The translations under genes were made by a program, and so were the position numbers. This document shows, one piece after another, positions 1-64,000 of a DNA stretch of 64,000 nucleotides. The notes under the pieces were generated by a model that made no database searches, was not told the DNA's origin, and saw only the letters and a list, made by a program, of their open reading frames with translations. The stretch is from Ignavibacteriota bacterium. Lineage in GTDB: Bacteria > Bacteroidota > Ignavibacteria > Palsa-1295. Within the stretch, counting starts at the first letter, position 1. Each line of letters starts with the position of its first letter. The stretch is from positions 1 to 64,000 of the forward strand of contig PLYO01000034.1 in NCBI GenBank assembly GCA_003151825.1, given 5' to 3'.

Positions 1-887
<887 letters not shown>

Positions 888-913
888 TTAAATTAGAAGT
901 AGGAATTTAAGTT

Positions 914-1005
914 GTCATTCCCTCGAACGCGGGAATCCAGTTTTTGAATGTCACTGAAAATTTCGTTTCTTCGAGGCCTGGATTCCCGCTTTCGCGGGAA
1001 TGACA
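914..1005. repeat. Inverted pair of dRS3-like ATTCCC-N8-GGGAAT repeats
   Basis: Two 20-bp units fit the form ATTCCC-N8-GGGAAT (917-936 and 982-1001). They lie in opposite orientation with extended arms (914-940 against 978-1005), so the whole block can fold into a stem of about 27 bp. The consensus is the one described for the dRS3 repeat of Neisseria. The pair sits between groES and groEL and could stabilise or process the transcript; that role is inference. Confidence 0.75.
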
Positions 1006-1053
1006 TCTAAAGATTCGGAATCCAATGAAACCCTCATTCTTACTTCTTACCTC

Positions 1054-1368
1054 TTACTTCTTACTTGATTTCTGTCCGTTCTTTTCCACGATCGCGAAGA
1101 CATCGCTTTCGCGCATGATGAGGACGTCTTCGTTATCGAGCGAGATCTCGGTTCCCGAATACTTCCCGTAGAGCACGGTGTCACCGACTTTCACGCCCAT
1201 CGGCGCGAGCTTTCCGGTGTCGTCGAGCTTACCCGGACCGGCGGCGAGAACTTCGCCCTGCACAGGCTTCTCTTTCGCGGAATCTGGGATGATAATGCCC
1301 GACTTCGTTACTTCCTCCGCCTCAGCCGGACGAACAATAAGGCGGTCGTGTAGTGGTTTTAATGTCAT
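1054..1368 (-). CDS. groES: 10 kDa co-chaperonin GroES
   Basis: Heptameric lid of the GroEL chamber. The 104-residue product begins [14 protein letters not shown] and ends with an acidic and then Lys-rich tail (KNGQKSSKK). It contains the typical [23 protein letters not shown]-like C-terminal strand region, at normal family length (about 95-105). A longer reading frame opens at 1446, but that extension overlaps the CIRCE operator and has no GroES similarity, so the start at 1368 is preferred. The stop codon lies in a short run of repeated TTACTTCTTAC units. groEL follows on the same strand. Confidence 0.97.
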
Positions 1369-1435
1369 AGTGTAGTGTTGATTTGGTAATATATTGGTTA
1401 AATTGAGCGAAAAACAAAGAAATGGTGCTCGTGAG

Positions 1436-1462
1436 TTAGCACTCATCTGGTGCGAGTGCTAC
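1436..1462 (-). promoter_or_regulatory. CIRCE operator for HrcA
   Basis: TTAGCACTC (1436-1444), a 9-nt spacer, then GAGTGCTAC (1454-1462). The consensus is TTAGCACTC-N9-GAGTGCTAA, so only the last base differs. It lies about 70 bp upstream of the groES start. HrcA repression of groESL through CIRCE is established in many phyla; HrcA itself is not in the window. Confidence 0.95.
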
Positions 1463-1677
1463 GCACAAACAGGATGGGAGTTACGGGTGTTCCCTGGATT
1501 TGGGAGGGAGTTTTTGTGACGGAGGGTCGCCGCCGACAAACCAGTAGCCGCCAGATGGCAGCACCGGGCGCAGCATAGTTTTGTTGGCGGTGTCGCTCCG
1601 CCGATAAACCGGCACTCATGTTCGGCCGCGTGAAGTAGTGGGTGACCGGGAGCCAGAAAACATTGCGAAGATTCGAT

Positions 1678-2076
1678 ATGAAATTACTGCTTTCAGTTTA
1701 TGCGATTGTCACCGCGATCTTTGGGATCCTGGCTTTTGTGGTTCCAGCCACGGTGATCTCGTGGTACAGCCCTTTGCCGGCCGACGCCGTCGCCGAGACG
1801 GGATTTCGGTTAGGCGGTTCGCTCGGGATCGGGATAGCAATGTTAGCGTGGTATGCGCGGAACTCGGATAGTAAAGCTCGCAGAGTTGTTGTGTTGACAG
1901 TCGCGCTGACCAATGCGCTCGGATGTATCGCGGCGTTCATCGCCGCCACGAGCGGCGCCTTCAATGGCGCCGCCTGGTTCGAAGTAGTATCCTACGCGCT
2001 CTGGACGATCGCATTTATCCTGGTTCAGCGCTACAAGAAAACGCCCGTGACGATGCCGCGACCCCGCCGCAGCTAA
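1678..2076 (+). CDS. Small four-helix membrane protein of unknown function
   Basis: The 132-residue product starts MKLLLSVYAIVTAIFGILAFVV. An upstream in-frame ATG at 1642 would add 12 polar residues, which is less likely because the hydrophobic first helix normally follows the start directly. Four hydrophobic segments lie at roughly residues 3-25, 42-60, 68-92 and 99-118, followed by a basic tail (RYKKTPVTMPRPRRS), consistent with an inner-membrane protein with a cytoplasmic C-terminus. I do not recognise a named family beyond generic small membrane proteins. The 215 bp upstream hold only a short GGCGG palindrome near 1584-1601. Confidence 0.7.
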   Translation: MKLLLSVYAIVTAIFGILAFVVPATVISWYSPLPADAVAETGFRLGGSLGIGIAMLAWYARNSDSKARRVVVLTVALTNALGCIAAFIAATSGAFNGAAWFEVVSYALWTIAFILVQRYKKTPVTMPRPRRS

Positions 2077-2132
2077 GGGGTGTGTCGCCGGGGTTGTGCG
2101 AACCAACCAAGCCCATCTTCGTTCTAAAGAAT

Positions 2133-2339
2133 ATGAATGAGATCATTTTTTTAGTCGAAGAAGCACCTGAAGGCGGCTATACTGCACGAGCGCTCGGGGT
2201 TTCGATCTTTACACAAGCCGAAACGGAGGAGGAGTTGAAAGCGAACGTCCGTGAGGCAACGGAATGCTTTTATGGCGATGAACAAGCTCCGCAAATTATT
2301 CGCCTTCACTTCGTTCGCGAGGAAGTGTTAGCCTCGTGA
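2133..2339 (+). CDS. hicB: HicB-like antitoxin
   Basis: The 68-residue product begins MNEIIFLVEEAPEGGYTARAL, the typical N-terminal half of the HicB fold (partial RNase H-like, with the acidic EEAPEGGY segment). It is short, with no separate C-terminal DNA-binding domain, as in many two-gene HicBA modules. The stop TGA overlaps the GTG start of hicA by 4 nt, implying translational coupling. The role, neutralising the HicA RNase and repressing the operon, is inferred from the family. The frame is open further upstream, but the HicB similarity starts at this ATG. Confidence 0.85.
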   Translation: MNEIIFLVEEAPEGGYTARALGVSIFTQAETEEELKANVREATECFYGDEQAPQIIRLHFVREEVLAS

Positions 2340-2578
2340 AGTTACCGCGCGAAGTATCGGGCAAGGAGCTGGTTCGTGCGCTTGAGCGGATCGGGTATCG
2401 GCAAATAAGACAGAAGGGGAGTCACGTTACGCTTGTGGCTCGAACGCCGAACGAGCATCACATCGTTGTGCCACTTCATAATCCGCTCAAGCTGGGAATG
2501 TTTGCTGGAATTATTGCAGATGTTGCTCGCAATCGTAAGATTTCGAAAGATGAGTTACTGAATTTGCTATTCGGCTAA
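2336..2578 (+). CDS. hicA: HicA-type mRNA interferase toxin
   Basis: The 80-residue product starts at GTG inside the hicB stop (GTGA overlap). It has the family pattern: GKELVRALERIGY, then RQKGSHVTL with the His that serves as the catalytic residue in the dsRBD-like HicA fold, and the C-terminal block HNPLKLGMFAGIIADV. Family length is 60-90 residues. HicA toxins cut mRNA when HicB is degraded. Here the antitoxin gene comes first, the reverse of the Escherichia coli order but common elsewhere. Confidence 0.9.
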   Translation: MKLPREVSGKELVRALERIGYRQIRQKGSHVTLVARTPNEHHIVVPLHNPLKLGMFAGIIADVARNRKISKDELLNLLFG

Positions 2579-2722
2579 TGTTGTCAGCATTCCGTTCAAA
2601 TCCGCCATCGTCCCAATCCTCTCGCAATCGCTCCCCTCCTAAAGATTCGCAGCACCCACGCAGCATGGGCCGGATACTGCACGGCGCATGACTTTTCCCA
2701 AAATCTCGTGTTCCTACGCTGA

Positions 2723-4327
2723 ATGAAATCCTGCATAATTCTCATCGCCTCTTGTCTTTGCCTTTCGGTTGACGTGCGCGCACAGCCGAAGATCGATTGG
2801 TCGGTTACATTCGGCGGGTCACACAGCGATGACGGTTATGGTATCGTTTCTACTCCCGGTGGAGGGTACGTCTTCACGGGCTTCAGCTTTTCGAACGATG
2901 GCGATGTGAAGGATCATCACGGTACAACATCCACGGACGATTGCATCGCCGGGAAGCTCGATGCAAGCGGCAATCTCGTGTGGCTCCATTCGTTCGGGGG
3001 AACGGCGGACGATGCTGCTGCATGCATTATCCTTGCACCGGGCGGTTACGTCTTTTGCGGAGGAACGAAATCCACCGACGGCGATGTCCACGGCCTGCAC
3101 GGGACTGATAGCACTGACGCGTGGGTCGTCAAGCTCGATACGAATGGGAAGATTCTTTGGCAGCATTGTTATGGCGGATCGTTGAATGACGACGCGCTGC
3201 GCATCGTCGCGACCGGCGATGGCGGCTATCTTTTTGCCGCGCGTTCGTATTCCAACGATGGCGATGTAACAGGCCATCATGGCAGCACGGATAGTTCGGA
3301 CTATTGGGTTGTCAAGATCGATAGCATCGGCACGATACAATGGGAAAAATCTTACGGCGGCACGGGCGACGACGCGCCCTTCGGGCTTACCCGCACGGAC
3401 GATAACGCTTACGTGCTTTGCGGCGATGCCACATCGAATGACGACGATGTTTCCGGCAATCACGGCGGCAGCGATATATGGGTGTTGAAGATTGACGACA
3501 CTGGAAAAATACTTTGGGAGAATTCCTTTGGCTCTCCCGGAAACGACGACAATAATAGCGTCACGCTTACGACCGATGGCGGATATATCGTCGGAGGATC
3601 GGTGTATTATTCGGGCGGCAATGTCACGACTCCGCACTATGGCCACAACGACGAATACGATATTTGGGTCTTCAAGCTCGCGCGCGATGGCAGGCTCGTG
3701 TGGCAGAACTCGCTCGGCGGAACGGGCCGCGATTACGAGCAGGACGTTCATGCCACGCCGGACGGAGGCTGCCTTGTTTCAGGATATACCACTTCGGACG
3801 ATATCGATGTATCCGGCCATCACGGCGATACTTCGAATTACGACGGTTGGGTCGTCAAGCTCGATTCGACGGGATCGATCGAGTGGCAAAAGTGTCTCGG
3901 CGGAACGCAATTAGACGGTTTGACCGGCATCGCGCTTACGAGCGATGGCGGCTGCGTCATCGCGGGCAACACCCGGTCTTCGGACGGCGATGTAATGAAA
4001 AATCAGGGCAATGGGGATGCGTGGGTCGTGAGGCTCGCGTCGTTTTTAACAACCCCACCGGAGTTGGTTTCAGGAACAGTTCCATCCACTATCACCAGCC
4101 TCTTTCCAAATCCCGCGATTGCGCAACTAACGATTGGCGAAATCCCGGCGGCCTGCACTTCCATAGATGTGTACGACGTGCTCGGGCGCCGCGTGATGAC
4201 CGTCCCGCGCGAAGGAACCAATGCCGCTATGACGCTCGATATTCCGGACTTGCCGCAAGGCTGCTATTTCATTCGCGCCACGCCGGACAATGCAATGCTC
4301 GGCTCGTTTTTAAAGAGCGTGGAATGA
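2723..4327 (+). CDS. T9SS-exported repeat protein
   Basis: The 534-residue product has a signal peptide (residues 1-20, cleavage near VRA-QPK). About seven units of ~60 residues follow (30-450), each built as DGGY-x-G-x-T-x-S-x-DGDV-x-GHHG-x-D-WVVKLD-x-G-x-I-W-x-GG, consistent with a beta-propeller-like extracellular domain. The C-terminal ~75 residues (from SLFPNPAIAQLTI) form a type A T9SS sorting domain. The protein is predicted to be secreted or surface-anchored; no enzymatic motif is visible. It converges with the next T9SS gene, with a 145-bp gap that shows no strong terminator. Confidence 0.85.
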   Translation: MKSCIILIASCLCLSVDVRAQPKIDWSVTFGGSHSDDGYGIVSTPGGGYVFTGFSFSNDGDVKDHHGTTSTDDCIAGKLDASGNLVWLHSFGGTADDAAACIILAPGGYVFCGGTKSTDGDVHGLHGTDSTDAWVVKLDTNGKILWQHCYGGSLNDDALRIVATGDGGYLFAARSYSNDGDVTGHHGSTDSSDYWVVKIDSIGTIQWEKSYGGTGDDAPFGLTRTDDNAYVLCGDATSNDDDVSGNHGGSDIWVLKIDDTGKILWENSFGSPGNDDNNSVTLTTDGGYIVGGSVYYSGGNVTTPHYGHNDEYDIWVFKLARDGRLVWQNSLGGTGRDYEQDVHATPDGGCLVSGYTTSDDIDVSGHHGDTSNYDGWVVKLDSTGSIEWQKCLGGTQLDGLTGIALTSDGGCVIAGNTRSSDGDVMKNQGNGDAWVVRLASFLTTPPELVSGTVPSTITSLFPNPAIAQLTIGEIPAACTSIDVYDVLGRRVMTVPREGTNAAMTLDIPDLPQGCYFIRATPDNAMLGSFLKSVE

Positions 4328-4472
4328 GCGGATTATTGTCGGACGATCCCGCCGGCAAAGTTCCAGCCATCGAGCACACTCACAAGCTCTGAGAGAAATT
4401 GAATCCTCTCGCAATCGCATCCTTCTTAAAGATTCGAGAACCCGGACAAGACACAACACCGCCCAAACTCCG

Positions 4473-5717
4473 CTACCTGCTGACCGTAAATTTTTGGACT
4501 TGCTCGCCGTGCCCGGTGTTCAGCATAACATAATAGACGCCATTAGCAAATTGCGAGATGTCAAACTGGAACCGGCTTGTCAAAAGCGGACCGCGATCGC
4601 TCAATACTTCCTCACCCAATTCATTTCGCACGGAGATCGAGGTCGGAATTTCCTGCGATTCGACCGTAATTATATTATGGGCCGGGTTTGGGTAGATATT
4701 GACGCTCGGCGCTGCTTGTTGTGCGGGCTCTACTCCGGCGGCGGGTATGATCTTATAGGGCGGAGCATTCGTGTAATCGAAGGCAAGGGAACTGCACTCG
4801 ATGCCTGAGTCAGGGGAACTTGCACCAGGGCTATTGATGATGATGTTATCACCGCCTCCGGTATACACGGCCCCAGGCTTCAAGTATATTACGTGTCCAC
4901 TTCCGCCACTTATTGTCGTGCCGGCCTCGGCGAAGATGGGTCGGGGCTGGCTAATCCAAGGTCCCGCATTGTACGAAGCCAGGTTGAGCGCTCCTCCAGG
5001 CACAACCCAGATACCGATGGAATCGGGAAAAGAGCTTTCGCCTGCTGAGACGGAATCAATGTATGCATCGCTCGGTATGGCTGGATTGCAATCGAAGATT
5101 GTCATGAGATCAGATGTATCCATCGTCCCCGAAATACACGGTGAATTAACAACAGCAGTGAGATCGATGTGCTTTAGACCGGCACTCGAGTAGACCACTG
5201 CTGGTGATGGGTTTGATGAGGTTGGAGGGGTGGCGCCCAAGTCAAAGTGCCATGTAAAGGTGCTGCCGGCTGGATAGTACTCTGCATCAAAGACTATCGT
5301 ATCGCCAACGAGTGCCCAGCGCTTAGATATGCCGAATCCCATCGAGTATAGTGGGGGTGCATCCACCGTGATGTCGCTCCCATTATCGTTACCGACGATA
5401 TACGGATTTGACGAGGCTACGCGCAGCCGGTAATGCGTCCCGGGTGTCACGGAGAGTGTCGCGGTGATCGAGCCGGAAGTCGCGGATTTCACCTGCCCGA
5501 TATTTTGAAACGACGGCGTGAAACTGCCGTCCGGTGCCGAAAGCTGGACGGTGAAGACGTTCTTCGCGCCAAACGTCCCGCTAGCGGTATAGATTACGCT
5601 GACGGTCGCGCCCTGGCAGAAGGACGTGGTGCTGAGTGCGCCGGTCGTGACGCTTTGCGCAAAAGCGGCGAGCGGGGTCACAATCAATATTACTACAAAT
5701 GCCAATGTCTTTTTCAT
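4473..5717 (-). CDS. T9SS-exported protein with PKD-like domain
   Basis: The 414-residue product starts at MKKTLAFVVILIVTPLAAFAQ (5717), giving a clean signal peptide; a longer frame from 5816 would put 33 polar residues before it. The order is signal peptide, an Ig-like segment (25-115), a PKD-like domain (about 120-190, GDTIVFDAEYYPAGSTFTWHF), a Gly/Ser-rich stretch, and a T9SS sorting domain (from NIYPNPAHNIITVES to KFTVSR). It is predicted to be extracellular and probably adhesive or structural. The 269 bp upstream hold no other gene. Confidence 0.85.
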   Translation of the reverse strand: MKKTLAFVVILIVTPLAAFAQSVTTGALSTTSFCQGATVSVIYTASGTFGAKNVFTVQLSAPDGSFTPSFQNIGQVKSATSGSITATLSVTPGTHYRLRVASSNPYIVGNDNGSDITVDAPPLYSMGFGISKRWALVGDTIVFDAEYYPAGSTFTWHFDLGATPPTSSNPSPAVVYSSAGLKHIDLTAVVNSPCISGTMDTSDLMTIFDCNPAIPSDAYIDSVSAGESSFPDSIGIWVVPGGALNLASYNAGPWISQPRPIFAEAGTTISGGSGHVIYLKPGAVYTGGGDNIIINSPGASSPDSGIECSSLAFDYTNAPPYKIIPAAGVEPAQQAAPSVNIYPNPAHNIITVESQEIPTSISVRNELGEEVLSDRGPLLTSRFQFDISQFANGVYYVMLNTGHGEQVQKFTVSR

Positions 5718-5986
5718 GGTTTTTGAGAATGTAAGTGAACGGTACATGAGAAGGGTGAAACGTTTCGAATGGTTATATACCAAACATGACCGGAACAGCG
5801 TGGAAAGTTTCAGCAATGCTCCAAATGTTTCCTTATAAACACAAAATTACTTCTAAAGTTACACGGCACTTTCTTCGAAACCGGCTGCGTTCGATCGCGC
5901 GTTGGAAACACCGCTCTTAACGATCTCCAGCGATAGACGAAAACCTGACACCCCAGATGCATGTTAGCGCCTAAGTTACCGATTTC

Positions 5987-8900
5987 TCACCTCAGCACAC
6001 CCGCCTGCTCGGCTTCATGGACGCGGCAGACCGATCCATAGGGGCAATGCTTGCAGTGCTCGATGAGGTTCGCTTCGAGGAGTGGGAACTGTCCCGCCGC
6101 GACGCCATCGACATACGTTTTTGCCTTCGTCACGGCTTGTTCGATAAGCTCGGCAAGTTCTTCCTCCGAATCGAGCAGCCCGCCCGTCCGTTTGTTGCCC
6201 AACACTTCAAAAGCTTTATTTGTGTATGACCGCAAGGCAATACCCAGCTTTCGCTCCGATTTCTCGCCAAGCACTTTGTGATACAGCGCCGCCACGCCTT
6301 TGAGCGCGGGGATATGACTGCGCAACAAATCCTCCGCGACGCGGAGATAGAGCGGCAATTGCAGCGAAAGCCCGCGCTCGATCTCGTACCACGGTGGCGT
6401 TTGTTTGCCGGACTTATAATCGATGATTGCAAACGCATCGCCTTCAGCGGTGCCATCCTCGTTTTGTTTGGGAGTGTCAATCCGGTCTATTTTCCCGCGC
6501 AGTTGAAAGCCACCCAGATTGACCGGCGCATCCTGGGAAATTTCGGGATCGATCGGAGTCTTCGGCGCGCGGCCCGCGCCGCCGAAACTCACTTCGAAAA
6601 ATCGCGGACGCAATTCGAACGGCGCTAAGTCATGCTCGCGCTTGATAAATTTCCAGAGCAGGCTGCCGTCCGGTTGATTGCCGGAAAACAGATGTTCGGA
6701 ATCCAAACGCCAGAAGGGATGCTCGCTCGCAATGGTCTGGAAATGATTCGTCGCCAGTTGTTTTGCTTCCGCGTAAATGGCAGGAAGTTCTGCCTCGGAA
6801 ACATCTTGAATCGCGGGAAGCTTTCGTTCCCGACGGAAAAGAAGGAATTGGCGCAGCACTTCATGCAGCGCCGAGCCGCGTTCCATGGCGTCCAATCCTT
6901 CCTCCATTTCTTGCTGCTCGCCAAGTCCCAATATGTCGCGCGCGAAAAAACGGAACGGGCATATTGCGTATAGTTCCAGTTGCGTGACCGACCACACGCG
7001 GCTCTTGTTGTATTCCAGCGCGGCGCGTTCTTCGACGGTAAGCAAAGCCGGATCGACGGCGCCGCGATAGATCGAATCCTCTTTCGATAATCTTGCGCGC
7101 ATCGCCTCTCGGGAGCGTGGAACTTGCTGCTTCAACGTGCGAATCCAGCTTGCGTTGGGATAAGAGGTTCCCAAACCATCCACTACCGAAGGCTGCAACG
7201 TGTGAGCCATGCGATAGAGATCGTTCGAGGAAAAAACTCCTTCCGCCTTCGGCGCGGTCTCGATTTCCAGCACTTCCTCAAGCGCGCCCAGAAAATTCGA
7301 TCGGTTTAGCTCGGCGCCGCCAGCGCTCTTCTTCGGATAACTGAGATAGAGTTTCCGTTCAAAATTGATAAGGGCCTGATAAAAGAGCACGCGGTCTTCC
7401 AAAAGCTGCTTGCGTTCTCCTTTTTGCAGCCCGCTCGTGAGAAACACTTGCGGCTGATAGGGCGCGGGAAAGGCGCCCTCGGCGAGGCCGGCAAGAAAAA
7501 GATATTTCGCGGGATGCGAAATAGATTGCGCGAGCGAAGTCACGAGTACAGCACGGCTCCGCTCGCGTGGACTATAGCGCGTAACAATAAGCGCGGCTTT
7601 CAGGCGATGCTCGAAATACGAAAGCTTCTCGTTCGAAACACCGAGGATTTGGAAGAGTTGTTCCAATTCTTCGATCAATTTTACAAGTGCTCGATAGGCC
7701 CGCGTATCGTTTTCGAGCGTGCCTGCGGCAATGGTTACGCGGCTCATGGAAAGAATTCGTTCCGGCGTCTGCAAGCTTGCGATAAGCGAGCGCACCGCAT
7801 CGCAAAACTCTTTGGGCGTCAACTCGCCGAGGAGTGACCGGAGCAGCGATTTTATTCGTTCCAAATCTCGGAGCGCACGGTGAATGCGCGTTTGCTCTGC
7901 TTCGGCCCGCGCAAATTCGCGGGAGTCCTCGGAATCGTTTTTCTCGGACTCCATCCGCTGAAGCTGTGCAGAAAAAGTCCGGGCGATCGCCACGGCATCG
8001 CCACTGTTACGGTATCTCGAAAGGACATCGAGCAGGTTTCGCGCATCGAAGGATGATCGCTCATCCGAATTGCCAATTGCTTGCTCGAAATCGAAATAGG
8101 GACTTCCCAGTATGCGAACGAGTTCCCGTTTGCGCAGCCCCGTGCGCGCGGCATCCAGAAGCGATAGAAGCGCCTGCACGAGCGGTGAGCGGTCGAGATG
8201 ATAGCGATCCGCAATTTGAACGGGAATTTCATAGCGCCGGAAAATTTCCTCGAAGAGCGGCGTGTACGCTTCGGAGTCCGGCGTGGCTACGACGATTTGC
8301 GAAAGGTCTTGCTGAATCTCCGCGTCCGAATCGTAGAGCAGTTTGATATGCCGCGCAATCTCTTCGACTTCATTCGCCGCATCCGAAGCCGTTAAGTATT
8401 GAACTTTGGGAACTTCGTCATCCAATGGTATTTTTTGCTGCTCGATAAGCTCATCTCTCGCCTGAAATAAATGCCTTCCAAGATAATCCCCGAGCGGATG
8501 GCCCTCCTTTCTGGCGCGATTTATGGAATGGAAGCCATTCAAAAGCAGCCGCGCTTCCAGATCAATCAAACCCGCGAAAAGATCGGGATTGTTTTTATCT
8601 TCTTCGAGTTCGATGGTGACGGAAACCGTTCCCATTTCCGCGAGTCGCGCAATCAGCGCAATCGAAGGAGGTTCCAGATAATAAAAACCCGAGATGAAAA
8701 TATCCACGGCATGGGAAAACGCGGTGTGAAAATCCTGCCGAACCGGATTTTTTTCACCCTTCGGCGCATCCGCATACCGCACATTGACGAGCAGCATTTG
8801 TCCATGCGTATCCATGAAGCTGCGCTCGATGAGCCACGCCTGATATGCCTCGTAAATAAGAAGTATATCCCGCGCGCGCCGGACTTCCGTAGTCTCGCCT

Positions 8901-9385
8901 TTAGATTGCGATTGGAGAAGATCGCTCGCAATGTCCGGCGGCGCGACACCGCTTTCTTTTAATTGCCGGATGGTATTGATGACCAGCTCGAACGTCCCGC
9001 GTGGGATGGGGAAGGCATGGTCGTTGGCATTGCCCCCACTCGAAGCTGCGCGCTCGAAGAAGGAAAGTTTATGCTCGCCAAGCAGTTTGCGGATGGATAG
9101 TTCGATGAGCACCGCGCTTTCGCCATCGCCGATGAGACGGTAATCCGGGAACGCGCTTGTGGCGAGCGCGCCCGCTAAATCGGCGAGCGTAAGAATTTGC
9201 AGCTTCGGCAGCGTCCGGCCATGCGCGGCTTCGAGTATGTCGCGCTCCATTCTGCGCTGCGCGATGCGGTTGGGGACGATAAAGACCCAGCTTTCGCCAT
9301 CGCCGGAGGCCGCGCGCGCGCGCGCTTCCGCTTCCAAGGAAGGAAAGCCCGAAACGAGATTTTTATTGTTGGAGATGAGCGGCAT
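5987..9385 (-). CDS. addB: AddB-like PD-(D/E)XK exonuclease / inactivated helicase
   Basis: The 1132-residue product matches the AddB plan. The N-terminal half is UvrD-like and lacks a proper Walker A (FIVPNRIAQRRMERDI). The C-terminal RecB-family nuclease carries GKIDRID followed by IIDYKSGK (about residue 990). Four Cys that would hold an iron-sulfur cluster are present: YAICPFRFF (about 808) and CKHCPYGSVC (about 1114-1123). This is usual AddB length. With AddA, such proteins resect double-strand breaks. No addA lies next to it in the window, which is unusual because the genes are normally adjacent. The start codon lies directly beside an inverted repeat. Confidence 0.85.
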   Translation of the reverse strand: MPLISNNKNLVSGFPSLEAEARARAASGDGESWVFIVPNRIAQRRMERDILEAAHGRTLPKLQILTLADLAGALATSAFPDYRLIGDGESAVLIELSIRKLLGEHKLSFFERAASSGGNANDHAFPIPRGTFELVINTIRQLKESGVAPPDIASDLLQSQSKGETTEVRRARDILLIYEAYQAWLIERSFMDTHGQMLLVNVRYADAPKGEKNPVRQDFHTAFSHAVDIFISGFYYLEPPSIALIARLAEMGTVSVTIELEEDKNNPDLFAGLIDLEARLLLNGFHSINRARKEGHPLGDYLGRHLFQARDELIEQQKIPLDDEVPKVQYLTASDAANEVEEIARHIKLLYDSDAEIQQDLSQIVVATPDSEAYTPLFEEIFRRYEIPVQIADRYHLDRSPLVQALLSLLDAARTGLRKRELVRILGSPYFDFEQAIGNSDERSSFDARNLLDVLSRYRNSGDAVAIARTFSAQLQRMESEKNDSEDSREFARAEAEQTRIHRALRDLERIKSLLRSLLGELTPKEFCDAVRSLIASLQTPERILSMSRVTIAAGTLENDTRAYRALVKLIEELEQLFQILGVSNEKLSYFEHRLKAALIVTRYSPRERSRAVLVTSLAQSISHPAKYLFLAGLAEGAFPAPYQPQVFLTSGLQKGERKQLLEDRVLFYQALINFERKLYLSYPKKSAGGAELNRSNFLGALEEVLEIETAPKAEGVFSSNDLYRMAHTLQPSVVDGLGTSYPNASWIRTLKQQVPRSREAMRARLSKEDSIYRGAVDPALLTVEERAALEYNKSRVWSVTQLELYAICPFRFFARDILGLGEQQEMEEGLDAMERGSALHEVLRQFLLFRRERKLPAIQDVSEAELPAIYAEAKQLATNHFQTIASEHPFWRLDSEHLFSGNQPDGSLLWKFIKREHDLAPFELRPRFFEVSFGGAGRAPKTPIDPEISQDAPVNLGGFQLRGKIDRIDTPKQNEDGTAEGDAFAIIDYKSGKQTPPWYEIERGLSLQLPLYLRVAEDLLRSHIPALKGVAALYHKVLGEKSERKLGIALRSYTNKAFEVLGNKRTGGLLDSEEELAELIEQAVTKAKTYVDGVAAGQFPLLEANLIEHCKHCPYGSVCRVHEAEQAGVLR

Positions 9386-9580
9386 GAACTCGGATTTACA
9401 GGATTTTTACAGGATTTTTTGGATGTGGGGAAGAGTCGAATGAAAGACTATCTCTTCCAATACTTTCGCTATGATCGAAGAAACCAGAAATTGCATTGCT
9501 TAATTGCACTGCTTTGAATACATTTCACACTCTTCCCCAAATCCTGAAAAATCCTGTAAAAATCCCGAAAATCCGAGTCA
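9386..9580. repeat. Inverted repeat element upstream of addB
   Basis: The left arm (about 9387-9420) reads as a tandem of GGATTTACAGGATTTTT-like units. The right arm (about 9543-9579) is its reverse complement with a few mismatches (CCTGTAAAAATCCCGAAAATCC). The element is about 195 bp, begins at the addB start codon, and has no open frame of note inside. It belongs to a family of GGATTTACAGGATTTT-type repeats also seen near 13909, 18429 and 35244. Confidence 0.65.
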
Positions 9581-9664
9581 GGAAACGAGTTCACCCCGCC
9601 GCGCGTTTCTGCCTCGCTTCGCATGGATCGCAGGAGCGGTCATGCGAGCATGAGCAATCATTCG

Positions 9665-9737
9665 GCCACCCTAGCTCAGTTGGTAGAGCAGCTGATTCGT
9701 AATCAGCAGGTCACCGGTTCAAGTCCGGTGGGTGGCT
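9665..9737 (+). tRNA. tRNA-Thr (anticodon CGT)
   Basis: A 73-nt cloverleaf. The acceptor stem GCCACCC pairs with GGGTGGC; the D arm contains AGCTCAGTTGGTAGAGC; the anticodon stem GCTGA/TCAGC has a loop TTCGTAA, so the anticodon is CGT; the T arm is ACCGG-TTCAAGT-CCGGT. CCA is not encoded. A zinc-finger gene and the AT-rich helicase cassette follow directly, typical of an island beside a tRNA. Confidence 0.97.
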
Positions 9738-9755
9738 CAGTTCTCGATAGTTTTC

Positions 9756-9989
9756 TTGTTTATTACCTGCCATATTTGCGGATCGCACGATGCGGAACAG
9801 AGGCTCATTAGCGAGGCCTTTGAGATTCGCGGCGAGACCGTACTTGTCGAGCATATTCCCGCGAAGGTTTGCACGCAATGCGGCGAGGTCATCTTCGATC
9901 TCCAAACCAGCGAGCACATTCGCGCCATTCTTCACGATGATGCCCCTCCCGCGCGGCGCGTTTCGATACCCGTGTATGAGTTTGCGTGA
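9756..9989 (+). CDS. YgiT-type zinc finger protein, orphan
   Basis: About 77 residues. Two Cys pairs (TCHICG and VCTQCG) about 36 residues apart form the YgiT/MqsA N-terminal zinc finger, with the usual IPAKVCTQCGEVIFD core. The start is uncertain: no ATG precedes the first Cys pair, and TTG at 9756 is the best choice; GTG at 9732 would overlap the tRNA. Such proteins are normally antitoxin partners of a small toxin (often DUF4258) encoded just upstream, but the tRNA ends only 18 bp before. The gene may have lost its partner and 5' end at an integration junction. Confidence 0.65.
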   Translation: MFITCHICGSHDAEQRLISEAFEIRGETVLVEHIPAKVCTQCGEVIFDLQTSEHIRAILHDDAPPARRVSIPVYEFA

Positions 9990-10126
9990 TGTGACGCGCG
10001 GGAACCCCCAGTCGAGCTGAGGGCAGGCTTCCGTGCGAAAAAAGAAAGGAATGCTCGAAAACGGGGAGTAACGTTCGTTTTTCCGGTTTTGCCGACGCGA
10101 GACGAAATCCGTCGTAATTTTGCAGC

Positions 10127-10354
10127 ATGGAAACAGCCGTGCAAATTACTTCGATCGGGGCATTCGTCCTATTAGCCGCTATCGCGGTTTTATTAGTTTT
10201 ACTATTTCGCCGTACACTCAAGTTCCATGGCGATCTGCTTTCCAGCATAACGGCTGGACACGACATACAAGCTAAAACTCAGATGGAAGTAAAAGCTTTA
10301 ACAACCTCTGTTGAGAAACTGAGAGTTAGTCTTGAAGAATCGGTCAAATTTTGA
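10127..10354 (+). CDS. Small single-pass membrane protein with coiled coil
   Basis: The 75-residue product has one strong transmembrane segment (about 9-27, AFVLLAAIAVLLVLLF), then an amphipathic region (40-75) with heptad-like spacing (MEVKALTTSVEKLRVSLEESV). It ends 3 bp before the next gene on the same strand. All three genes of the cassette are visibly AT-richer than the neighbouring chromosome. The function is unknown; as the first gene of a helicase-nuclease cassette it could anchor or sense at the membrane, which is inference. I know no matching named family. Confidence 0.7.
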   Translation: METAVQITSIGAFVLLAAIAVLLVLLFRRTLKFHGDLLSSITAGHDIQAKTQMEVKALTTSVEKLRVSLEESVKF

Positions 10355-10357
10355 GCA

Positions 10358-11080
10358 ATGATAATTCCCTACTTAGAGTACCTACGAGAAATGAGCCGGA
10401 AGATTATTCAGACTTCCGGATTCGAGAACGTCCTTTCTCGTGCTACTGGTAAGTATTATCTAAATGTCACTTCTCAGGCGACAGCGAATGGGCAGCACCA
10501 TCTTAAGGCGGTTTACGATTATCTAAGCAAAGAACAGAACCAAAAGCTCTTCTGCGGTGCAGGATTGATAGTGGGCTCGATCAAACGAAAAGGTGATTTT
10601 AAGAGAATAGCAGGGCCACTCATCTATTGCTTGGCTGACTGTCAGAACGAGAATCAGCATTTTGCAGTAGAACTCGACGAGTTTTCGATTTCGCTCAATC
10701 ATGACTTAGTTACAGCAATCCTAGAAACCGATGAGATTCTGGATGAAGAGACCGAAGATGCAAGGCAACTCGCCATGATTTCCCCTGTATTTCAGAGTAT
10801 TTCAGATGGCTTCGTTAAAGGATTATCGCTAGGGAAAGAAACAGAGCTTTTCCGCAGTCCTGAGCGGGTAAAAAGAATATTAGAGAAAATCAAAGAAGGT
10901 GCTGGTGAGTTTCGTTCAATCTCCGAGTCTCAGGGATTCGATAAGAATAATCTCACTTCGTATTTTGCAGAACCTGCAAGAATTCAGTTCTTCGCTGACT
11001 CGTTTTTCTTCGTAGCTCCTTTCCCGAATCAGCTTTCGACGTATGAAGCTCTCGGTCGTCTTATTGAACAGGTTACTTAA
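10358..11080 (+). CDS. Probable N-terminal half of a split COG1112-type helicase
   Basis: The 240-residue product has no catalytic motif. The stretch LFCGAGLIVGSIKRKGDFK followed by AGPLIYCLADC and then FAVELDEFSISLNHDLV resembles the region ahead of the helicase core in COG1112 proteins (pattern: L-x-G-x-G, PLLLIPV, E-x-E-x-NP-x-L). Its stop TAA overlaps the ATG of the helicase by one base (TAATG). It is therefore read as the detached N-terminal part of the same machine. The resemblance is by eye and needs a profile search. Confidence 0.6.
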   Translation: MIIPYLEYLREMSRKIIQTSGFENVLSRATGKYYLNVTSQATANGQHHLKAVYDYLSKEQNQKLFCGAGLIVGSIKRKGDFKRIAGPLIYCLADCQNENQHFAVELDEFSISLNHDLVTAILETDEILDEETEDARQLAMISPVFQSISDGFVKGLSLGKETELFRSPERVKRILEKIKEGAGEFRSISESQGFDKNNLTSYFAEPARIQFFADSFFFVAPFPNQLSTYEALGRLIEQVT

Positions 11081-13602
11081 TGGCTTTTGAAAATAAGCTC
11101 GTTGAAAAAGTTTTCGAAGGCGTGCTTCACGGCACGCCCGTTCGTTTACGTACTGATCTTATTAATCGAGCATCTCTTGATCAGGCCATTTCAAAAATCC
11201 CTTTGTCACTATCGCCAAATCAGATAAGAGCGATACAAATCGCATGGGAAAATGAAATCTCCTACATTCAAGGTCCCCCAGGTACAGGAAAATCTCACAC
11301 CATACGGGCTATAATGTTGTCCGCTCTTTTGCTTGGGAAAAAGGTACTACTGGTCTCACAAAAAAAAGCAGCGATAGATGTCGTCTGCGATGAGATAAAC
11401 AAAATGCTTGGACAACACTCTGTAATCTACATCGGTAACGATGCTGAAAGCCGCAGGAGTCTCAAGGCTTTCTTGCAAGATCGACTACAAGGTGCCCATA
11501 TGAAAGAGACCGGACGGTTACCAAGAATTACGACCACCATTCATACTATTCAAGAAAATTTACAGCGAAACAGAACGAAGCTCGATCAATTGGTGCAGCT
11601 TGAGTCACGCTTCTACGATGAGAATGAATCATTTGTGAAAATTAGGAAGACGTTGCAGGAAAAATATGAACAGACACCAGTGCTTCAAACTATTTCAGAA
11701 GTGTTTAAAGCAAGGGCAGAATCGAATCTCAAACGACTGCGCGACTATGAAGATCAAGAAACTCATACTCGGATAGGGAAGCTCTTCTTTGCTCGATCAC
11801 GCAAGGTATATAAGGATTACTTATCGGCAAAGCACGAACTGGCGAATACCTTCGGCAGCACCTACTTTCAAGACCTGCTGAATGTTGACGCTGCATTTAC
11901 TACAGCACATGCTGTGGGCGAAGAATTAGAAAATCGACAACGCACATCAGACTCTTTATCATTGCGAAAAAATATTGAACAAGATGAAAAACTTCTACAT
12001 GCGGAACTATTAGAATTCCTTAAAATATCTCGCGACCAGAAGCTTAATTATGCTCTTAATACAATTGTGGACGACATCGATCCTGTTAGAGAGTCAGTCG
12101 AATCATTCGCTGCTCTCCTCCATTGGGTGAGTCCGCGTAAGATTGTCGATGGAATGCAAAATATCGATTACCGGCGACTTTCGGACGCGCTCCCATTGTG
12201 GGCTGGCGAAATTAAAGACCTGGGTAATTACCTTCCATTCACAAGTGAGGTATTCGATATGGTTATTGTCGATGAGGCTTCACAAGTGAACATCGCAGAG
12301 ATTATTCCGGCGCTTTATAGAGGTTCACGTTTTTGCGTTGTTGGTGATAAACAGCAGCTTGGACTTAATGCTGCTGGGTTGTTTCGTCTTAATAAGACCT
12401 TTGAAGAACTCTCTTGGAATCAGTCGCTTGGGAAGAGCGTACCTTTTGGGCAAGCATCACAGGCGGGACTTTTGGTTAGCAACTCGTCAATTCTTGATTT
12501 TATCACTGCCGGTACTGGATTCAACGTCCCACAGGTTATGCTCGATGAGCACTACCGTTCGATGCCCCCCTTGGCTCAATTCACCAGCCAGCAATTCTAC
12601 CAAGGCAAACTTCGCGTTATGACCGAAACCCCTGCGAATGTAAAAACGGTGTGCTTCAAAGCGATCAAGGTTGAAGGTCAACGCCATCCTAAGAAAAAAG
12701 TTGTTCCCGCCGAAGTTGACTGTTTGATTGAACAGTTGTCGCAAATCATATACCACGGCGCTTATAAGTTAGACCCATTACTTTCAAGATTCGAGTTCGA
12801 CCCAAATAATGAGCGCGGCGGTCGTCCAACAATCGGGGTTGTGTCATTTCTCACAAACCAACGAAGTTATATTCGCGAAGTTATTGAAGAAAGATTCCAG
12901 GATAGCATTAAACGTTTTGACCTGCGCGTTGGCACTCCCGAAGAATTCCAAGGCAATGAACGTGATATTATCTTCATAACTCTTGGACTTGATGGTAGTA
13001 GTAGCTGGGGAAAGGGACATTATGAGAATCCCAATAGGTTTAATGTAGCTACCAGCCGAGCTCGCAAGTTTACGTACCTCATATACGCAGGGATACCGAC
13101 CACTGCCGACCTTTTAAGAAAGTATGCTAATCATTTTCAGATAAAAATTCACCCCGAAGATTTCATAGAAGTTCGGACAGGGACTGAGACCGTTCTATCG
13201 TCATTTCCGAGGTGGCGATTTCGAGATAACGGACTTCAATCGGAATTTGAGAGAGAGGTCTTCCAATGGCTGCGAAGTTTCGCAGACATTGAGAACCCTG
13301 AATTTGAAATATACAATCAAGTTCCGAGTTGCAATAAGTTCATTGATTTCGTTATTTACAATCGATCTAATGAAAAAAGCGTTGCTATTGAAGTAGATGG
13401 AAAACAACACTTCGGCCCGGACAATCAATTAGATGCCGACGATATTGAGCGAGAAAGGGTTCTAAAGCGTGCTGGCTGGAAAATATTGAGACTCCCATAT
13501 TACGACTGGTATCAGGATGGTTGGCTCTGCAGGTCGGATAATAAGATCTTTGTTACTAAGTGGCGATCCTTTTGTAGTGAACTAACTAGACACTTGGTAT
13601 AA
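11080..13602 (+). CDS. SF1 helicase (COG1112/Dna2-like) fused to a DUF559/Vsr-like nuclease
   Basis: The 840-residue product. Motif Q region and Walker A: LSPNQIRAIQIAW then GPPGTGKSHT (about 67-76). A long, partly helical insertion (150-380) follows. Walker B is MVIVDEASQVN (about 395), motif III is VVGDKQQL, and motifs V/VI are EFQGNERDIIFITLGL and NVATSRARKF. The last ~130 residues hold a Vsr/DUF559-type nuclease: FIDFVIY, then AIEVDGKQH, then RVLKRAGWKILRLPY. An UPF1/Dna2-type helicase with a C-terminal nuclease is a common design among antiphage proteins (compare the COG1112 helicase of Mokosh), but this combination is not one I can name. The function in defence is inference. Confidence 0.85.
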   Translation: MAFENKLVEKVFEGVLHGTPVRLRTDLINRASLDQAISKIPLSLSPNQIRAIQIAWENEISYIQGPPGTGKSHTIRAIMLSALLLGKKVLLVSQKKAAIDVVCDEINKMLGQHSVIYIGNDAESRRSLKAFLQDRLQGAHMKETGRLPRITTTIHTIQENLQRNRTKLDQLVQLESRFYDENESFVKIRKTLQEKYEQTPVLQTISEVFKARAESNLKRLRDYEDQETHTRIGKLFFARSRKVYKDYLSAKHELANTFGSTYFQDLLNVDAAFTTAHAVGEELENRQRTSDSLSLRKNIEQDEKLLHAELLEFLKISRDQKLNYALNTIVDDIDPVRESVESFAALLHWVSPRKIVDGMQNIDYRRLSDALPLWAGEIKDLGNYLPFTSEVFDMVIVDEASQVNIAEIIPALYRGSRFCVVGDKQQLGLNAAGLFRLNKTFEELSWNQSLGKSVPFGQASQAGLLVSNSSILDFITAGTGFNVPQVMLDEHYRSMPPLAQFTSQQFYQGKLRVMTETPANVKTVCFKAIKVEGQRHPKKKVVPAEVDCLIEQLSQIIYHGAYKLDPLLSRFEFDPNNERGGRPTIGVVSFLTNQRSYIREVIEERFQDSIKRFDLRVGTPEEFQGNERDIIFITLGLDGSSSWGKGHYENPNRFNVATSRARKFTYLIYAGIPTTADLLRKYANHFQIKIHPEDFIEVRTGTETVLSSFPRWRFRDNGLQSEFEREVFQWLRSFADIENPEFEIYNQVPSCNKFIDFVIYNRSNEKSVAIEVDGKQHFGPDNQLDADDIERERVLKRAGWKILRLPYYDWYQDGWLCRSDNKIFVTKWRSFCSELTRHLV

Positions 13603-13603
13603 C

Positions 13604-13684
13604 AGCGGTGCAGCGGCGGGGATGTATGCGTGCGTGGTTCGCGTGAATGGGAATGTTCAGCGGGTTTCGTTGGCGCATATCTGA
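13604..13684 (+). pseudogene. 3' remnant of a T9SS-exported protein gene
   Basis: Twenty-six codons ending in TGA encode a peptide with the core AAAGMYACVVRVNGNVQ. It aligns with the sorting-domain ends of the T9SS proteins at 15150-17204 (APGMYECVVRMNGNVHQ) and 19649-20722 (GTYECLVRMNGQVE). It begins two bases after the helicase stop and no upstream part of such a gene remains. The cassette therefore replaced or deleted the rest of a T9SS gene. The TGA stop is part of the repeat that follows. Confidence 0.85.
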
Positions 13685-13799
13685 ACTATGATTTGTGCGA
13701 TTCGTGTGATGGGCTCGATGATTAGCTCAATGGGAAATCACGCCCAATCAAATAAGCTTGTCCTGAGTTTGTCGAATGATCACGTAAATCATAGTTCAG
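13681..13799. repeat. CTGAACTATGATTT inverted-repeat element
   Basis: CTGAACTATGATTTGTG at 13681 and its reverse complement, ending ATCATAGTTCAG at 13799, share 14 perfect terminal bases. The interior contains a copy of the CTTGTCCTGAG-type repeat (13755-13780). The same arm bounds the 171-bp element at 50482-50652. The first TGA serves as the stop of the T9SS remnant. Confidence 0.8.
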
Positions 13800-14334
13800 A
13801 CGATTATTTTAGATTATTTTCAGAAAACACTTGGCTTCCGTAAATTTAGTTCGTATATTAGTGTGTGCTGTGATAGGCACCCATCCGTGGAAAAGGATGG
13901 ACCACGATTCACAGGATTTTTCAGGATTAGGGGAGGGTGCAGAAGTTCATTGAAAAATCGGGCGGGGCTACGGAACGTGGATAAGTAGTTTTCTGTGAGA
14001 TGGCAGAATTATGAATAATTTTTGAAAAATGGCGAATGCGGTTCAGGAACGCCACAGTTCATGAACTTTAAACTCCCCCCGCACAAAGGCCTGCCCTGAG
14101 CTTGTCGAAGGGGCATCCGTTCGGCAAGCTCCGGGCAGGCTCTATTTCTGAGAGACAGAAATGGCGGGAATATCCTGCGAAAGCGTATCGGGAACGTATG
14201 ATAGTCATTCGGGGGTTTAATAAGGCTCGAAATTCCGCGACTTTTCTGAGTGAAAGCACGCTCTCTTTCTCGTTAGAGGCGTTTTTTATTTGTAAAATCC
14301 GGTCAGGACCTCTATTTTAACAGGATTTACTCCA
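13800..14334. other. Gene-free stretch with repeats
   Basis: No supported gene. Seen here: a GATTATTTTAGATTATTTTCAG run; a degenerate CCATCC...GGATGG and CACAGGATTTTTCAGGATT block (about 13880-13930); a GTTCATGAAC palindrome (14057-14066); and a palindromic CTTGTCGAAGG-type repeat (14089-14140). The promoter of the gene at 14335 is presumably in the last 100 bp, but no clear motif is visible. Confidence 0.6.
14089..14140. repeat. Palindromic CCTGAGCTTGTCGAAGG-type repeat
   Basis: The left arm GCCTGCCCTGAGCTTGTCGAA (14089-14109) is mirrored with two mismatches by 14120-14140 (ending CCGGGCAGGC), giving a stem of about 20 bp and a 10-nt loop. It belongs to the widespread family also present at 13755-13780 and 51525-51556. 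Confidence 0.75.
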
Positions 14335-14811
14335 TTGGCGACAAAAACAGCGACAAAGACCACCCCGACCCGCACTCGCCGGCGTTCGAAATACATCACC
14401 GGGCTGATGCTCTGCTCGGAATGCACGCGCACGGCCCGCAAAGAGATCGTTGGCGAAGCGCGCAAGCGGCTCGCCGACGAAGTACCGCTGATTACCGACA
14501 GCCAGAATGGCGAGCCGCCGCAGGAGAACCTGTGGGTACGCTGCACCAAGTGCCACAATACGATGCTCGTCAATCTGACGGCGCTCATGAGCGAAAAGCC
14601 GAAGGCGCATACGCTGCTCGCTCCGGCGGAATGCACACCATACTCGCCAAGCCGCATTTACGCCATTGGCGAGGCCATTTATCATAAGGATTGGGACGAT
14701 GTCGGCACGATCATCGGCAAGGAAGTGACGGCCAGCGGACGCAACGCCGTCCTCGTTCATTTCGAGAAATCGGGCGAGCGCAAGCTTTTGGAGAACTTTC
14801 AACCACAATAG
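14335..14811 (+). CDS. Zinc-ribbon-like protein of unknown function upstream of rpsU
   Basis: The 158-residue product starts at TTG (no in-frame ATG before the conserved part). A basic N-terminus (KTATKTTPTRTRRRSKY) is followed by two Cys pairs, C27-x2-C30 and C70-x2-C73, suggesting one zinc ribbon. The C-terminal ~50 residues (YAIGEAIYHKDWDDVGTIIG then KSGERKLLENF) look like a small beta-barrel such as a KOW/CarD-type RNA- or polymerase-binding module. It lies 39 bp upstream of rpsU on the same strand, which hints at a role in transcription or translation (inference). I do not recognise a named family. Confidence 0.75.
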   Translation: MATKTATKTTPTRTRRRSKYITGLMLCSECTRTARKEIVGEARKRLADEVPLITDSQNGEPPQENLWVRCTKCHNTMLVNLTALMSEKPKAHTLLAPAECTPYSPSRIYAIGEAIYHKDWDDVGTIIGKEVTASGRNAVLVHFEKSGERKLLENFQPQ

Positions 14812-14834
14812 GCCGTTTTCGGCCCATCATTTTC

Positions 14835-14841
14835 AAAGGAG
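14835..14841 (+). promoter_or_regulatory. Strong Shine-Dalgarno of rpsU
   Basis: AAAGGAG lies 9 nt before the TTG start of rpsU. Almost every other gene in the window lacks such a site. In Flavobacterium, bS21 helps occlude the anti-Shine-Dalgarno, and rpsU is one of the few genes with a strong site, giving autoregulation. The same arrangement here decides the TTG start. Confidence 0.8.
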
Positions 14842-14850
14842 TTAAACAGT

Positions 14851-15045
14851 TTGGTAGGAATTATCGTACAGGAGCATGAGCCGATCGACCGCGCTCTGCG
14901 ACGTTTTAAAAAGAAATACGAGCGCTCGGGAATTTTAAAAGAATACCGCCGCCGGACGGCGTTCGAGAAGCCGTCGGTCACGAACAAAATGCTGCGCCAG
15001 CGCGCTGCCCGCCGGCAGATGCGCATTCAGGAAGAAGAAGTGTAG
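14851..15045 (+). CDS. rpsU: 30S ribosomal protein bS21
   Basis: The 64-residue product (TTG start) is very basic, with the family pattern [20 protein letters not shown], then [12 protein letters not shown], then a C-terminal RxxAxRRQ helix. Length is typical (58-70). bS21 sits beside the 3' end of 16S rRNA. Start choice is fixed by the AAAGGAG site 9 nt upstream. It is followed by a strong intrinsic terminator. Autoregulation through the anti-Shine-Dalgarno is likely by analogy with Flavobacterium. Confidence 0.95.
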
Positions 15046-15071
15046 CACTTCGCTTCGCTCGCCGATTTTTC

Positions 15072-15104
15072 AAAACCCACTCGGAAACGAGTGGGTTTTT
15101 TCAT
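15072..15104 (+). terminator. Rho-independent terminator after rpsU
   Basis: The stem ACCCACTCG / CGAGTGGGT closes a GAAA tetraloop (15084-15087) and is followed by TTTTTTC. It lies 30 bp after the rpsU stop. Confidence 0.95.
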
Positions 15105-15108
15105 TTAC

Positions 15109-15166
15109 TGTGTGGACCGAAATGGTATTTCGGCCCCCGGAACGAAATATCATTTCGCCCCACACA
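15109..15166. repeat. Long imperfect palindrome at a T9SS gene 3' end
   Basis: TGTGTGG at 15109 pairs with CCACACA ending at 15166. Inside, CGAAATGGTATTTCG and CGAAATATCATTTCG are themselves near-palindromes, so the 58-bp element can fold as one long hairpin or two small ones. It supplies the last codons and TGA stop of the T9SS gene on the minus strand (15150-15152). Confidence 0.75.
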
Positions 15167-17204
15167 AAATGGGAATTTGGTGAACATTCCCATTCATGCG
15201 GACCACGCACTCGTACATCCCCGGTGCCACGCCACTGGCATCCCAGGTGAAGGAATGCTCGCCAGCATCCATCTCGCCCGAAAAGAGCCGCGCAACTTCC
15301 ACGCCAAGCAGATTCACGACCGAAACATCCGCATAGCCGCTTTCAGGCGATGAGAAGCTAATCGTTGCCGATTGCGAGAAGGGATTTGGGTAACTCCGAA
15401 GATCGGCGGAAGCGGCGGACGAATTTTGCGAAACGCCCATCGGAGCGGTACCAAACGAATTCCCTTTGAGATAAACATAGTAGGACGAGATTTCCAAATT
15501 CGGGTCGATCGTCAGGACGAGCGTATCTAAATAGACCGTGCCCGAATCATTGCCCGTGAAATTGACGATCATGGAAAACGTACCACCCGGCGGAATGGTA
15601 TCGGGGATGCCGGGCAAGATCTGACTGATCGAGAAGCGATTACCCGAGTCGGTCAGCGCGGCGCTCAAGATCGTGAGCGTGCCGCTGGAAGCGTTCACGA
15701 AATCAATGCGATGGGCGCGATAGGTGGCAGAGTCGCCAGAGACCGCCAGACTCGTGTCTTTAAGTAAAGGGACTGCCTGTGTGTCGGTCGGCAGCGGTTC
15801 ACCATATATAATAATATTTGTCATGTAGATATCGCATGAATCTGTAATATCCCATGTATCGAATGTAACCCTTCGCGAATTAATGCCGATTTGGTAGTGA
15901 TGTGAGCGGTAAGTTGAATCAACACCTCCATCGTCTGAAGGTACTCTACCATAAGCTTCCGCAGTGTCCCCCACAGGCCCTGGCCAAGATATGGAGTCGA
16001 ACCAAAGATATCCTTCGCTTCCCCAATTACGACCGTCTCCTTCGATCTCATCGAATGTGATCGAGTCGATATGTACCGTCTGTCCGAAATCGATGATTAG
16101 CGCAGAGGTATCTGCACCGAAGCACGATGCCGGACACGAAGAAAGGCCGAAACACCAAGCTTTCGCACCTGCACCAAAAATTGAATCGGACACGATGCCT
16201 CGTGGAGTAAGGCCGAGCGATGCTGGCGTGATTCTCGGGTCGAGCTGACCCGAGAAGTCCTCTTGAAGAAGTATTGACGGAGGATTGGTCATCTCCGAGA
16301 GCGGCCGACGCCAAACACCGGTGGTGTCAGTCCCGGCAAAGAGATACGTGCCGTTCGCCGCAAGTGGGGTGACATAATCGTCTGTCAAGCCACTATTTAC
16401 CGCTGTCCAGCTTGTACCGTTGTTGGTCGAGAGAAAAACGCTGCCACCGCCATCCATTCCAGCGAAAAGGTTTGTGCCACTCACTGCCAGGGCATTGATA
16501 CGATTGTCCGTCAAGCCACTATTGGCCGCCCCCCAGCTTGTTCCGTTGTTGGTCGAGATAAAAACACCATTGCTCCCAGTTCCAGCAAAGAGATTTGCAC
16601 CGATCACCGCAAGATCATAGACAGCAAGATCTGTCAAGCCTGAATTGGCTGCGGTCCAGTTTGTCCCATAGTTGGTCGAGAGAAATACGCCACCATCCTC
16701 AGTTCCAGCAAAGAGATTCGTGCCACTCACCGCAAATGCCTCAACGGGAATTTCTGGCAAGGTTGTATCCGCCGCAGTCCAGCTCGCTCCATTATTGGTT
16801 GAAATAAAAGCACCGATTTGAGTTCCCGCAAAGAGATTCGTGCCCATCACCGCAAGCGCATTAACAAGAGTATCCTGTAATCCGGCTGCGTTCCAGTTTG
16901 CGCCGTTGTCAGTCGAGAGATAAACGCCGTTACCCGCTGCAAGGAGATTCGTGCCGCTCACCTCCAAGACTTCGACACCCGCGCCCGCCAAGCCGGAATT
17001 GACCGCGATCCAGCTTTCGCTACTGTCAGTCGAGAGAAAAACACCGCTGTCCGTGCCCGCAAAGAGATTCGTGCCGCTCACCGCAAGACAGCGAACGAAC
17101 CCGCCAAAATTCCCATTGGTCTGCACCCATTGGGCACACGCGGGAACGATAGCGGAAAAGCTGAGAAAACCGATTACAGTGCTAAAGAAAATTGGGTGCC
17201 GCAT
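15150..17204 (-). CDS. T9SS-exported beta-propeller protein
   Basis: The 684-residue product starts at MRHPIFF (17204); the frame is open to 17288, but the signal peptide (1-24, ending ACAQ) begins here. About seven propeller-type units NLFAGTxxGVFLSTNNGxSW (25-300) resemble BNR/Ycf48-like blades. A linker with WRRPLSEM (about 315) follows, then a discoidin-like beta-rich domain (330-480), an Ig-like domain and a C-terminal T9SS sorting domain (SYPNPFSQSATISF onward). The blades are near-identical at DNA level, so copy number probably varies. The last residues (CGAK) and stop come from a palindromic repeat. Predicted surface protein; ligand unknown. Confidence 0.85.
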   Translation of the reverse strand: MRHPIFFSTVIGFLSFSAIVPACAQWVQTNGNFGGFVRCLAVSGTNLFAGTDSGVFLSTDSSESWIAVNSGLAGAGVEVLEVSGTNLLAAGNGVYLSTDNGANWNAAGLQDTLVNALAVMGTNLFAGTQIGAFISTNNGASWTAADTTLPEIPVEAFAVSGTNLFAGTEDGGVFLSTNYGTNWTAANSGLTDLAVYDLAVIGANLFAGTGSNGVFISTNNGTSWGAANSGLTDNRINALAVSGTNLFAGMDGGGSVFLSTNNGTSWTAVNSGLTDDYVTPLAANGTYLFAGTDTTGVWRRPLSEMTNPPSILLQEDFSGQLDPRITPASLGLTPRGIVSDSIFGAGAKAWCFGLSSCPASCFGADTSALIIDFGQTVHIDSITFDEIEGDGRNWGSEGYLWFDSISWPGPVGDTAEAYGRVPSDDGGVDSTYRSHHYQIGINSRRVTFDTWDITDSCDIYMTNIIIYGEPLPTDTQAVPLLKDTSLAVSGDSATYRAHRIDFVNASSGTLTILSAALTDSGNRFSISQILPGIPDTIPPGGTFSMIVNFTGNDSGTVYLDTLVLTIDPNLEISSYYVYLKGNSFGTAPMGVSQNSSAASADLRSYPNPFSQSATISFSSPESGYADVSVVNLLGVEVARLFSGEMDAGEHSFTWDASGVAPGMYECVVRMNGNVHQIPILCGAK

Positions 17205-17384
17205 AGTAAGAATTCCTTTCAAAAATGAAAATATAGGATACAAATATACGAAGGAAATGCGGCCCGGCCTTGAAAAGCATCCCGGCAATAGTCTGAATCA
17301 TGATTTGAACCACTATCCACATTTTTGAAACCATTTTTCTTCGCTCTCTCTTTTCACGGCTGAATAATAGAAATCCTCCTCCTA

Positions 17385-18338
17385 ATGGCACGGCTCACGC
17401 ATCAGATTTATCCGCTCGCTACCGGTTTTCATGGCCCAACGCGGCCCGTTCCGAATCCGGAACTCATCGCGCAGTATGGCTACGACGCGTTCGTGCCGTT
17501 TCCGAACTCGGCGGATAACAGCGACGATGCGCTGCATGAGATAGCACAGTCCATTCGACGGGATATTATTCGAGAGCTGGTCGAGGCGAAGAGCGGGCAT
17601 TCCGGCGGGCCGCTCGGCTCCGCCGATATTTTTGCCACGCTGTATTTCGGCGGCATAATGCGGTACGATGCTGCAAATCCCTGGTGGTCGGAGCGCGACC
17701 GCTTCATTCTTTCCGCCGGCCACATGTGTCCCGTGCTCTATTCCACGCTGGCCAATGCGGGATTTTTTCCGAAATCGGAACTTTTGACGCTGCGTAAGTT
17801 CAATTCGCGTTTGCAGGGCCATCCCGGCCGCGACATGGGACTGCCCGGCATCGAAAGTTCCACCGGCTCGCTTGGGCAAGGTTTAGGAATTGCCGTTGGA
17901 ATGGCGCTCGCCGATAAGCGCGTCGATAAAAATGGCCGAAGAGTCTTCGCGCTGACGGGCGATGGGGAACTTTCGGAAGGCGAAATCTGGGAAGCGGCGC
18001 TGATTGCCGCGCATTGGGAACTCGATAATTTTACGATGGTCGTCGATCGCAATAATTGCCAGATTGACGGCCGCACCGAAGATATCATGAAGCTGAATCC
18101 CGTCGGCGATAAATTCCGCGCCTTCAATTTTCATGTAATAGAATGTAATGGCAATAATATCGGCGAGCTTCGCGCGGCCTTCAAGGAAGCGCGGAGCATA
18201 AGCGGCAGGCCAACCTGCATCGTGGCCCAAACCTTCATGGGACGCGGCGTAAGCTTCATGGAGGACGATTATCGCTGGCATGGCAAACCGCCAACGCCGG
18301 AGCAGGCCGTCGAGGCGCTTGCGGAGCTTGCAGGGTAA
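17385..18338 (+). CDS. tktA: Transketolase, N-terminal (TPP-binding) subunit
   Basis: The 317-residue product is the first half of a two-gene transketolase that moves C2 units between ketose and aldose phosphates in the non-oxidative pentose phosphate pathway. Visible motifs: SGHSGGPLGSADI, STGSLGQGLGIAVG, and the TPP motif starting GDGELSEGEIWEAA (about residue 193) and ending DRNNCQ. The first ~35 residues (up to FPNSADNSDD) are longer than usual for this subunit. The second subunit follows after 9 bp on the same strand. Confidence 0.93.
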   Translation: MARLTHQIYPLATGFHGPTRPVPNPELIAQYGYDAFVPFPNSADNSDDALHEIAQSIRRDIIRELVEAKSGHSGGPLGSADIFATLYFGGIMRYDAANPWWSERDRFILSAGHMCPVLYSTLANAGFFPKSELLTLRKFNSRLQGHPGRDMGLPGIESSTGSLGQGLGIAVGMALADKRVDKNGRRVFALTGDGELSEGEIWEAALIAAHWELDNFTMVVDRNNCQIDGRTEDIMKLNPVGDKFRAFNFHVIECNGNNIGELRAAFKEARSISGRPTCIVAQTFMGRGVSFMEDDYRWHGKPPTPEQAVEALAELAG

Positions 18339-18347
18339 AGGGTAAAG

Positions 18348-19418
18348 ATGGCAACTACAGAAGTTTTGGAACGAACATCAACATCGAAAGTCGCGGCAGG
18401 GATCGAAACCCCCATTGGGAATGGCATTGCCCATCCTGAAAATCCTTCCCATCCTGTAAATCTTGGTCGTTTTGAGATGCAGGGCAAAAAAGCCACGCGC
18501 TTTGGGTTTGGCGAAGGGCTCGTCGTGCTTGGCGAGCGGTATGAGAATGTCGTGGTGCTGGGCGGCGATATTACCGGCTCGGTGATGACGTCCTATTTCA
18601 AGGATAAATTCCCCGACCGTTTCTTTTCGATGGGCATTACCGAAGCGACGGCCACGCTTGTTTCCGCCGGACTGGCGCTTTCGGGAATGATTCCATTTTT
18701 CGCGACGTATGGCGCTTTTGCATCCTGCCGCAATACCGACATGCTCCGCATCTCCTGCGCCTACAACGACGCGAATGTAAAAATCGGCGGCGGACACGCC
18801 GGCATTTCCGTCGGCGAGGACGGCGCGACGCACCAGGCGCTTGAAGAGATCGCCATCATTCGCGTGCTTCCGAATATGACGCTCGTCGTTCCCTGCGATT
18901 TTTTGGAAGCGAAAAAAGCGACGATTGCCGTCGGCGAGCATTACGGGCCGAGCTACATCCGCTTTGGCCGCGTGGATGTTCCAAGCTTCACGCGCGAAGA
19001 TACGCCGTTCGAGATCGGCAAAGCGCAGATATTTAAAGAAGGGAATGATGCCGCCATCATTGCCTGCGGGCCGATGGTATGGGAATCTTTGGCCGCCGCG
19101 TATGAACTGGAAGCCGAGGGAATTAATGTTCGCGTGATTAATATGTCCACCATTAAGCCGCTCGACCGGAAGGCGATCATTCGCGCGGCTACGGAATGCG
19201 GCGCCATTGTTACGGCGGAGGAGCATCAGATTACCGCCGGACTTGGCGGCGCGGTTGCCGAAGTGCTCGCACAGCAAATCCCGACGCCCGTCGAATTTGT
19301 CGGCGTGAAGGATACCTTTGGCGGCAGCGGCAAACCCGACGAGCTGATGAAATTCTTCGGCCTCACAAGCGCCGATGTAAAAGCCGCGGTGCTGCGGGCG
19401 ATCGAGCGGAAGGGCTAA
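18348..19418 (+). CDS. tktB: Transketolase, C-terminal (pyrimidine-binding) subunit
   Basis: The 356-residue product contains the pyrimidine-binding part (DITGSVMTSYFKDKFPDR; GITEATATLVSAGLALSG; GGHAGISVGEDGATHQALEEIA) and the C-terminal domain (MSTIKPLDRKAI; TAEEHQITAGLGGAV). The N-terminal ~45 residues differ from homologues: residues about 28-41 (HPENPSHPVNLGR) are the in-frame translation of a CCATCCTGAAAATC-type repeat. The enzyme core starts after that (KKATRFGFGEGLVVLG), so the insertion may be tolerated as a disordered leader, or a later start may be used. Confidence 0.92.
   Translation: MATTEVLERTSTSKVAAGIETPIGNGIAHPENPSHPVNLGRFEMQGKKATRFGFGEGLVVLGERYENVVVLGGDITGSVMTSYFKDKFPDRFFSMGITEATATLVSAGLALSGMIPFFATYGAFASCRNTDMLRISCAYNDANVKIGGGHAGISVGEDGATHQALEEIAIIRVLPNMTLVVPCDFLEAKKATIAVGEHYGPSYIRFGRVDVPSFTREDTPFEIGKAQIFKEGNDAAIIACGPMVWESLAAAYELEAEGINVRVINMSTIKPLDRKAIIRAATECGAIVTAEEHQITAGLGGAVAEVLAQQIPTPVEFVGVKDTFGGSGKPDELMKFFGLTSADVKAAVLRAIERKG
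18429..18470. repeat. CCATCCTG(A/T)AAATC tandem repeat inside tktB
   Basis: Two direct units, CCATCCTGAAAATCC (18431) and CCATCCTGTAAATCT (18449), spaced 18 bp, followed by TGGTCG. The same composite is found reversed at the bioD/bioA junction (35244-35290). Confidence 0.75.
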
Positions 19419-19448
19419 TACTCCGATGTGACGAACGCCTTCGGAGTA
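19419..19448 (+). terminator. Hairpin directly after tktB
   Basis: TACTCCGA (19419-19426) pairs perfectly with TCGGAGTA (19441-19448) starting one base after the TAA stop. There is no T-run, so it may be a repeat-derived hairpin rather than an intrinsic terminator. The rest of the 230-bp gap to 19649 shows no gene. Confidence 0.45.
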
Positions 19449-19648
19449 AAGAACTGTCTTCGCCTTATGCACTCCGATTTGACCTCCGCCCGTGGGCACT
19501 TTTGATACACCGCGCGGCTTTCCATATCGTCATGATTCCGAAACGGCTTCTCGTACTCACCCTCTTCGCCGCGCTTCATAAGATTTTTGACAAATTACTG
19601 TAACCTTTTGGCGTTTCGTTGGTCTTCTTATAAATAGAGGTTACTTCC

Positions 19649-20722
19649 ATGAACACACGAATCGTTATTATTGCTTGTTTTTTGCTGATTTTGGGGATTC
19701 CCGCCCACCCTCAGTGCGTCCCGGCCAATAATGAGCTGTCCGGAGGAGAGGTTCAGGCTCTTGTAGTGTATGGCTCATATCTCCTTGCAGAAACAGATAG
19801 CGGCATCTGGCGCCGCCCCCTTTCCGAAATGGTCACATCAAGCGCGGACTCCATTATTCTCATTGCGCCGCCAGATGACTCCCAGATTTTCAATTTCTCT
19901 CAAATTTATTCGATGACCTTCGTCTGGCATGCACTGCCTCTCTCGCGGAATTATGTTTTTTCTATTCGCAATGCACTGTGGGATTCAACGATTACTACCG
20001 AGGATACTTCGATTGTCGTACTCTTGAGCGAATCCGGAGGATACTTTTCGTGGTCGGTGTATGCTCAATTCGATTCCGGGACATCACCTCCATCAGGACG
20101 AACTTTGATTGATATTGATGAAATGCTGCCTCATACCGTTACTCCTCCTGATGGAATCGGTAATGTCTCCATGCCGGTCCATTTTACCTGGACAGCACCT
20201 TTAGACCAATACGGAGGTTCCTGGGATCAAATAATAGTTGCTACGGACCAGCAATTGACCAAAATCGTGCTGATGGATACTCCATACGAATACGAAAATT
20301 ATATTGCGATTTCATCTCTCAAACCAAATACAACTTATTATTGGGCCGTTGGCGTCAATGGCGTTATGTGGAATCTTGCGGACTCCCTATGGGTGTGGTC
20401 CGACACTGCGTCGTTTACCACCGGAGATTTTTCCGGTGTGACCGATCCGACAACAAGCGATCGGGCCCTTCACATCTACCCCAACCCCTTCTCCCAATCC
20501 ACCCAAATCACCTTCACCTCCCAAGCTGCCGGGTATGCGGAGGTAACCATTGTGAACACGCTTGGCGTGGAGGTTGCGCGGCTGTTTTCGGGTGAGTTAG
20601 GTGCTGGGAATCATTCCTTCACCTGGGACGCTGGCAAGAATGCCAGCGTCACGGGGACGTATGAGTGCCTCGTCCGCATGAATGGGCAAGTGGAGACGCT
20701 GCCCATCATAATTCTTCGCTAA
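19649..20722 (+). CDS. T9SS-exported protein, truncated relative of the propeller protein
   Basis: The 357-residue product has a signal peptide (1-22). Residues about 40-60 (YLLAETDSGIWRRPLSEM) match the last propeller blade and linker of the protein at 15150-17204, but all earlier blades are missing. One or two fibronectin-III-like domains follow (80-260, LIAPPDDSQIFNF then NTTYYWAVGVNG), then a sorting domain from IYPNPFSQSTQITF. It reads like a paralogue that has lost its propeller or exchanged its middle. Predicted secreted; function unknown. Confidence 0.85.
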   Translation: MNTRIVIIACFLLILGIPAHPQCVPANNELSGGEVQALVVYGSYLLAETDSGIWRRPLSEMVTSSADSIILIAPPDDSQIFNFSQIYSMTFVWHALPLSRNYVFSIRNALWDSTITTEDTSIVVLLSESGGYFSWSVYAQFDSGTSPPSGRTLIDIDEMLPHTVTPPDGIGNVSMPVHFTWTAPLDQYGGSWDQIIVATDQQLTKIVLMDTPYEYENYIAISSLKPNTTYYWAVGVNGVMWNLADSLWVWSDTASFTTGDFSGVTDPTTSDRALHIYPNPFSQSTQITFTSQAAGYAEVTIVNTLGVEVARLFSGELGAGNHSFTWDAGKNASVTGTYECLVRMNGQVETLPIIILR

Positions 20723-20738
20723 AATTTTGAAGGCATTG

Positions 20739-20836
20739 GTGTCGTCCCTCCGGGACTCTTGGCCCGAAAACAAATTCCTCGTCCGGGGGCTTACGCCGCC
20801 CGGCTACACATATGCCGCCCCGCTGGGGCTGAGAGA
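20739..20836. repeat. GTCCCTCCGGGAC / CGGGGGCTTACGCC-type dispersed repeat
   Basis: About 98 bp of GC-rich hairpins: CCCTCCGGGA, CCGGGGGCTTACGCCGCCCGG and GCCGCCCCGCTGGGGC. I recognise the general pattern as a repeat found in many copies in unrelated bacterial genomes. It follows the T9SS gene directly. Confidence 0.6.
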
Positions 20837-21230
20837 CACCGCTACCAAATCCCAAAAATCTCAATAATCACAAAAATTACGGTTCAGACATTTTCTTGCA
20901 ACTTAATTTAAATTACGGCGTTTATATATTGCTTTTATGAGCACCCAAAAAGAAAAAATGAAGTACGTGATATTCTGCATGAAAAGCAAATGGACTGCAT
21001 AAGTTCATGAAAAGTTAAATGAAAATTAACCGTGAAAACACAAAATAGGCACCTTTTCATAAGGAAAAATGCTGAATAAAGCTCATAATCGCAATAGTTC
21101 ATGAAACGCTAATGAAAGAGAGTCAAGTGAGCACCTATTTGCGAGACGAAAGAATGCATAAAATAATCATGAAAATCCCGAAAAATCCATCTGCGAAATC
21201 CGCAACAATCTGCAGAATCCCAGTTCTCTT
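20837..21230. other. AT-rich leader region upstream of hemE
   Basis: No gene supported. The segment is much AT-richer than its flanks. It holds two copies of AGTTCATGAAA (21002-21012 and 21096-21106), each followed by AATGAAA a few bases later, and several ATGAAAA words. TTCATGAA is a perfect palindrome and could be an operator. The last 60 bp contain a degenerate AAATCCCGAAAAATCC repeat. Confidence 0.5.
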
Positions 21231-22277
21231 ATGAACGATCTTTTATTACGTGCGGCTCGGTTAGAGCCGATCGAGCGTGCGCCGGTCTGGTTTATGCGAC
21301 AGGCGGGCAGGTATTTGCCGGAGTACCGCGCCATTCGGGAAAAGCATAGCTTCCTTGAAATGGTACGCACTCCTGAGCTTGCCTCGACCGTAACGATTCA
21401 GCCCGTCGAGCTGATGGATGTGGATGCGGCCATCATTTTTTCGGACATTCTCGTCGTTCCGGAAGCGATGGGAATGCAGCTTGTGTTCGAGGATGGCGAA
21501 GGTCCGAAGTTCCCGGAACCAATCCGGCTCTATAAACAGATCAAATCGCTGACGGATAAGGATATTGTTTCGAAACTCCGTTATGTCACGGACGCGATCA
21601 AGCTCACGAAAGAAAAATTGAACGGGCGCGTCCCGCTCATCGGATTTTCCGGCTCGCCGTGGACGCTCTTTGCCTATATGGTCGAGGGAGAAGGCTCGAA
21701 GGATTTCCGGTATGCCAAGCAGATGCTTTATACTCGAAAAGAAGACGCGCATCTTTTGCTTCAAAAAATTTCGGACGCCGTGGCGCAATATCTCATCGCG
21801 CAAATCGAGGCCGGCGCGGACGTCGTGCAGATTTTCGATACGTGGGCCGGCGTCCTCACGCCCGAAGATTTTATAGAATTCTCGCTCGGCTATCTTATCG
21901 AAATCGTGCAGCTTGTGAAGCAACACACCAAACGCAAGGCTCCGATAATATTATTTTGCAAAGGTGCGAATCATTCCCTCTCGGAAATCGCGATGTCCGG
22001 CTGCGACGTCATCAGTCTCGATTGGACAATCGATATTTCGGAAGCGAAAGCGCTGCTCGGTGATAGCGTTGCATTGCAAGGAAATCTCGATCCCGCCATT
22101 CTATATACCACCGAAGAAGTGATCGAAGAAAAAGTCCGCGCCATCGCGGAGCGGATGAGTGAACCGCGCGGACATATTTTTAATCTGGGCCATGGCATTG
22201 CACCGGATGTCGATCCGCATAACGCGCGGGTGTTTGTGAAGGCTGCGAAGGAGGCGTATCGACAAAAAGCTGAATAG
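21231..22277 (+). CDS. hemE: Uroporphyrinogen decarboxylase
   Basis: The 348-residue product catalyses decarboxylation of uroporphyrinogen III to coproporphyrinogen III in haem synthesis. Signatures: PVWFMRQAGRYLPEYR (near residues 19-34, with the substrate-binding Arg residues), DAAIIFSDILVVPEAMG (contains the catalytic Asp), GFSGSPWTLFAYMVEG, and C-terminal GHGIAPDVDPHNAR. Length is typical (340-355). No other haem gene is adjacent, and no Shine-Dalgarno is seen. Confidence 0.97.
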   Translation: MNDLLLRAARLEPIERAPVWFMRQAGRYLPEYRAIREKHSFLEMVRTPELASTVTIQPVELMDVDAAIIFSDILVVPEAMGMQLVFEDGEGPKFPEPIRLYKQIKSLTDKDIVSKLRYVTDAIKLTKEKLNGRVPLIGFSGSPWTLFAYMVEGEGSKDFRYAKQMLYTRKEDAHLLLQKISDAVAQYLIAQIEAGADVVQIFDTWAGVLTPEDFIEFSLGYLIEIVQLVKQHTKRKAPIILFCKGANHSLSEIAMSGCDVISLDWTIDISEAKALLGDSVALQGNLDPAILYTTEEVIEEKVRAIAERMSEPRGHIFNLGHGIAPDVDPHNARVFVKAAKEAYRQKAE

Positions 22278-22304
22278 ACATAAGGGCGGCAACTTTCCAT
22301 TACC

Positions 22305-22452
22305 TGTCATCCTGAGCAGAGTTCTTCTCGACGTAGGAGAGAAGAACGGAGTCGAAGGATCTGGTGAAGTTTTAACGTAAGCTGAACTACCAGAGATCCT
22401 TCGACTCCGCAATCCTCCGCTATCGCTACGGATTGCTCCGCTCAGGATGACA
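22305..22452. repeat. TGTCATCCTGAGC inverted-repeat element
   Basis: TGTCATCCTGAGC (22305-22317) and GCTCAGGATGACA (22440-22452) are perfect inverse copies. Inner complementary blocks are GTCGAAGGATCT and AGATCCTTCGAC, plus a small GTTCTTCTC/GAGAAGAAC hairpin. The 148-bp element lies between hemE and tRNA-Leu. It is a well-known type of dispersed palindromic repeat; a decayed copy is near 38060-38130. Confidence 0.8.
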
Positions 22453-22537
22453 AGCAATAAATATTTCTGAAGATTACATTTAAACATTTGACATGGAACA
22501 TGCGTAAGTCCGGGTCTGTTAGGCCCCGTCCAAACCG

Positions 22538-22621
22538 GCCCGAGTGGTGAAATTGGTAGACACGCTGTGTTCAGAGCGCAGTGGTCGTGAGGCTGTGCGA
22601 GTTCGAGTCTCGCCTCGGGCA
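22538..22621 (+). tRNA. tRNA-Leu (anticodon CAG)
   Basis: An 84-nt class II tRNA with a long variable arm. The acceptor GCCCGAG pairs with CTCGGGC; the anticodon stem CTGTG/CGCAG has loop TTCAGAG, giving anticodon CAG; the T loop is TTCGAGT. CCA is not encoded. Confidence 0.96.
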
Positions 22622-22684
22622 CGATAACGAACATGTGAGCAGCGAAAACGTGAGCGAATTTGCGACGCATCTAAACGGTTCCGC

Positions 22685-24118
22685 ATGACACCGGTCATTT
22701 CTTCCGCGCCCCTTCGGCGACAAGGCCCCCATCCGCCAGCGAAAAAACTTCGCGTTGCCTGGATTTCCCTCACCGTGACGGTCATCCTTGTAACGGCGAA
22801 ACTTGCCGTTGGGCTTGCGACAAGTTCCCTAGCAATTTTATCGCTCGCGGCGGAATCGGGCATCGACCTCGCGGCAGTCGTGATTACGCTTTTAGCCGTT
22901 CGAGTAAGTTCCATACCGCCGGATGAGGATCATCCGTATGGCCACGGCAAATTCGAAAGTCTTTCGGCGCTCGGACAGGGGCTGCTGCTGCTCGTCGCTA
23001 CGGTCTGGATCGCAGTCAGCGCCATTCACCGACTGACGGGAACCCCGGAATTAGTCGAAGTAAATTTCTGGAGTTTTGGCGTGCTCGTTTTTTCAATGAC
23101 GCTCGATTTCTGGCGAGCCAAATTGCTAAAAGGAACGGGACACGAGCACCACTCCGCCGCGCTGGAAGCAAGCTCGCTGCATTTCTTTACCGATTCCCTT
23201 TCGGCGCTGATCGCTGTTATCGCATTGCTGCTGGTACGGTTCGGGAATCTTCCTGCAGCAGATGACTGGGCCGCTATTCTCGTAGCCGCTTTTGTGGCAT
23301 ACCTCAGCATTCGGCTGATTACCCGCGCCGTCGATGGCCTAACGGATCGTTACACAAAAACCGGAGATTACGACCGGCTGAAAACGCTCGTGGAACAGAT
23401 GCACGGCGTGGAAAGCGTGGCGCGGATGCGAATGCGTCTGGCCGGGCCGGCGCTGTTTGTCGAAGTCAGCATACTGTTGTCTCGCGTTCTTCCTTTCGCT
23501 GCCGTTCAGCGGATTATTGCCGAGGTCGAGCGGACTATTATCTCCGAATTTCCGCAGGCGGAAGTAACGGTCCACTGGCGGCCCATTCGGACTGCGTCGG
23601 AGATGCCATTCGATACGCTAAAGATGATCGCGGCGGAATATGGACTGATGCCGCATAACATCGAGCTTTCGAGCATGAAGGATGACAAGACGTCGCTCGA
23701 TTACCATGTCGAATTTCCACCCGGGACGCCGCTCTCAAACGCAGGTGGAATGTCGCGGGAGATCGAAGGGCGCATTCGCCACGAGTTACCTGAGATCGGC
23801 ACAATCTTCGTTCATTTCGAAGAAGAACGCTCGGACCGCGCGCTGCCGCATGTCGGGGAAATCGATCGACCCGCGCTACTATCCGAGGCCGCCGCGTGCG
23901 CCAAAGCTACGCATCCATCGGTGCAAGGTGTGCGTGACCTCCATCTCTTTCGCGACGAGCGCGATCAGAGTCTCAAGCTTATTGTGACCGTTGATCTTCC
24001 GAATAACCTTTTGCTTCACGACGCGCACGAAATTATGACAAATGTCGAGGCCAATCTTCGAAAACGGTTCCCGGAATTAACGCGCATTCTTATTCAGGCC
24101 GGAGGGTTAGGAGTTTGA
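22685..24118 (+). CDS. Cation diffusion facilitator transporter with long cytosolic tail
   Basis: The 477-residue product probably exports divalent metal (Zn2+, Fe2+ or similar) against protons at the inner membrane. There are six hydrophobic helices between about 30 and 225; ESGIDLAA occupies TM2, HPYGHGK (82-88) is the family signature after it, and HFFTDSLSA (about 165) in TM5 has the His-x3-Asp pair. TM2 reads AAESGID rather than the usual HS-x-x-D, so metal preference may differ. The C-terminal part (225-477) is about twice the usual length and looks like two CDF C-terminal domains in tandem. It starts 63 bp after tRNA-Leu and ends 20 bp from a convergent PASTA gene. Confidence 0.9.
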   Translation: MTPVISSAPLRRQGPHPPAKKLRVAWISLTVTVILVTAKLAVGLATSSLAILSLAAESGIDLAAVVITLLAVRVSSIPPDEDHPYGHGKFESLSALGQGLLLLVATVWIAVSAIHRLTGTPELVEVNFWSFGVLVFSMTLDFWRAKLLKGTGHEHHSAALEASSLHFFTDSLSALIAVIALLLVRFGNLPAADDWAAILVAAFVAYLSIRLITRAVDGLTDRYTKTGDYDRLKTLVEQMHGVESVARMRMRLAGPALFVEVSILLSRVLPFAAVQRIIAEVERTIISEFPQAEVTVHWRPIRTASEMPFDTLKMIAAEYGLMPHNIELSSMKDDKTSLDYHVEFPPGTPLSNAGGMSREIEGRIRHELPEIGTIFVHFEEERSDRALPHVGEIDRPALLSEAAACAKATHPSVQGVRDLHLFRDERDQSLKLIVTVDLPNNLLLHDAHEIMTNVEANLRKRFPELTRILIQAGGLGV

Positions 24119-24138
24119 AAGCGCGAGGCTGGCTGATC

Positions 24139-24957
24139 TTACGGCGCATTAGCTGGCGGCGCATCACCGCCGCGAGCCACGAAGACATCGATGGCCGCGC
24201 CTTCGTTGACCAAATCGCCAGAGGGTGGGTATTGATCGAGCACGGCATTTTCGGGCGCGCCATTTTGGTAATTGACTTTTCCGAGTTCGAGCTTCACGCT
24301 CTTCAATTTCTCGATGGCCTCCGAAAGCGAAAGATTCGTGAGACTCGGCACCGGTACGCGGCCCAGGAGCGGCCCCTGGGAAACCGTTACTCCGACTTCG
24401 GCGCTCGCCGATGTTTCCGTTCCCGGCACGGGCGTTTGCCCGAAGACGGTTCCATTTGCGGCGCTGTCCGAATACGCATAATTCACTTTGCCAATGGACA
24501 TATTCGATTTAATCATAACCATCTTGGCGTCGCGCAGCGATTTCCCGAGCAGGTTGGGAACGCTCGCCATTTCTTTGCCACCCGAAATGATGAGATAAAC
24601 TTTGCGGCCCGGCTTGGTTTCTTCGCCGCCTTCGGGAGTCTGGCGAATAATGGTTCCCTCCGGAGTTTTTTCATCGAAGCGCACTTCATACTGGATCGGC
24701 TGGTAGCCGGCGGCTTGCAGCAATTGCAGCGCGGCGGCGGTTTTTGCGCCAACGACATTCGGTACGGTCGCGGCGGAGCCTTGCCTGACGTAAAGAGGCA
24801 TAATTACATTATCGAAGAGCAGAACGATCACCACGAACGCAGCCACCGCAATGAGCGACCCAAACAGCCACCTCTGCTTTATCGAAAAGCGGCGAAAGAA
24901 ATTGCTCTCGGCCGTCGGTGGTTCCGGCGAATCTATAAGCTCTTGAGCGTTAGTCAT
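24139..24957 (-). CDS. Membrane-anchored triple PASTA-domain protein
   Basis: The 272-residue product has a cytosolic N-terminus (1-30), one transmembrane helix (about 31-52), then three PASTA domains (about 65-128, 132-200 and 203-265), each with the typical VPN-x-G / EAI-x-L / G-x-V-x-x-Q-x-P pattern. PASTA domains bind peptidoglycan-type ligands and usually sit on PknB kinases or PBPs. Here no kinase or transpeptidase domain is fused, so this is a stand-alone wall sensor or scaffold. Confidence 0.9.
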   Translation of the reverse strand: MTNAQELIDSPEPPTAESNFFRRFSIKQRWLFGSLIAVAAFVVIVLLFDNVIMPLYVRQGSAATVPNVVGAKTAAALQLLQAAGYQPIQYEVRFDEKTPEGTIIRQTPEGGEETKPGRKVYLIISGGKEMASVPNLLGKSLRDAKMVMIKSNMSIGKVNYAYSDSAANGTVFGQTPVPGTETSASAEVGVTVSQGPLLGRVPVPSLTNLSLSEAIEKLKSVKLELGKVNYQNGAPENAVLDQYPPSGDLVNEGAAIDVFVARGGDAPPANAP

Positions 24958-25067
24958 GTCAGGGATTCCAACACCGGCTTATCTTCTTTTCATCCCACGG
25001 CGTGAACAGAGGCTCCCTCGAATGGGTTATAAGAACAAGGTCAACGATGTAGGGATTTGAATCGCCT

Positions 25068-25487
25068 TTGCCGTCTAAAAGCTCTCAACATATCGCCTTT
25101 TTCTTCGTGCTCTTCGTTTCGATGGGCCTGCACTGGTATGTGTTCGCTAATTTGAAACGGGTGCTCAAGCGCGACTATCCTAAGCTTGGCAGAAGATTAG
25201 TGAGAATATCGCTCTCGCTCTTCCTCATCATGGACTCGCCATTTTTATTTCTTTATTTTCAGGGATCCTTTCACTCGACGCTGACGCTCGTTTCGCATGT
25301 GCTCGTCTATCCCTTCCTCGTCTGGCAAACCATCATGCTGATGTGGGTGATCATTCTTTTGCCTTTTACCTTGTGGCGGCGGACGAAGAAAATCGCGACA
25401 TTCCTTCGTAATCTCTTTGATCGCACTCGCAAGCGGGGTGAACCATTCGTCCATGATGAAATTGCGCTGGAGTCCGTAACGAAATAA
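25068..25487 (+). CDS. Integral membrane protein paired with a phosphoesterase
   Basis: The 139-residue product starts at TTG, as no earlier ATG fits. Three to four hydrophobic helices lie between about 8 and 110 (HIAFFFVLFVSMGLHWYVF; LVRISLSLFLIMDSPFLFLYF; LVYPFLVWQTIMLMWVIILL), followed by a basic cytosolic tail. It ends 4 bp before the metallophosphoesterase. In related proteins of the YkuE/YaeI type such helices are fused N-terminally to the phosphoesterase; here they are encoded separately. Confidence 0.7.
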   Translation: MPSKSSQHIAFFFVLFVSMGLHWYVFANLKRVLKRDYPKLGRRLVRISLSLFLIMDSPFLFLYFQGSFHSTLTLVSHVLVYPFLVWQTIMLMWVIILLPFTLWRRTKKIATFLRNLFDRTRKRGEPFVHDEIALESVTK

Positions 25488-25491
25488 AACA

Positions 25492-26442
25492 ATGATTACA
25501 AAACCATCCCTCGCATCGCCAGCTATGCGCCCCCTCCTTCCAAAAGAGGGAAAATCCAGAAGCCTGACGCGCCGAGCTTTTTTGCATACGAGCATTCTCG
25601 GCGTAAGTGGCATCGCGCTTGCAAGCTGCACACGAGGCATCATGCAGCGCAACGACATCGAGATTACCGAGCGCACTTTCTCTCTCCCCAATCTGCCTCC
25701 GGCCTTCGAGGGAAAGACGATGACGTTCCTCAGCGATGTTCACGCCGGCCCATTCATGGACGTGGACGAGATGAAGCATATCGTCCAGATTGTCAATGAT
25801 TTGAAAAGCGACATTATTGTCATGCCTGGGGATTTCGTGACGTCGGATCCGAACGAAATAGAGCCGTTTGCCGAGGCGATGGCGTCGCTTAAAGCGCCGT
25901 ATGGAGTCTATGCCTGCACTGGGAACCATGATTATTACGCCGGCATAGATCTGGTGAGCCGAGGCGTTGAAGATATTGGCTTTAAGCTCTTGCGAAACGA
26001 GAATACTGCTCTCACCATCGACGGGCAATCGCTTTATTTTATCGGCGTCGATGATAGCGATGCTTCCTCCATTAAATATTATGTCGATGGAAAACCGGCT
26101 CCCCATATCGAAGCGGCCTGGCAAGGCATTCCGCATAATGCCGCAACGATCCTGCTTTGCCACAAGCCCTATATGTTCGAAGATTTTGCAAAAACCAATA
26201 CCGGTTTGATGCTCGCAGGCCATACGCATGGCGGCCAAATCGTGCTCGGAAGGATTGGGCGAACAGTCATGACCTTCAGCACCCTTGCCTCGCAATACGT
26301 CGATGGATTATATTTGCCGGAGCATCTGAAATCGAAGACGCAAATGTATGTCTCGCGCGGCATTGGCGTAGTCGGCGTACCGATTCGCATCAATTGCCCG
26401 CCGGAGATTACGAAGATAACGTTGACGAATTCCCCCTCCTAA
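25492..26442 (+). CDS. Calcineurin-like metallophosphoesterase, Tat-exported lipoprotein
   Basis: The 316-residue product has a twin-Arg signal (TRRAFLHTS, Arg 27-28) and a lipobox ending at Cys46. Dinuclear metal site motifs are in order: SDVHAG, GDFVTSD, GNHDYY, CHKPYMF, GHTHGGQ. Relatives of the YkuE/YaeI type act on envelope substrates such as UDP-2,3-diacylglucosamine or membrane phospho-compounds; the substrate is unknown. Residues 13-22 (RPLLPKEGKS) look like a translated, decayed copy of the CCCCTCCTT-type repeat, and the stop codon lies in the repeat that starts at 26430. Confidence 0.88.
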   Translation: MITKPSLASPAMRPLLPKEGKSRSLTRRAFLHTSILGVSGIALASCTRGIMQRNDIEITERTFSLPNLPPAFEGKTMTFLSDVHAGPFMDVDEMKHIVQIVNDLKSDIIVMPGDFVTSDPNEIEPFAEAMASLKAPYGVYACTGNHDYYAGIDLVSRGVEDIGFKLLRNENTALTIDGQSLYFIGVDDSDASSIKYYVDGKPAPHIEAAWQGIPHNAATILLCHKPYMFEDFAKTNTGLMLAGHTHGGQIVLGRIGRTVMTFSTLASQYVDGLYLPEHLKSKTQMYVSRGIGVVGVPIRINCPPEITKITLTNSPS

Positions 26443-26880
26443 AGAAGGAGGGGGTTAGGGGGTGGTAATTATATACAATGACGGAAATTTTTAATCGAGC
26501 CGAACTTAAAACCCGCCGAAGGGAACTTCGTAAAAGTGCAACCCCAGCGGAACAGACACTTTGGAAATCTCTCCGTGGTTCCCAAATCGAGGACGTGAAG
26601 TTTCGAAGACAAGCGAGCATTGCTACATACGTAGTGGACTTTTATGCTCCAGAGCTTCGATTAGCAATCGAAATCGATGGCTCAATCCATCAGGGGGACA
26701 TTCTAATATTGGATAACAGCCGCCAACGAAGCTTGGAAGAGCTTGGAATTATTTTTCTCAGGTTCTCGAATGAAGAGGTTTTGAATGAGACTTCCGCTGT
26801 GATTAATAAAATTGGGGATAAAGTAAAATCTCTTCGCAAGGAACCACCCCCTAACCCCCTCCTTCTTAAGGAGGGGGAAC
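26430..26880. mobile_element. Candidate element: DUF559 gene flanked by 36-bp inverted repeats
   Basis: The left repeat 26430-26465 and the right repeat 26845-26880 are inverse copies identical at 35 of 36 positions. Each is itself palindromic (CCCCCTCCT...AGGAGGGGG) with a TTAGGGGGTGG side. Between them lies exactly one DUF559-type nuclease domain starting at 26478. The phosphoesterase stop is inside the left copy, and the right copy is translated as a linker. No clear target-site duplication is seen. The layout suggests a small mobile element moved by, or with, the DUF559 nuclease, as RAYT genes are with REP sequences. This is inference. Confidence 0.6.
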
Positions 26881-27356
26881 CGCGAATACGTCACCCACAT
26901 GTCACCATCTACACCGACGGCGCCTGCTCCGGCAATCCGGGACCAGGCGGTTATGGGGTGGTTCTCATCGATTCCTCGGGACGCCGGCGCGAGCTTTCCG
27001 GTGGGTTTCGCAATACCACGAATAATCGCATGGAACTTCTTGGCGTTATCTCCGCGCTGGAAGCCCTCAAGCGACCCTGTGACGTTACGCTCGTTTCCGA
27101 CTCCGAATATGTCATCAATGCGATCACGAAAGGATGGCTCGCATCGTGGCAAAAAAAAGGATGGCGCAAAGCGGATAAAAAACCGGTAATGAATATCGAT
27201 CTCTGGCAGCGATTACTTCCCAAGCTCGAGGAACATAACATCGAATTCCGTTGGACCAAAGGCCACGCCGGTAATCCCGAAAACGAACGCTGCGATGAGC
27301 TGGCCGTCGCGGCCTCGCAAATGCCAAATTTGCCTATAGACAATCGCCGTGTGTAG
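26478..27356 (+). CDS. rnhA: DUF559 nuclease fused to ribonuclease HI through a repeat-encoded linker
   Basis: The 292-residue product. Residues 10-118 are a DUF559/Vsr-like nuclease (KFRRQ 41-45, VVDFY 52-56, LAIEIDG 62-68). Residues about 121-134 ([14 protein letters not shown]) are the in-frame translation of the right 36-bp repeat. Residues 140-287 are a full RNase HI with catalytic D147 (TDGAC), E186 (RMELL), D208 (SDSEY) and D273 (CDELA), H263 included, so RNA-DNA hybrid cleavage should be intact. No good separate start for the RNase H part is visible in frame; its own ATG was probably lost. rnhA is often essential-like for genome stability, so it may now depend on the DUF559 start. Confidence 0.88.
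26845..26880. repeat. Right inverted repeat, translated as protein linker
   Basis: The reverse complement of 26430-26465 with one mismatch. On the plus strand it opens CCACCCCCTAACCCCCTCC and closes GGAGGGGGAA. It is read in frame as [12 protein letters not shown]. There is no stop in this frame, so the two flanking domains are joined. Confidence 0.85.
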
Positions 27357-27376
27357 GACATGCTTTAGCTTGTCCT
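27355..27376 (+). terminator. Palindrome at the rnhA stop
   Basis: AGGACATGCT (27355-27364) pairs with AGCTTGTCCT (27367-27376) with one mismatch around TT. It starts inside the TAG stop. The sequence belongs to the GGACAAGC/GCTTGTCC repeat type also found inside holB; whether it terminates transcription is uncertain because the next gene starts 15 bp on. Confidence 0.45.
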
Positions 27377-27391
27377 AATGTTTCCAATCTC

Positions 27392-28351
27392 GTGATTCTC
27401 AAAGCGAAAGCCCTCAAGCCCGGCGATACGATTGGCATCATCGCGCCGGCAAGTCCGCCGCGATCGGAAGAACGGATTTCGAAATCGGTTTCATATTTCG
27501 AACGACTCGGCTACCGCGTTGAACTCGGCAAACATCTTCGAGATGGACTCATTAACGCGAACTATCTCGCCGCAACGGATAAGGATCGCGCCGCCGACAT
27601 CCATGCGATGTTCCGCTCGAAGCACGTTCGCGCAATATTCTATCATCGCGGCGGTTATGGGTCGATTCGGCTTCTCGATAAGATTGATTATGATCTCGTT
27701 CGGCAACATCCTAAAATTATCGTTGGCTATTCCGACGCGACCGCGCTGTTCGCAGCGCTCTACAAAAAGGCCGATCTTGCTTCCTGTTTTTTCGGTCCCA
27801 TGCCCGGCGTGGACTTGTGGGACAGCATCGATCCGTTTACTGAAGAAATTTTCTGGCGTGCAATGACGAGCACAAAACCATTGGGAGAACTTCCGCTCAG
27901 TGAAAGTGAAGGACAGGTTCTACATCGAGACAAAGCTCATCACGTTCAAGGCAATATGATTGGAGGGAATCTCACGGTCTTTACGAGCCTGCTTGGCACA
28001 CCGTACCAGCCATCCTTCAAAGGCTCAATTCCGTTCCTCGAAGAGATTGATGAGAAGCCTCGAAAAATCGACGCTCATTTGGCACAACTTCGCCTCGCAG
28101 GATTGTTCGATCGTGCAAGGGCTATCTTACTCGGCAAATTCACCGGATGTGACACGGACCCCGATGCCCCGACCTTAACCCTAAACGAAATCCTCGATGA
28201 TTACTTCTCGAAATTAAAAGTTCCGGTCATTCCGAACCTTCCCTTTGGCCATGAGAAGAGGATGTGGACACTCCCCTATGGCGCAATGTTGCGAGTGGAT
28301 AGCTCAAGCAGCCGCATTACAATAACGGTGCCGGAAAGTGTGCTGGAGTGA
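27392..28351 (+). CDS. ldcA: LD-carboxypeptidase (peptidase family S66)
   Basis: The 319-residue product (GTG start) removes the terminal D-Ala from muropeptide tetrapeptides during peptidoglycan recycling. The S66 triad is visible: Ser in GYSDATAL (about 113), Glu in FLEEIDEKPRKID (about 215), His in PFGHEKRMWTLPYG (about 285). The N-terminal LKPGDTIGIIAPASP is typical. No signal peptide, so cytosolic. Length matches the family (300-320). Confidence 0.93.
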   Translation: MILKAKALKPGDTIGIIAPASPPRSEERISKSVSYFERLGYRVELGKHLRDGLINANYLAATDKDRAADIHAMFRSKHVRAIFYHRGGYGSIRLLDKIDYDLVRQHPKIIVGYSDATALFAALYKKADLASCFFGPMPGVDLWDSIDPFTEEIFWRAMTSTKPLGELPLSESEGQVLHRDKAHHVQGNMIGGNLTVFTSLLGTPYQPSFKGSIPFLEEIDEKPRKIDAHLAQLRLAGLFDRARAILLGKFTGCDTDPDAPTLTLNEILDDYFSKLKVPVIPNLPFGHEKRMWTLPYGAMLRVDSSSSRITITVPESVLE

Positions 28352-28440
28352 GTTGCTGCAAGCTATAGCAATCGCCGGCCCTGGGATTCAAGCAAACGTA
28401 ATCTCATGCGCTACACTCTTCGAACCCAAAACTTTTACTC

Positions 28441-28980
28441 CTACACAGGAACCACGTCCGGGGGATGCTCCGTCATCGCATGAATTTTTCTGAGATAATG
28501 CGCATCGTGGGCAACGAGTAGTTGAAGAATGCGAAGGATGGAAAGTTCGCCGAGCGTAGGATGCGTGCCGGTCTTTTCGAAATCTGGTTCAGGGATTTCG
28601 TTCAGCTTCATTGCAAAGTCCCAACGCGTGCGCGCGAGCTGTGCGAAGATATCCTCGAGAGGGAACGATTGCCAGTTCTTTTCCCGGACCAATTTCTTCT
28701 GATCGATATAGGAAAAGCGAGGACGGTCCTGCCCCAAAATAGCAGTAATACGCGGCCACCAGATTTCCTGGTCGGTATCGATCAGATGCCCGAGCGTTTC
28801 ATTGACGGACCACGCTCCTTCGGAAACGAGCGCATGCGTATTGGCCGCCGCAAGCTTCGGTCTGAGCCGGTCGAGTTGAATAATCAGCGAAGCATACCCT
28901 CGTTTAAGTTCTTCAAGCTCATCGAGCGACACAGGAGCCAGGACTTCATCAAAATCCGTCTGAAACTCCGATGTGTCCAT
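28441..28980 (-). CDS. DinB-like four-helix protein
   Basis: The 179-residue product starts MDTSEFQTDFDEVL. It has the DinB/DUF1572-like plan with metal-binding His residues: GHLIDTDQEIW (helix 2) and HDAHYLRKIHAM near the C-terminus. Members bind a divalent metal and are often thiol-dependent transferases; the substrate is unknown. The frame is open upstream to 29175, but that part lacks DinB similarity and has no good start of its own. Confidence 0.85.
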   Translation of the reverse strand: MDTSEFQTDFDEVLAPVSLDELEELKRGYASLIIQLDRLRPKLAAANTHALVSEGAWSVNETLGHLIDTDQEIWWPRITAILGQDRPRFSYIDQKKLVREKNWQSFPLEDIFAQLARTRWDFAMKLNEIPEPDFEKTGTHPTLGELSILRILQLLVAHDAHYLRKIHAMTEHPPDVVPV

Positions 28981-29372
28981 GGTTCCCACCGCCATCGGCC
29001 ACGCGCCCAGTGGATCGTTTCGCAACGTCCGGCGCGAGTTCATTACTTTGTGCATACGATTCGTGCCCAAGATTAATCCCGAGCCACCACGGCCCGGTGC
29101 AACCAAAATGGAATTACGTCTTACCTCCGCAAAACCAAACCCATACGGCTTACGGACAAGACCTCGAATGAACAATCATCATGGATGCTCGCTCATCCTT
29201 CTATTTCGAAACCAAAAAATCGCGCTATTGTAACAACCGCATCGTCAAATAGTTACTACAATTTTAACCCCATTTTAACCCGTTAAGATTGGAAAAAATG
29301 CCCCGATATTCTAATAAATCCAAATCAAGGTTCTATTGTTAGTTTGCCTATAGACAGCCAAGTCGGTATTCA
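28981..29372. other. Gene-free gap between DinB-like gene and holB
   Basis: An open minus-strand frame (28981-29175) reads into the DinB-like gene but looks like non-coding sequence. The rest is AT-rich, with two ATTTTAACCC units (29260-29282). A palindromic TTTGCCTATAGACA occurs near 29343 and again at the end of rnhA (27329). The promoter for the DinB-like gene is presumably here; no clear motif. Confidence 0.5.
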
Positions 29373-30515
29373 TCAGACAAGCGCCGCCTCCAATTCCACG
29401 ACCAATTGCAGCATCACCGGACGTAACTGCAACTGCAGCTTTGCATGATGCATCGCCCGATCGACCGATGCAATTGCTGCAATGATGCGTCGAGGTTCCC
29501 CAAACCGCGTAACAAATTTTCTCAAGTCCTCCAGTTGATCGAGATTGATGATCTCGCTCTCTGCTTTGGTAGAAATAGCGAGTGCGTCTCTCAGCCAAAG
29601 CGTAAGCAGCGTGAGGCACTGCTCGACCGCCTGCCGTTTTTCCAAAAATTTTCCGCCGCCCGAACGGGGAAGGATCTTATCGACTTCGAGCGCCGCATTG
29701 CGCCGGCTTTTCGAAAGACCCATCCGTAGCAGCGTGACAATCTCCTTGCGCATCTCCTTCACATTTTCGCCGATCATGGCCCGAGCACGAGAATAACTTC
29801 CCGCCGCAAGGCGCGAGAGAAACGCTGCTTCGTCCTCCGATAGTGACTCGCGCTCCACAAGAGCTTGCCGAATTTCATCAACCGCCAACACATCGAAGCG
29901 CACATCCTGGCACCGCGAGTGAACCGTTGGCAAGAGGCCGTTCGCATTCGAACTGGTGAGAATAATAATCGTATTGGTGTGCGGTTCTTCGAGCGTTTTG
30001 AGGAAAGCATTTTGAGATTTATCGTTCATCATCTGCGCTTCGCTGATAATGACAACGCGCTTCTTTGCTCCTGATATACTCCGTGCCAGCGAAAGCCGAA
30101 GTTCCCGGATCTGCCCGATATGAATCGCGATTGCGCGCGGAATCTCGATATTGTAATAGGGATCGGCAGCTTTCGCGGCCCGCTGCTCGCGGACGATCGC
30201 AACATCCTCTTCTTTTAGCTCCGCGCCATCGTCATCCGATTTTTTCGGCAGCGCATGTATAAATTGTAGCGCCGGCGAAGCAAAGCTCGCAATCGAAACA
30301 CAACTTTCGCATTCATCGCACGCTTCAAACTCCATGTGGGACAAGCCTCTAGGCTTGCCCGTGCAATTAATCGCTTTGGCAAGCTCGATGGCTGCGGCGT
30401 CCTTGCCCGTACCCTCGGGCCCGGAAAAAAGGTACGCCCCCGGCAGCTTTTCGTGCTCCAGCGCATTCCGCAAAATATGCTTTACCCGATCTTCGCCGAT
30501 GACGTTCGCCCACAT
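29373..30515 (-). CDS. holB: DNA polymerase III delta' subunit, with a repeat inserted in the zinc module
   Basis: The 380-residue product is the clamp-loader subunit. Walker-type loop GPEGTGKD (about 33-40), Cys residues of the zinc module (NC at 50, then CDECESC), SEAQMMNDKSQNAFLKTLEEP with the SRC motif later (HSRCQDVRF), as in delta'. Residues about 51-60 (TGKPRGLSHM) are encoded by a GGACAAGCCT-type palindrome that is absent from usual homologues; it lengthens the first zinc loop. A charged insert (KKSDDDGAELKEEDVAIV, about 95-112) is also present. Confidence 0.92.
   Translation of the reverse strand: MWANVIGEDRVKHILRNALEHEKLPGAYLFSGPEGTGKDAAAIELAKAINCTGKPRGLSHMEFEACDECESCVSIASFASPALQFIHALPKKSDDDGAELKEEDVAIVREQRAAKAADPYYNIEIPRAIAIHIGQIRELRLSLARSISGAKKRVVIISEAQMMNDKSQNAFLKTLEEPHTNTIIILTSSNANGLLPTVHSRCQDVRFDVLAVDEIRQALVERESLSEDEAAFLSRLAAGSYSRARAMIGENVKEMRKEIVTLLRMGLSKSRRNAALEVDKILPRSGGGKFLEKRQAVEQCLTLLTLWLRDALAISTKAESEIINLDQLEDLRKFVTRFGEPRRIIAAIASVDRAMHHAKLQLQLRPVMLQLVVELEAALV
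30338..30364. repeat. Palindromic repeat inside holB
   Basis: GGGACAAGCCT, a CT loop, then AGGCTTGCCCG. The arms match except one base. Read in frame it encodes GKPRGLS. Same type as the palindrome at 27355-27376. Confidence 0.75.
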
Positions 30516-30539
30516 TTGTCTGAACCTGGATGTAAGAGT

Positions 30540-31595
30540 TTATCTAAATTCCTCCTGCAACTTCTCCAACCCCGCGGTGCCGGGGCAGAGCGTCGAAAAA
30601 GGCACTTGCGTGAGCGGAATATCTCCAGTGCCCATAACGCCGTGCATGTCGGGCGCGGATTCGTCAATGAAGAGAATGCCGGTGGGAACTTTCCCCTCCT
30701 GCTGGTGCTCCTGAAGATACGCAAAAACTTTCGCGCGGTCGCGTGGGTCGTAGCCCTCGGGCGTGTGCGTGAACTTTATCAGGCTGCCATCGTGCATCAT
30801 GACGGTCGTCGCGCCGTTGATGCCGATGTTCGCGACGATCTCGTCCATCGGAAAAACAACATCGGAATCGGTGACGTGATATTCGTGCTTGCGCGTGTAG
30901 GCATAGCTTTTGGTCGAGCCTTCGTGATCGTTGAATGTGACGCACGGAGAGATTACGTCAATAAGCGCAAGACCGTTATGCTTCACCGCCGCTTCGATGA
31001 TCGGCACGAGCTGATCTTTATCTCCGGAAAAACTTCTCGCAACAAACGTCGCGTTCAAACTAAGCGCGAGCATCACGGGATCGATGGGCGAAATACGGTT
31101 TGCCTCGCCCTTCTTGCTTTTGGAACCAATGTCCGCCGAAGCAGAGAACTGGCCTTTCGTCAAACCATACACGCCGTTGTTCTCGATGATATAAACGATA
31201 TTAAGATTCCTGCGGATGGCATGGGCCAACTGACCGATACCGATGGAGAGCGAATCGCCATCGCCGGAAATGCCGATGGCAAGCAGCCCACGATTCGCCG
31301 CACCCGCGCCCGTCGCTATGGCAGGCATACGTCCGTGCGCGGAGTTGAAACCATGCGCGCCGCTTACGAAATACGTCGGCGTTTTTGACGAACATCCGAT
31401 GCCGGAGAACTTTGCCAGTTTATGTGGCTCGATGGATAGCTTCCACGCCGCACGCACGATAGCCGCTGTGACGGAATCGTGTCCGCAGCCGGCGCAGAGC
31501 GTGGACATTGCGCCTTCATATGCGCGCATGTTCAGGCCCAGCGCGTTTTTTTCGAGGCTGGGATGAGTAACAATTGGTTTTGTAATTGATGGCAA
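30540..31595 (-). CDS. korB: 2-oxoacid:ferredoxin oxidoreductase, beta subunit
   Basis: The 351-residue product carries the TPP-binding half of the enzyme that oxidatively decarboxylates 2-oxoglutarate or a similar 2-oxoacid to the acyl-CoA, or runs in reverse in the reductive TCA cycle. CAGCGHDSV (34-42), IGCSSKTP, and the TPP motif GDGDSLSIGIGQLAHA (111-126) ending at ENNGVYG (138-144). Length is typical. It forms an operon with korA, but a VOC-family gene lies between them. Kor rather than another oxidoreductase is judged from the alpha subunit type. Confidence 0.9.
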   Translation of the reverse strand: MPSITKPIVTHPSLEKNALGLNMRAYEGAMSTLCAGCGHDSVTAAIVRAAWKLSIEPHKLAKFSGIGCSSKTPTYFVSGAHGFNSAHGRMPAIATGAGAANRGLLAIGISGDGDSLSIGIGQLAHAIRRNLNIVYIIENNGVYGLTKGQFSASADIGSKSKKGEANRISPIDPVMLALSLNATFVARSFSGDKDQLVPIIEAAVKHNGLALIDVISPCVTFNDHEGSTKSYAYTRKHEYHVTDSDVVFPMDEIVANIGINGATTVMMHDGSLIKFTHTPEGYDPRDRAKVFAYLQEHQQEGKVPTGILFIDESAPDMHGVMGTGDIPLTQVPFSTLCPGTAGLEKLQEEFR

Positions 31596-31625
31596 AGTAT
31601 TACCTATCCTTCTGATAAAAAGTTA

Positions 31626-32045
31626 TTAAGTTACTAACGGTTTTCGCCCGATCATCTCGGAAAATCTGAGGAAATATCCATCTGGATCTAAGACGTGAAT
31701 CTCGATTTCACCAACGAATTGATCTCCTGCCTTCCGCCATGTTTCTTCAATATCTCGACGGATCGGGTAATGATGTTTCTTCAACTTGTCAACAAGTGCT
31801 TTGAGATTATTCGTAGAAATTTGGAAATTGACGCCTCGTCCATATGGATGCTCCAGCGGCGCTGTTGAATCCCAGCCTGTATCCTGCTCCTGTATCATTA
31901 ATTGCGCGCTGCCATAAGATAGAAGTGCAAATGATGGATCGGAACGGTTATATTCAAGAACGAAGCCGAGCACTTTTATGTAAAAGTCTAAACTTTTGTT
32001 ATAATCCGATACGTCAAGCTCAGGTACTAATGCGTTGAACATCAT
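31626..32045 (-). CDS. VOC-superfamily (glyoxalase / bleomycin-resistance-like) protein
   Basis: The 139-residue product has the paired beta-alpha-beta-beta-beta fold: MMFNALVPELDVSDYNKSLD, FALLSYGSAQLMIQE, then GVNFQISTNN and the C-terminal HVLDPDGYFLRFSE with the metal-site Glu. It is close to the bleomycin-binding branch (PELDVSD; DPDGYFLRF). The ATG overlaps the korA stop by 4 nt. It splits the kor operon and is AT-richer than both neighbours, suggesting later insertion; a metabolic link to Kor is not evident. Confidence 0.85.
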   Translation of the reverse strand: MMFNALVPELDVSDYNKSLDFYIKVLGFVLEYNRSDPSFALLSYGSAQLMIQEQDTGWDSTAPLEHPYGRGVNFQISTNNLKALVDKLKKHHYPIRRDIEETWRKAGDQFVGEIEIHVLDPDGYFLRFSEMIGRKPLVT

Positions 32046-33868
32046 TCCTCCATTAATACGGCACCTAATTTCGGAGATTGCTTCTTCGGCTTCTTATGCT
32101 GAATCCCCTCCACGACGGATTTTGCCGAGAGTGGGAACCCGCCATAGACGAGAATCGAACGCAGCTTTTCTTTCGGAGCGCGAGTTTCAAGAATGAGCAG
32201 TGAGCGAAGCTGCCCGTCGCGGTTTTGCTCGACAACGTAGCAGAAATCCTGTTCGGAGATGAACTGCTCAACTTCTTTGCCGAACGGAAATCCGCGCACA
32301 CGCATGTAATTCGCGAACACTCCGTGCGATTCGAGAATATCAATAGCCTCGCGGCACGCCGGATCGCAGCCGCCGAGCGAAATAATTCCGAAGGTTGCAC
32401 CCTGTTTCTTCCCTATAATTGCTTCCGGCACATATTTCGCGGCGGCGTCATGCTTCTTAAGCAGCCGATCCATCACTTCCTGATATTCTGCAGGGGTTTC
32501 GGTATATCCCCCAAGACGGTTGTGGCCCGAACCGCGCGTGAAGAACGATCCCTTCGCATTGATGCCCGGCAGTGTTCGCGCCGCAATAAAATCATCATCT
32601 ACTGGAGAATAGCGGTAGTAACTTTTCAGCTTATCGAGTTCTTCGCTCGTTAACACTTTGCCGCGATTTGGTTTGTAATTATCGTCCCATTTCAGGCGAT
32701 CGACAACCCAATCGTTCATGCCAATATCGAGATCGCTAAGCATAAATACCGGCGTCTGGAATTGTTCGGCGAGATCGAATGACTTTACCGTAAAATCGAA
32801 ACATTCGTTTGGATTCGATGGGAAAAGAAGGATATGCTTCGTATCGCCATGCGAAGCATAAGCGCATTCCATAATATCCGATTGCTGTGTGCGCGTTGGC
32901 ATTCCCGTCGATGGGCCGGTGCGCTGAACATCAATAATCACAGCGGGAATTTCGGCATAATATGCAAGACCAATAAGCTCGTTCATGAGTGAAATGCCGG
33001 GACCCGCAGTGGAAGTAAACGCTCTCGCGCCCGCCCACGATGCGCCAATGACCATTCCAATCGCGGCCAGTTCATCTTCCGCCTGAAGAAACGCATAATT
33101 ATTTTTCTTCGTAACAGGATCGACACGAAACCGATCGCAAAAACCTTTGAAAGCATCCATCACGGATGTTGCCGGCGTGATCGGATACCACGCGGCGACG
33201 GTTGCGCCTGCATAGATCGCCCCGAGCGCAGTTGCGGTGTTGCCATCGATCAGAATCTTATCCTGGTTCGCATCCATCTTCTCGCACCTGAATGACAGTG
33301 GATCGAAATTCGCTTTTGCATAATCGTAGCCTTGATGGAGCGCCTTGCTATTCGCGTCGAGCAGTGCCTGTTTTTTGCCGTATGATTCTTTGATCAATGC
33401 TTCAAGAATCTCCATATCGAGATTCAGCAGTGCCGCCAAGGAACCCGAATACATGATATTCTTGAGCAGAATACGCGTGCGTGGCTCGGGAACACTTTCG
33501 ATGAGCATCGTCGAGAGCGGCACGCCGAGAAACGTTACGTCTTCGCGGTAAAGCTCTGCGGGCAGCGGCCACGTTGAATCATAAAGCAAATATCCGCCGG
33601 AGCGCACTTCCTGCACATCCTTCGCGTAGGTCTGCGAGTTCATCGCAACCATCAGGTCGTAATCGAGCGAGCGAGCGCCGTAGCCAGCGCCGCTCACGCG
33701 GATCTCGTACCACGTCGGCAGCCCCTGAATATTCGATGGAAACAAATTCTTGCCCGCGACGGGAATACCCATGCGGTAAATGGACTGCATCAGCAGCATA
33801 CTGGCGCTCGCCGAACCCGTCCCATTGACGTTCGCGAGCTTTATTGCAAAATCGTTGGTAGATGGCAT
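32042..33868 (-). CDS. korA: 2-oxoacid:ferredoxin oxidoreductase, fused gamma-alpha subunit
   Basis: 608 residues from MPSTNDF; an upstream ATG at 33898 would add 10 residues. The N-terminal gamma part (1-190) starts with IKLANVNGTGSASA, followed by the alpha part with the pyrimidine-binding region (GNTATALGAIYAGATVAAWYPITPATS; AEDELAAIGMVIGASWAGAR; TSTAGPGISLM). Works with KorB and ferredoxin. The fused gamma-alpha form is common in FCB-group bacteria. First gene of korA-VOC-korB. Confidence 0.92.
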   Translation of the reverse strand: MPSTNDFAIKLANVNGTGSASASMLLMQSIYRMGIPVAGKNLFPSNIQGLPTWYEIRVSGAGYGARSLDYDLMVAMNSQTYAKDVQEVRSGGYLLYDSTWPLPAELYREDVTFLGVPLSTMLIESVPEPRTRILLKNIMYSGSLAALLNLDMEILEALIKESYGKKQALLDANSKALHQGYDYAKANFDPLSFRCEKMDANQDKILIDGNTATALGAIYAGATVAAWYPITPATSVMDAFKGFCDRFRVDPVTKKNNYAFLQAEDELAAIGMVIGASWAGARAFTSTAGPGISLMNELIGLAYYAEIPAVIIDVQRTGPSTGMPTRTQQSDIMECAYASHGDTKHILLFPSNPNECFDFTVKSFDLAEQFQTPVFMLSDLDIGMNDWVVDRLKWDDNYKPNRGKVLTSEELDKLKSYYRYSPVDDDFIAARTLPGINAKGSFFTRGSGHNRLGGYTETPAEYQEVMDRLLKKHDAAAKYVPEAIIGKKQGATFGIISLGGCDPACREAIDILESHGVFANYMRVRGFPFGKEVEQFISEQDFCYVVEQNRDGQLRSLLILETRAPKEKLRSILVYGGFPLSAKSVVEGIQHKKPKKQSPKLGAVLMEE

Positions 33869-33991
33869 TATTATTATTTTCTGGCGCGGATACAACAAAG
33901 ATAGAACGGGTCTTGCTCCACTGGCAAGAAAATGGGCAAAAGCAGGGACATTAGGCTAAAGTAATGCCACGAAATTCTCTTTAAGAGATAA

Positions 33992-35284
33992 TTAGGTCAA
34001 AATTGCATCGAAAACCTCATACGCAAACGCAAGATCGTCCGGCGTGGAGGCATACGGCGGAAGCAGATACAGCGTGTCGCCGAGAGGACGAATGAGCAGG
34101 CCCATCTCAAGCGCGCGCTTGCTCCATTCGAGGGATTTTGTGCTGAGATAGCCGGTGTTATCCATCGGCTCGAACGCGGCAATCGTTCCTATTTGCCGAT
34201 GCTTGAGATTGTGCTTTGCGGCAAGCACGGGCGCATGTTTTGCATGAGCAGTTTCGATAGATTTAATTCGCTCGAAAACCGACTCCGTCTCGAAAATATC
34301 GAGCGAGGCCAGCGCCGCCGCCGCGCTGATTGGGTTCCCAGTATAGCTATGGCCGTGAAAAAAAGTCTTGGCGCGATCGTTGCTTAGGAATGCCTCGAAA
34401 ATCTTGCTCGATGCCATCGTGATTCCCATCGGCAGAAACCCTCCGGTGATGCCTTTCGAGAGCGTCATCAGATCTGGCTTTGTATTGGCTTGATCGGATG
34501 CGAACATCGTTCCAGTGCGGCCAAAACCAGTGAGCACTTCATCGGCGATACAGAGAAGACCAAATTCTTTCGCAATGTTGAGAGCCTCTTCGAGAATGCT
34601 TGGCCTCCACATCAGCATTCCCCCAGCGCCGAGCAGCAGCGGCTCGTAGACAAAGGCGGCGATCGTGTTTCGCTTCCCCGCTGTTCGCAATGCTTCGAGG
34701 AATCGAATCTCGCTTTCGGGTTCCGATGGATCGGGAAACGGAAGTCGGTTTACACTGAACAAAAATTCCTCGAATGGCTTTGTAAAATATCCGCGCGCGC
34801 TGGCGGACATCGCACCGAACGTATCGCCGTGATACGCATGATCGAGCGCAAGAATTTCCGTTCTATCTTCGCCCAACAGCTTCCAATATTGGATCGCCAT
34901 TTTAATCGCCGCTTCGACGGCGGTTGAGCCATTGTCGCTGAAAAAAACTTTGTCGAGTCCATCGGGCGAAATTTCGACAAGTTTTTTTGCCAATCGCGTC
35001 GCCGGCTCGTGCGTAAAGCCTGCAAATATTACTTGCTCAAGCTTCGCGGCTTGCTCCGCAATCGCGCGCGCGATTTTCGGGTGCGCGTGGCCATGCAGTG
35101 TCACCCACCAAGAACTAATCCCATCGAACACGCGACGACCATCCGAAAGATAAAGATAGGCTCCTTCGCCCCGCTCTACCCCAATCGAGCGCGGCACAAG
35201 CTGCATCTGGGTGTAGGGATGCCAGATGTAGCGCTCGTCGTAATCGATCCACGAACCACGATTTTCAGGATGGAAAGGATTCAC
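33992..35284 (-). CDS. bioA: Adenosylmethionine-8-amino-7-oxononanoate aminotransferase
   Basis: The 430-residue product is a PLP enzyme that converts 7-keto-8-aminopelargonate to 7,8-diaminopelargonate. YIWHPYTQM, DGISSWWVTLHGHAHP, SDNGSTAVEAAIKMA and the PLP Lys in LSKGITGGFLPMG (about 277) are in place. GTG start overlapping the bioD stop (GTGA). The first ten residues (NPFHPENRG) are encoded by a CCATCCTGAAAATC-type repeat. Last gene of bioBFDA. Confidence 0.95.
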   Translation of the reverse strand: MNPFHPENRGSWIDYDERYIWHPYTQMQLVPRSIGVERGEGAYLYLSDGRRVFDGISSWWVTLHGHAHPKIARAIAEQAAKLEQVIFAGFTHEPATRLAKKLVEISPDGLDKVFFSDNGSTAVEAAIKMAIQYWKLLGEDRTEILALDHAYHGDTFGAMSASARGYFTKPFEEFLFSVNRLPFPDPSEPESEIRFLEALRTAGKRNTIAAFVYEPLLLGAGGMLMWRPSILEEALNIAKEFGLLCIADEVLTGFGRTGTMFASDQANTKPDLMTLSKGITGGFLPMGITMASSKIFEAFLSNDRAKTFFHGHSYTGNPISAAAALASLDIFETESVFERIKSIETAHAKHAPVLAAKHNLKHRQIGTIAAFEPMDNTGYLSTKSLEWSKRALEMGLLIRPLGDTLYLLPPYASTPDDLAFAYEVFDAILT

Positions 35285-35290
35285 AGGATG
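35244..35290. repeat. CCATCCTGNAAATC tandem repeat at the bioD/bioA junction
   Basis: On the minus strand two units (CCATCCTGTGAATCC and CCATCCTGAAAATCG) stand 18 bp apart. They encode the last residues of BioD (KSIL), its TGA stop, the bioA GTG start and the first residues of BioA. The same composite is inside tktB. Confidence 0.75.
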
Positions 35291-35907
35291 GATTTGAGGG
35301 CGTATAAATGTTGATTGAACGTTCCACGAAGTGTCTCAGCGGTAAATGATGGGATCGGTGGAATTCTTCCAAGCACTTCCGTCTCGCCATAATGTTTTAT
35401 TGCCTTCTCGTTCTCAGGATTGATCTCTCCGATAAGAACGCAACCAAGCAGCGGAATGTCACGTCGTCGTAATGCTTCGATGCAAAGCAATGTGTGATTG
35501 ATCGTACCGAGTCCAGAGCGGCAAACCAGCAGGACATGCAAATTCCATGACTCGAACACATCGATGAAAAGAAGGTGCTCCGCAAGCGGCACCAACAATC
35601 CTCCTGCCCCTTCAACGATGAGCGGCGCAACGTTCGGTAAACGTAGTTTCTCTGGTTCTATCGTTTTGCCATCGAGCGAGGCTGCGAGATGTGGCGAAAG
35701 TGGTTGGGAAAAGATATACGCTTCTGGTAATATTCGTTCCGGTGAACAACCAGAGAGCGACCGCACGGTTTTGCTATCCGTACCATCGGCGGTTCCCGAT
35801 TGAATCGGCTTCCAGTAGGAATATTCCGGCAGCGAGGCCATGAGCATCGCCGAGACCAGCGTCTTGCCGACGCCAGTATCGGTCCCGGAAATAATAATGC
35901 TTTTCAT
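35281..35907 (-). CDS. bioD: ATP-dependent dethiobiotin synthetase
   Basis: The 208-residue product closes the ureido ring of dethiobiotin. P-loop GTDTGVGKTLVS (8-19), KPIQSGTADGTDS, and VEGAGGLLVPL. Length is slightly short for the family (about 220). Overlaps bioF by 4 nt at its start and bioA by 4 nt at its end. The C-terminal KSIL comes from a repeat. Confidence 0.95.
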   Translation of the reverse strand: MKSIIISGTDTGVGKTLVSAMLMASLPEYSYWKPIQSGTADGTDSKTVRSLSGCSPERILPEAYIFSQPLSPHLAASLDGKTIEPEKLRLPNVAPLIVEGAGGLLVPLAEHLLFIDVFESWNLHVLLVCRSGLGTINHTLLCIEALRRRDIPLLGCVLIGEINPENEKAIKHYGETEVLGRIPPIPSFTAETLRGTFNQHLYALKSIL

Positions 35908-37061
35908 TTTGCGATTTCCAATTCCGTTCCCACAATTGCTTCGATAGCGCGTCGAAGCTCATCCTCCGAATGCCTCAAACTTACATTCAAGCGCAGTCTT
36001 GCAGTACCATCGTGAACGGTGGGCGGACGAATGGCAGGGACATCGAAACCGTGTTCCACTAATAAATGCGAAGCGCGAAGTGCATCTTCATCGGCACCAA
36101 TTATGATCGAAATGATCGGCGTTACGCCATCGGGTACGTACCACCTCCTGAGTGACCCTTGCAATGTTGCTCGCGCAAAACACGATTTCTCCCACAACGC
36201 GAGCACGAGCTTATCGCCTTCCGATTCGAGACGCCGAAGTGCATTCATGATCTGCAATGGAATCATTGGCGGCAATGCGGTTGTATAAATAAATGGCCGC
36301 GCTTTGTTGATGAGATATTCGGTTACGGTTTTACTTCCACAAACAAAAGCTCCCGCCGCGCCAAATGCCTTGCCGCACGTATGAACGGTAATGATGTTGT
36401 TGTTTCTTCCGATTGTATCTTTCACAAGCCCTTCGCCATGCTTACCGAGCACGCCGGTTGCGTGCGCTTCATCAACGATTGTGATCGCTTTAAATTCCTT
36501 GGTGACATCGACTATCTCCTTAAGATTTGCAACATCTCCATCCATCGAATAAACGCTTTCGAGAACAACGAATACCTGGGCAGGCTGTGCGCGCTGCCCC
36601 ACGCGTTCAAGTTGATACGCAAGGTCATCAGCCGAATTGTGTGCAAATCTATGACTTCGAGCGAGCGACGCATGCACGCCATCGTATATGCTCGTGTGGG
36701 AACGCTCGTCGTACAGGATGAGGTCGTGCCGCGTGGGAAGGGTCGTTAAGAGAGCATGGTTTGCGTCATAGCCGGAATTAAAAAAAAGTGCAGATTCCGC
36801 GCCAACGAAATTTGCAAAGTGTTTTTCGGCCGCGAGATGCTCGGCATGATGTCCGGGCAAAAGCCGGGAACTCGATGAGGAGAGCGTAGCACTTCCGAGA
36901 GCCTCGATTGCTTCCTTTTTTAGCTTTGGATCGGTCGCGAAGCCAAGATAATCGTTCGAGCCGAAATCAATTCCATCATACGTTCGGAGTGAGCGATAGC
37001 GGCCTTTCTCATGCAGTCCGCTCAACTCTTGTTCTAATTTCCGAAGCCAGTCTTCACGCAC
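35904..37061 (-). CDS. bioF: 8-amino-7-oxononanoate synthase
   Basis: The 385-residue product is a PLP enzyme joining pimeloyl-thioester and L-alanine. [46 protein letters not shown], and the PLP Lys in [13 protein letters not shown] (about 230). Overlaps bioB by 8 nt and bioD by 4 nt, so the operon is translationally coupled. Confidence 0.95.
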
Positions 37062-38007
37062 TGTGCTCTACGGTTGTCATTGCTGATGGTTCCAGCCCAA
37101 GCTTTTCGAAAAGACGGTAATCGGCATCCGGCTCAGGATTTGGCGTGGTGAGAAGTTTATCGCCTAAGAAGATGGAATTCGCGCCGGCAAGGAATGCAAG
37201 CGTCTGTGCTTCCTCGGATAGGCTAAGCCGGCCCGCACTCAAGCGGACTTTTGCTTTCGGCATGAGAATCCGTGCGCACGCAATCGTGCGAACGAACGAA
37301 AACGCATCTATTTGCTCCCGCTCGCCAAGCGGCGTACCGGGAACTGCAACCAGCGCATTGATGGGAACGCTTTCCGGCTGCGGATCGAGCGAGGCAAGCG
37401 TGAGAAGAAATTGAATCCGGTCCTCGTCCGTCTCGCCCATGCCGACAATGCCGCCGCAACAGACGGTAATCCCGGCATCGCGCACATGCTGAATGGTATT
37501 CAGTCGATCGTCGTAATCGCGGGTGTGAATGATTTCCGAATAAAAATTCCGCGAGGTATCGAGATTGTGATTGTAAGCGTAGAGCCCCGCTTCTTTTAAA
37601 CGCTGTGCCTGCGATTCGGTGAGCATTCCGAGCGTGGCGCAGGCTTCCAAGCCAAGATCGGTCACGCCGCGCACCATTTCGAGGACTTCGTCGAAATCGC
37701 GGCCATCGCGCACTTCGCGCCAGGCCGCGCCCATACAAAATCGGGTCGCGCCATTGGCTTTTGCGTTGCGCGCTGCTTCGAGCACTTCCGGAGTACGCAT
37801 CAGCTTTTCAGCCTTTACGCCGGTATGATACCGCGCGGCCTGCGGACAATAGGCGCAGTCCTCCGGGCAGCCGCCGGTTTTTACCGAAAGCAGCGTACAG
37901 CGCTGGATGTCGTTGTAGGTATGATTCGCCTCATGCACACGGCTGGCCTGCGCAACGAGCGTGAGAAACGGCGTATGGTAAAGTTCTCGGACGTATTGGA
38001 TAGTCAC
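37054..38007 (-). CDS. bioB: Biotin synthase (radical SAM)
   Basis: 317 residues from a GTG start at 38007 ([14 protein letters not shown]); the frame is open to 38211, but the extra 68 residues lack BioB similarity. The radical SAM cluster motif is [16 protein letters not shown], with further family Cys in the [18 protein letters not shown] and [15 protein letters not shown] segments. It inserts sulfur into dethiobiotin. First gene of bioBFDA, divergent from the TIR genes. No BirA-type operator was recognised upstream, only a GGAGCAATTC/GAATTGCTCC hairpin. Confidence 0.93.
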
Positions 38008-38085
38008 GAAAGCATAACAGTAACTCGTGCAAGGGTGTTTCGCTCTTAAGGGAATTCTGATTATGCTGCGATTGTCGCCCTGAAT

Positions 38086-38116
38086 GGAGCAATTCGACCA
38101 AAGGGAGAATTGCTCC
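38086..38116. repeat. GGAGCAATTC hairpin upstream of bioB
   Basis: GGAGCAATTC (38086-38095) pairs perfectly with GAATTGCTCC (38107-38116) with an 11-nt loop. The following CGCCCAGGATGAGA looks like the worn end of a TGTCATCCTGAGC-type element. Confidence 0.6.
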
Positions 38117-38277
38117 GCCCAGGATGAGAGCATGGATTTCATCGAAGTTTTCTCAAATCGTGGGGCTTTTTTGGCCGCAGGCATTGTTTTCACAATTCTG
38201 TTGCAAAACAAAAGAATGCTCGAACATTGCGATTATTTCCACGTTGCATTTACCACTAACTTTTCTTCTCTTTTTCC

Positions 38278-40017
38278 ATGACCGCCGACGTATTCGTAAG
38301 CTACTCCCGCAACGATAAAGATAAGGTTCACGCGCTCATCGAAAAGATGCGGCAGCGCGGCATTACCGTGTGGGTCGATCAGGGCGGCATTGACGGCGCC
38401 GCGATGTGGACCGAAGAGATTGTCGAAGCGATCGAGGGCTGCAAAGTGCTCATGCTGATGATTACGCAATCATCCGTGAGTTCCCATAATGTCGTGAAGG
38501 AAGTTGCGCTTTCATCCGAACGGAAGAAGCACATTCTTCCGGTTTATCTCGAACAAGTCGAGCTTCCGAAGGCGCTGAAATATCCGCTCGCCGGTATTCA
38601 GCACATCGAGCATTTCGTGGACGACCAGCCGCATTTCGAAGCACTCATTCGCTCGCTATCGAAATTGGGCGTTACGCTTGCGCAGGCTGCATCCGCAGGC
38701 GGCGCGATGCCGAAGCTCGCCGATGCAGATACCGGCGTGAAACTCCTCGCCGTGCTGCCATTCGACAACATCTCGCCCGAACGCGACAGCGATTATTTCT
38801 CCGACGGACTCACCGAAGAACTTATCGCCAATCTTTCGAAGCTCTCCGAGATAAAAGTCGTCAGCCGCACGACCACCATGCAATACAAGGAGACAAAAAA
38901 GGATACAAAGACGATTGCGGCGGAACTAAACGTGCATTATATCCTCGAAGGCTCAGTAAGAAAGATCGCGGACAACCTCCGCATCACCGCGCAGCTTGTG
39001 GAAGTCGCAACCGACGCGCACATCTGGGCCGAGACCTACAAAGGCACGATGGCCGACGTCTTCGACATCCAGGAGCGCGTCGCGAAAGAGATCGCCGAGG
39101 CGCTGAAATTGAAACTGACGCCGACGGAAAAGGCAGTGCTGACAAAACGAGCAACGATAGTGCCGGAGGCTTATGATTGTTGGTTGAGAGGAAAAGGGTT
39201 TTTGAAATGGGTATCAAGTGCAAACTTAGGATTTGCTTCTCAACTTTTCACCCGAGCATTAGAACTTGATCCCACGTATGCCGACGCCTTTGCGGGCCTG
39301 GCACGGACTTATGTGGATACTTACAGATTCTTTGACCGGAGCGAATTCCTCCTTGAGAATGCTATGGACAACGCGCTACGAGCCCTGATGTATGATCCCT
39401 CCGTATCGGACGCTTACGCCGTCCTTACAAGTGTTTATGACTGCCGTGGCAACAAAACAGATGCACTGGTTGCTGCCCAAAGATCAATAGAACTCGACCC
39501 TGATAATGCTTCCGCCCATTTCGCTTTGGGCACATTACATTTCAATGCTGGCGAGTATGACAAGGCCGCAGCCTCGTTCGAGAAGGGCATTCAACTCGAT
39601 CCAGAAGCAATTGCTAATAATGGTGTGCTTGGCATGTGCTACGAGAGGTTGAATCTTCCAGAGAAAGCGAGATCACATTCCGAAAAGCTTGTCGCCTTAA
39701 TTCCGAAGTATCTGAGTCAACACCCTGACGACTCTCGTGCCTATATGCAGCTCGCATTAGAGTTGGCAAAACTCGGTCGTTCGGAAGAGGCGCGAAAGGC
39801 TTGCATGAAAGCACTTGAGATTTCTACGAATGATGCTTACATGCAGTATTTTGCTACTTGTCTTTACAGCAGACTCGGTGACCTTGAATTAGCGGTGAAC
39901 ACGCTTAGAATGGCCGTCCAGTCGGGGTGGAACGATCACGCATGGACTAAAGGCGATCCCGATCTCGACCCCATCCGCAACCATCCCGGCTACATTGAAC
40001 TTATGAAGGACAAATAA
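38278..40017 (+). CDS. TIR - TolB-like - TPR protein, copy 1
   Basis: The 579-residue product. The TIR domain (1-115) starts TADVFVSYSRNDKDKV, with E47 in WTEEIVEAIEG at the position of the NADase Glu of SARM1. A domain at about 150-285 (LAVLPFDNISPERDSDYFSDG, then GSVRKIADNLRITAQLV) is the TolB/FlgO-like module often placed before TPRs. TPRs cover about 330-560. No signal peptide. Its stop overlaps the start of copy 2 by one base (TAATG). TIR proteins of this kind may consume NAD+ as an immune output, or act as signalling scaffolds; the sequence does not decide. Confidence 0.85.
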   Translation: MTADVFVSYSRNDKDKVHALIEKMRQRGITVWVDQGGIDGAAMWTEEIVEAIEGCKVLMLMITQSSVSSHNVVKEVALSSERKKHILPVYLEQVELPKALKYPLAGIQHIEHFVDDQPHFEALIRSLSKLGVTLAQAASAGGAMPKLADADTGVKLLAVLPFDNISPERDSDYFSDGLTEELIANLSKLSEIKVVSRTTTMQYKETKKDTKTIAAELNVHYILEGSVRKIADNLRITAQLVEVATDAHIWAETYKGTMADVFDIQERVAKEIAEALKLKLTPTEKAVLTKRATIVPEAYDCWLRGKGFLKWVSSANLGFASQLFTRALELDPTYADAFAGLARTYVDTYRFFDRSEFLLENAMDNALRALMYDPSVSDAYAVLTSVYDCRGNKTDALVAAQRSIELDPDNASAHFALGTLHFNAGEYDKAAASFEKGIQLDPEAIANNGVLGMCYERLNLPEKARSHSEKLVALIPKYLSQHPDDSRAYMQLALELAKLGRSEEARKACMKALEISTNDAYMQYFATCLYSRLGDLELAVNTLRMAVQSGWNDHAWTKGDPDLDPIRNHPGYIELMKDK

Positions 40018-41801
40018 TGCCGCAAACCGCAGACGTATTCGTAAGCTACTCCCGCGAGAACAAGGATGAAGTCCTTGCGATCGCGCGCGAACTCAAAGCC
40101 GCCGGGGTTTCGCTCTGGATCGATCAGGGCGGGATCGACGCGGCCACGCTGTGGGGCGAGGAGATCGTGAATGCGATAGACCAGTGTAAGGTGCTGCTCC
40201 TCATGCTTTCGGAGGCGGCGATAAAATCGCAGAACGTCGTCCGCGAGGTCATGCTCGTTAACGAAAAGAAGAAGCAGATTTTGCCCGTACACTTGGCGCC
40301 GGTCGTTGTGCCCGCTACGCTCAAGTATCCGCTCGCGGGAATTCAGCACGTAACTTATTTCGAGGGCAATAAGGCCGATAATCTTCAGTTGATTCTCCGC
40401 GCACTCCAGAGGCACGGCGTCGAGTTCGCAGTTGCGCCGCAAGTTGTAGCAACTGGCGGAGCGCCATCGTCGCAATCGAGTGTTTCACATTCCATGCACT
40501 CCGCGCAATCCGTCGAACTCGAGCGAGCCATCGCCGTGCTGCCGTTTCACAATATCAGCCCCGACAAAGAGACCGATTATTTCTCCGATGGACTGACCGA
40601 AGAGCTTATCACCAGCCTTTCGCGATTGAAAGACATTCGCGTCGTGCCCGGCACGGCGACGATGCCATACAAAGGTACGCAGAAATCCATCGGCACGATT
40701 GGCGAGGAACTTCGCGCACGCTTCGTCATCACCGGGAGTGTGCGCAAGCATTTGGATAACGTTCGCATTGCCGCACAGCTTATTGACGCTCAGACCGAAG
40801 CCCAGCTTTGGGCCGAAACCTACAAAGGCAAGCTCGAAGATATTTTCGAGATTCAGGAAAATGTAGCAAAGCAGATCGTCGAGGCGCTTTCGATCAAGCT
40901 CACGATGGTGCAGGAGATCGCGCTGACGAAACGTGCGACGGATAATCCAGAAGCGCTTGACTACTATATGCGAGGCCGGGAATTTCGTTATAAAAGTCGG
41001 CGAAAGAATCTTGATTTTGCAATCGAGTTGTTTCAGAAGGCCATCGAACTGGACAGGCGGTACGCAAGTGCCTATGCCGGCTTGAGTGAAGCATATTCCA
41101 GCCTTTATGAAAATCATGGAAGAAACCTTGCCGATCTTACCCGTTCGGCTGAGGCTAGCTTAAAAGCGATTATGTATGATTCCGGTTCTGCCGAAGCACA
41201 TGCCGCGCTTGGTCTCACATATTTCTATCAAGGCCAGATCCACGATGCCGAACAAGCATGCCTGAAAGCCATCGAGCTTGATCCAAATCTCTTTATGGGG
41301 TACCGGAATCTCGGGAGGATTTATCATCTATCGGATCGCGACCCTGAGGCAGTAGAAATGATAAAGAAAGGCATTGAGCTTAAGCCGGACGATTATACGA
41401 TGATAGGACATCTCGAAACTATTCTACACAGGCTCGGACGGAATGAGGAGAAGGACGAATGGCAAAACAAACTGTTTGACCTGCTTCAACGCCACCTGCT
41501 TCGAGACCCCGAGGATATACATGGACGAGTGTTTTACGCTGGCACTTTAGCTCGATCCAACCAGAGGGACGAGGCACTTGCTCAAGCAAGGATAGTATTA
41601 GAAGCTGATTCTACCGATGGCCTTACTCTCTATAATGTAGCATGTGTCCTCTCTCTGGTTGGTGACTACGAACATGCTATTGAAGGACTGCAAAAGTCTA
41701 TTCATGCTGGACACACAAATTACGAGTGGTTCAAACGCGACAGCGATCTCGACCCCATCCGCAACCATCCCGGCTACATAGAACTTATGAAGGATAAATA
41801 A
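40017..41801 (+). CDS. TIR - TolB-like - TPR protein, copy 2
   Basis: The 594-residue product is a paralogue of copy 1 with the same order: TIR (ADVFVSYSRENKDEV, E49 in WGEEIVNAID), TolB-like (LPFHNISPDKETDYFSDG), TPRs. The first ~25 bp of the TIR region and the last ~55 bp of the gene (DLDPIRNHPGYIELMKDK) are almost identical to copy 1, while the middle has diverged, especially the TPRs. This pattern fits tandem duplication with ends kept similar. Co-translated with copy 1. The two may form a hetero-oligomer with different sensors (inference). Confidence 0.85.
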   Translation: MPQTADVFVSYSRENKDEVLAIARELKAAGVSLWIDQGGIDAATLWGEEIVNAIDQCKVLLLMLSEAAIKSQNVVREVMLVNEKKKQILPVHLAPVVVPATLKYPLAGIQHVTYFEGNKADNLQLILRALQRHGVEFAVAPQVVATGGAPSSQSSVSHSMHSAQSVELERAIAVLPFHNISPDKETDYFSDGLTEELITSLSRLKDIRVVPGTATMPYKGTQKSIGTIGEELRARFVITGSVRKHLDNVRIAAQLIDAQTEAQLWAETYKGKLEDIFEIQENVAKQIVEALSIKLTMVQEIALTKRATDNPEALDYYMRGREFRYKSRRKNLDFAIELFQKAIELDRRYASAYAGLSEAYSSLYENHGRNLADLTRSAEASLKAIMYDSGSAEAHAALGLTYFYQGQIHDAEQACLKAIELDPNLFMGYRNLGRIYHLSDRDPEAVEMIKKGIELKPDDYTMIGHLETILHRLGRNEEKDEWQNKLFDLLQRHLLRDPEDIHGRVFYAGTLARSNQRDEALAQARIVLEADSTDGLTLYNVACVLSLVGDYEHAIEGLQKSIHAGHTNYEWFKRDSDLDPIRNHPGYIELMKDK

Positions 41802-41810
41802 CCGCAGAAA

Positions 41811-41828
41811 GAAGCACGGGCTTCCTTA
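41811..41828. terminator. Short hairpin between convergent genes
   Basis: GAAGC-ACGG-GCTTC followed by CTTATT. Weak stem of 5 bp. It lies between the TIR genes and the convergent M61 gene. Confidence 0.35.
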
Positions 41829-43709
41829 TTGTCCCACAATCCCTTTTCGGATAACCGCAGAGAGCGGCGTAGCGTTGGGTGCGACCTCCACGGAACCAAG
41901 GCGATTCTCTTCGGGCACGGCCGGCTTGCGATGTGCTGATGAAAACGACACAGGAATGGTTACCGGCGCCCCCCCGCGCAGAACGGATAGCGTGACGCCG
42001 GTTCTGGAACCCGATGGCGATAACAGTTCGCTCAATTCCATGATATTATCGCGGTTAAATTTCGTTCCATTAATGGCCATCACGAAATCCCCCGCGCGTA
42101 TTCCCGCATGTGCAAACGCAGTGCTACTATCGACCGCATCGAACACAATGCCGCTATCGCCCAGGATGCTGAAACTCAGCTTTGGAAGCGGCGCATTCGC
42201 GCCCATCGCATCGGACATATTCCGCGAGAGACCCATTTTTTCCAGATACGCATCGAAGGGTAGCGAATCGGTGCCATGAATATATTTATTATAAAACTCG
42301 GTGAGATCGATGCCAGCGTATTTTTCAACTTTATGAATCAACTCCTTCTCGCTGAAGGTCTTGCCATGCTTTGTCTCGTTGTTGAAGGCGAGCATCACAT
42401 CGTCGAGCGATTTTTTGTTGTTCGTGCGGCTTCGAATTTCAATATCCAGCATCATGGCGACGAGCGGGCCGCGCGAATAAAATAATGTGGCCTCATCCAT
42501 CTCGAACGTACTTTCGTCAATAGAAAGATCTTCAAGCGACTTCACATTCGCGGAAGCCGGGGCCATCGCCATCTCCTCGCGCCACTGATTGACATCGCTG
42601 AAAAACTTTTCCGGACTAATAAGCCCATACCGCGCAAGCAGTGTATGCGCGTAATACTCGGTGATGCCTTCGGCCATCCAGAGACTGGTCGTCATTACGC
42701 GCTGGGTATAATTGAACGGCCCAAGCAAATTGGAATGAATACGCTTGACATTCCAGAGATGAAAAAACTCATGCGAAAAAATGCTGAGGAACGAACCTTT
42801 AAACATGGACCATCCAAAATCCGCAAGCAGATAATCGCTCGAATTAGCATGTTCCAGCGCGCCCTGCGCGAAGCTCGGCATGTGCGAAAGCGTCGGCGCG
42901 ACAATCTCGAACGTGTAATGTTTATAGGGCGTATCGTGAAAGAAATCCGTCTCGGCATGAACGATCTCTCGCAGGTAGTACGTGAGCGAATCCATCTTCG
43001 CATTGGACCACGTACCGTCTGTCGCAACGGCAACATCGTAATCGGCCTTCCCTTCCTTGAAACTCGCGGTAACGATATAATCGGAATGATTCCTTCCTGT
43101 TTCCGGCGCGGAAAGAATGGGCGCATCCGCAAGCTCGTCGTAGTTTTTGGCGACAAATTCGGTATTCGAGAAGACCTTCGGAGCGTAACCGGCCTTCGGT
43201 TCGAGCGGACACGCGAGCTTCCATTCGGTGGGAAGCTCATAATTCACTTGGGCGCTGGCGGTTTTGTCATCATCGAAATATCCGAAGAGCGCGGTCGCGT
43301 TGGCAAAAAAGAGAGTGGTGTCGATATTAGCCATCGCGAAATAGAGGCTCGTCGTATCCTTATGCGAATCGAGCACGTCGTATTCGATCTTTTGCACGGA
43401 CTTGCCGCTCGCGATCTCCCACCGATTTTCGTTCACTTGCTTTACCGCAAGATCGTGGCCAGTTTTATCGAATGCTTTAAAATTCACAACATACCTTCCA
43501 TATCCCGTGACGCTATAAGCGCCCGGCGCCCAGATGGGCATTTGATACGTTGCCACGCGCGTAGAAAAACCGACCGGCTTCAGCGTGACATGCACCGTAT
43601 GCGATTTGGTATCGCGCAAATCGACGCTAAATTGCAACTGTCCGCGAGCGTAGCTGGAATGAGTGGCGAGCGAGATGCCGAGAAGAATTAATGTGGCAGA
43701 GATTTTCAA
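41826..43709 (-). CDS. M61-family metallopeptidase with PDZ domain
   Basis: The 627-residue product has a signal peptide (1-22), an N-terminal beta domain (25-200), a thermolysin-like catalytic domain with HEFFHLWNVKRI (about 318; zinc ligands in HExxH) and the third ligand Glu in AEGITEYYAH (about 347), and a C-terminal PDZ domain (about 510-600, GIVFDAVDSSTAFAHAGIRAGD). This is the glycyl aminopeptidase (M61) plan at full length. Periplasmic or outer, probably peptide scavenging. Ends 24 bp from the convergent TIR gene. Confidence 0.93.
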   Translation of the reverse strand: MKISATLILLGISLATHSSYARGQLQFSVDLRDTKSHTVHVTLKPVGFSTRVATYQMPIWAPGAYSVTGYGRYVVNFKAFDKTGHDLAVKQVNENRWEIASGKSVQKIEYDVLDSHKDTTSLYFAMANIDTTLFFANATALFGYFDDDKTASAQVNYELPTEWKLACPLEPKAGYAPKVFSNTEFVAKNYDELADAPILSAPETGRNHSDYIVTASFKEGKADYDVAVATDGTWSNAKMDSLTYYLREIVHAETDFFHDTPYKHYTFEIVAPTLSHMPSFAQGALEHANSSDYLLADFGWSMFKGSFLSIFSHEFFHLWNVKRIHSNLLGPFNYTQRVMTTSLWMAEGITEYYAHTLLARYGLISPEKFFSDVNQWREEMAMAPASANVKSLEDLSIDESTFEMDEATLFYSRGPLVAMMLDIEIRSRTNNKKSLDDVMLAFNNETKHGKTFSEKELIHKVEKYAGIDLTEFYNKYIHGTDSLPFDAYLEKMGLSRNMSDAMGANAPLPKLSFSILGDSGIVFDAVDSSTAFAHAGIRAGDFVMAINGTKFNRDNIMELSELLSPSGSRTGVTLSVLRGGAPVTIPVSFSSAHRKPAVPEENRLGSVEVAPNATPLSAVIRKGIVGQ

Positions 43710-43801
43710 TTCAACTACTAACCACGGAGCGCGCTTGCTGGTTTCGGCGAACTATTGTTCGCCATAATGCGCTTTTCATTCTTTAAGAATCCCGCGCCAT
43801 C

Positions 43802-44488
43802 ATGAATCGTCTCAAAATTCTTGCATCCCTCCTGCCCTTCGTCCTTCTGGCGTCGTGCCATCAAGGCTCCGATACCTCACCGAATAATGGTGGCGGAAGC
43901 ACGGTGACATGGACGATTCCCAGCGTGGGAGCGGAGTATGTCTTCCAATCCACATCGCCAGGATTGGCGAAAACCGTGCTCGATACCGCCATAATCGTAA
44001 CGACGGGCCAGCATCTCGGTGGAAAAACGAATGTAATCACCTATGAGGATCATGCGGGAACCATCGGAACGGCTTTCTATAACATCGAGGACAACGGCGA
44101 TATTTCGGACGGCGATGCTGCACTTGGCGACACTACGTTTGCATGGACTACGTTCCCAACTGCAAGCCATCAACCCATTTCCGATCCCGTGACCGATACC
44201 ACCGAAGGAGGCACCCATATCTTTAGGTCAAATGTTCGCACGTATGTCGGCGCGGAAACGCTCACCACGCTCGCAGGTTCATTTTCTACGCTGCATGTAA
44301 GGGAGACTTCCATAAGCATCGTAACGGGTCCCGATAGCCTCGATTGTAATGCCAGCGATACTTCTATCCTCGACAGATGCTATGCTCCGACGATTGGTTT
44401 ATATGTAAAGGTAACTAATAGTGGAACGAATGATGGAGTAACGAGCGAACCGTCAGAAGTCGATCTCATCAAATATGTACCGAAGTAA
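43802..44488 (+). CDS. Hypothetical lipoprotein
   Basis: The 228-residue product has a lipoprotein signal (LPFVLLASC, Cys19) and a beta-rich body with Thr/Ser/Gly content. I see no family motif. Divergent from the M61 gene, 92 bp away. Confidence 0.75.
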   Translation: MNRLKILASLLPFVLLASCHQGSDTSPNNGGGSTVTWTIPSVGAEYVFQSTSPGLAKTVLDTAIIVTTGQHLGGKTNVITYEDHAGTIGTAFYNIEDNGDISDGDAALGDTTFAWTTFPTASHQPISDPVTDTTEGGTHIFRSNVRTYVGAETLTTLAGSFSTLHVRETSISIVTGPDSLDCNASDTSILDRCYAPTIGLYVKVTNSGTNDGVTSEPSEVDLIKYVPK

Positions 44489-44500
44489 ACGGTCTTCGAA

Positions 44501-44581
44501 ATGAGCCTCTCACCCACCGAACTCCAGCATTACCACGCCGATGGCTTCCTTATCGTTCCCAATCTTTTTTCGGACGAATAA
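44501..44581 (+). pseudogene. 5' fragment of a phytanoyl-CoA dioxygenase-like gene
   Basis: An ATG-started 26-codon frame, LSPTELQHYHADGFLIVPNLFSDE, ends at TAA. It matches the first helix and strand of the PhyH family (pattern L-x-x-x-Q-x-x-x-F-x-x-x-G-Y/F-L-x-V-x-x-L-x-x-x-E). The Fe(II)-binding HxD..H part is absent; the next gene lies in reverse orientation 24 bp on. The body of the gene was deleted. Confidence 0.65.
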
Positions 44582-44604
44582 ATTTCACCAGCAATAGAGG
44601 TGCA

Positions 44605-46764
44605 TCACCGAATGATTGCAACCTTCGCCGTCTGCATCCCATCCGGACTTGCCATGCGAACGAAATAAGCTCCTGATGGCAGTGCGGCTGTGCTAAAATG
44701 ATAATTATAGACTCCCGGCGAAAGCGGGCCATCGGCAACAACTAAGGTTTCACGTCCCGCAACATCGAGCAGGGAGAGCCGCACGGCGGATGACGTCATC
44801 TCGTTAATGCTGATGTCGAGAAATTCTCCATCTTGATGGACCGTCAGCTCGTTTTGAGCAGCGGGAGTTTCGGCAACACCGGCGAGCGTGATGTTCACGC
44901 CTTGCATCACGCCGCCACTTTCGTTCCACCACGAGCCGCTCGGAGTCGTTGTCAGTTCCGCAGCTCGGACAACATAGATATTACTGTCCGCAAGCGGCGC
45001 TGCATCGGTAAACGCCGTCCCCGTTACAAGCGAAGTATTAATTTGCAGCAATGTATCGCCTGCGGCATCCGAGCGGTAGATATTATATCCCACTGCTCCA
45101 GTCGCAGGAAGATTCGAAGGAGCATTCCACGTCAGCTTCACGGAGTTCGTTCCCAAACTTGCCGAAAGGCCGGTGGGAGGGTTGCAAAGGTAGATCATCC
45201 GAAGCGTCGGATCGCCCATGAGCGCGACGTGAACGCCCCCCATTGAAGGGCTGACCATATAATCGCTTGTCAGGAGAAAATTCACGCCTAACGTTCCCCA
45301 ATTGATCTGGCCGGTAACATCCTGCGACAGCCGTGTGCAGTATCCAAATGTTTCACCCATTCCAAGCGGATGATAATACCAATAAGGCCGTCCGGCCCAG
45401 CAACATGTGAGTCCAGTGGAACTGCATAACGGCCCGCGCAACAGATCGTCCGATCGGTCCCAGTCGCCAAAGAAGCTTCCAAATAACATAGTAAACACAG
45501 TGGAATATCCGGGGTTCGTGAACTGCGAGGTTGTGTTAGCCACGCCGGAGCAATAGCCCCAGTCTCCCCCACCGCACCCATAGGCCCAGAGATATTTCGC
45601 CGTGTCGGCGTATCCGAACCAATCCGTTGCCGCGTAGAACGTATCGGACTCGATGGTACGGAAATTATCGATATGATTCGAGCCGACGAGGCCTGGAAAA
45701 TTCCTCCATCCGTCCGTGGCAGGCGCATCGTAGTCTAAGGGAAGATTGTAAGGGAGTGTATCGTATTTACCATTGATGAATTCAATGTCAACACCGCGTT
45801 CAAGAATAAGGCCGAAATGATCGTCGATGAGCGCGCGCGTGGGAACGATAAGCTGGCCCATGCGAAACGCATGATCGCGTTCGAGATATTGCTTCATCAG
45901 GAGCGTATCCGAGAGCGGGGAACTCGTTGGCATATCGTAGAGATCGACGCGCCCCACTTCGAGGTCCATAGGAGATTCAATCGCATCCTGATCGAATTTT
46001 CCATCGCCGGGAATGTTTTTATTTCGGGGATCGTATGCCGTGGTATCGTTCACACTGTTGTCGGTCCAGTTCGTCTCGAAATTTCCGTAATAGACGTCGG
46101 CTGGCCAAGCGCCCTGATGGTTTCCTGAGCCGGGAACATGCCCATCGGGCGCAATATCGCCCGAGTAGGGAACAGGCACATGCCCGAGCAGAAAGACCGT
46201 GCGAACGTTATTATACGTGTTGAAATCGTTCGAGATCGTATCCTGTATATTCACATCATTATCGGTTCGCGCAACATCGTGGCGAAGAACCTGCCAACCC
46301 TCGGCGGTGAGATCGGTAATAAGTTGGCCAATTTCAGTTTTTAAGACTGTTGAGTATGTATTATCGACAATCAAATCCACAGCTCCCGGCTGTGGAGAGG
46401 CTGGAACCGCAATACCCGATGCGAGAAATCCAAAGACGGCATATACCGAATCGTTTTTGGTCGAGTCGATCACGCGGTATTCGTATTGCGTCCCCACTTG
46501 AACGGCTTTATCGGCATAAGAAGAATCCGAGCCGGGCAGTGTCGTGATCAAAGCCCATGGATCGCCATTGCCAAGTAGTCGGCGCGAAATATAAAAATGC
46601 TGGGCGTGTGCATCCGCATTCCAATGAAGCGTGATAGTGGCAGGGTTCGCCTGCACCGTAGCCTCCACCGGAAGAATATAATCTGAAGGCGAGGATTGCC
46701 CCGATACGCGGTCGGCAAAAATCGCAATGCTAAAGAGAAGCAATACACTGCAAACGTTTTTCAT
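44605..46764 (-). CDS. T9SS-exported C25-like protein
   Basis: The 719-residue product has a signal peptide (1-22), a fibronectin-III-like domain (30-115), a large domain (about 125-530) resembling the gingipain/C25 fold (VDLIVDN..., RTVFLLGHVPVPYSGD, and the C25-type end HVALMGDPTLRMIYL), another fibronectin-III domain (about 535-620, PTGLSASLGTNSVKLTW), and a T9SS sorting domain. A Cys-His dyad is not certain: YGCGGGDWGY is the best Cys candidate. It may be an inactive relative. Confidence 0.75.
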   Translation of the reverse strand: MKNVCSVLLLFSIAIFADRVSGQSSPSDYILPVEATVQANPATITLHWNADAHAQHFYISRRLLGNGDPWALITTLPGSDSSYADKAVQVGTQYEYRVIDSTKNDSVYAVFGFLASGIAVPASPQPGAVDLIVDNTYSTVLKTEIGQLITDLTAEGWQVLRHDVARTDNDVNIQDTISNDFNTYNNVRTVFLLGHVPVPYSGDIAPDGHVPGSGNHQGAWPADVYYGNFETNWTDNSVNDTTAYDPRNKNIPGDGKFDQDAIESPMDLEVGRVDLYDMPTSSPLSDTLLMKQYLERDHAFRMGQLIVPTRALIDDHFGLILERGVDIEFINGKYDTLPYNLPLDYDAPATDGWRNFPGLVGSNHIDNFRTIESDTFYAATDWFGYADTAKYLWAYGCGGGDWGYCSGVANTTSQFTNPGYSTVFTMLFGSFFGDWDRSDDLLRGPLCSSTGLTCCWAGRPYWYYHPLGMGETFGYCTRLSQDVTGQINWGTLGVNFLLTSDYMVSPSMGGVHVALMGDPTLRMIYLCNPPTGLSASLGTNSVKLTWNAPSNLPATGAVGYNIYRSDAAGDTLLQINTSLVTGTAFTDAAPLADSNIYVVRAAELTTTPSGSWWNESGGVMQGVNITLAGVAETPAAQNELTVHQDGEFLDISINEMTSSAVRLSLLDVAGRETLVVADGPLSPGVYNYHFSTAALPSGAYFVRMASPDGMQTAKVAIIR

Positions 46765-46777
46765 TGTCGTACTTGAA

Positions 46778-48637
46778 TTAAGTTAGTTCCACCGTCCGCA
46801 CCCGATACATCGCCTCGATGAGTTCCCCGTAGCGCTCCTCGACCGCCTTGCGGCGGATTTTCAGCGTCGGCGTCATCATACCGTTTTCGATGGTGAATGG
46901 TTCTGGCAGTAGCATAAATCTTCTTACACGTTCATAACTTGCGATGCCGGCCTGCAATCGGTCTAATTCCGTACCGATCGTGGCGCGGATGGCTTCGTTC
47001 GTGGCAAACGCCTCGCCCGAAGTATCATTCCCGTTCCCAATTCCTGCTTCGCGTAGCGCGGCGAAATCGGGCACAATGAGCGCAGTGCAAAACGGGCGTT
47101 TGTCCCCGATGAGCATGATTTGCTCGATGAAACGCGATTCGCCCAGAAGAGATTCAATCGGCGCGGGCGCGATATTCTTGCCGCCGGTCGATACAAAAAG
47201 ATGCTTTTTGCGGTCGGTAATTTTGAGATAGCCTTCGGAATCGAGCGCGCCAATGTCACCCGTATGCAGCCAGCCATCGGCGTCGATCATTTCGCGCGTG
47301 GCTTCGGTCTGTTTATAGTAACCCTGCATGATGTTCGGCCCTCGCGCCAAAATTTCGCCATCTTCCGCGATTGTGATTTCAACATTGTCCAACGGCTTCC
47401 CGACGGTTCCCCATTTCAGCTTCCGGTATGGGTTCACCGAAAGTACGGGCGAAGTTTCGGTCATGCCATACCCTTCGATGATCGGCAGCCCGAAGGCCGC
47501 AAACGCGCGGCCCACTTCCGTCGGTAGCGCCGCCGCGCCGGAAACGAAGAAGCGGATACGACCGCCGGTACGCGCGCGTATTTTTTTTAGCACAAGGGCA
47601 TCGGCGATTGGTTTAAGCATCCGCGCAAGAATGGGAACGGATTTTCCTTCGAACGATAATCCATTTTTTGCACCAATGCCGAGCGCCCAATCGAACACGC
47701 GCCGGCGAGCAGGCGGTAACTTTTCGCGCATCCGCATGATGCGTGCATGGACGCGCTCGTAAAATCGCGGCACACCCGTCATGATCGTCGGGCGGATTTC
47801 GAGTAGATTGTCTGCGACCGTATCGACCGATTCCGCAAAGGCCACGGTCATGCCGCGCAGAAAAAAGAAGTGCATCGCGATATGCTCGAAGGCATGGCAA
47901 AGTGGCAGAAAGGAAAGCGCGATATCATGCTCCGTTAAAGGAGGAATCGCCGCCAGCGCACCTTCGATATTCGCCATCACGTTCGCGTGCGAGAGCATCA
48001 CGCCTTTTGAGTTCCCAGTCGTGCCGCTTGTATAAATGATCGTGACAATGTCTCCGCTCGCGGCTTTGCGAGCTTCGGTATTAAAATCTGGGGCCGATCC
48101 AGCCATGCTGGAAATATCTTTAAAATGTAAAAAAACAACCTCTCCCCTGCCCCTCTCCTTGGTAAAGAGAGGGGTTTCTAATTTCGTCTCATCGTTTATC
48201 TCGATGATGGCTTCGAGCGATGGGCAGTTCCCAATAATTTTCAGCGCCTTGCCAAGCTGCAAATCGTTCGAGACGATCAGCAATTTTGCTCCGCAATCGT
48301 TGACAATAAATTCGATTTGCGGCGCGGTGAGCGTCGGGAACATCGGCACCCAAATCGCGCCGAGCGCAAGCGCGGCAAATTCAGAAATAAGCCACTCGGG
48401 TCGGGATTCGGATACAATGGCAATCCGGTCGCCGCGCTGAATGCCGAGCCTTGCAAACCCCGCAAATACTTCCCGGACGCGCGCGTCGAATTCGGCGAAG
48501 GTCATTTCGCGGTACGGCTCGCCATGTGCCGTCTTATAGCGCAGATAAATGCGGTCTTTTCCCGCACCCAATGTACGTTCGAAAAATGCGCCGAGCAGCG
48601 TGCCGGAACTCGGATTTTTTGGAGTATTGAAATTCAC
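46778..48637 (-). CDS. fadD: Long-chain acyl-CoA synthetase (AMP-forming), with repeat-encoded insert
   Basis: The 619-residue product activates fatty acids with ATP and CoA. ANL core motifs: IIYTSGTTGNSKGVMLSH, YGMTETSPVLS, GWLHTGDIG and KITDRKKHLFVSTGGKNIAP. Residues about 153-168 (TPLFTKERGRGEVVF) are encoded by a palindromic CCCCTCTC...GAGAGGGG repeat and lie in the loop before the first core motif. Overlaps rfbD by 4 nt. Of the FAA1/long-chain type by length. Confidence 0.92.
   Translation of the reverse strand: MNFNTPKNPSSGTLLGAFFERTLGAGKDRIYLRYKTAHGEPYREMTFAEFDARVREVFAGFARLGIQRGDRIAIVSESRPEWLISEFAALALGAIWVPMFPTLTAPQIEFIVNDCGAKLLIVSNDLQLGKALKIIGNCPSLEAIIEINDETKLETPLFTKERGRGEVVFLHFKDISSMAGSAPDFNTEARKAASGDIVTIIYTSGTTGNSKGVMLSHANVMANIEGALAAIPPLTEHDIALSFLPLCHAFEHIAMHFFFLRGMTVAFAESVDTVADNLLEIRPTIMTGVPRFYERVHARIMRMREKLPPARRRVFDWALGIGAKNGLSFEGKSVPILARMLKPIADALVLKKIRARTGGRIRFFVSGAAALPTEVGRAFAAFGLPIIEGYGMTETSPVLSVNPYRKLKWGTVGKPLDNVEITIAEDGEILARGPNIMQGYYKQTEATREMIDADGWLHTGDIGALDSEGYLKITDRKKHLFVSTGGKNIAPAPIESLLGESRFIEQIMLIGDKRPFCTALIVPDFAALREAGIGNGNDTSGEAFATNEAIRATIGTELDRLQAGIASYERVRRFMLLPEPFTIENGMMTPTLKIRRKAVEERYGELIEAMYRVRTVELT
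48134..48178. repeat. Palindromic repeat inside the acyl-CoA synthetase gene
   Basis: ACCTCTCCCCTGCCCCTCTCC, a TTGGTAA loop, then AGAGAGGGGT. Reads in frame on the minus strand as PLFTKERGRGEVV. The length is a multiple of three relative to the gene, keeping the frame. Confidence 0.8.
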
Positions 48638-49476
48638 GAGATTTGGGAAGTTTTTATCAGTTCCGCAATCGCGCGAGTTAGCTGAGCGTGAACATCCTCC
48701 GGTTGGATCGTTTGCTCGAATCGTTCATCAAAAAGCACCGTATCGACACGTTTCGGCTTGTGAAATGCGTCGAGCTCTGCTTTCGAAATGCGCTGAGGTT
48801 TCTCTCGAAGCCCCTCAGCGGCTAACATTTCGCCGATTTTGAATGGCGTGGTGATGTCGCGATCATAAACGTTCCAGATGCCACTCCAATCATGTTCCGA
48901 ACCGAGAACATACCTGACCGTCTTCTCGATTACGGCAATGCTGCTCAATGAGTTTGGTGTGTCGATCAGCTTCGGATATTTTTGCAGCTTGACGAGCGAG
49001 TTGCGCGGATGCTGGTTTTCGGAATATACTTGTCGTGGCCGCAAAATTGCGATATGTTTGGGATCGATACCAAAGAGCATGGCATCCGCCGCAGCTTTCG
49101 TCCATGAGTAAAGACTGGAAGGCGTTGGCGGAATATCGGGTGTGAACGGCTGACCATCCTTAGTATAAGGACCGTCCCAAACACATCCGCTCGAAAAATG
49201 GATGAAACGCGTCGGTCGATCGGCATTCAGAATCCGCTCGTAAAGGCGAACCGGCGCTTCGAGATTGGAGCGAACGGCTTCGCGAGCGTTCGCCTCGCAC
49301 CAGGCAAGGTCGGTCTTGCCGGCGGCATTGACGATAGCGTCTGGCGCGATCTCTCGAAGCGCATCCAACGTCAAATCGTCGATGTCATGCGGCCAAACGT
49401 GGACTTCGAACTCCGTCAAGTCCCGCGCAAGCGCCGAGCCAATCTGGCCGCAGCCAATGAGAAGGAGTTTTTTCAC
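48634..49476 (-). CDS. rfbD: dTDP-4-dehydrorhamnose reductase-like protein
   Basis: The 280-residue product. NAD(P) motif GCGQIGSAL (8-16), PDAIVNAAGKTDL, and the SDR catalytic pair in YSWTKAAAD. RmlD-type, last step to dTDP-L-rhamnose, although the family also makes other deoxysugars. It begins 8 bp after rfbB and overlaps the acyl-CoA synthetase gene by 4 nt. Confidence 0.85.
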   Translation of the reverse strand: MKKLLLIGCGQIGSALARDLTEFEVHVWPHDIDDLTLDALREIAPDAIVNAAGKTDLAWCEANAREAVRSNLEAPVRLYERILNADRPTRFIHFSSGCVWDGPYTKDGQPFTPDIPPTPSSLYSWTKAAADAMLFGIDPKHIAILRPRQVYSENQHPRNSLVKLQKYPKLIDTPNSLSSIAVIEKTVRYVLGSEHDWSGIWNVYDRDITTPFKIGEMLAAEGLREKPQRISKAELDAFHKPKRVDTVLFDERFEQTIQPEDVHAQLTRAIAELIKTSQIS

Positions 49477-49483
49477 TGCGCAA

Positions 49484-50479
49484 CTAAACGCCAGACCACC
49501 ACTCTTGGTTGGCGAGCCACCACCCTACTGTTTTTCTCAACCCAGCTTCGAGCGTGGTTTTCGGCTGCCATTCAAGCTCCGTTGCGGAGTCCGACCAATC
49601 GAGCGCATAACGGCGGTCGTGGCCCGGACGGTCGGCGACATTGCGAAGGAGCGAAGTGAATTCAGCGAGATCGCGGCCTGATTCATCCGCGAGTATGCGA
49701 AGCACGAGATGCACAAGTTCCATATTCGAGATTCCAACGTCATTCGCTTCGATGCCGGGACTACCAAAATGATAAATCATTCCCGGCTTGCCACGTTCGA
49801 GCGAGGCAAGGATGCCGTCGCAATGATCGTCAACGAAAATCCAATCGCGCACCTGCCTGCCGTCGCCGAAAATGGGAATAAGCTTGCCGGCAAGCGCGCT
49901 CGAAAGAATCATGGGAATGAATTTTTCCGGATGCTGGAAGCGCCCGTAATTATTCGTACATCGCGTGACGCGGACATCCATGCCATGCGTATGATGGTAG
50001 GAAAGCAAAAAAAGATCGGCGGCGGCTTTCGATGCGGAATACGCGCTCGATGGCTTCAGACATGAGGACCGCGTGAATTTTCCGCCGCCTTCGATTGAGC
50101 CATAGACTTCATCGGTCGAAATCTGAATAAACGTTTGTACACGATGCCTTCGCGCGGCTTCGAGCAGCGTGACCGCGCCTACGACATTCGTCTCGACAAA
50201 CGGGAGCGCCAGCGAAATTGAACGATCGACGTGGCTCTCCGCCGCGAAATTTATCACTGCGTCGAATGGCCGACCATCAATGCCCTTCTCAAAAACGGCG
50301 TCGAGCGAGCGTACATCGCGAATATCGCCGCGCACGAAATATTTCAGACTCGCGACATTCTTCAGGTTTCCAGCGTAGGTGAGAAGATCGTAGATGAGAA
50401 CATTGTGCCCGCGCTGGGCAGCATAGTGCGCGAAATTTGCGCCGATAAATCCCGCGCCACCAGCAATAAAAAGAGTCAT
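49484..50479 (-). CDS. rfbB: dTDP-glucose 4,6-dehydratase
   Basis: The 331-residue product. Rossmann GGAGFIGANFAHY (6-18), FAAESHVDRSI, STDEVYG, and YSASKAAADLF with Tyr-x3-Lys. Converts dTDP-glucose to the 4-keto-6-deoxy sugar. Its ATG is 2 bp from the 171-bp inverted-repeat element that separates it from rfbA. Confidence 0.95.
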   Translation of the reverse strand: MTLFIAGGAGFIGANFAHYAAQRGHNVLIYDLLTYAGNLKNVASLKYFVRGDIRDVRSLDAVFEKGIDGRPFDAVINFAAESHVDRSISLALPFVETNVVGAVTLLEAARRHRVQTFIQISTDEVYGSIEGGGKFTRSSCLKPSSAYSASKAAADLFLLSYHHTHGMDVRVTRCTNNYGRFQHPEKFIPMILSSALAGKLIPIFGDGRQVRDWIFVDDHCDGILASLERGKPGMIYHFGSPGIEANDVGISNMELVHLVLRILADESGRDLAEFTSLLRNVADRPGHDRRYALDWSDSATELEWQPKTTLEAGLRKTVGWWLANQEWWSGV

Positions 50480-50481
50480 AT

Positions 50482-50652
50482 CGTCTGAACTATGATTTAT
50501 GTGATTTTTGTGATGAGTATGATTAAATGTTTTCGATTAAACGGTTCTTGGGAGGATTATTATACTTTCCTGGAAGAATTGCCATAATCTTATTTTACGC
50601 AGCAACATAATCATCCCCTATCACAAAAATCACATAAATCATAGTTCAGACG
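50482..50652. repeat. 171-bp element with perfect 32-bp inverted ends, between rfbA and rfbB
   Basis: The left end 50482-50513 (opening CGTCTGAACTATGATTTATG) and the right end 50621-50652 (closing AAATCATAGTTCAGACG) are perfect inverse copies over 32 bp. The ~107-bp interior is AT-rich with no gene. The right end supplies the rfbA stop TGA (50646-50648). Same family as 13681-13799; single decayed arms are near 17290 and 51450. Confidence 0.9.
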
Positions 50653-51392
50653 ATGGGCGGCGACAGCCGCACGAGTTCGTTCGCCCGCGCGAGCGATGGA
50701 AACGTTCCGGCGTCGGACCAATACCCCTCCAGCATCGCGGCATGAAGCCGGCCCTGCTCTAAATATGCATTATTCACATCGGTGATTTCTAACTCGCCGC
50801 GATCGGAGGGCGTCAGCGTGCGGATAATATCGAACACATCCGGTGGATAGCAATACACGCCCGTCACGGCAAAATTCGATGGCGGCACTTCGGGCTTCTC
50901 GATAATGCGCACTACTCTGGTGCCCTTCATCTCGACCACGCCGAATCGCTCGGCGTCCGGCACTTCTTTCAAAAGGATATGTGCCACGTCGGGACGCGCC
51001 AGGAATTGTTCGATGAGCGGCAAAATCGGATTTTCGAAAATGTTATCGCCCAGCATGACGCACATGGACTGTCCACCGGCGAAACGCTCGGCAAGCGCGA
51101 GCGCCTGCGCGATGCCGCCGGCTTCGTCCTGCACGCGGTAGGTTAGCGCGCAGCCGAAATCCTTCCCCGAACCTAAGAGCGAAATAAAGTCGCCCATGTG
51201 CTCCGTGCCGGTCACGATGAGAATATCTTCGATTCCGGCGGCGACCAGCTTCTTGATCGGATAAAAAATCATCGGCATTTCGCCGATGGGCAGCAAATGC
51301 TTATTCGTCACGGTCGTGCAGGGGTGCAGCCGGGAGCCCGAGCCTCCGGCAAGAATGATACCGACTGTATCCGTGGATGAGTGTAAACGCAA
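50646..51392 (-). CDS. rfbA: Glucose-1-phosphate thymidylyltransferase-type enzyme
   Basis: The 248-residue product. GIILAGGSGSRLHPCTTVTNK (nucleotide binding), KHLLPIGEMPMIFYPI, VMLGDNIFENP, and EKPEVPPSNFAVTGVYCYPP. It is of the shorter class (about 240-250) that makes dTDP-glucose. First gene of rfbA-rfbB-rfbD; rfbC (the 3,5-epimerase) is missing from the cluster. Ends in Val and TGA inside an inverted repeat. Confidence 0.9.
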   Translation of the reverse strand: MRLHSSTDTVGIILAGGSGSRLHPCTTVTNKHLLPIGEMPMIFYPIKKLVAAGIEDILIVTGTEHMGDFISLLGSGKDFGCALTYRVQDEAGGIAQALALAERFAGGQSMCVMLGDNIFENPILPLIEQFLARPDVAHILLKEVPDAERFGVVEMKGTRVVRIIEKPEVPPSNFAVTGVYCYPPDVFDIIRTLTPSDRGELEITDVNNAYLEQGRLHAAMLEGYWSDAGTFPSLARANELVRLSPPIV

Positions 51393-51524
51393 GCGAGGAA
51401 ATTCGATTTGTTTAGTTAAAACAAGCAGATTCGGAATGCGTTCAAAATCAGAACCATGATTTGGGGCGATTATTTAGATTCAGGAGATGATTTTTATCTA
51501 TCTACGAAATGGCTATAATCGCAC

Positions 51525-51556
51525 CAAGCTTGTCCTGAGCTTGTCGAAGGATCATG
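51525..51556. repeat. CAAGCTTGTCCTGAGCTTG-type repeat upstream of msrA
   Basis: CTTGTCCTGAGCTTGTCGAAGG core with GATCATG after it, as at 13755-13784. It lies 38 bp before the msrA start. A CAGAACCATGATTT arm like that of the 50482 element lies about 70 bp further upstream. Confidence 0.7.
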
Positions 51557-51593
51557 TTGAAACCATCTTTCGGCCAATACGTCAAAGAAAATT

Positions 51594-52241
51594 ATGTCAC
51601 ATAAAAGGATGCTTTCCATTGCTGTTGCAACGGCAGTAACGATCTTTGCTGTAATCTCGTGCAACGGCTCGGCGAAACGAGAACCGGCCCCGATCCTTAC
51701 ACAGGATGATGATTCCACCCTTCAGCACGCCACGTTCGCGATGGGGTGTTTTTGGCATTCGGAGGAAATTTTCTTGGAAATAAAAGGCGTGAAGAATGCA
51801 CTGCCGGGATATTCCGGCGGAACGGAAGCTAATCCATCGTATGAAATGGTAGGCTCGGGCGAAACGCGCTACGCGGAATCCGTCGATGTGGCGTTCGATC
51901 CCACGCAAATTAGTTATAAGAAACTTTTAGAAGTTTTTTTCGCCGAGCACGATCCGACGACGCTCAACCGGCAAGGCCCTGACGAAGGCCCGCAATATCG
52001 ATCGGCCATCTTTTATCACAATGCCGAGCAAAAGCAGGAAGCAGAGTACTACATCCGCGAAATTTCCGACAAATATTCCTCGCCGATTGTAACGCAGGTC
52101 GCGCCGTTCACGCAATTTTATCGTGCGGAAGAATACCATCTTCGCTATTACCGGAACCATCCCGATCAGAGTTACATTGCAGGGGTTACGCGGCCCGAAG
52201 TCGAAAAATTCCGAAGGGATTTTCCGCAACTATTGCAGTAG
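51594..52241 (+). CDS. msrA: Peptide methionine-S-sulfoxide reductase, lipoprotein
   Basis: The 215-residue product has a lipoprotein signal (Cys23 in VISCNG). Catalytic GCFWHSEEIF (Cys52) and YSGGTEANPSYEMVGSGETRYAESV are typical of MsrA. It repairs methionine oxidation in envelope proteins. Followed after 16 bp by a Crp-like regulator. Confidence 0.95.
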   Translation: MSHKRMLSIAVATAVTIFAVISCNGSAKREPAPILTQDDDSTLQHATFAMGCFWHSEEIFLEIKGVKNALPGYSGGTEANPSYEMVGSGETRYAESVDVAFDPTQISYKKLLEVFFAEHDPTTLNRQGPDEGPQYRSAIFYHNAEQKQEAEYYIREISDKYSSPIVTQVAPFTQFYRAEEYHLRYYRNHPDQSYIAGVTRPEVEKFRRDFPQLLQ

Positions 52242-52257
52242 GGTTGCCGCCTTTTGA

Positions 52258-52836
52258 GTGGATACCAACCTTCTTCTTAGAGAGCTTCAATCGAAAGCAA
52301 ATTTTCGGGACGAGGATTTTCCCGCATTCCTCGAACTCTTCGAACCGCTGTCTCTTAAAAAAAGAGACCATCTCTATCGCTCCGGGCAGATCGTGAGGTA
52401 CGTAAGCTTTGTCCTGAAGGGATGCATGCGGCATTACTATGTCAATGAAGATGGCATCGAACGGATCGTTCTATTTGCCGAGGAGAATTGGTGGATCGGG
52501 GACCTCGTGAGTTTTCTCGAAAGGAAAACGACAAACCTGAATCTTCAGGCCACGGAAGAGTGTGAGTTGCTGGTCATCGAGCGGGAGCGGTTCGATCGCG
52601 GATTGAAAGAATTTCCGGGCTTTCTGGAATATTACCAGAAAGGAACCCAGAAAACCTATACGAAGCTTCAAGAGCAAGTCGGTCAATCGCTCTCGGATTC
52701 TGCAAAGACCCGGTATCTTCGATTGGAAAAAGAGCGCCCCTCGCTCCTCCTGCGCGTCCCACAGCACCATATTGCATCCTATCTCGGAATCACTCCCGAA
52801 TCCCTCAGCCGGCTCCGAAAAGAAATTTCGAAATAA
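52258..52836 (+). CDS. Crp/Fnr-family transcriptional regulator
   Basis: The 192-residue product (GTG start). Cyclic-nucleotide-binding-type beta roll (30-120) without clear cNMP-contact residues, a long helix, and a short C-terminal helix-turn-helix (QHHIASYLGITPESLSRLRKEI). The pattern resembles Bacteroidota Crp-like regulators of unknown effector. It probably acts on its neighbours (msrA or the following small gene); no operator was identified. Confidence 0.88.
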   Translation: MDTNLLLRELQSKANFRDEDFPAFLELFEPLSLKKRDHLYRSGQIVRYVSFVLKGCMRHYYVNEDGIERIVLFAEENWWIGDLVSFLERKTTNLNLQATEECELLVIERERFDRGLKEFPGFLEYYQKGTQKTYTKLQEQVGQSLSDSAKTRYLRLEKERPSLLLRVPQHHIASYLGITPESLSRLRKEISK

Positions 52837-52951
52837 CAATTTTCGAATTCTAAAATTTCTTACCATAGGTCAATGGAATGGGCCCATGCCGACAGCTATT
52901 TTTGTCGCGTAGTTAACAACGCATCCATTCACTAACTCTAAAAAATACACT

Positions 52952-53236
52952 ATGGCAACAATGATCGTTCGACACAAAGTAGCGGATTTCAACAACTGGA
53001 AGAAAGTTTTCGACGAAATGGGGGCGACGCGAGCCACGCATGGCTGGATTCGCCACGAAGTCCTTCGGGACGCGGCAGACCCTAACCTCGTGACCGTCGT
53101 CAACAAGATGAAGTCCATTGACGGCGCAAAGGCCTATGGCACCTCGCCCGATCTCAAGGACGCGATGCAGCGGGCCGGAGTCATCAGCCAGCCGGATATT
53201 TCCTTCCTGGAAGACGCGGAATCGCACAGCTACTGA
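52952..53236 (+). CDS. Small ABM-like (dimeric alpha-beta barrel) protein
   Basis: The 94-residue product. MIVRHKVADFNNWKKVFDEM opens the ferredoxin-like fold typical of the antibiotic biosynthesis monooxygenase / cyclase superfamily, and SFLEDAE is at the C-terminus. No catalytic residue can be named. Follows the Crp-like gene by 115 bp and may be its target (inference). Confidence 0.75.
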   Translation: MATMIVRHKVADFNNWKKVFDEMGATRATHGWIRHEVLRDAADPNLVTVVNKMKSIDGAKAYGTSPDLKDAMQRAGVISQPDISFLEDAESHSY

Positions 53237-53260
53237 GGTCGATCCGGTTTTCGCGGCACG

Positions 53261-53291
53261 GAGAGCTTCGCTATTATTGAGCGGAGCTCTC
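53261..53291 (+). terminator. Hairpin after the ABM-like gene
   Basis: GAGAGCTTCGCT and AGCGGAGCTCTC form a 12-bp stem with one mismatch and a 7-nt loop, 24 bp after the stop. No T-run follows, so termination is uncertain. Confidence 0.45.
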
Positions 53292-53458
53292 GGGCCGCTT
53301 GTGGTTTCGGGAATAGTAAGATTTTCCGGAATTGGTAAAGTAACTTCAAAGATTCAGCAGGAAGAAATTGGTAAGAATATTCCAATGCTTCGAGTTAGCG
53401 AACGCCGATTCGAGTTGCACTCCCCAAAACGCTCCGCACTCAGTGAGCGAGAATACTC

Positions 53459-53647
53459 CTATTGCGAGCCTCTTGCGCGAGCAAACCAAAAAACCCCCGC
53501 TGCCACGGCGATCATAATGGCGCCGATGACGGCCCATTTGGAGTCATCCGTCATCACGCTGCCGTGGATCAGGCCAATGCCTTGCCCGAACCATACGATT
53601 CCTATGAGTGCCATCAGGATGGCAAAAGTGAGTAATACTTTTTTCAT
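53459..53647 (-). CDS. Small two-helix membrane protein
   Basis: The 62-residue product has two hydrophobic helices (4-22 and 38-56), with GIVWFGQGIGLIHGSVMTDDSKWAVIG between, a pattern I recognise from a conserved small membrane protein family of unknown function (VWFLQG...GSFM...QWAV...G). Divergent from clpX, 50 bp from its start. Confidence 0.75.
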   Translation of the reverse strand: MKKVLLTFAILMALIGIVWFGQGIGLIHGSVMTDDSKWAVIGAIMIAVAAGVFWFARARGSQ

Positions 53648-53697
53648 CGTGGGATATAAGCGAACTTTAGCGAGAAAAATCCCCGTTACACTTACTT

Positions 53698-55023
53698 ATG
53701 TCCGACCAAAAAATGAAACCCAAGAACCCGAACACCAGCGATTCGGGAGACCGCCCGCTCTATTGCACCTTTTGCGGCCGATCCGCCGAGGAGGTGCTGA
53801 CGCTCATCTCCGCGCCCTTTGGCAACGCGCTTATTTGCGATATTTGCACCTCCGGCCACGTCGATCTGCTTCGAGCGCACTTGCCGCAATTCGCGACGAA
53901 GAAAAACCTTCGCGTCTCCGGCGCAAACATCCGGCCGGAACTTTCCACGTTTACGCCCCGCTCGATCGAGCGAGCGCTTGGAGAGCACGTCATCGAGCAG
54001 GACCGCGCCAAGCGCATTCTTGCAGTCTCTGTCTATAATCACTATAAGCGGTTGGATGCCGAGACGCTCATTGGCGTCGAAGGATTCGAGGATACCGAAA
54101 TCGAAAAATCGAATATCCTCCTGCTCGGCCCGACGGGAACCGGAAAAACCCTGCTCGCAAAAACGCTTGCGAGAATTTTGGATGTCCCCTTTTCCATTGC
54201 CGACGCAACGACGCTCACCGAGGCGGGATATGTTGGGGACGATGTGGAATCCATCCTCAGCGCGCTCTTGCAATCTGCGGATTTCGATGTGGCGCGCGCG
54301 GAGCGTGGAATTGTATATTTGGATGAAGTGGATAAAATTGCTCGCAAATCGGATTCCGCTTCGATTACGCGCGATGTTTCCGGCGAAGGAGTGCAGCAAG
54401 GGCTGCTGAAATTGCTCGAAGGAACCATTGCCGGTGTGCCGCCAAAAGGCGGACGTAAGCATCCGGAGCAGCCGCTCATTCACGTCAATACGAAGCACAT
54501 TCTTTTCATCGCCGGTGGCGCGTTCGAAGGATTGGACAAGATACTTTTGAAGCGCCTGCATCAAAGCCCGATCGGATTTGGCGCAAAGATTCCCTCGCGT
54601 GTAGATGAAAAGGCGGTCGATCTATTCCAATTTGTCGAGCCGGAAGATTTGCTGAAATATGGATTCATTCCCGAACTCATCGGTCGCCTTCCGGTGATCG
54701 CGCCGCTGAATGGACTATCGAAGGAGGCGCTTTATCGCGTGCTGACAGAGCCAAAAAACGCGCTCGTCAAGCAATATCGAAAACTTTTTGCGATGGAGGG
54801 CGTCGATCTTGAATTCGAGCGCGCCGCGCTCGACATGATCATCGAAAAGGCAATTCTTCGCGGCTCCGGCGCGCGTTCGCTCCGCTCGATCATGGAGGAA
54901 ACGCTGATGAGCACTATGTTCCATCTTCCCGAGATGGAGCGCGCCGAGAAAGTCGTCATCACCCGCGAAGCCGTGCTGGGCGGCGAGCCGATGGTGATTA
55001 ATGCGGAACGGATGGCGGCGTAA
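53698..55023 (+). CDS. clpX: ATP-dependent Clp protease ATP-binding subunit ClpX
   Basis: The 441-residue product. Zinc-binding domain with C23, C26, C47, C50; Walker A GPTGTGKT (144-151); [14 protein letters not shown] pore loop; Walker [21 protein letters not shown], which contains the IGF loop for docking ClpP; and sensor motif [13 protein letters not shown]. It unfolds proteins for ClpP. clpP is not adjacent here. Confidence 0.95.
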
Positions 55024-55040
55024 TAAGCAGCAATTTGTAT

Positions 55041-55646
55041 ATGAATGTGAACGAACAACTAAAAATCCAAATCATCATCGGAAGCACACGGCAAAATCGG
55101 TTTAGCGAGAAACCCGCGAACTATATTTTCGAGGAGCTGAAGAAGAAAGAAAACATCCAAGCCGAACTCATTGATTTGCGCGATTGGCCGCTGCCGTTTT
55201 ACGACGATCCGATTTCGGTAGGAGCAAATAAGGGAATTTATTCGAATCCGCTTGGGAAACAATGGGCGAATAAGATCGGTGAGGGGGATGGATACATTAT
55301 GGTCACGCCGGAGTATAATCACGGCTATTCCGCCGTTCTCAAGAACGCGCTCGATTGGGTCTATGCCGAGTGGAATAAAAAGCCGGTCGGGTTTGTCAGC
55401 TATGGCAATGCCTTCGGCGCGCGGGCCATCGAGCAATTGCGGCAAGTGGTGGTCGAACTTAAAATGGTCCCGATGTTTAATTCCATCCATATTCCAATCG
55501 ACGTGTATATGGCGCTCCGCGAAGAAAAACTTCCAATTAATCCCGATGTGTTTAAGCCTCTTCGCGAAGGCCGGCGCGGCGATGTCATCGAGCGCTTCTT
55601 CGTCGAACTCCTCGACTATGCAAAGTTGCTCAAAGCCGCAAGATAA
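55041..55646 (+). CDS. NAD(P)H-dependent FMN reductase
   Basis: 201 residues from ATG at 55041 (a TTG 6 bp earlier is less likely). IIIGSTRQNRFSEK binds the FMN phosphate; VTPEYNHGYSAVLKNALDWVYAEW and the GYSAVLKN helix are typical of NADPH-dependent FMN reductases (flavodoxin-like fold). Start lies 17 bp after clpX. Confidence 0.93.
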   Translation: MNVNEQLKIQIIIGSTRQNRFSEKPANYIFEELKKKENIQAELIDLRDWPLPFYDDPISVGANKGIYSNPLGKQWANKIGEGDGYIMVTPEYNHGYSAVLKNALDWVYAEWNKKPVGFVSYGNAFGARAIEQLRQVVVELKMVPMFNSIHIPIDVYMALREEKLPINPDVFKPLREGRRGDVIERFFVELLDYAKLLKAAR

Positions 55647-55747
55647 TAGCAACCATTTCCCTTTACCCCTTACCCGAAACCCACAGGCAACGCTCGGTGT
55701 TGTCGCGCTTCCAGTGATCGTGAACGATCAATCGTGGGCGATCAAAT

Positions 55748-55819
55748 TGCCTCGTGGCCTAATGGTATGGCGACTGCCTCTGGAGCAGAAGGTTCCAGGT
55801 TCGAGTCCTGGCGAGGCAG
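55748..55819 (+). tRNA. tRNA-Gln (anticodon CTG)
   Basis: A 72-nt cloverleaf. Acceptor TGCCTCG pairs with CGAGGCA; anticodon loop CTCTGGA gives anticodon CTG; T arm CCAGG-TTCGAGT-CCTGG. There is an A-A pair at the top of the anticodon stem. CCA is not encoded. A remnant of a NACHT-TPR gene abuts its 3' end. Confidence 0.94.
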
Positions 55820-56113
55820 CTAAGACAATGAAGCTGTGATGATTTCGGGCTTTTTTGAAGAAATAATCAAACTATTGAGCTTATGCGGAATATCACTGCC
55901 TATCGGCTTATCTTCCCCCAAACGAGCGAGCATTTCATCTTTTGCGGCCATAACCGACTCTAAGCCTGCTGATGTAATTACTTCATCCACGATGTTTTGT
56001 GCGCTATCGATTTTCGATTGTTCGAGTAATACTTCGGCAAGCGCAAGTGCGATGAAAATGGTATCGCGATGCTCCGGGACATCTGATGGATCCAAAAAGA
56101 AGGTGGGGGCCAC
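55820..56113 (-). pseudogene. C-terminal remnant of a second NACHT-TPR protein
   Basis: The frame contains EHRDTIFIALALAEVLLEQ and SAQNIVDEVITSAGLESV. These match the C-terminus of the intact NACHT-TPR protein at 57618-61016 (HHDTIFVALELAEVLLELSK; SAQSIVADTLISVGAV). The rest of the TPRs, the NACHT and the DUF4062 parts are missing. The frame ends in TAG at the base after tRNA-Gln, followed on the other side by an unrelated lipoprotein gene. Confidence 0.8.
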
Positions 56114-56147
56114 CGGTCAAATCCGATGGCCCCACCCATTGCATAAC

Positions 56148-56969
56148 CTAATTGACCACGACGGTATCAATCACCATCGAGCCAACGTTTCCGACCTGCT
56201 GAATATGATCGAATGTGGAAGCTCCTCCAGTTATGGTTTCGGTTATCTGGATCATCGTTGCGACGTATGTATATCCGTGAGGCGTCGTCACACTGTCAAC
56301 GCCCGTACCGCAAATCACCTGCCACGAGCAAGTCCCACCCCCGATCAGGAAGGTTGTCTGATCAGATGCACCAGTCATCACCAAAGAAGTAGGGTTCAAC
56401 GACGACTTGTGGTGTGTCAGGGAGTATGGCGTGCTGCGGATTTCAATAGCGTTATTACTCGAGCCTAATGGGGTTTCGGTAGTTACCAGAGTAGAACCGT
56501 TATAGACAGTAAGCGTGTATTGAGTGTCCGTTTGGCCGGTGAAAACCGGCTTAACCCAGAAGGTATTACTATCCGTACTGCTGAACCGAAGGGAACTCGT
56601 TGTAGTCGGACCTACAATGCCATTGGAAGTGGCATTGAAGAGAAGGCTATCGCTGCCAGCCTCTGGCCAGCTTACATCGTAAACCTCATCCCATGAAGTG
56701 TTAGACGAGGCGTCGGTACTGACACCATCGGACATCGTGTTCATGCCTGTAACGTCAAGGCCGCCATTCTTACCTAATGACAGCGTTGCACCGCCAAGAC
56801 TCGAATAACTTAGGCCATCGAAGGTTTCGGTATTGAGTGGAAGATTTCCTCCCGATTGGCTTTGAGTTGTCTGATCCTGCTTGCAAGCCGCGAAAAATAT
56901 CGCGGCTCCGGAAATAAGACACAAGGAGTGAAGCGCCATGCGCTTCGAAATTGAATTGATTTTTCTCAT
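56148..56969 (-). CDS. Hypothetical lipoprotein
   Basis: 273 residues from MRKINSISKRM (56969); the frame is open to 57053. Lipobox IFFAAC (Cys29). Beta-rich, Thr/Ser-rich body with no recognised family; two Cys in TCSWQVICG may form a disulfide. The start choice places a standard signal peptide at the N-terminus. Confidence 0.75.
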   Translation of the reverse strand: MRKINSISKRMALHSLCLISGAAIFFAACKQDQTTQSQSGGNLPLNTETFDGLSYSSLGGATLSLGKNGGLDVTGMNTMSDGVSTDASSNTSWDEVYDVSWPEAGSDSLLFNATSNGIVGPTTTSSLRFSSTDSNTFWVKPVFTGQTDTQYTLTVYNGSTLVTTETPLGSSNNAIEIRSTPYSLTHHKSSLNPTSLVMTGASDQTTFLIGGGTCSWQVICGTGVDSVTTPHGYTYVATMIQITETITGGASTFDHIQQVGNVGSMVIDTVVVN

Positions 56970-57255
56970 TGTCGTGTGTTGATTTTGAAAATGTTCGATC
57001 TCCTTGCCGAGGTCGAAACTGTATAAATGGCAAACAAGGACGGAAGTCGGCAAGCCTTACCGTCTCTCCTTTTTGTTAATACAAAAATACGACGCGGGCA
57101 TATAGCAAAGCTATAGTCAGAACCTCTCTTTTTATCTACACTTTATCTATTGCAGGGATTTATTTGTCTTACTTAAAGGGAGGGACATACAAGGAACTAC
57201 GTCTTTTGATTGGTGTTTCAGAATACTCGTAAATAGTTTTTTTGCTTTTAAGCCG

Positions 57256-57567
57256 ATGTCATCGGTCAACGAAGGTCACGATGGATGGTTAGATTATGAG
57301 GAACGCCTTTTGCGTTTGTATCCTCATTTTCTTGGCAATCTTGCCAGAAAACATCCACACCTCAGAGTGACCGAAAGAAGGTTGTGCGCGATGACCCTGC
57401 TCGATTTGAATGTAAAAGAGATAGCTGTCGCATTTGGGGTTATTCCACAAATTATCTATTCCGCTCGCTCGAAGCTATGACCGAAATTAGATCTAAATGG
57501 AATCGAAGAATTACTCCCATATTTGCATGATCTCGCGGAAAAAGATTTAGTGAGAGAAGTATCTTAA
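57256..57567 (+). pseudogene. LuxR-like HTH output domain with an in-frame TGA
   Basis: The open frame of 74 codons ends at TGA (57478-57480), but the same frame continues for 28 more codons to TAA at 57567. Together they match the DNA-binding end of Bacteroidota TPR-coiled-coil-HTH regulators: FLGNLARKHPHLRVTERRLCA, VKEIAVAFGV, SARSKL-stop-PKLDLNG, then EELLPYLHDLAEKD. The TGA is where an Arg (CGA) is expected in R-x-R-L-R-x-K-L. The sensory N-terminal domains are missing. Either a decayed fragment or a gene with a recent nonsense change. Confidence 0.6.
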
Positions 57568-57617
57568 TCTCACAAACTCGTTTGCCGATTCTTTTTGAAG
57601 GCTTTTCGGGAAGTATT

Positions 57618-60600
57618 TTAAAGTCGCTTGGCCAAGTTCTCATACTTTTGCTTTAGGTCATCTGGAATGGCATCCACTGCCCCCACTGATATTAGTGTGT
57701 CAGCTACAATGCTTTGGGCACTTTCTGCTTTCGACAGTTCAAGCAACACTTCGGCAAGCTCAAGGGCCACAAAAATAGTGTCATGATGTTTGGGACCGAG
57801 GCATTCTTTTCTCGCGGCGTACGAACGGTTCAGAAAATCTTCCGCAGAGGCGAGATTGCCCTGGATTCGCATAAACCGTCCATAGCCTTCGAGCGTGCGT
57901 GAGGTATCCACATGCAAGGGACCGATCGTTGCCAGCCGAATCCTGAGCGCTTGAGCGTAGCACTCTTCAGCTTCCTCATACTTCTCTTGTCTTCTTAGAA
58001 GATTGGCCAGATTGTTATAGCATGCTGCTGTTTCCGGATGATTCTCACCCAATGCCTTGCGCCAGATGGCGAGCGCTCGGCGGTAGGGTTCTTCCGCCAA
58101 GTCGTACTTGCCCTGTCGAAAAAGCATGACGGCATAATTAATTAAGCCTCTGGCTGTTTCTGTATGTTCCGGTCCGTACGCCACTTCGTCGATAGCAAGG
58201 CTTCTCAGAAAAAGTGGCTCCGCTTTTTCCCAGTTGCCATTTTGCGAATGCAGGGAAGCAAGGTTGTTGAGGAGCATTCCAAGATCGTGATGATTTTTGC
58301 CAAGCCTGTTCTCAATTATTGCGACAGCCCTTTCCGATATCTGCTCTGCTTCTTTGTAATCATCGTCAGCTACTGAAACGATCTCGACTTGTGGGCTTAC
58401 TTGTGTTCGGAGACCCTTTATCCTTAGAAACTGCACAAATTCGTTCAAGTAATAAGCTATGTCAAGGCTTTCTGGACCGAGAGAGGCTTCCACGCTATTT
58501 ATGACAGCTCGGTAGAGCGATTCAGCCTCCGCGAACTTGCCTTGACGCCACATAATATCCGCAAGCCATCTCATTTCGTTCTGAGTGGTGAAATGTGCCG
58601 TGCCAAATCGTTCCGTAGCAGCTTTCAATGTGACTTGAGAAATTCTTTCGGCGTCGGCGTATTTGCCTTGATCCTTAAGAAGCCGAGCATATTCATTCCT
58701 AATGTTAATATGACGCACATCGAAGCTACGGGACGGCGAAAGATCATTCCCAATGTTTGTCTCCATGTTCGCATGATTGGAAACCGAATAGTCACCGAGA
58801 AGCCTCAGCGCTTTTTCAAGTACTTCGGCCGCATTTTTTAGATCGCCCTTATCGAGATACCCTTTACCAAGTTCATTGCAAATATCGATTATAAAAGAGA
58901 AAGCTGCTGGATCACGGAATTGCAGGTCATCAATCTCGCCAACTTGTCTTTCAAGAAGCGCGAGCGCTTGTGCTTCGTTCGAGATTGCGCCTTCGAACCA
59001 ACCTGCGTTGCGGAAAAACAGCCCGAGAGCATATCTAATTTTACACTCATTCGAAGCATCGAGATTTTCGGGGTGGTGAGCAAGGGACGATTCATACTCA
59101 CTTACCACATCGATGTTCCAATGTTTCTTCCCGGCGTTTGGGCCGGCGACAGAAGCCTCGCGTTTTTCCAATGCGTTCCAATAAGCCAGAAGATCGTAGG
59201 AACGAGAACCTTCGGTCAAATAAGGCAAGAGGCTGATGTCGAGAAGCGCCTCCTTGAGCAAATGCCATCGCTCAGCCTTGCTTAAAAGCCAGGGCAGCGA
59301 CACGGCCTTGATCGAGGAGGGTTCCGTGGTCTGAAAATACTCTGCCACCTGCATCCATGCTTCCTCTTTTTTCAGCGACTGATCGAGATAGCGTAACTCG
59401 ACTGCCTGACGCAGGTGATCGTGGAAAAAACTGAGGCGGCCTTTCACGCGGATCAAGTGAAAATCGAACGCATGAAGCAGCAAGGAAAGCGCCGCTCTGT
59501 CGAGATCGCTCGATTCGATGATTTCGGACTCCGAGAGTCCGTGTGGCGCGGCCCAAATTCGCGTAAGCAGCGTCTCGACCTCCGAGGCGCCATAATCGAA
59601 TTCAATCCGCTCCAAGATGCGTCCGAAGAGATCTGGAATATCGGACGATTCGAGATAATGAGCGATGTGGTGATCAAGCTCTTCATGCTTGCCTTGAAGT
59701 CGCAGCTCTTCGAGCAGCGTTCGCAGAAAAAGTGGACTTGCGGACTTCTTGCTCCTGACGATTTTCTCTTCCTGCTTCCGGTCTAACTTTTTTTGGTATC
59801 CGGCAAGGAACGTACGCAACACTCTTCGGCGCTCCGGGAGCGAGATTGGCAGCACGGCAATTTCTGGCAATGGGAGATCCAGCAAACGTCCTCGATCGCG
59901 AAGACGGTCGAGCGCCTCGCTTTGGGTCGAAGAAATGACCCATCGGATATTGCTCTGCACATGCTCCGGCAGCCAGCCAAGGAAGCGGCCATCGGTATTT
60001 AGCTGGTTGATCGCATCGACAAGAATCAGCATCCGTTCTCCGGCAATGCGCCCGAGCCAGGAAGGAAACGCCTGCTCAAGCTCGGCAGCGGACTGGGGAA
60101 CCGCATCTCCCGTGTGTGTCCGCTCTTTTATCTCTTCGACAATCCGGCGCATGAGCGTATCGGGATCGGTGCTTGCCGAAGTTACGCCAATGTAATGCTC
60201 GACAATGAAGAGATTCGGGTCTCGCTGCCTCAAACTTTCAGCCCAATACGCGAGAAGCGAACTTTTACCTGCGCCGGATTCACCCGTAATAACAATGACA
60301 GGCTCCAGCTTCTCGATATGCTCGTTGAGTGAATCTATGACCGAGGGATTCGCGACGTACCCTTTTCGCCTCGACTGAGCAAAAGCTGCATGGCCGGCGC
60401 GCTCTTCTTCTAACCACGACACTTTATCCGCAGAAGGCCAATAATTTTCGATCAGGAAAAAAAGGTCCTTCTCGATCAGGGACGCAAGTTCCGAAGGGGT
60501 GCTGAACGCGGGAATTTCACCCAAACGCATGGAGACTTCTTGCTTCAGCCGGGTGACTCGTTCGTCTTCCGGCGGCGCATCGGGCAACGAGCGAAAATAG

Positions 60601-61016
60601 ACCATCGGCTTTGCTGGCAAGGAAGCATGGTTCAGAAATCCATGACGAAACTCCATCTCGGTCATGCTCTGACCGGAGGCAACAGCATCTTCGAGCCAGG
60701 GATGCGCCTTGCGAAGCTCCTCGTTTTTTTCCAACTCCTCCATCGGAGGCACCCAGCCGTATCGCTCTCCAAGTAAGCCGACAAAAAATGGCCGGCATTC
60801 GTCGATCTCCTCTAAGCATGTTCCGATAATTCGGCCTTTTTCGGAATCCTCTTGATTCAGGCCCCAGCGCAAGTCGATCTCGGTGAACTCCACGCCACGA
60901 TCCCGGCACATCCGGCGCAAGGCCGGGAAAACTTTCTTGGCTAAGAAATCCCGCTCGTTCTGAAAATCAATGAACGTGGAGGAGAGGAATAATCGGAGTT
61001 CGTTCGAAGCAGGCAT
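57618..61016 (-). CDS. DUF4062 - NACHT - TPR protein (STAND NTPase)
   Basis: The 1132-residue product. N-terminal DUF4062 (1-110, ELRLFLSSTFIDFQNERDFL; GERYGWVPP). NTPase with Walker A GESGAGKSS (245-253) and Walker B MLILVDAINQLN (about 335), then a helical/winged-helix segment (about 440-590). TPRs with kinesin-light-chain-like pattern (about 690-1100; GNWEKAEPLFLRSLAI, ALGENHPETAACYNNLANL). The plan resembles eukaryotic nephrocystin-3 and TEP1, and bacterial STAND proteins, some of which (Avs) sense phage. Defence is inference; no nuclease or other effector is fused. A C-terminal remnant of a paralogue lies 1.5 kb away. Confidence 0.88.
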   Translation of the reverse strand: MPASNELRLFLSSTFIDFQNERDFLAKKVFPALRRMCRDRGVEFTEIDLRWGLNQEDSEKGRIIGTCLEEIDECRPFFVGLLGERYGWVPPMEELEKNEELRKAHPWLEDAVASGQSMTEMEFRHGFLNHASLPAKPMVYFRSLPDAPPEDERVTRLKQEVSMRLGEIPAFSTPSELASLIEKDLFFLIENYWPSADKVSWLEEERAGHAAFAQSRRKGYVANPSVIDSLNEHIEKLEPVIVITGESGAGKSSLLAYWAESLRQRDPNLFIVEHYIGVTSASTDPDTLMRRIVEEIKERTHTGDAVPQSAAELEQAFPSWLGRIAGERMLILVDAINQLNTDGRFLGWLPEHVQSNIRWVISSTQSEALDRLRDRGRLLDLPLPEIAVLPISLPERRRVLRTFLAGYQKKLDRKQEEKIVRSKKSASPLFLRTLLEELRLQGKHEELDHHIAHYLESSDIPDLFGRILERIEFDYGASEVETLLTRIWAAPHGLSESEIIESSDLDRAALSLLLHAFDFHLIRVKGRLSFFHDHLRQAVELRYLDQSLKKEEAWMQVAEYFQTTEPSSIKAVSLPWLLSKAERWHLLKEALLDISLLPYLTEGSRSYDLLAYWNALEKREASVAGPNAGKKHWNIDVVSEYESSLAHHPENLDASNECKIRYALGLFFRNAGWFEGAISNEAQALALLERQVGEIDDLQFRDPAAFSFIIDICNELGKGYLDKGDLKNAAEVLEKALRLLGDYSVSNHANMETNIGNDLSPSRSFDVRHINIRNEYARLLKDQGKYADAERISQVTLKAATERFGTAHFTTQNEMRWLADIMWRQGKFAEAESLYRAVINSVEASLGPESLDIAYYLNEFVQFLRIKGLRTQVSPQVEIVSVADDDYKEAEQISERAVAIIENRLGKNHHDLGMLLNNLASLHSQNGNWEKAEPLFLRSLAIDEVAYGPEHTETARGLINYAVMLFRQGKYDLAEEPYRRALAIWRKALGENHPETAACYNNLANLLRRQEKYEEAEECYAQALRIRLATIGPLHVDTSRTLEGYGRFMRIQGNLASAEDFLNRSYAARKECLGPKHHDTIFVALELAEVLLELSKAESAQSIVADTLISVGAVDAIPDDLKQKYENLAKRL

Positions 61017-61115
61017 ATCGTAATATCATCCGGCCCGCGCAGGGCACCGGTTAGGGTACTACCATGCGCGGGCCGGAAACATTCACATTTATTCCGCAAA
61101 CCATCCTTCGGGCGA

Positions 61116-64000
61116 TTAGAACGCTTCGCCGATCACATACCATAAACCACCCGCCCACACCACCGTATAGGTGCTCGGCTGGCTTGGCGTAGCACCCGGA
61201 TACATGGTTACGGAAGGACTGGCTGAGCCGCTAATAACAATATCGTTTCCGTTGCCGCTGAGCGTAACATTACCGACGGAGCCTCCATTGCGCGCGATAA
61301 TGATGCGGCCCGTGGCGGGCGAAGCCGGAAGCGTGACGGTAGTTCCAGAATTTAATTCGATAACAATGTAATCGTTTGCGCCCACGCTGTAATTACCCGA
61401 CGGGGTGGCAACCGATCCATTCGTCTGCGCGCCAAAAGAGGTCGGGGCAGTTATTGCAACAGGCCCGTTCACCGTGAGCCCCGCGAACGTGCCCGCGCCC
61501 GCAGAAGTGACGTTCCAATTGCCGCTCGTGCCATTGATGTCCGTTGGGGTCGTCCCGCCGGTTACGTTAAAGGTAAGGCCATAATTCGGGGAAACGAATC
61601 CGGTCCAGTTCCCCGTCGATGTAATAGCGAGGCCGGTCTTCGTAATGCTGCCGGTCGAACTGACCGCAGTATTCGAGATTGTTGCCCCAGTTACGCTGGT
61701 AACCGCCGGAAGGGAGAGCGTTGTGGCAAGCGCAGGTGAAGTCCCGGAGTTTGCAGTAAGCGAGGTGAACGTGCCCGTGCCGAATGTGCCCGCGCCGGCC
61801 GATGTGACATTCCAACTGCCTCCCGAACCAAGAATGTCCGTGTTGCTCGTAGTACTGCCAGATACGTTAAATGTAAGGCCATAATTCGGCGCAGTGGCCC
61901 CATTCCAGGTACCCGATGAGGCAATAGAGAGGCCGGTCTTCGTTACGCTGGCTGTGGAACTCGTCGCGGTATTCGAGATTGAAGCGCTGGCGATGCTGGC
62001 GACCTTCGCGCCGGTGGTGGAGGTGCTGAGCGTCGTGAGCGCCGCGGGAAGCGTGTTATTATCCAGCGTTGTCGTTGTGACCAAGCCCGCGAGCGCAAAG
62101 TTCGTAGCTCCCGTCCCGCCGTGTGCGATGGATAGCGTGCCGGTCGTCACATCGGCTACGCTGGTTACCGTTGGATTCGGATATGTTCCGCCAAGGTCGC
62201 CGCCGGCAGAGCCGCCGGGCGTGGCCGTAATGTTCGTCAGGCCAGAACCATTGCCAACGAAACTGGCAGCCGCGAGACTGCCGCTGAAATTGCCGGTCGT
62301 GGCCGTTACGCCTCCGCGCGCCGAGATTTCACCGCCAACCTGCACATCGTTGCGAACCTGAAGCTGGCCCGTCTCCGTGCTTCCAGCCTCTAAGGACTGA
62401 GAATACGTGCCGCCAAGATCGATGGTTGTCAGGGTGTTGTTATTATAATTCGCAGTGTATGCATATCTGCCACTCGCATATACGCTTACAGGACTACTAC
62501 CGGAACCGGTCGAAATCGATCCTACACTCACTGGCGATGCAGGACTCGAGATATCGAACACGCCTACCGTGTTATTATTCTCATTCGCTGTGTATGCATA
62601 TCTACCGCTGACATAGACGTTTGTTGGAGCACTGCCCGAGCCGGTCGAGACCGACGCGACGCTTACTGGCGTTGCAGGATTCGATACGTCAAAAATCCCA
62701 AGAGTGTTATTTCCTGCATTCGCCGTATATGCATATCTGCCACTGACATAGACCTTTGCAGGCGTGGTGCCTGATCCGGTCGAGACTGATCCGACGCTCG
62801 ACGGCGATGCTGGATTCGAGACATCGAATACGCCCAGGGTGTTAGTACCTGGATTTATCACGTATGCGTATCTGCCAATGACAAATACTCCGGTAGGAGC
62901 GCTGCTCGCACCGGTCGAAACCGACCCGACACTTGCTGGCGATGCTGGGTTAGAGATATCGAAGATACCTAGTGTGTTCGCTACATGATTCGCCGTGTAG
63001 GCATACCTGCCGCTGACATAAACAGATGCAGGATAGTTGCCTGTCGTAACCGATCCGACGCTTACAGGCGATGCTGGATTCGAGATATCGAATACGCCGA
63101 GGGTGTTATTACCCTCATTCGATGTAAATGCATATCTCCCGCTCACATACACGCCATAAGGGGCGCTGCTCGAACCGGTCGAGACCGATCCGATGCTTAC
63201 AGGCGAGGCTGGACTGGAGACATCGAAAACCCCGAGAGTGTTGTTGCCCTGATTAGTTACATAAGCATACCTGCCGCTGATAAACACACTACCAGGCGAG
63301 CTGCTCGCACCAGTCGAGACTGAACCCAAAGTCGAAGCTGCCACATTTCCGGCTACATCGAGCTGGGTAATCGGATTCGTTGTGCCGACGCCGAGATTTC
63401 CGCCGCTCGTGATGCGTAGATGCTCGGCGGCGTTCGTTTTGAATACCAAGTCCTGCGCATCGGTAGTCCCGATGAAATTCGTGCCCGGAGTTGTTCCGGC
63501 GTTGCCGGTCATCCCCCAGCCGCCAGCCTGCCACGTCGGATTGGAGGCACCATTCGAGGTAAGCACCTGACCCGCGATACCAGCGGCTGTACATGCATAA
63601 GACGTGTTGCTCGCGCCATAGATAACGCCGCCGGCATGTGCGACTGCGTTTGTTCCCGTGCCGCCATTCGCAATAGCCAGCGTGCCGGTCGTTACATCCG
63701 CAACGCTGGTTACCGTTGGATTCGGATATGTTCCGCCAAGATCGCCGCCGGCAGAGCCGCCGGGCGCGACATTCGTAAGGCCGGAGCCATTGCCCGTGAA
63801 GACGCCGGCGCTCGATATATTCCAATTATTGCTCGTGCCTTGAATGTCCGTGTTAGTCGTTCCGCCGGATACATTAAAGGTAATGCCATAATTCGGCGAC
63901 GATGTTCCTGTCCAACCGCCCGTTGAAGCAATGGCGAGGCCGGTCTTCGTTATGCTGTTGGTGGAGCTCGTCGCGGTATTCGAGATCGAAACGCCAGCAA
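61116..64000 (-). CDS. Large repeat-rich protein with LVIVD-type propeller, N-terminus outside the window
   Basis: At least 961 residues; the frame is open to the window end. Visible from the N-terminal side: units such as KTGLAIASTGGWTGTSSPNYG and phage tail-fibre-like segments GGSAGGDLGGTYPNPTVTSV, then an LVIVD/YVTN-type propeller (about eight units SGRYAYTANxGNNTLGVFDISNPASPVSVGSVSTG), then a second set of tail-fibre-like units (NYGLTFNVSGST) and a C-terminal domain ending WAGGLWYVIGEAF. No T9SS sorting domain at the C-terminus. Predicted extracellular; function unknown. Internal DNA repeats are nearly identical, so assembly should be treated with care. Confidence 0.8.
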   Translation of the reverse strand, partial: AGVSISNTATSSTNSITKTGLAIASTGGWTGTSSPNYGITFNVSGGTTNTDIQGTSNNWNISSAGVFTGNGSGLTNVAPGGSAGGDLGGTYPNPTVTSVADVTTGTLAIANGGTGTNAVAHAGGVIYGASNTSYACTAAGIAGQVLTSNGASNPTWQAGGWGMTGNAGTTPGTNFIGTTDAQDLVFKTNAAEHLRITSGGNLGVGTTNPITQLDVAGNVAASTLGSVSTGASSSPGSVFISGRYAYVTNQGNNTLGVFDVSSPASPVSIGSVSTGSSSAPYGVYVSGRYAFTSNEGNNTLGVFDISNPASPVSVGSVTTGNYPASVYVSGRYAYTANHVANTLGIFDISNPASPASVGSVSTGASSAPTGVFVIGRYAYVINPGTNTLGVFDVSNPASPSSVGSVSTGSGTTPAKVYVSGRYAYTANAGNNTLGIFDVSNPATPVSVASVSTGSGSAPTNVYVSGRYAYTANENNNTVGVFDISSPASPVSVGSISTGSGSSPVSVYASGRYAYTANYNNNTLTTIDLGGTYSQSLEAGSTETGQLQVRNDVQVGGEISARGGVTATTGNFSGSLAAASFVGNGSGLTNITATPGGSAGGDLGGTYPNPTVTSVADVTTGTLSIAHGGTGATNFALAGLVTTTTLDNNTLPAALTTLSTSTTGAKVASIASASISNTATSSTASVTKTGLSIASSGTWNGATAPNYGLTFNVSGSTTSNTDILGSGGSWNVTSAGAGTFGTGTFTSLTANSGTSPALATTLSLPAVTSVTGATISNTAVSSTGSITKTGLAITSTGNWTGFVSPNYGLTFNVTGGTTPTDINGTSGNWNVTSAGAGTFAGLTVNGPVAITAPTSFGAQTNGSVATPSGNYSVGANDYIVIELNSGTTVTLPASPATGRIIIARNGGSVGNVTLSGNGNDIVISGSASPSVTMYPGATPSQPSTYTVVWAGGLWYVIGEAF

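Follow-up and report, generated by a model that had tools for sequence, protein, structure and literature searches.

The window analysed here, a stretch of 64,000 nucleotides, contains a gene for a DUF559 nuclease that lies between two inverted copies of a palindromic repeat and is joined through one of them to RNase HI. This raises the question of whether a nuclease of this family moves the repeats that bound it, as a sequence-only reading of the window had proposed by analogy with RAYT/REP systems. Our preferred answer, to which we give a probability of roughly 0.75, is that a DUF559 gene and two inverted repeats of the triplex type form an autonomous mobile unit, and that solo repeats of matching sequence are its non-autonomous copies. 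Association and architecture support the proposal, and from these we infer mobilization by DUF559.

The element begins inside a neighboring gene. An upstream metallophosphatase gene (25492..26442, plus strand) has its last codons and its stop codon, a TAA at 26440-26442, within the left inverted repeat (26430..26466, plus strand), which consists of a pyrimidine arm, a loop, a purine arm, a TTA loop and the third strand GGGGGTGGTA. The nuclease domain follows (26478..26840, plus strand), recognized as DUF559 (Vsr-like, PD-(D/E)XK) by Pfam and by its sequence relative 3hrl, and then the right inverted repeat (26842..26879, minus strand), whose plus-strand translation is the linker to an RNase HI domain (26898..27317, plus strand; Pfam, and NCBIfam NF001236 above its cut-off). 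A single open frame of 292 amino acids (26478..27356, plus strand) spans both domains, with Pfam matches to DUF559 at residues 10-115 (E = 1.1e-28) and to RNase H at residues 141-280 (E = 1.7e-44), and an LD-carboxypeptidase gene lies downstream. The read-through of the right repeat into RNase HI had been claimed before and is confirmed: the fused frame has no stop there, and two of the three forward frames, as read from the sequence, are open. Downstream of the nuclease domain, the window sequence has no in-frame ATG, GTG or TTG before RNase HI; RNase HI therefore seems to be produced only in fusion with the nuclease. Its motifs, ERCDEL among them, contain the four catalytic acids. In this frame Pfam gives matches to DUF559 and RNase H plus a sub-threshold one to MTES_1575, and the HUH Y1 transposase domain PF01797 is absent from it.

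The two bounding repeats are 37 nt long and complementary at 36 of 37 positions, with arms at 26430-26466 and 26843-26879 and 376 nt between them. The sequence-only reading had described them correctly as inverted copies (35 of 36 positions), with right-hand coordinates that were off by one or two. It had also claimed that the repeats occur elsewhere, and this is amply borne out: the hairpin core has four matches in the window at ≤3 mismatches, where shuffles lead one to expect 0, and 142 sites in the whole genome at the same threshold, compared with 0 for a reversed control pattern. One degenerate copy with 3 mismatches (25530..25552, plus strand) forms part of the metallophosphatase reading frame close to the N-terminus and reads RPLLPKEGK. 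A solo triplex repeat of another type, CCCCTCTC... (48137..48174, minus strand), resembles the repeat that flanks a DUF559 gene on contig C33.

Most of the genome copies that we inspected consist of the hairpin followed by 'GGGGGTGGT', a tail that the internal units of a tandem array do not have. This tail mirrors the purine arm, provided that each A may stand as either A or T, and by its sequence follows the purine-motif intrastrand triplex rule; the triplex itself is predicted. We counted as triplex motifs those hairpins in which the purine arm is followed by a mirror-image third strand with at least 8 triads and short loops. Both window repeats form 10 triads, the left one with one stem mismatch, and their hairpins have predicted energies of −10.9 kcal/mol (left; 0 of 200 shuffles equally stable) and −11.4 kcal/mol (right; 3 of 200). 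The scanner built on this rule detects repeats at each of the four strong DUF559 loci that the genome has, with 8 to 11 triads per motif, and beside E. coli ycjD, with 10; it finds 32 motifs in 400 kb of the genome and 0 in shuffled sequence. It overlooks flavobacterial repeats that are short but built alike, as well as any repeats whose second loop contains a hairpin, and its counts are low there. Second loops of the types TTA and CCG both occur among the repeats of the genome. An exact pairing of TTA with CCG was found in only 2 of 6 inverted pairs, and the window pair combines TTA with TTA. The tetranucleotide GTAG is absent beside the window hairpin. The flanking repeats have no match in Rfam, and we rejected the idea of a regulatory RNA for that reason.

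By sequence, the nuclease belongs to the Vsr-like PD-(D/E)XK family, with putative activity. It scores 99.8 bits against PF04480, for which the curated cut-off is 20.6, and carries the motif E65-x-D67-G-x-x-H71...D79-x-x-R82, whose conserved residues are found in 130 of 137 DUF559 loci. Its closest solved relative by sequence, and a member of the same family, is PDB 3hrl (E = 1.9e-14), which carries the name endonuclease-like. The domain is modeled with confidence (block pLDDT 90-98 over residues 11-120, except 79 for residues 71-80), and the linker after it is poorly ordered in the predicted structure. A fold search with the whole model returned RNase H structures for all of its 50 best matches and is uninformative on DUF559. 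A comparison with anti-phage defense families gave one weak PADLOC match (E = 2.3e-5, 73 residues). The fused nucleases of genomes G000 and G004 are 59% identical (pN 0.30, pS 0.84); given that dS is saturated, this divergence is only compatible with purifying selection. Vsr-like nucleases act in DNA repair. E. coli YcjD belongs to the same family according to its record annotation, and we know of no function for either YcjD or 3hrl.

Is the link between nuclease and repeat a feature of this locus or of the family? In the genome of the window, four DUF559 genes are strong matches, one of which contains an in-frame TAG, and all four are bounded by repeats. Whether the same inverted repeats bound them had been proposed as a check; each pair has its own stem sequence. 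A fifth match was weak (27.8 bits, in an 844-amino-acid frame) and was left out of the counts. Among relatives of the same class, 36 of 61 genomes have DUF559, and we examined 73 of the 93 places where it occurs. An inverted-repeat score of at least 40 was reached at 31 of 70 testable class loci, compared with 4 of 396 shifted windows and 11 of 554 mismatched flank pairs. A triplex motif lies within 400 bp at 53 of the 73 class loci (on both sides at 33), compared with 5 of 136 far windows. The corresponding figures are 18/55 and 1/106 for named DUF559 loci, mostly from Bacteroidota, 6/9 and 0/18 for plasmid and E. coli loci, and 20/25 and 0/47 for further loci from a phylum sample, some of them of the same class.

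Based on either a triplex motif or a strong inverted repeat within 400 bp, 126 of 162 DUF559 loci, which include some close relatives of one another, are positive, compared with 15 of 281 windows shifted by 1150 bp; at the thresholds used, 36 of the 162 have neither. Control rates depend on the window chosen, as the 1150-bp shift gives 4/44 for the phylum set and 3/18 for the plasmid and E. coli set. Several triplex-negative flavobacterial loci carry a shorter hairpin of the same design, detected as inverted repeats alone. At one locus (L275), where a GIY-YIG domain lies beside DUF559, no flanking inverted repeat was found. At E. coli ycjD only one side carries a triplex repeat, in the form of a BoxC copy 167 bp past the 3′ end of the gene; a second one is absent there, unlike at the window nuclease.

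The repeats are also matched to the gene that they bound. In genomes with at least three DUF559 loci, the left and right arms of the same locus were strictly the best match to each other in 32 of 42 cases, where about 12 are expected (p = 1e-10), and DUF559 identity covaries with repeat similarity across 77 loci (Mantel rho 0.18, p = 0.001). With kinship ignored throughout, the number of hairpins per genome is correlated with the number of DUF559 genes in the 61 class genomes (rho 0.50), in 296 genomes of the phylum (0.57) and in the 272 of these outside the first set (0.56). An excess of at least 20 hairpins occurs in 28 of 126 genomes with strong DUF559 and in 2 of 170 without. Repeat-rich genomes without detected DUF559 are G001 and G002 (25 and 44 hairpins) and G055 and G204 (31 and 24). 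A distribution of the repeats independent of DUF559 genes, which the sequence-only reading had named as speaking against its proposal, is thus not what we found, given the 126 of 162 loci and the phylum-wide correlation. The same is true of its other contrary case, a DUF559 gene at the same site without repeats, where five of seven same-genus genomes have an unoccupied RNase HI site instead.

RNase HI itself is present in all seven same-genus genomes, and the fusion with DUF559 in two (G000 and G004); in the other five, no DUF559 was found in the 330 bp upstream of RNase HI. A search for a translated linker in the RNase HI of close relatives had been suggested, and the same fusion is seen in G004, where the nuclease domain ends with one in-frame TTG. 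In G001, G002 and G003, RNase HI starts with an ATG that is missing at that position in both genomes with the fusion; it is also missing in G005 and G006, in which the start is elsewhere. A second series is found at the uvrC linker of another genus, which is empty in G027 and G036, carries repeat sequence without the nuclease in G054 and holds a full DUF559 element in G045, with all versions in frame. The G054 repeats could be a remnant after nuclease loss.

Measured between outer repeat ends, 55 elements range from 0.41 to 0.88 kb. No target-site duplication was detected at these 55 elements (LCS 3.42, expected 3.35), and the CGAAT/CGAAT flank of the window element was rejected as a target duplication, since it is not above the chance level of this test. 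We also rejected the solo insertions in truA, mnmE and pgi as a source of exact footprints, because their sites lie in variable loops and are ambiguous at the base level: the truA insertion adds a net 27 bp for a 34-bp repeat, and the one in pgi causes no net length change relative to two of six relatives. In E. coli, the pstA-pstB gap shows a 92-bp difference around a BoxC copy, which is present in 12 and absent from 17 of 30 records sampled down a ranking of 5,383, the remaining record being unrelated. This clean indel is flanked by an 8-bp direct repeat and fits either insertion or slippage deletion. Other E. coli candidates were set aside. Two strains without ycjD have a TetR/RND efflux operon beside fabI and offer no clean empty site, the BoxC sites at ypfG-tkt and zntA-tusA are confounded by REP elements or decay, and four BoxC matches taken for other sites were zntA-tusA again.

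Insertion within reading frames is not confined to RNase HI and UvrC. At 20 of 137 loci an open frame of more than 90 amino acids continues on both sides of DUF559, and at 6 on one side only. For in-frame hosts we used Pfam-backed cases only, and we assigned the names MetH, UvrA, UvrC, LeuC, HisA, TruA and Pgi from Pfam domains. DUF559 lies within MetH at L030, at another place in the protein at L167, and with two copies at L154; in UvrC it splits the RNase H domain. It further occurs within UvrA, HsdM, methylmalonyl-CoA mutase and a CoA transferase, within LeuRS (L259, L261), HsdR (L263, L264, L275) and DNA methylases (L046, L110, L257, L258), and fused to RecQ, a LeuC-type aconitase, HisA, a TPM protein and a glutamine amidotransferase. 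No splicing (Hint) domain was found in Pfam scans of the host proteins. In the genome of the window, the reading frames of TruA, a DHH phosphoesterase, MnmE and Pgi contain solo repeats in frame, with four consecutive copies in MnmE. Of the 32 triplex motifs, 25 are within open frames of at least 150 codons, which is weak coding evidence as antisense frames count.

Could the repeats be moved by something else? Y1_Tnp genes (RAYT/IS200-like) are frequent in the same genomes, and their number is correlated with the number of triplex hairpins in the 61 genomes just as well as that of DUF559 (rho 0.53, kinship ignored, and 0.50). Each correlation persists after the other is partialled out (0.48 for Y1_Tnp given DUF559), and the genome-level correlation alone is therefore not specific to DUF559. 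An HUH transposase of this kind could be the mover, with DUF559 a passenger between two repeats. We consider this unlikely, as a triplex motif lies within 400 bp of 0 of 20 Y1_Tnp genes but of 18 of 28 DUF559 loci in nine genomes (Fisher 2e-6), and a random passenger would not be one family with variant-matched repeats. Inverted repeats of their own, different from those of DUF559, flank 15 of the 20 Y1_Tnp loci; the method thus detects the known RAYT/REP geometry, which makes these loci an internal positive control. Weaker evidence comes from G016 and G053, which have repeats together with 4 and 3 DUF559 genes and 0 Y1 genes (12 and 8 hairpins, controls 5 and 0; G053 is 68% complete). DUF559 might otherwise be a homing endonuclease that cuts empty sites, with repair copying the element allelically and the repeats serving as homology or soluble linkers spread by recombination. 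The Vsr-like fold would suit this, as would the location of DUF559 within conserved genes, which recalls inteins and intron nucleases. At 10 loci, as judged by flanking sequence (Pfam on L030 only), the occupied site is the same MetH linker, and in one HsdR a GIY-YIG domain shares an inter-domain region with DUF559. Yet the hosts are many unrelated genes as well as intergenic sites, Pfam scans show no splicing domain, and allelic homing fails to explain more than 100 repeats at unrelated sites in genomes such as G000. As a full account we find homing doubtful; a homing-like component may act at recurrent sites such as the MetH linker.

Two further explanations assign the repeats or the nuclease to ordinary host functions. 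As stable GC-rich hairpins close to gene ends, the flanking repeats resemble transcription terminators or other regulatory hairpins of the DUF559 gene, but they occur in both orientations and are variant-matched across the gene, they lie within the coding sequences of TruA, DHH, MnmE and Pgi, and they follow a third-strand rule that terminators do not need, with no Rfam match; the in-frame series at uvrC contradicts the explanation as well, and we regard it as very unlikely indeed. DUF559 might instead serve the host in repair by clearing away toxic triplex structures, and be retained near them for that reason, in keeping with the repair role of Vsr-like nucleases. The motifs were linked to instability in the excerpted text of Holder et al. 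(PMC4666352). However, there is no reason for an enzyme acting in trans to sit between inverted copies that match each other or within the reading frames of MetH, UvrC or LeuRS, and a distribution as patchy as 36 of 61 genomes argues against such a role, which we hold to be quite improbable.

We therefore return to DUF559 as the enzyme that moves its own repeats. The repeats obey the triplex rule, bound most DUF559 genes examined and match from left to right at each locus; they differ along with the nuclease, are scattered through the genome and are missing from orthologous sites in relatives. We propose that, when its own repeat variant is exposed as a single strand, for example at a replication fork, the nuclease would recognize the fold of hairpin and third strand and would nick that strand. 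Host repair or replication might then copy or paste the nicked strand elsewhere, into a target that is not duplicated, and solo repeats would relate to the DUF559 element as REPs do to RAYT genes. Insertions whose length is a multiple of three would be tolerated within genes because most frames through the repeat are open and encode a Pro/Gly/Glu-rich peptide. At this locus, the insertion would have deprived RNase HI of its own start codon, and RNase HI would therefore be made as a nuclease-linker-RNase HI fusion. With somewhat less assurance, we lean slightly towards a broader reading as well: DUF559 may represent a class of mobile-repeat enzymes unrelated to HUH and DDE transposases that reads a folded triplex and spreads BoxC/PIT-type repeats across bacteria, including E. 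coli. Such elements would travel as non-splicing in-frame inserts in essential proteins, turning repeats into linkers and giving rise to new fusions such as that of nuclease and RNase HI.

If this is true, another enzyme fold joins the short list of those that spread small bacterial repeats, a family of 'unknown function' gains a function, and there is a way for mobile DNA to place extra domains in frame within core proteins (MetH, UvrC, UvrA, LeuRS). In a library of open-access papers, which lacks most subscription papers, we found none linking DUF559 to triplex or inverted repeats. Parts of the behavior described here have precedents. Rickettsia palindromic elements are likewise palindromic repeats inserted in frame in protein genes, and we know of no nuclease gene for them, unlike the window element. 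In inteins and homing endonuclease genes a nuclease gene also lies in frame in conserved proteins; unlike inteins, the DUF559 insert stays in the open frame, shows no splicing domain and has non-autonomous repeats dispersed genome-wide.

The repeats themselves have their closest counterparts in the BoxC/PIT/TM repeats of E. coli, which were described by the intrastrand-triplex rule (Holder 2015, PMC4666352). In the excerpted text of that study these have the same architecture as the window repeats, with about 35-37 nt, TTA or CCG second loops and inverted pairs; five inverted pairs of K-12 each combine the two loop types. E. coli copies are recognized by the same scanner as the window repeats. 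According to the same excerpt, the K-12 copies are intergenic only, whereas the repeats described here also lie inside genes, no mobility activities (transposases, integrases) are found around BoxC/PIT/TM, and the motifs are linked to genome instability for a reason left unexplained (PMC4666352). The words ycjD, DUF559 and endonuclease are absent from PMC4666352. Our analysis ties an uncharacterized nuclease family to a class of repeats known since the 1990s without a mobility gene, and the DUF559 element looks like the missing 'parent' of this widespread bacterial family. Because E. coli K-12 has a DUF559 nuclease, YcjD, the question of repeat mobility can be tested at the bench.

In its logic, the DUF559 element comes closest to RAYT/REP systems. 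The analogy drawn in the sequence-only reading holds in geometry, with the Y1 genes of related genomes having inverted repeats of a different kind. As far as the excerpted text of Nunvar 2010 (PMC2817692) goes, both consist of a small nuclease gene between two inverted, tailed palindromic repeats, both have non-autonomous copies in large number, solo as well as paired, and both lack a target-site duplication. We suggest a RAYT/IS200-like logic because the elements end in a hairpin plus tail, have non-autonomous copies and show no target-site duplication. The enzyme of RAYT/REP is an HUH Y1 transposase, whereas here it is a PD-(D/E)XK nuclease of the DUF559 family; REPs have a GTAG head, which the repeats here lack, their tail being a triplex third strand; and, unlike RAYT/REP in that account, DUF559 elements occur within the reading frames of conserved proteins (PMC2817692). 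By this comparison, the DUF559 element would resemble RAYT/REP in the way it works but would not be a member, as the enzyme family differs.

A solo triplex repeat, a hairpin whose purine arm is followed by a loop and a mirror-image third strand, lies on the minus strand of the window at 48137-48174 and is of the CCCCTCTC type. It matches the variant bounding the DUF559 gene on contig C33, and not that of the DUF559 pair in the window. Within the metallophosphatase, a degenerate repeat on the plus strand (25530-25552) is read in frame as RPLLPKEGK close to the N-terminus, and the metallophosphatase gene, which is upstream of the DUF559 element, therefore has a repeat at both ends. Some of the triplex repeats (loci L170, L171, L092 and L014) carry an extra hairpin within the loop that joins the purine arm to the third strand.

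The window contains a further, weak match to DUF559 (27.8 bits) at 13240-13494 on the plus strand, within an open frame of 844 aa. Within host proteins of other genomes, a single methionine synthase of a Cytophagales MAG (L154) has two separate DUF559 insertions, at aa 264-366 and aa 990-1096, and one inter-domain region of HsdR in genome G301 (L275) is shared by DUF559 and a GIY-YIG nuclease domain. In two E. coli strains that lack the DUF559 gene ycjD (L116 and L118), a TetR and RND efflux operon adjoins fabI, the place occupied by ycjD in others.

Most of the RAYT-like Y1_Tnp genes read from the same genus (L237-L250) come with their own long inverted repeats, so that these genomes hold two repeat systems in parallel.
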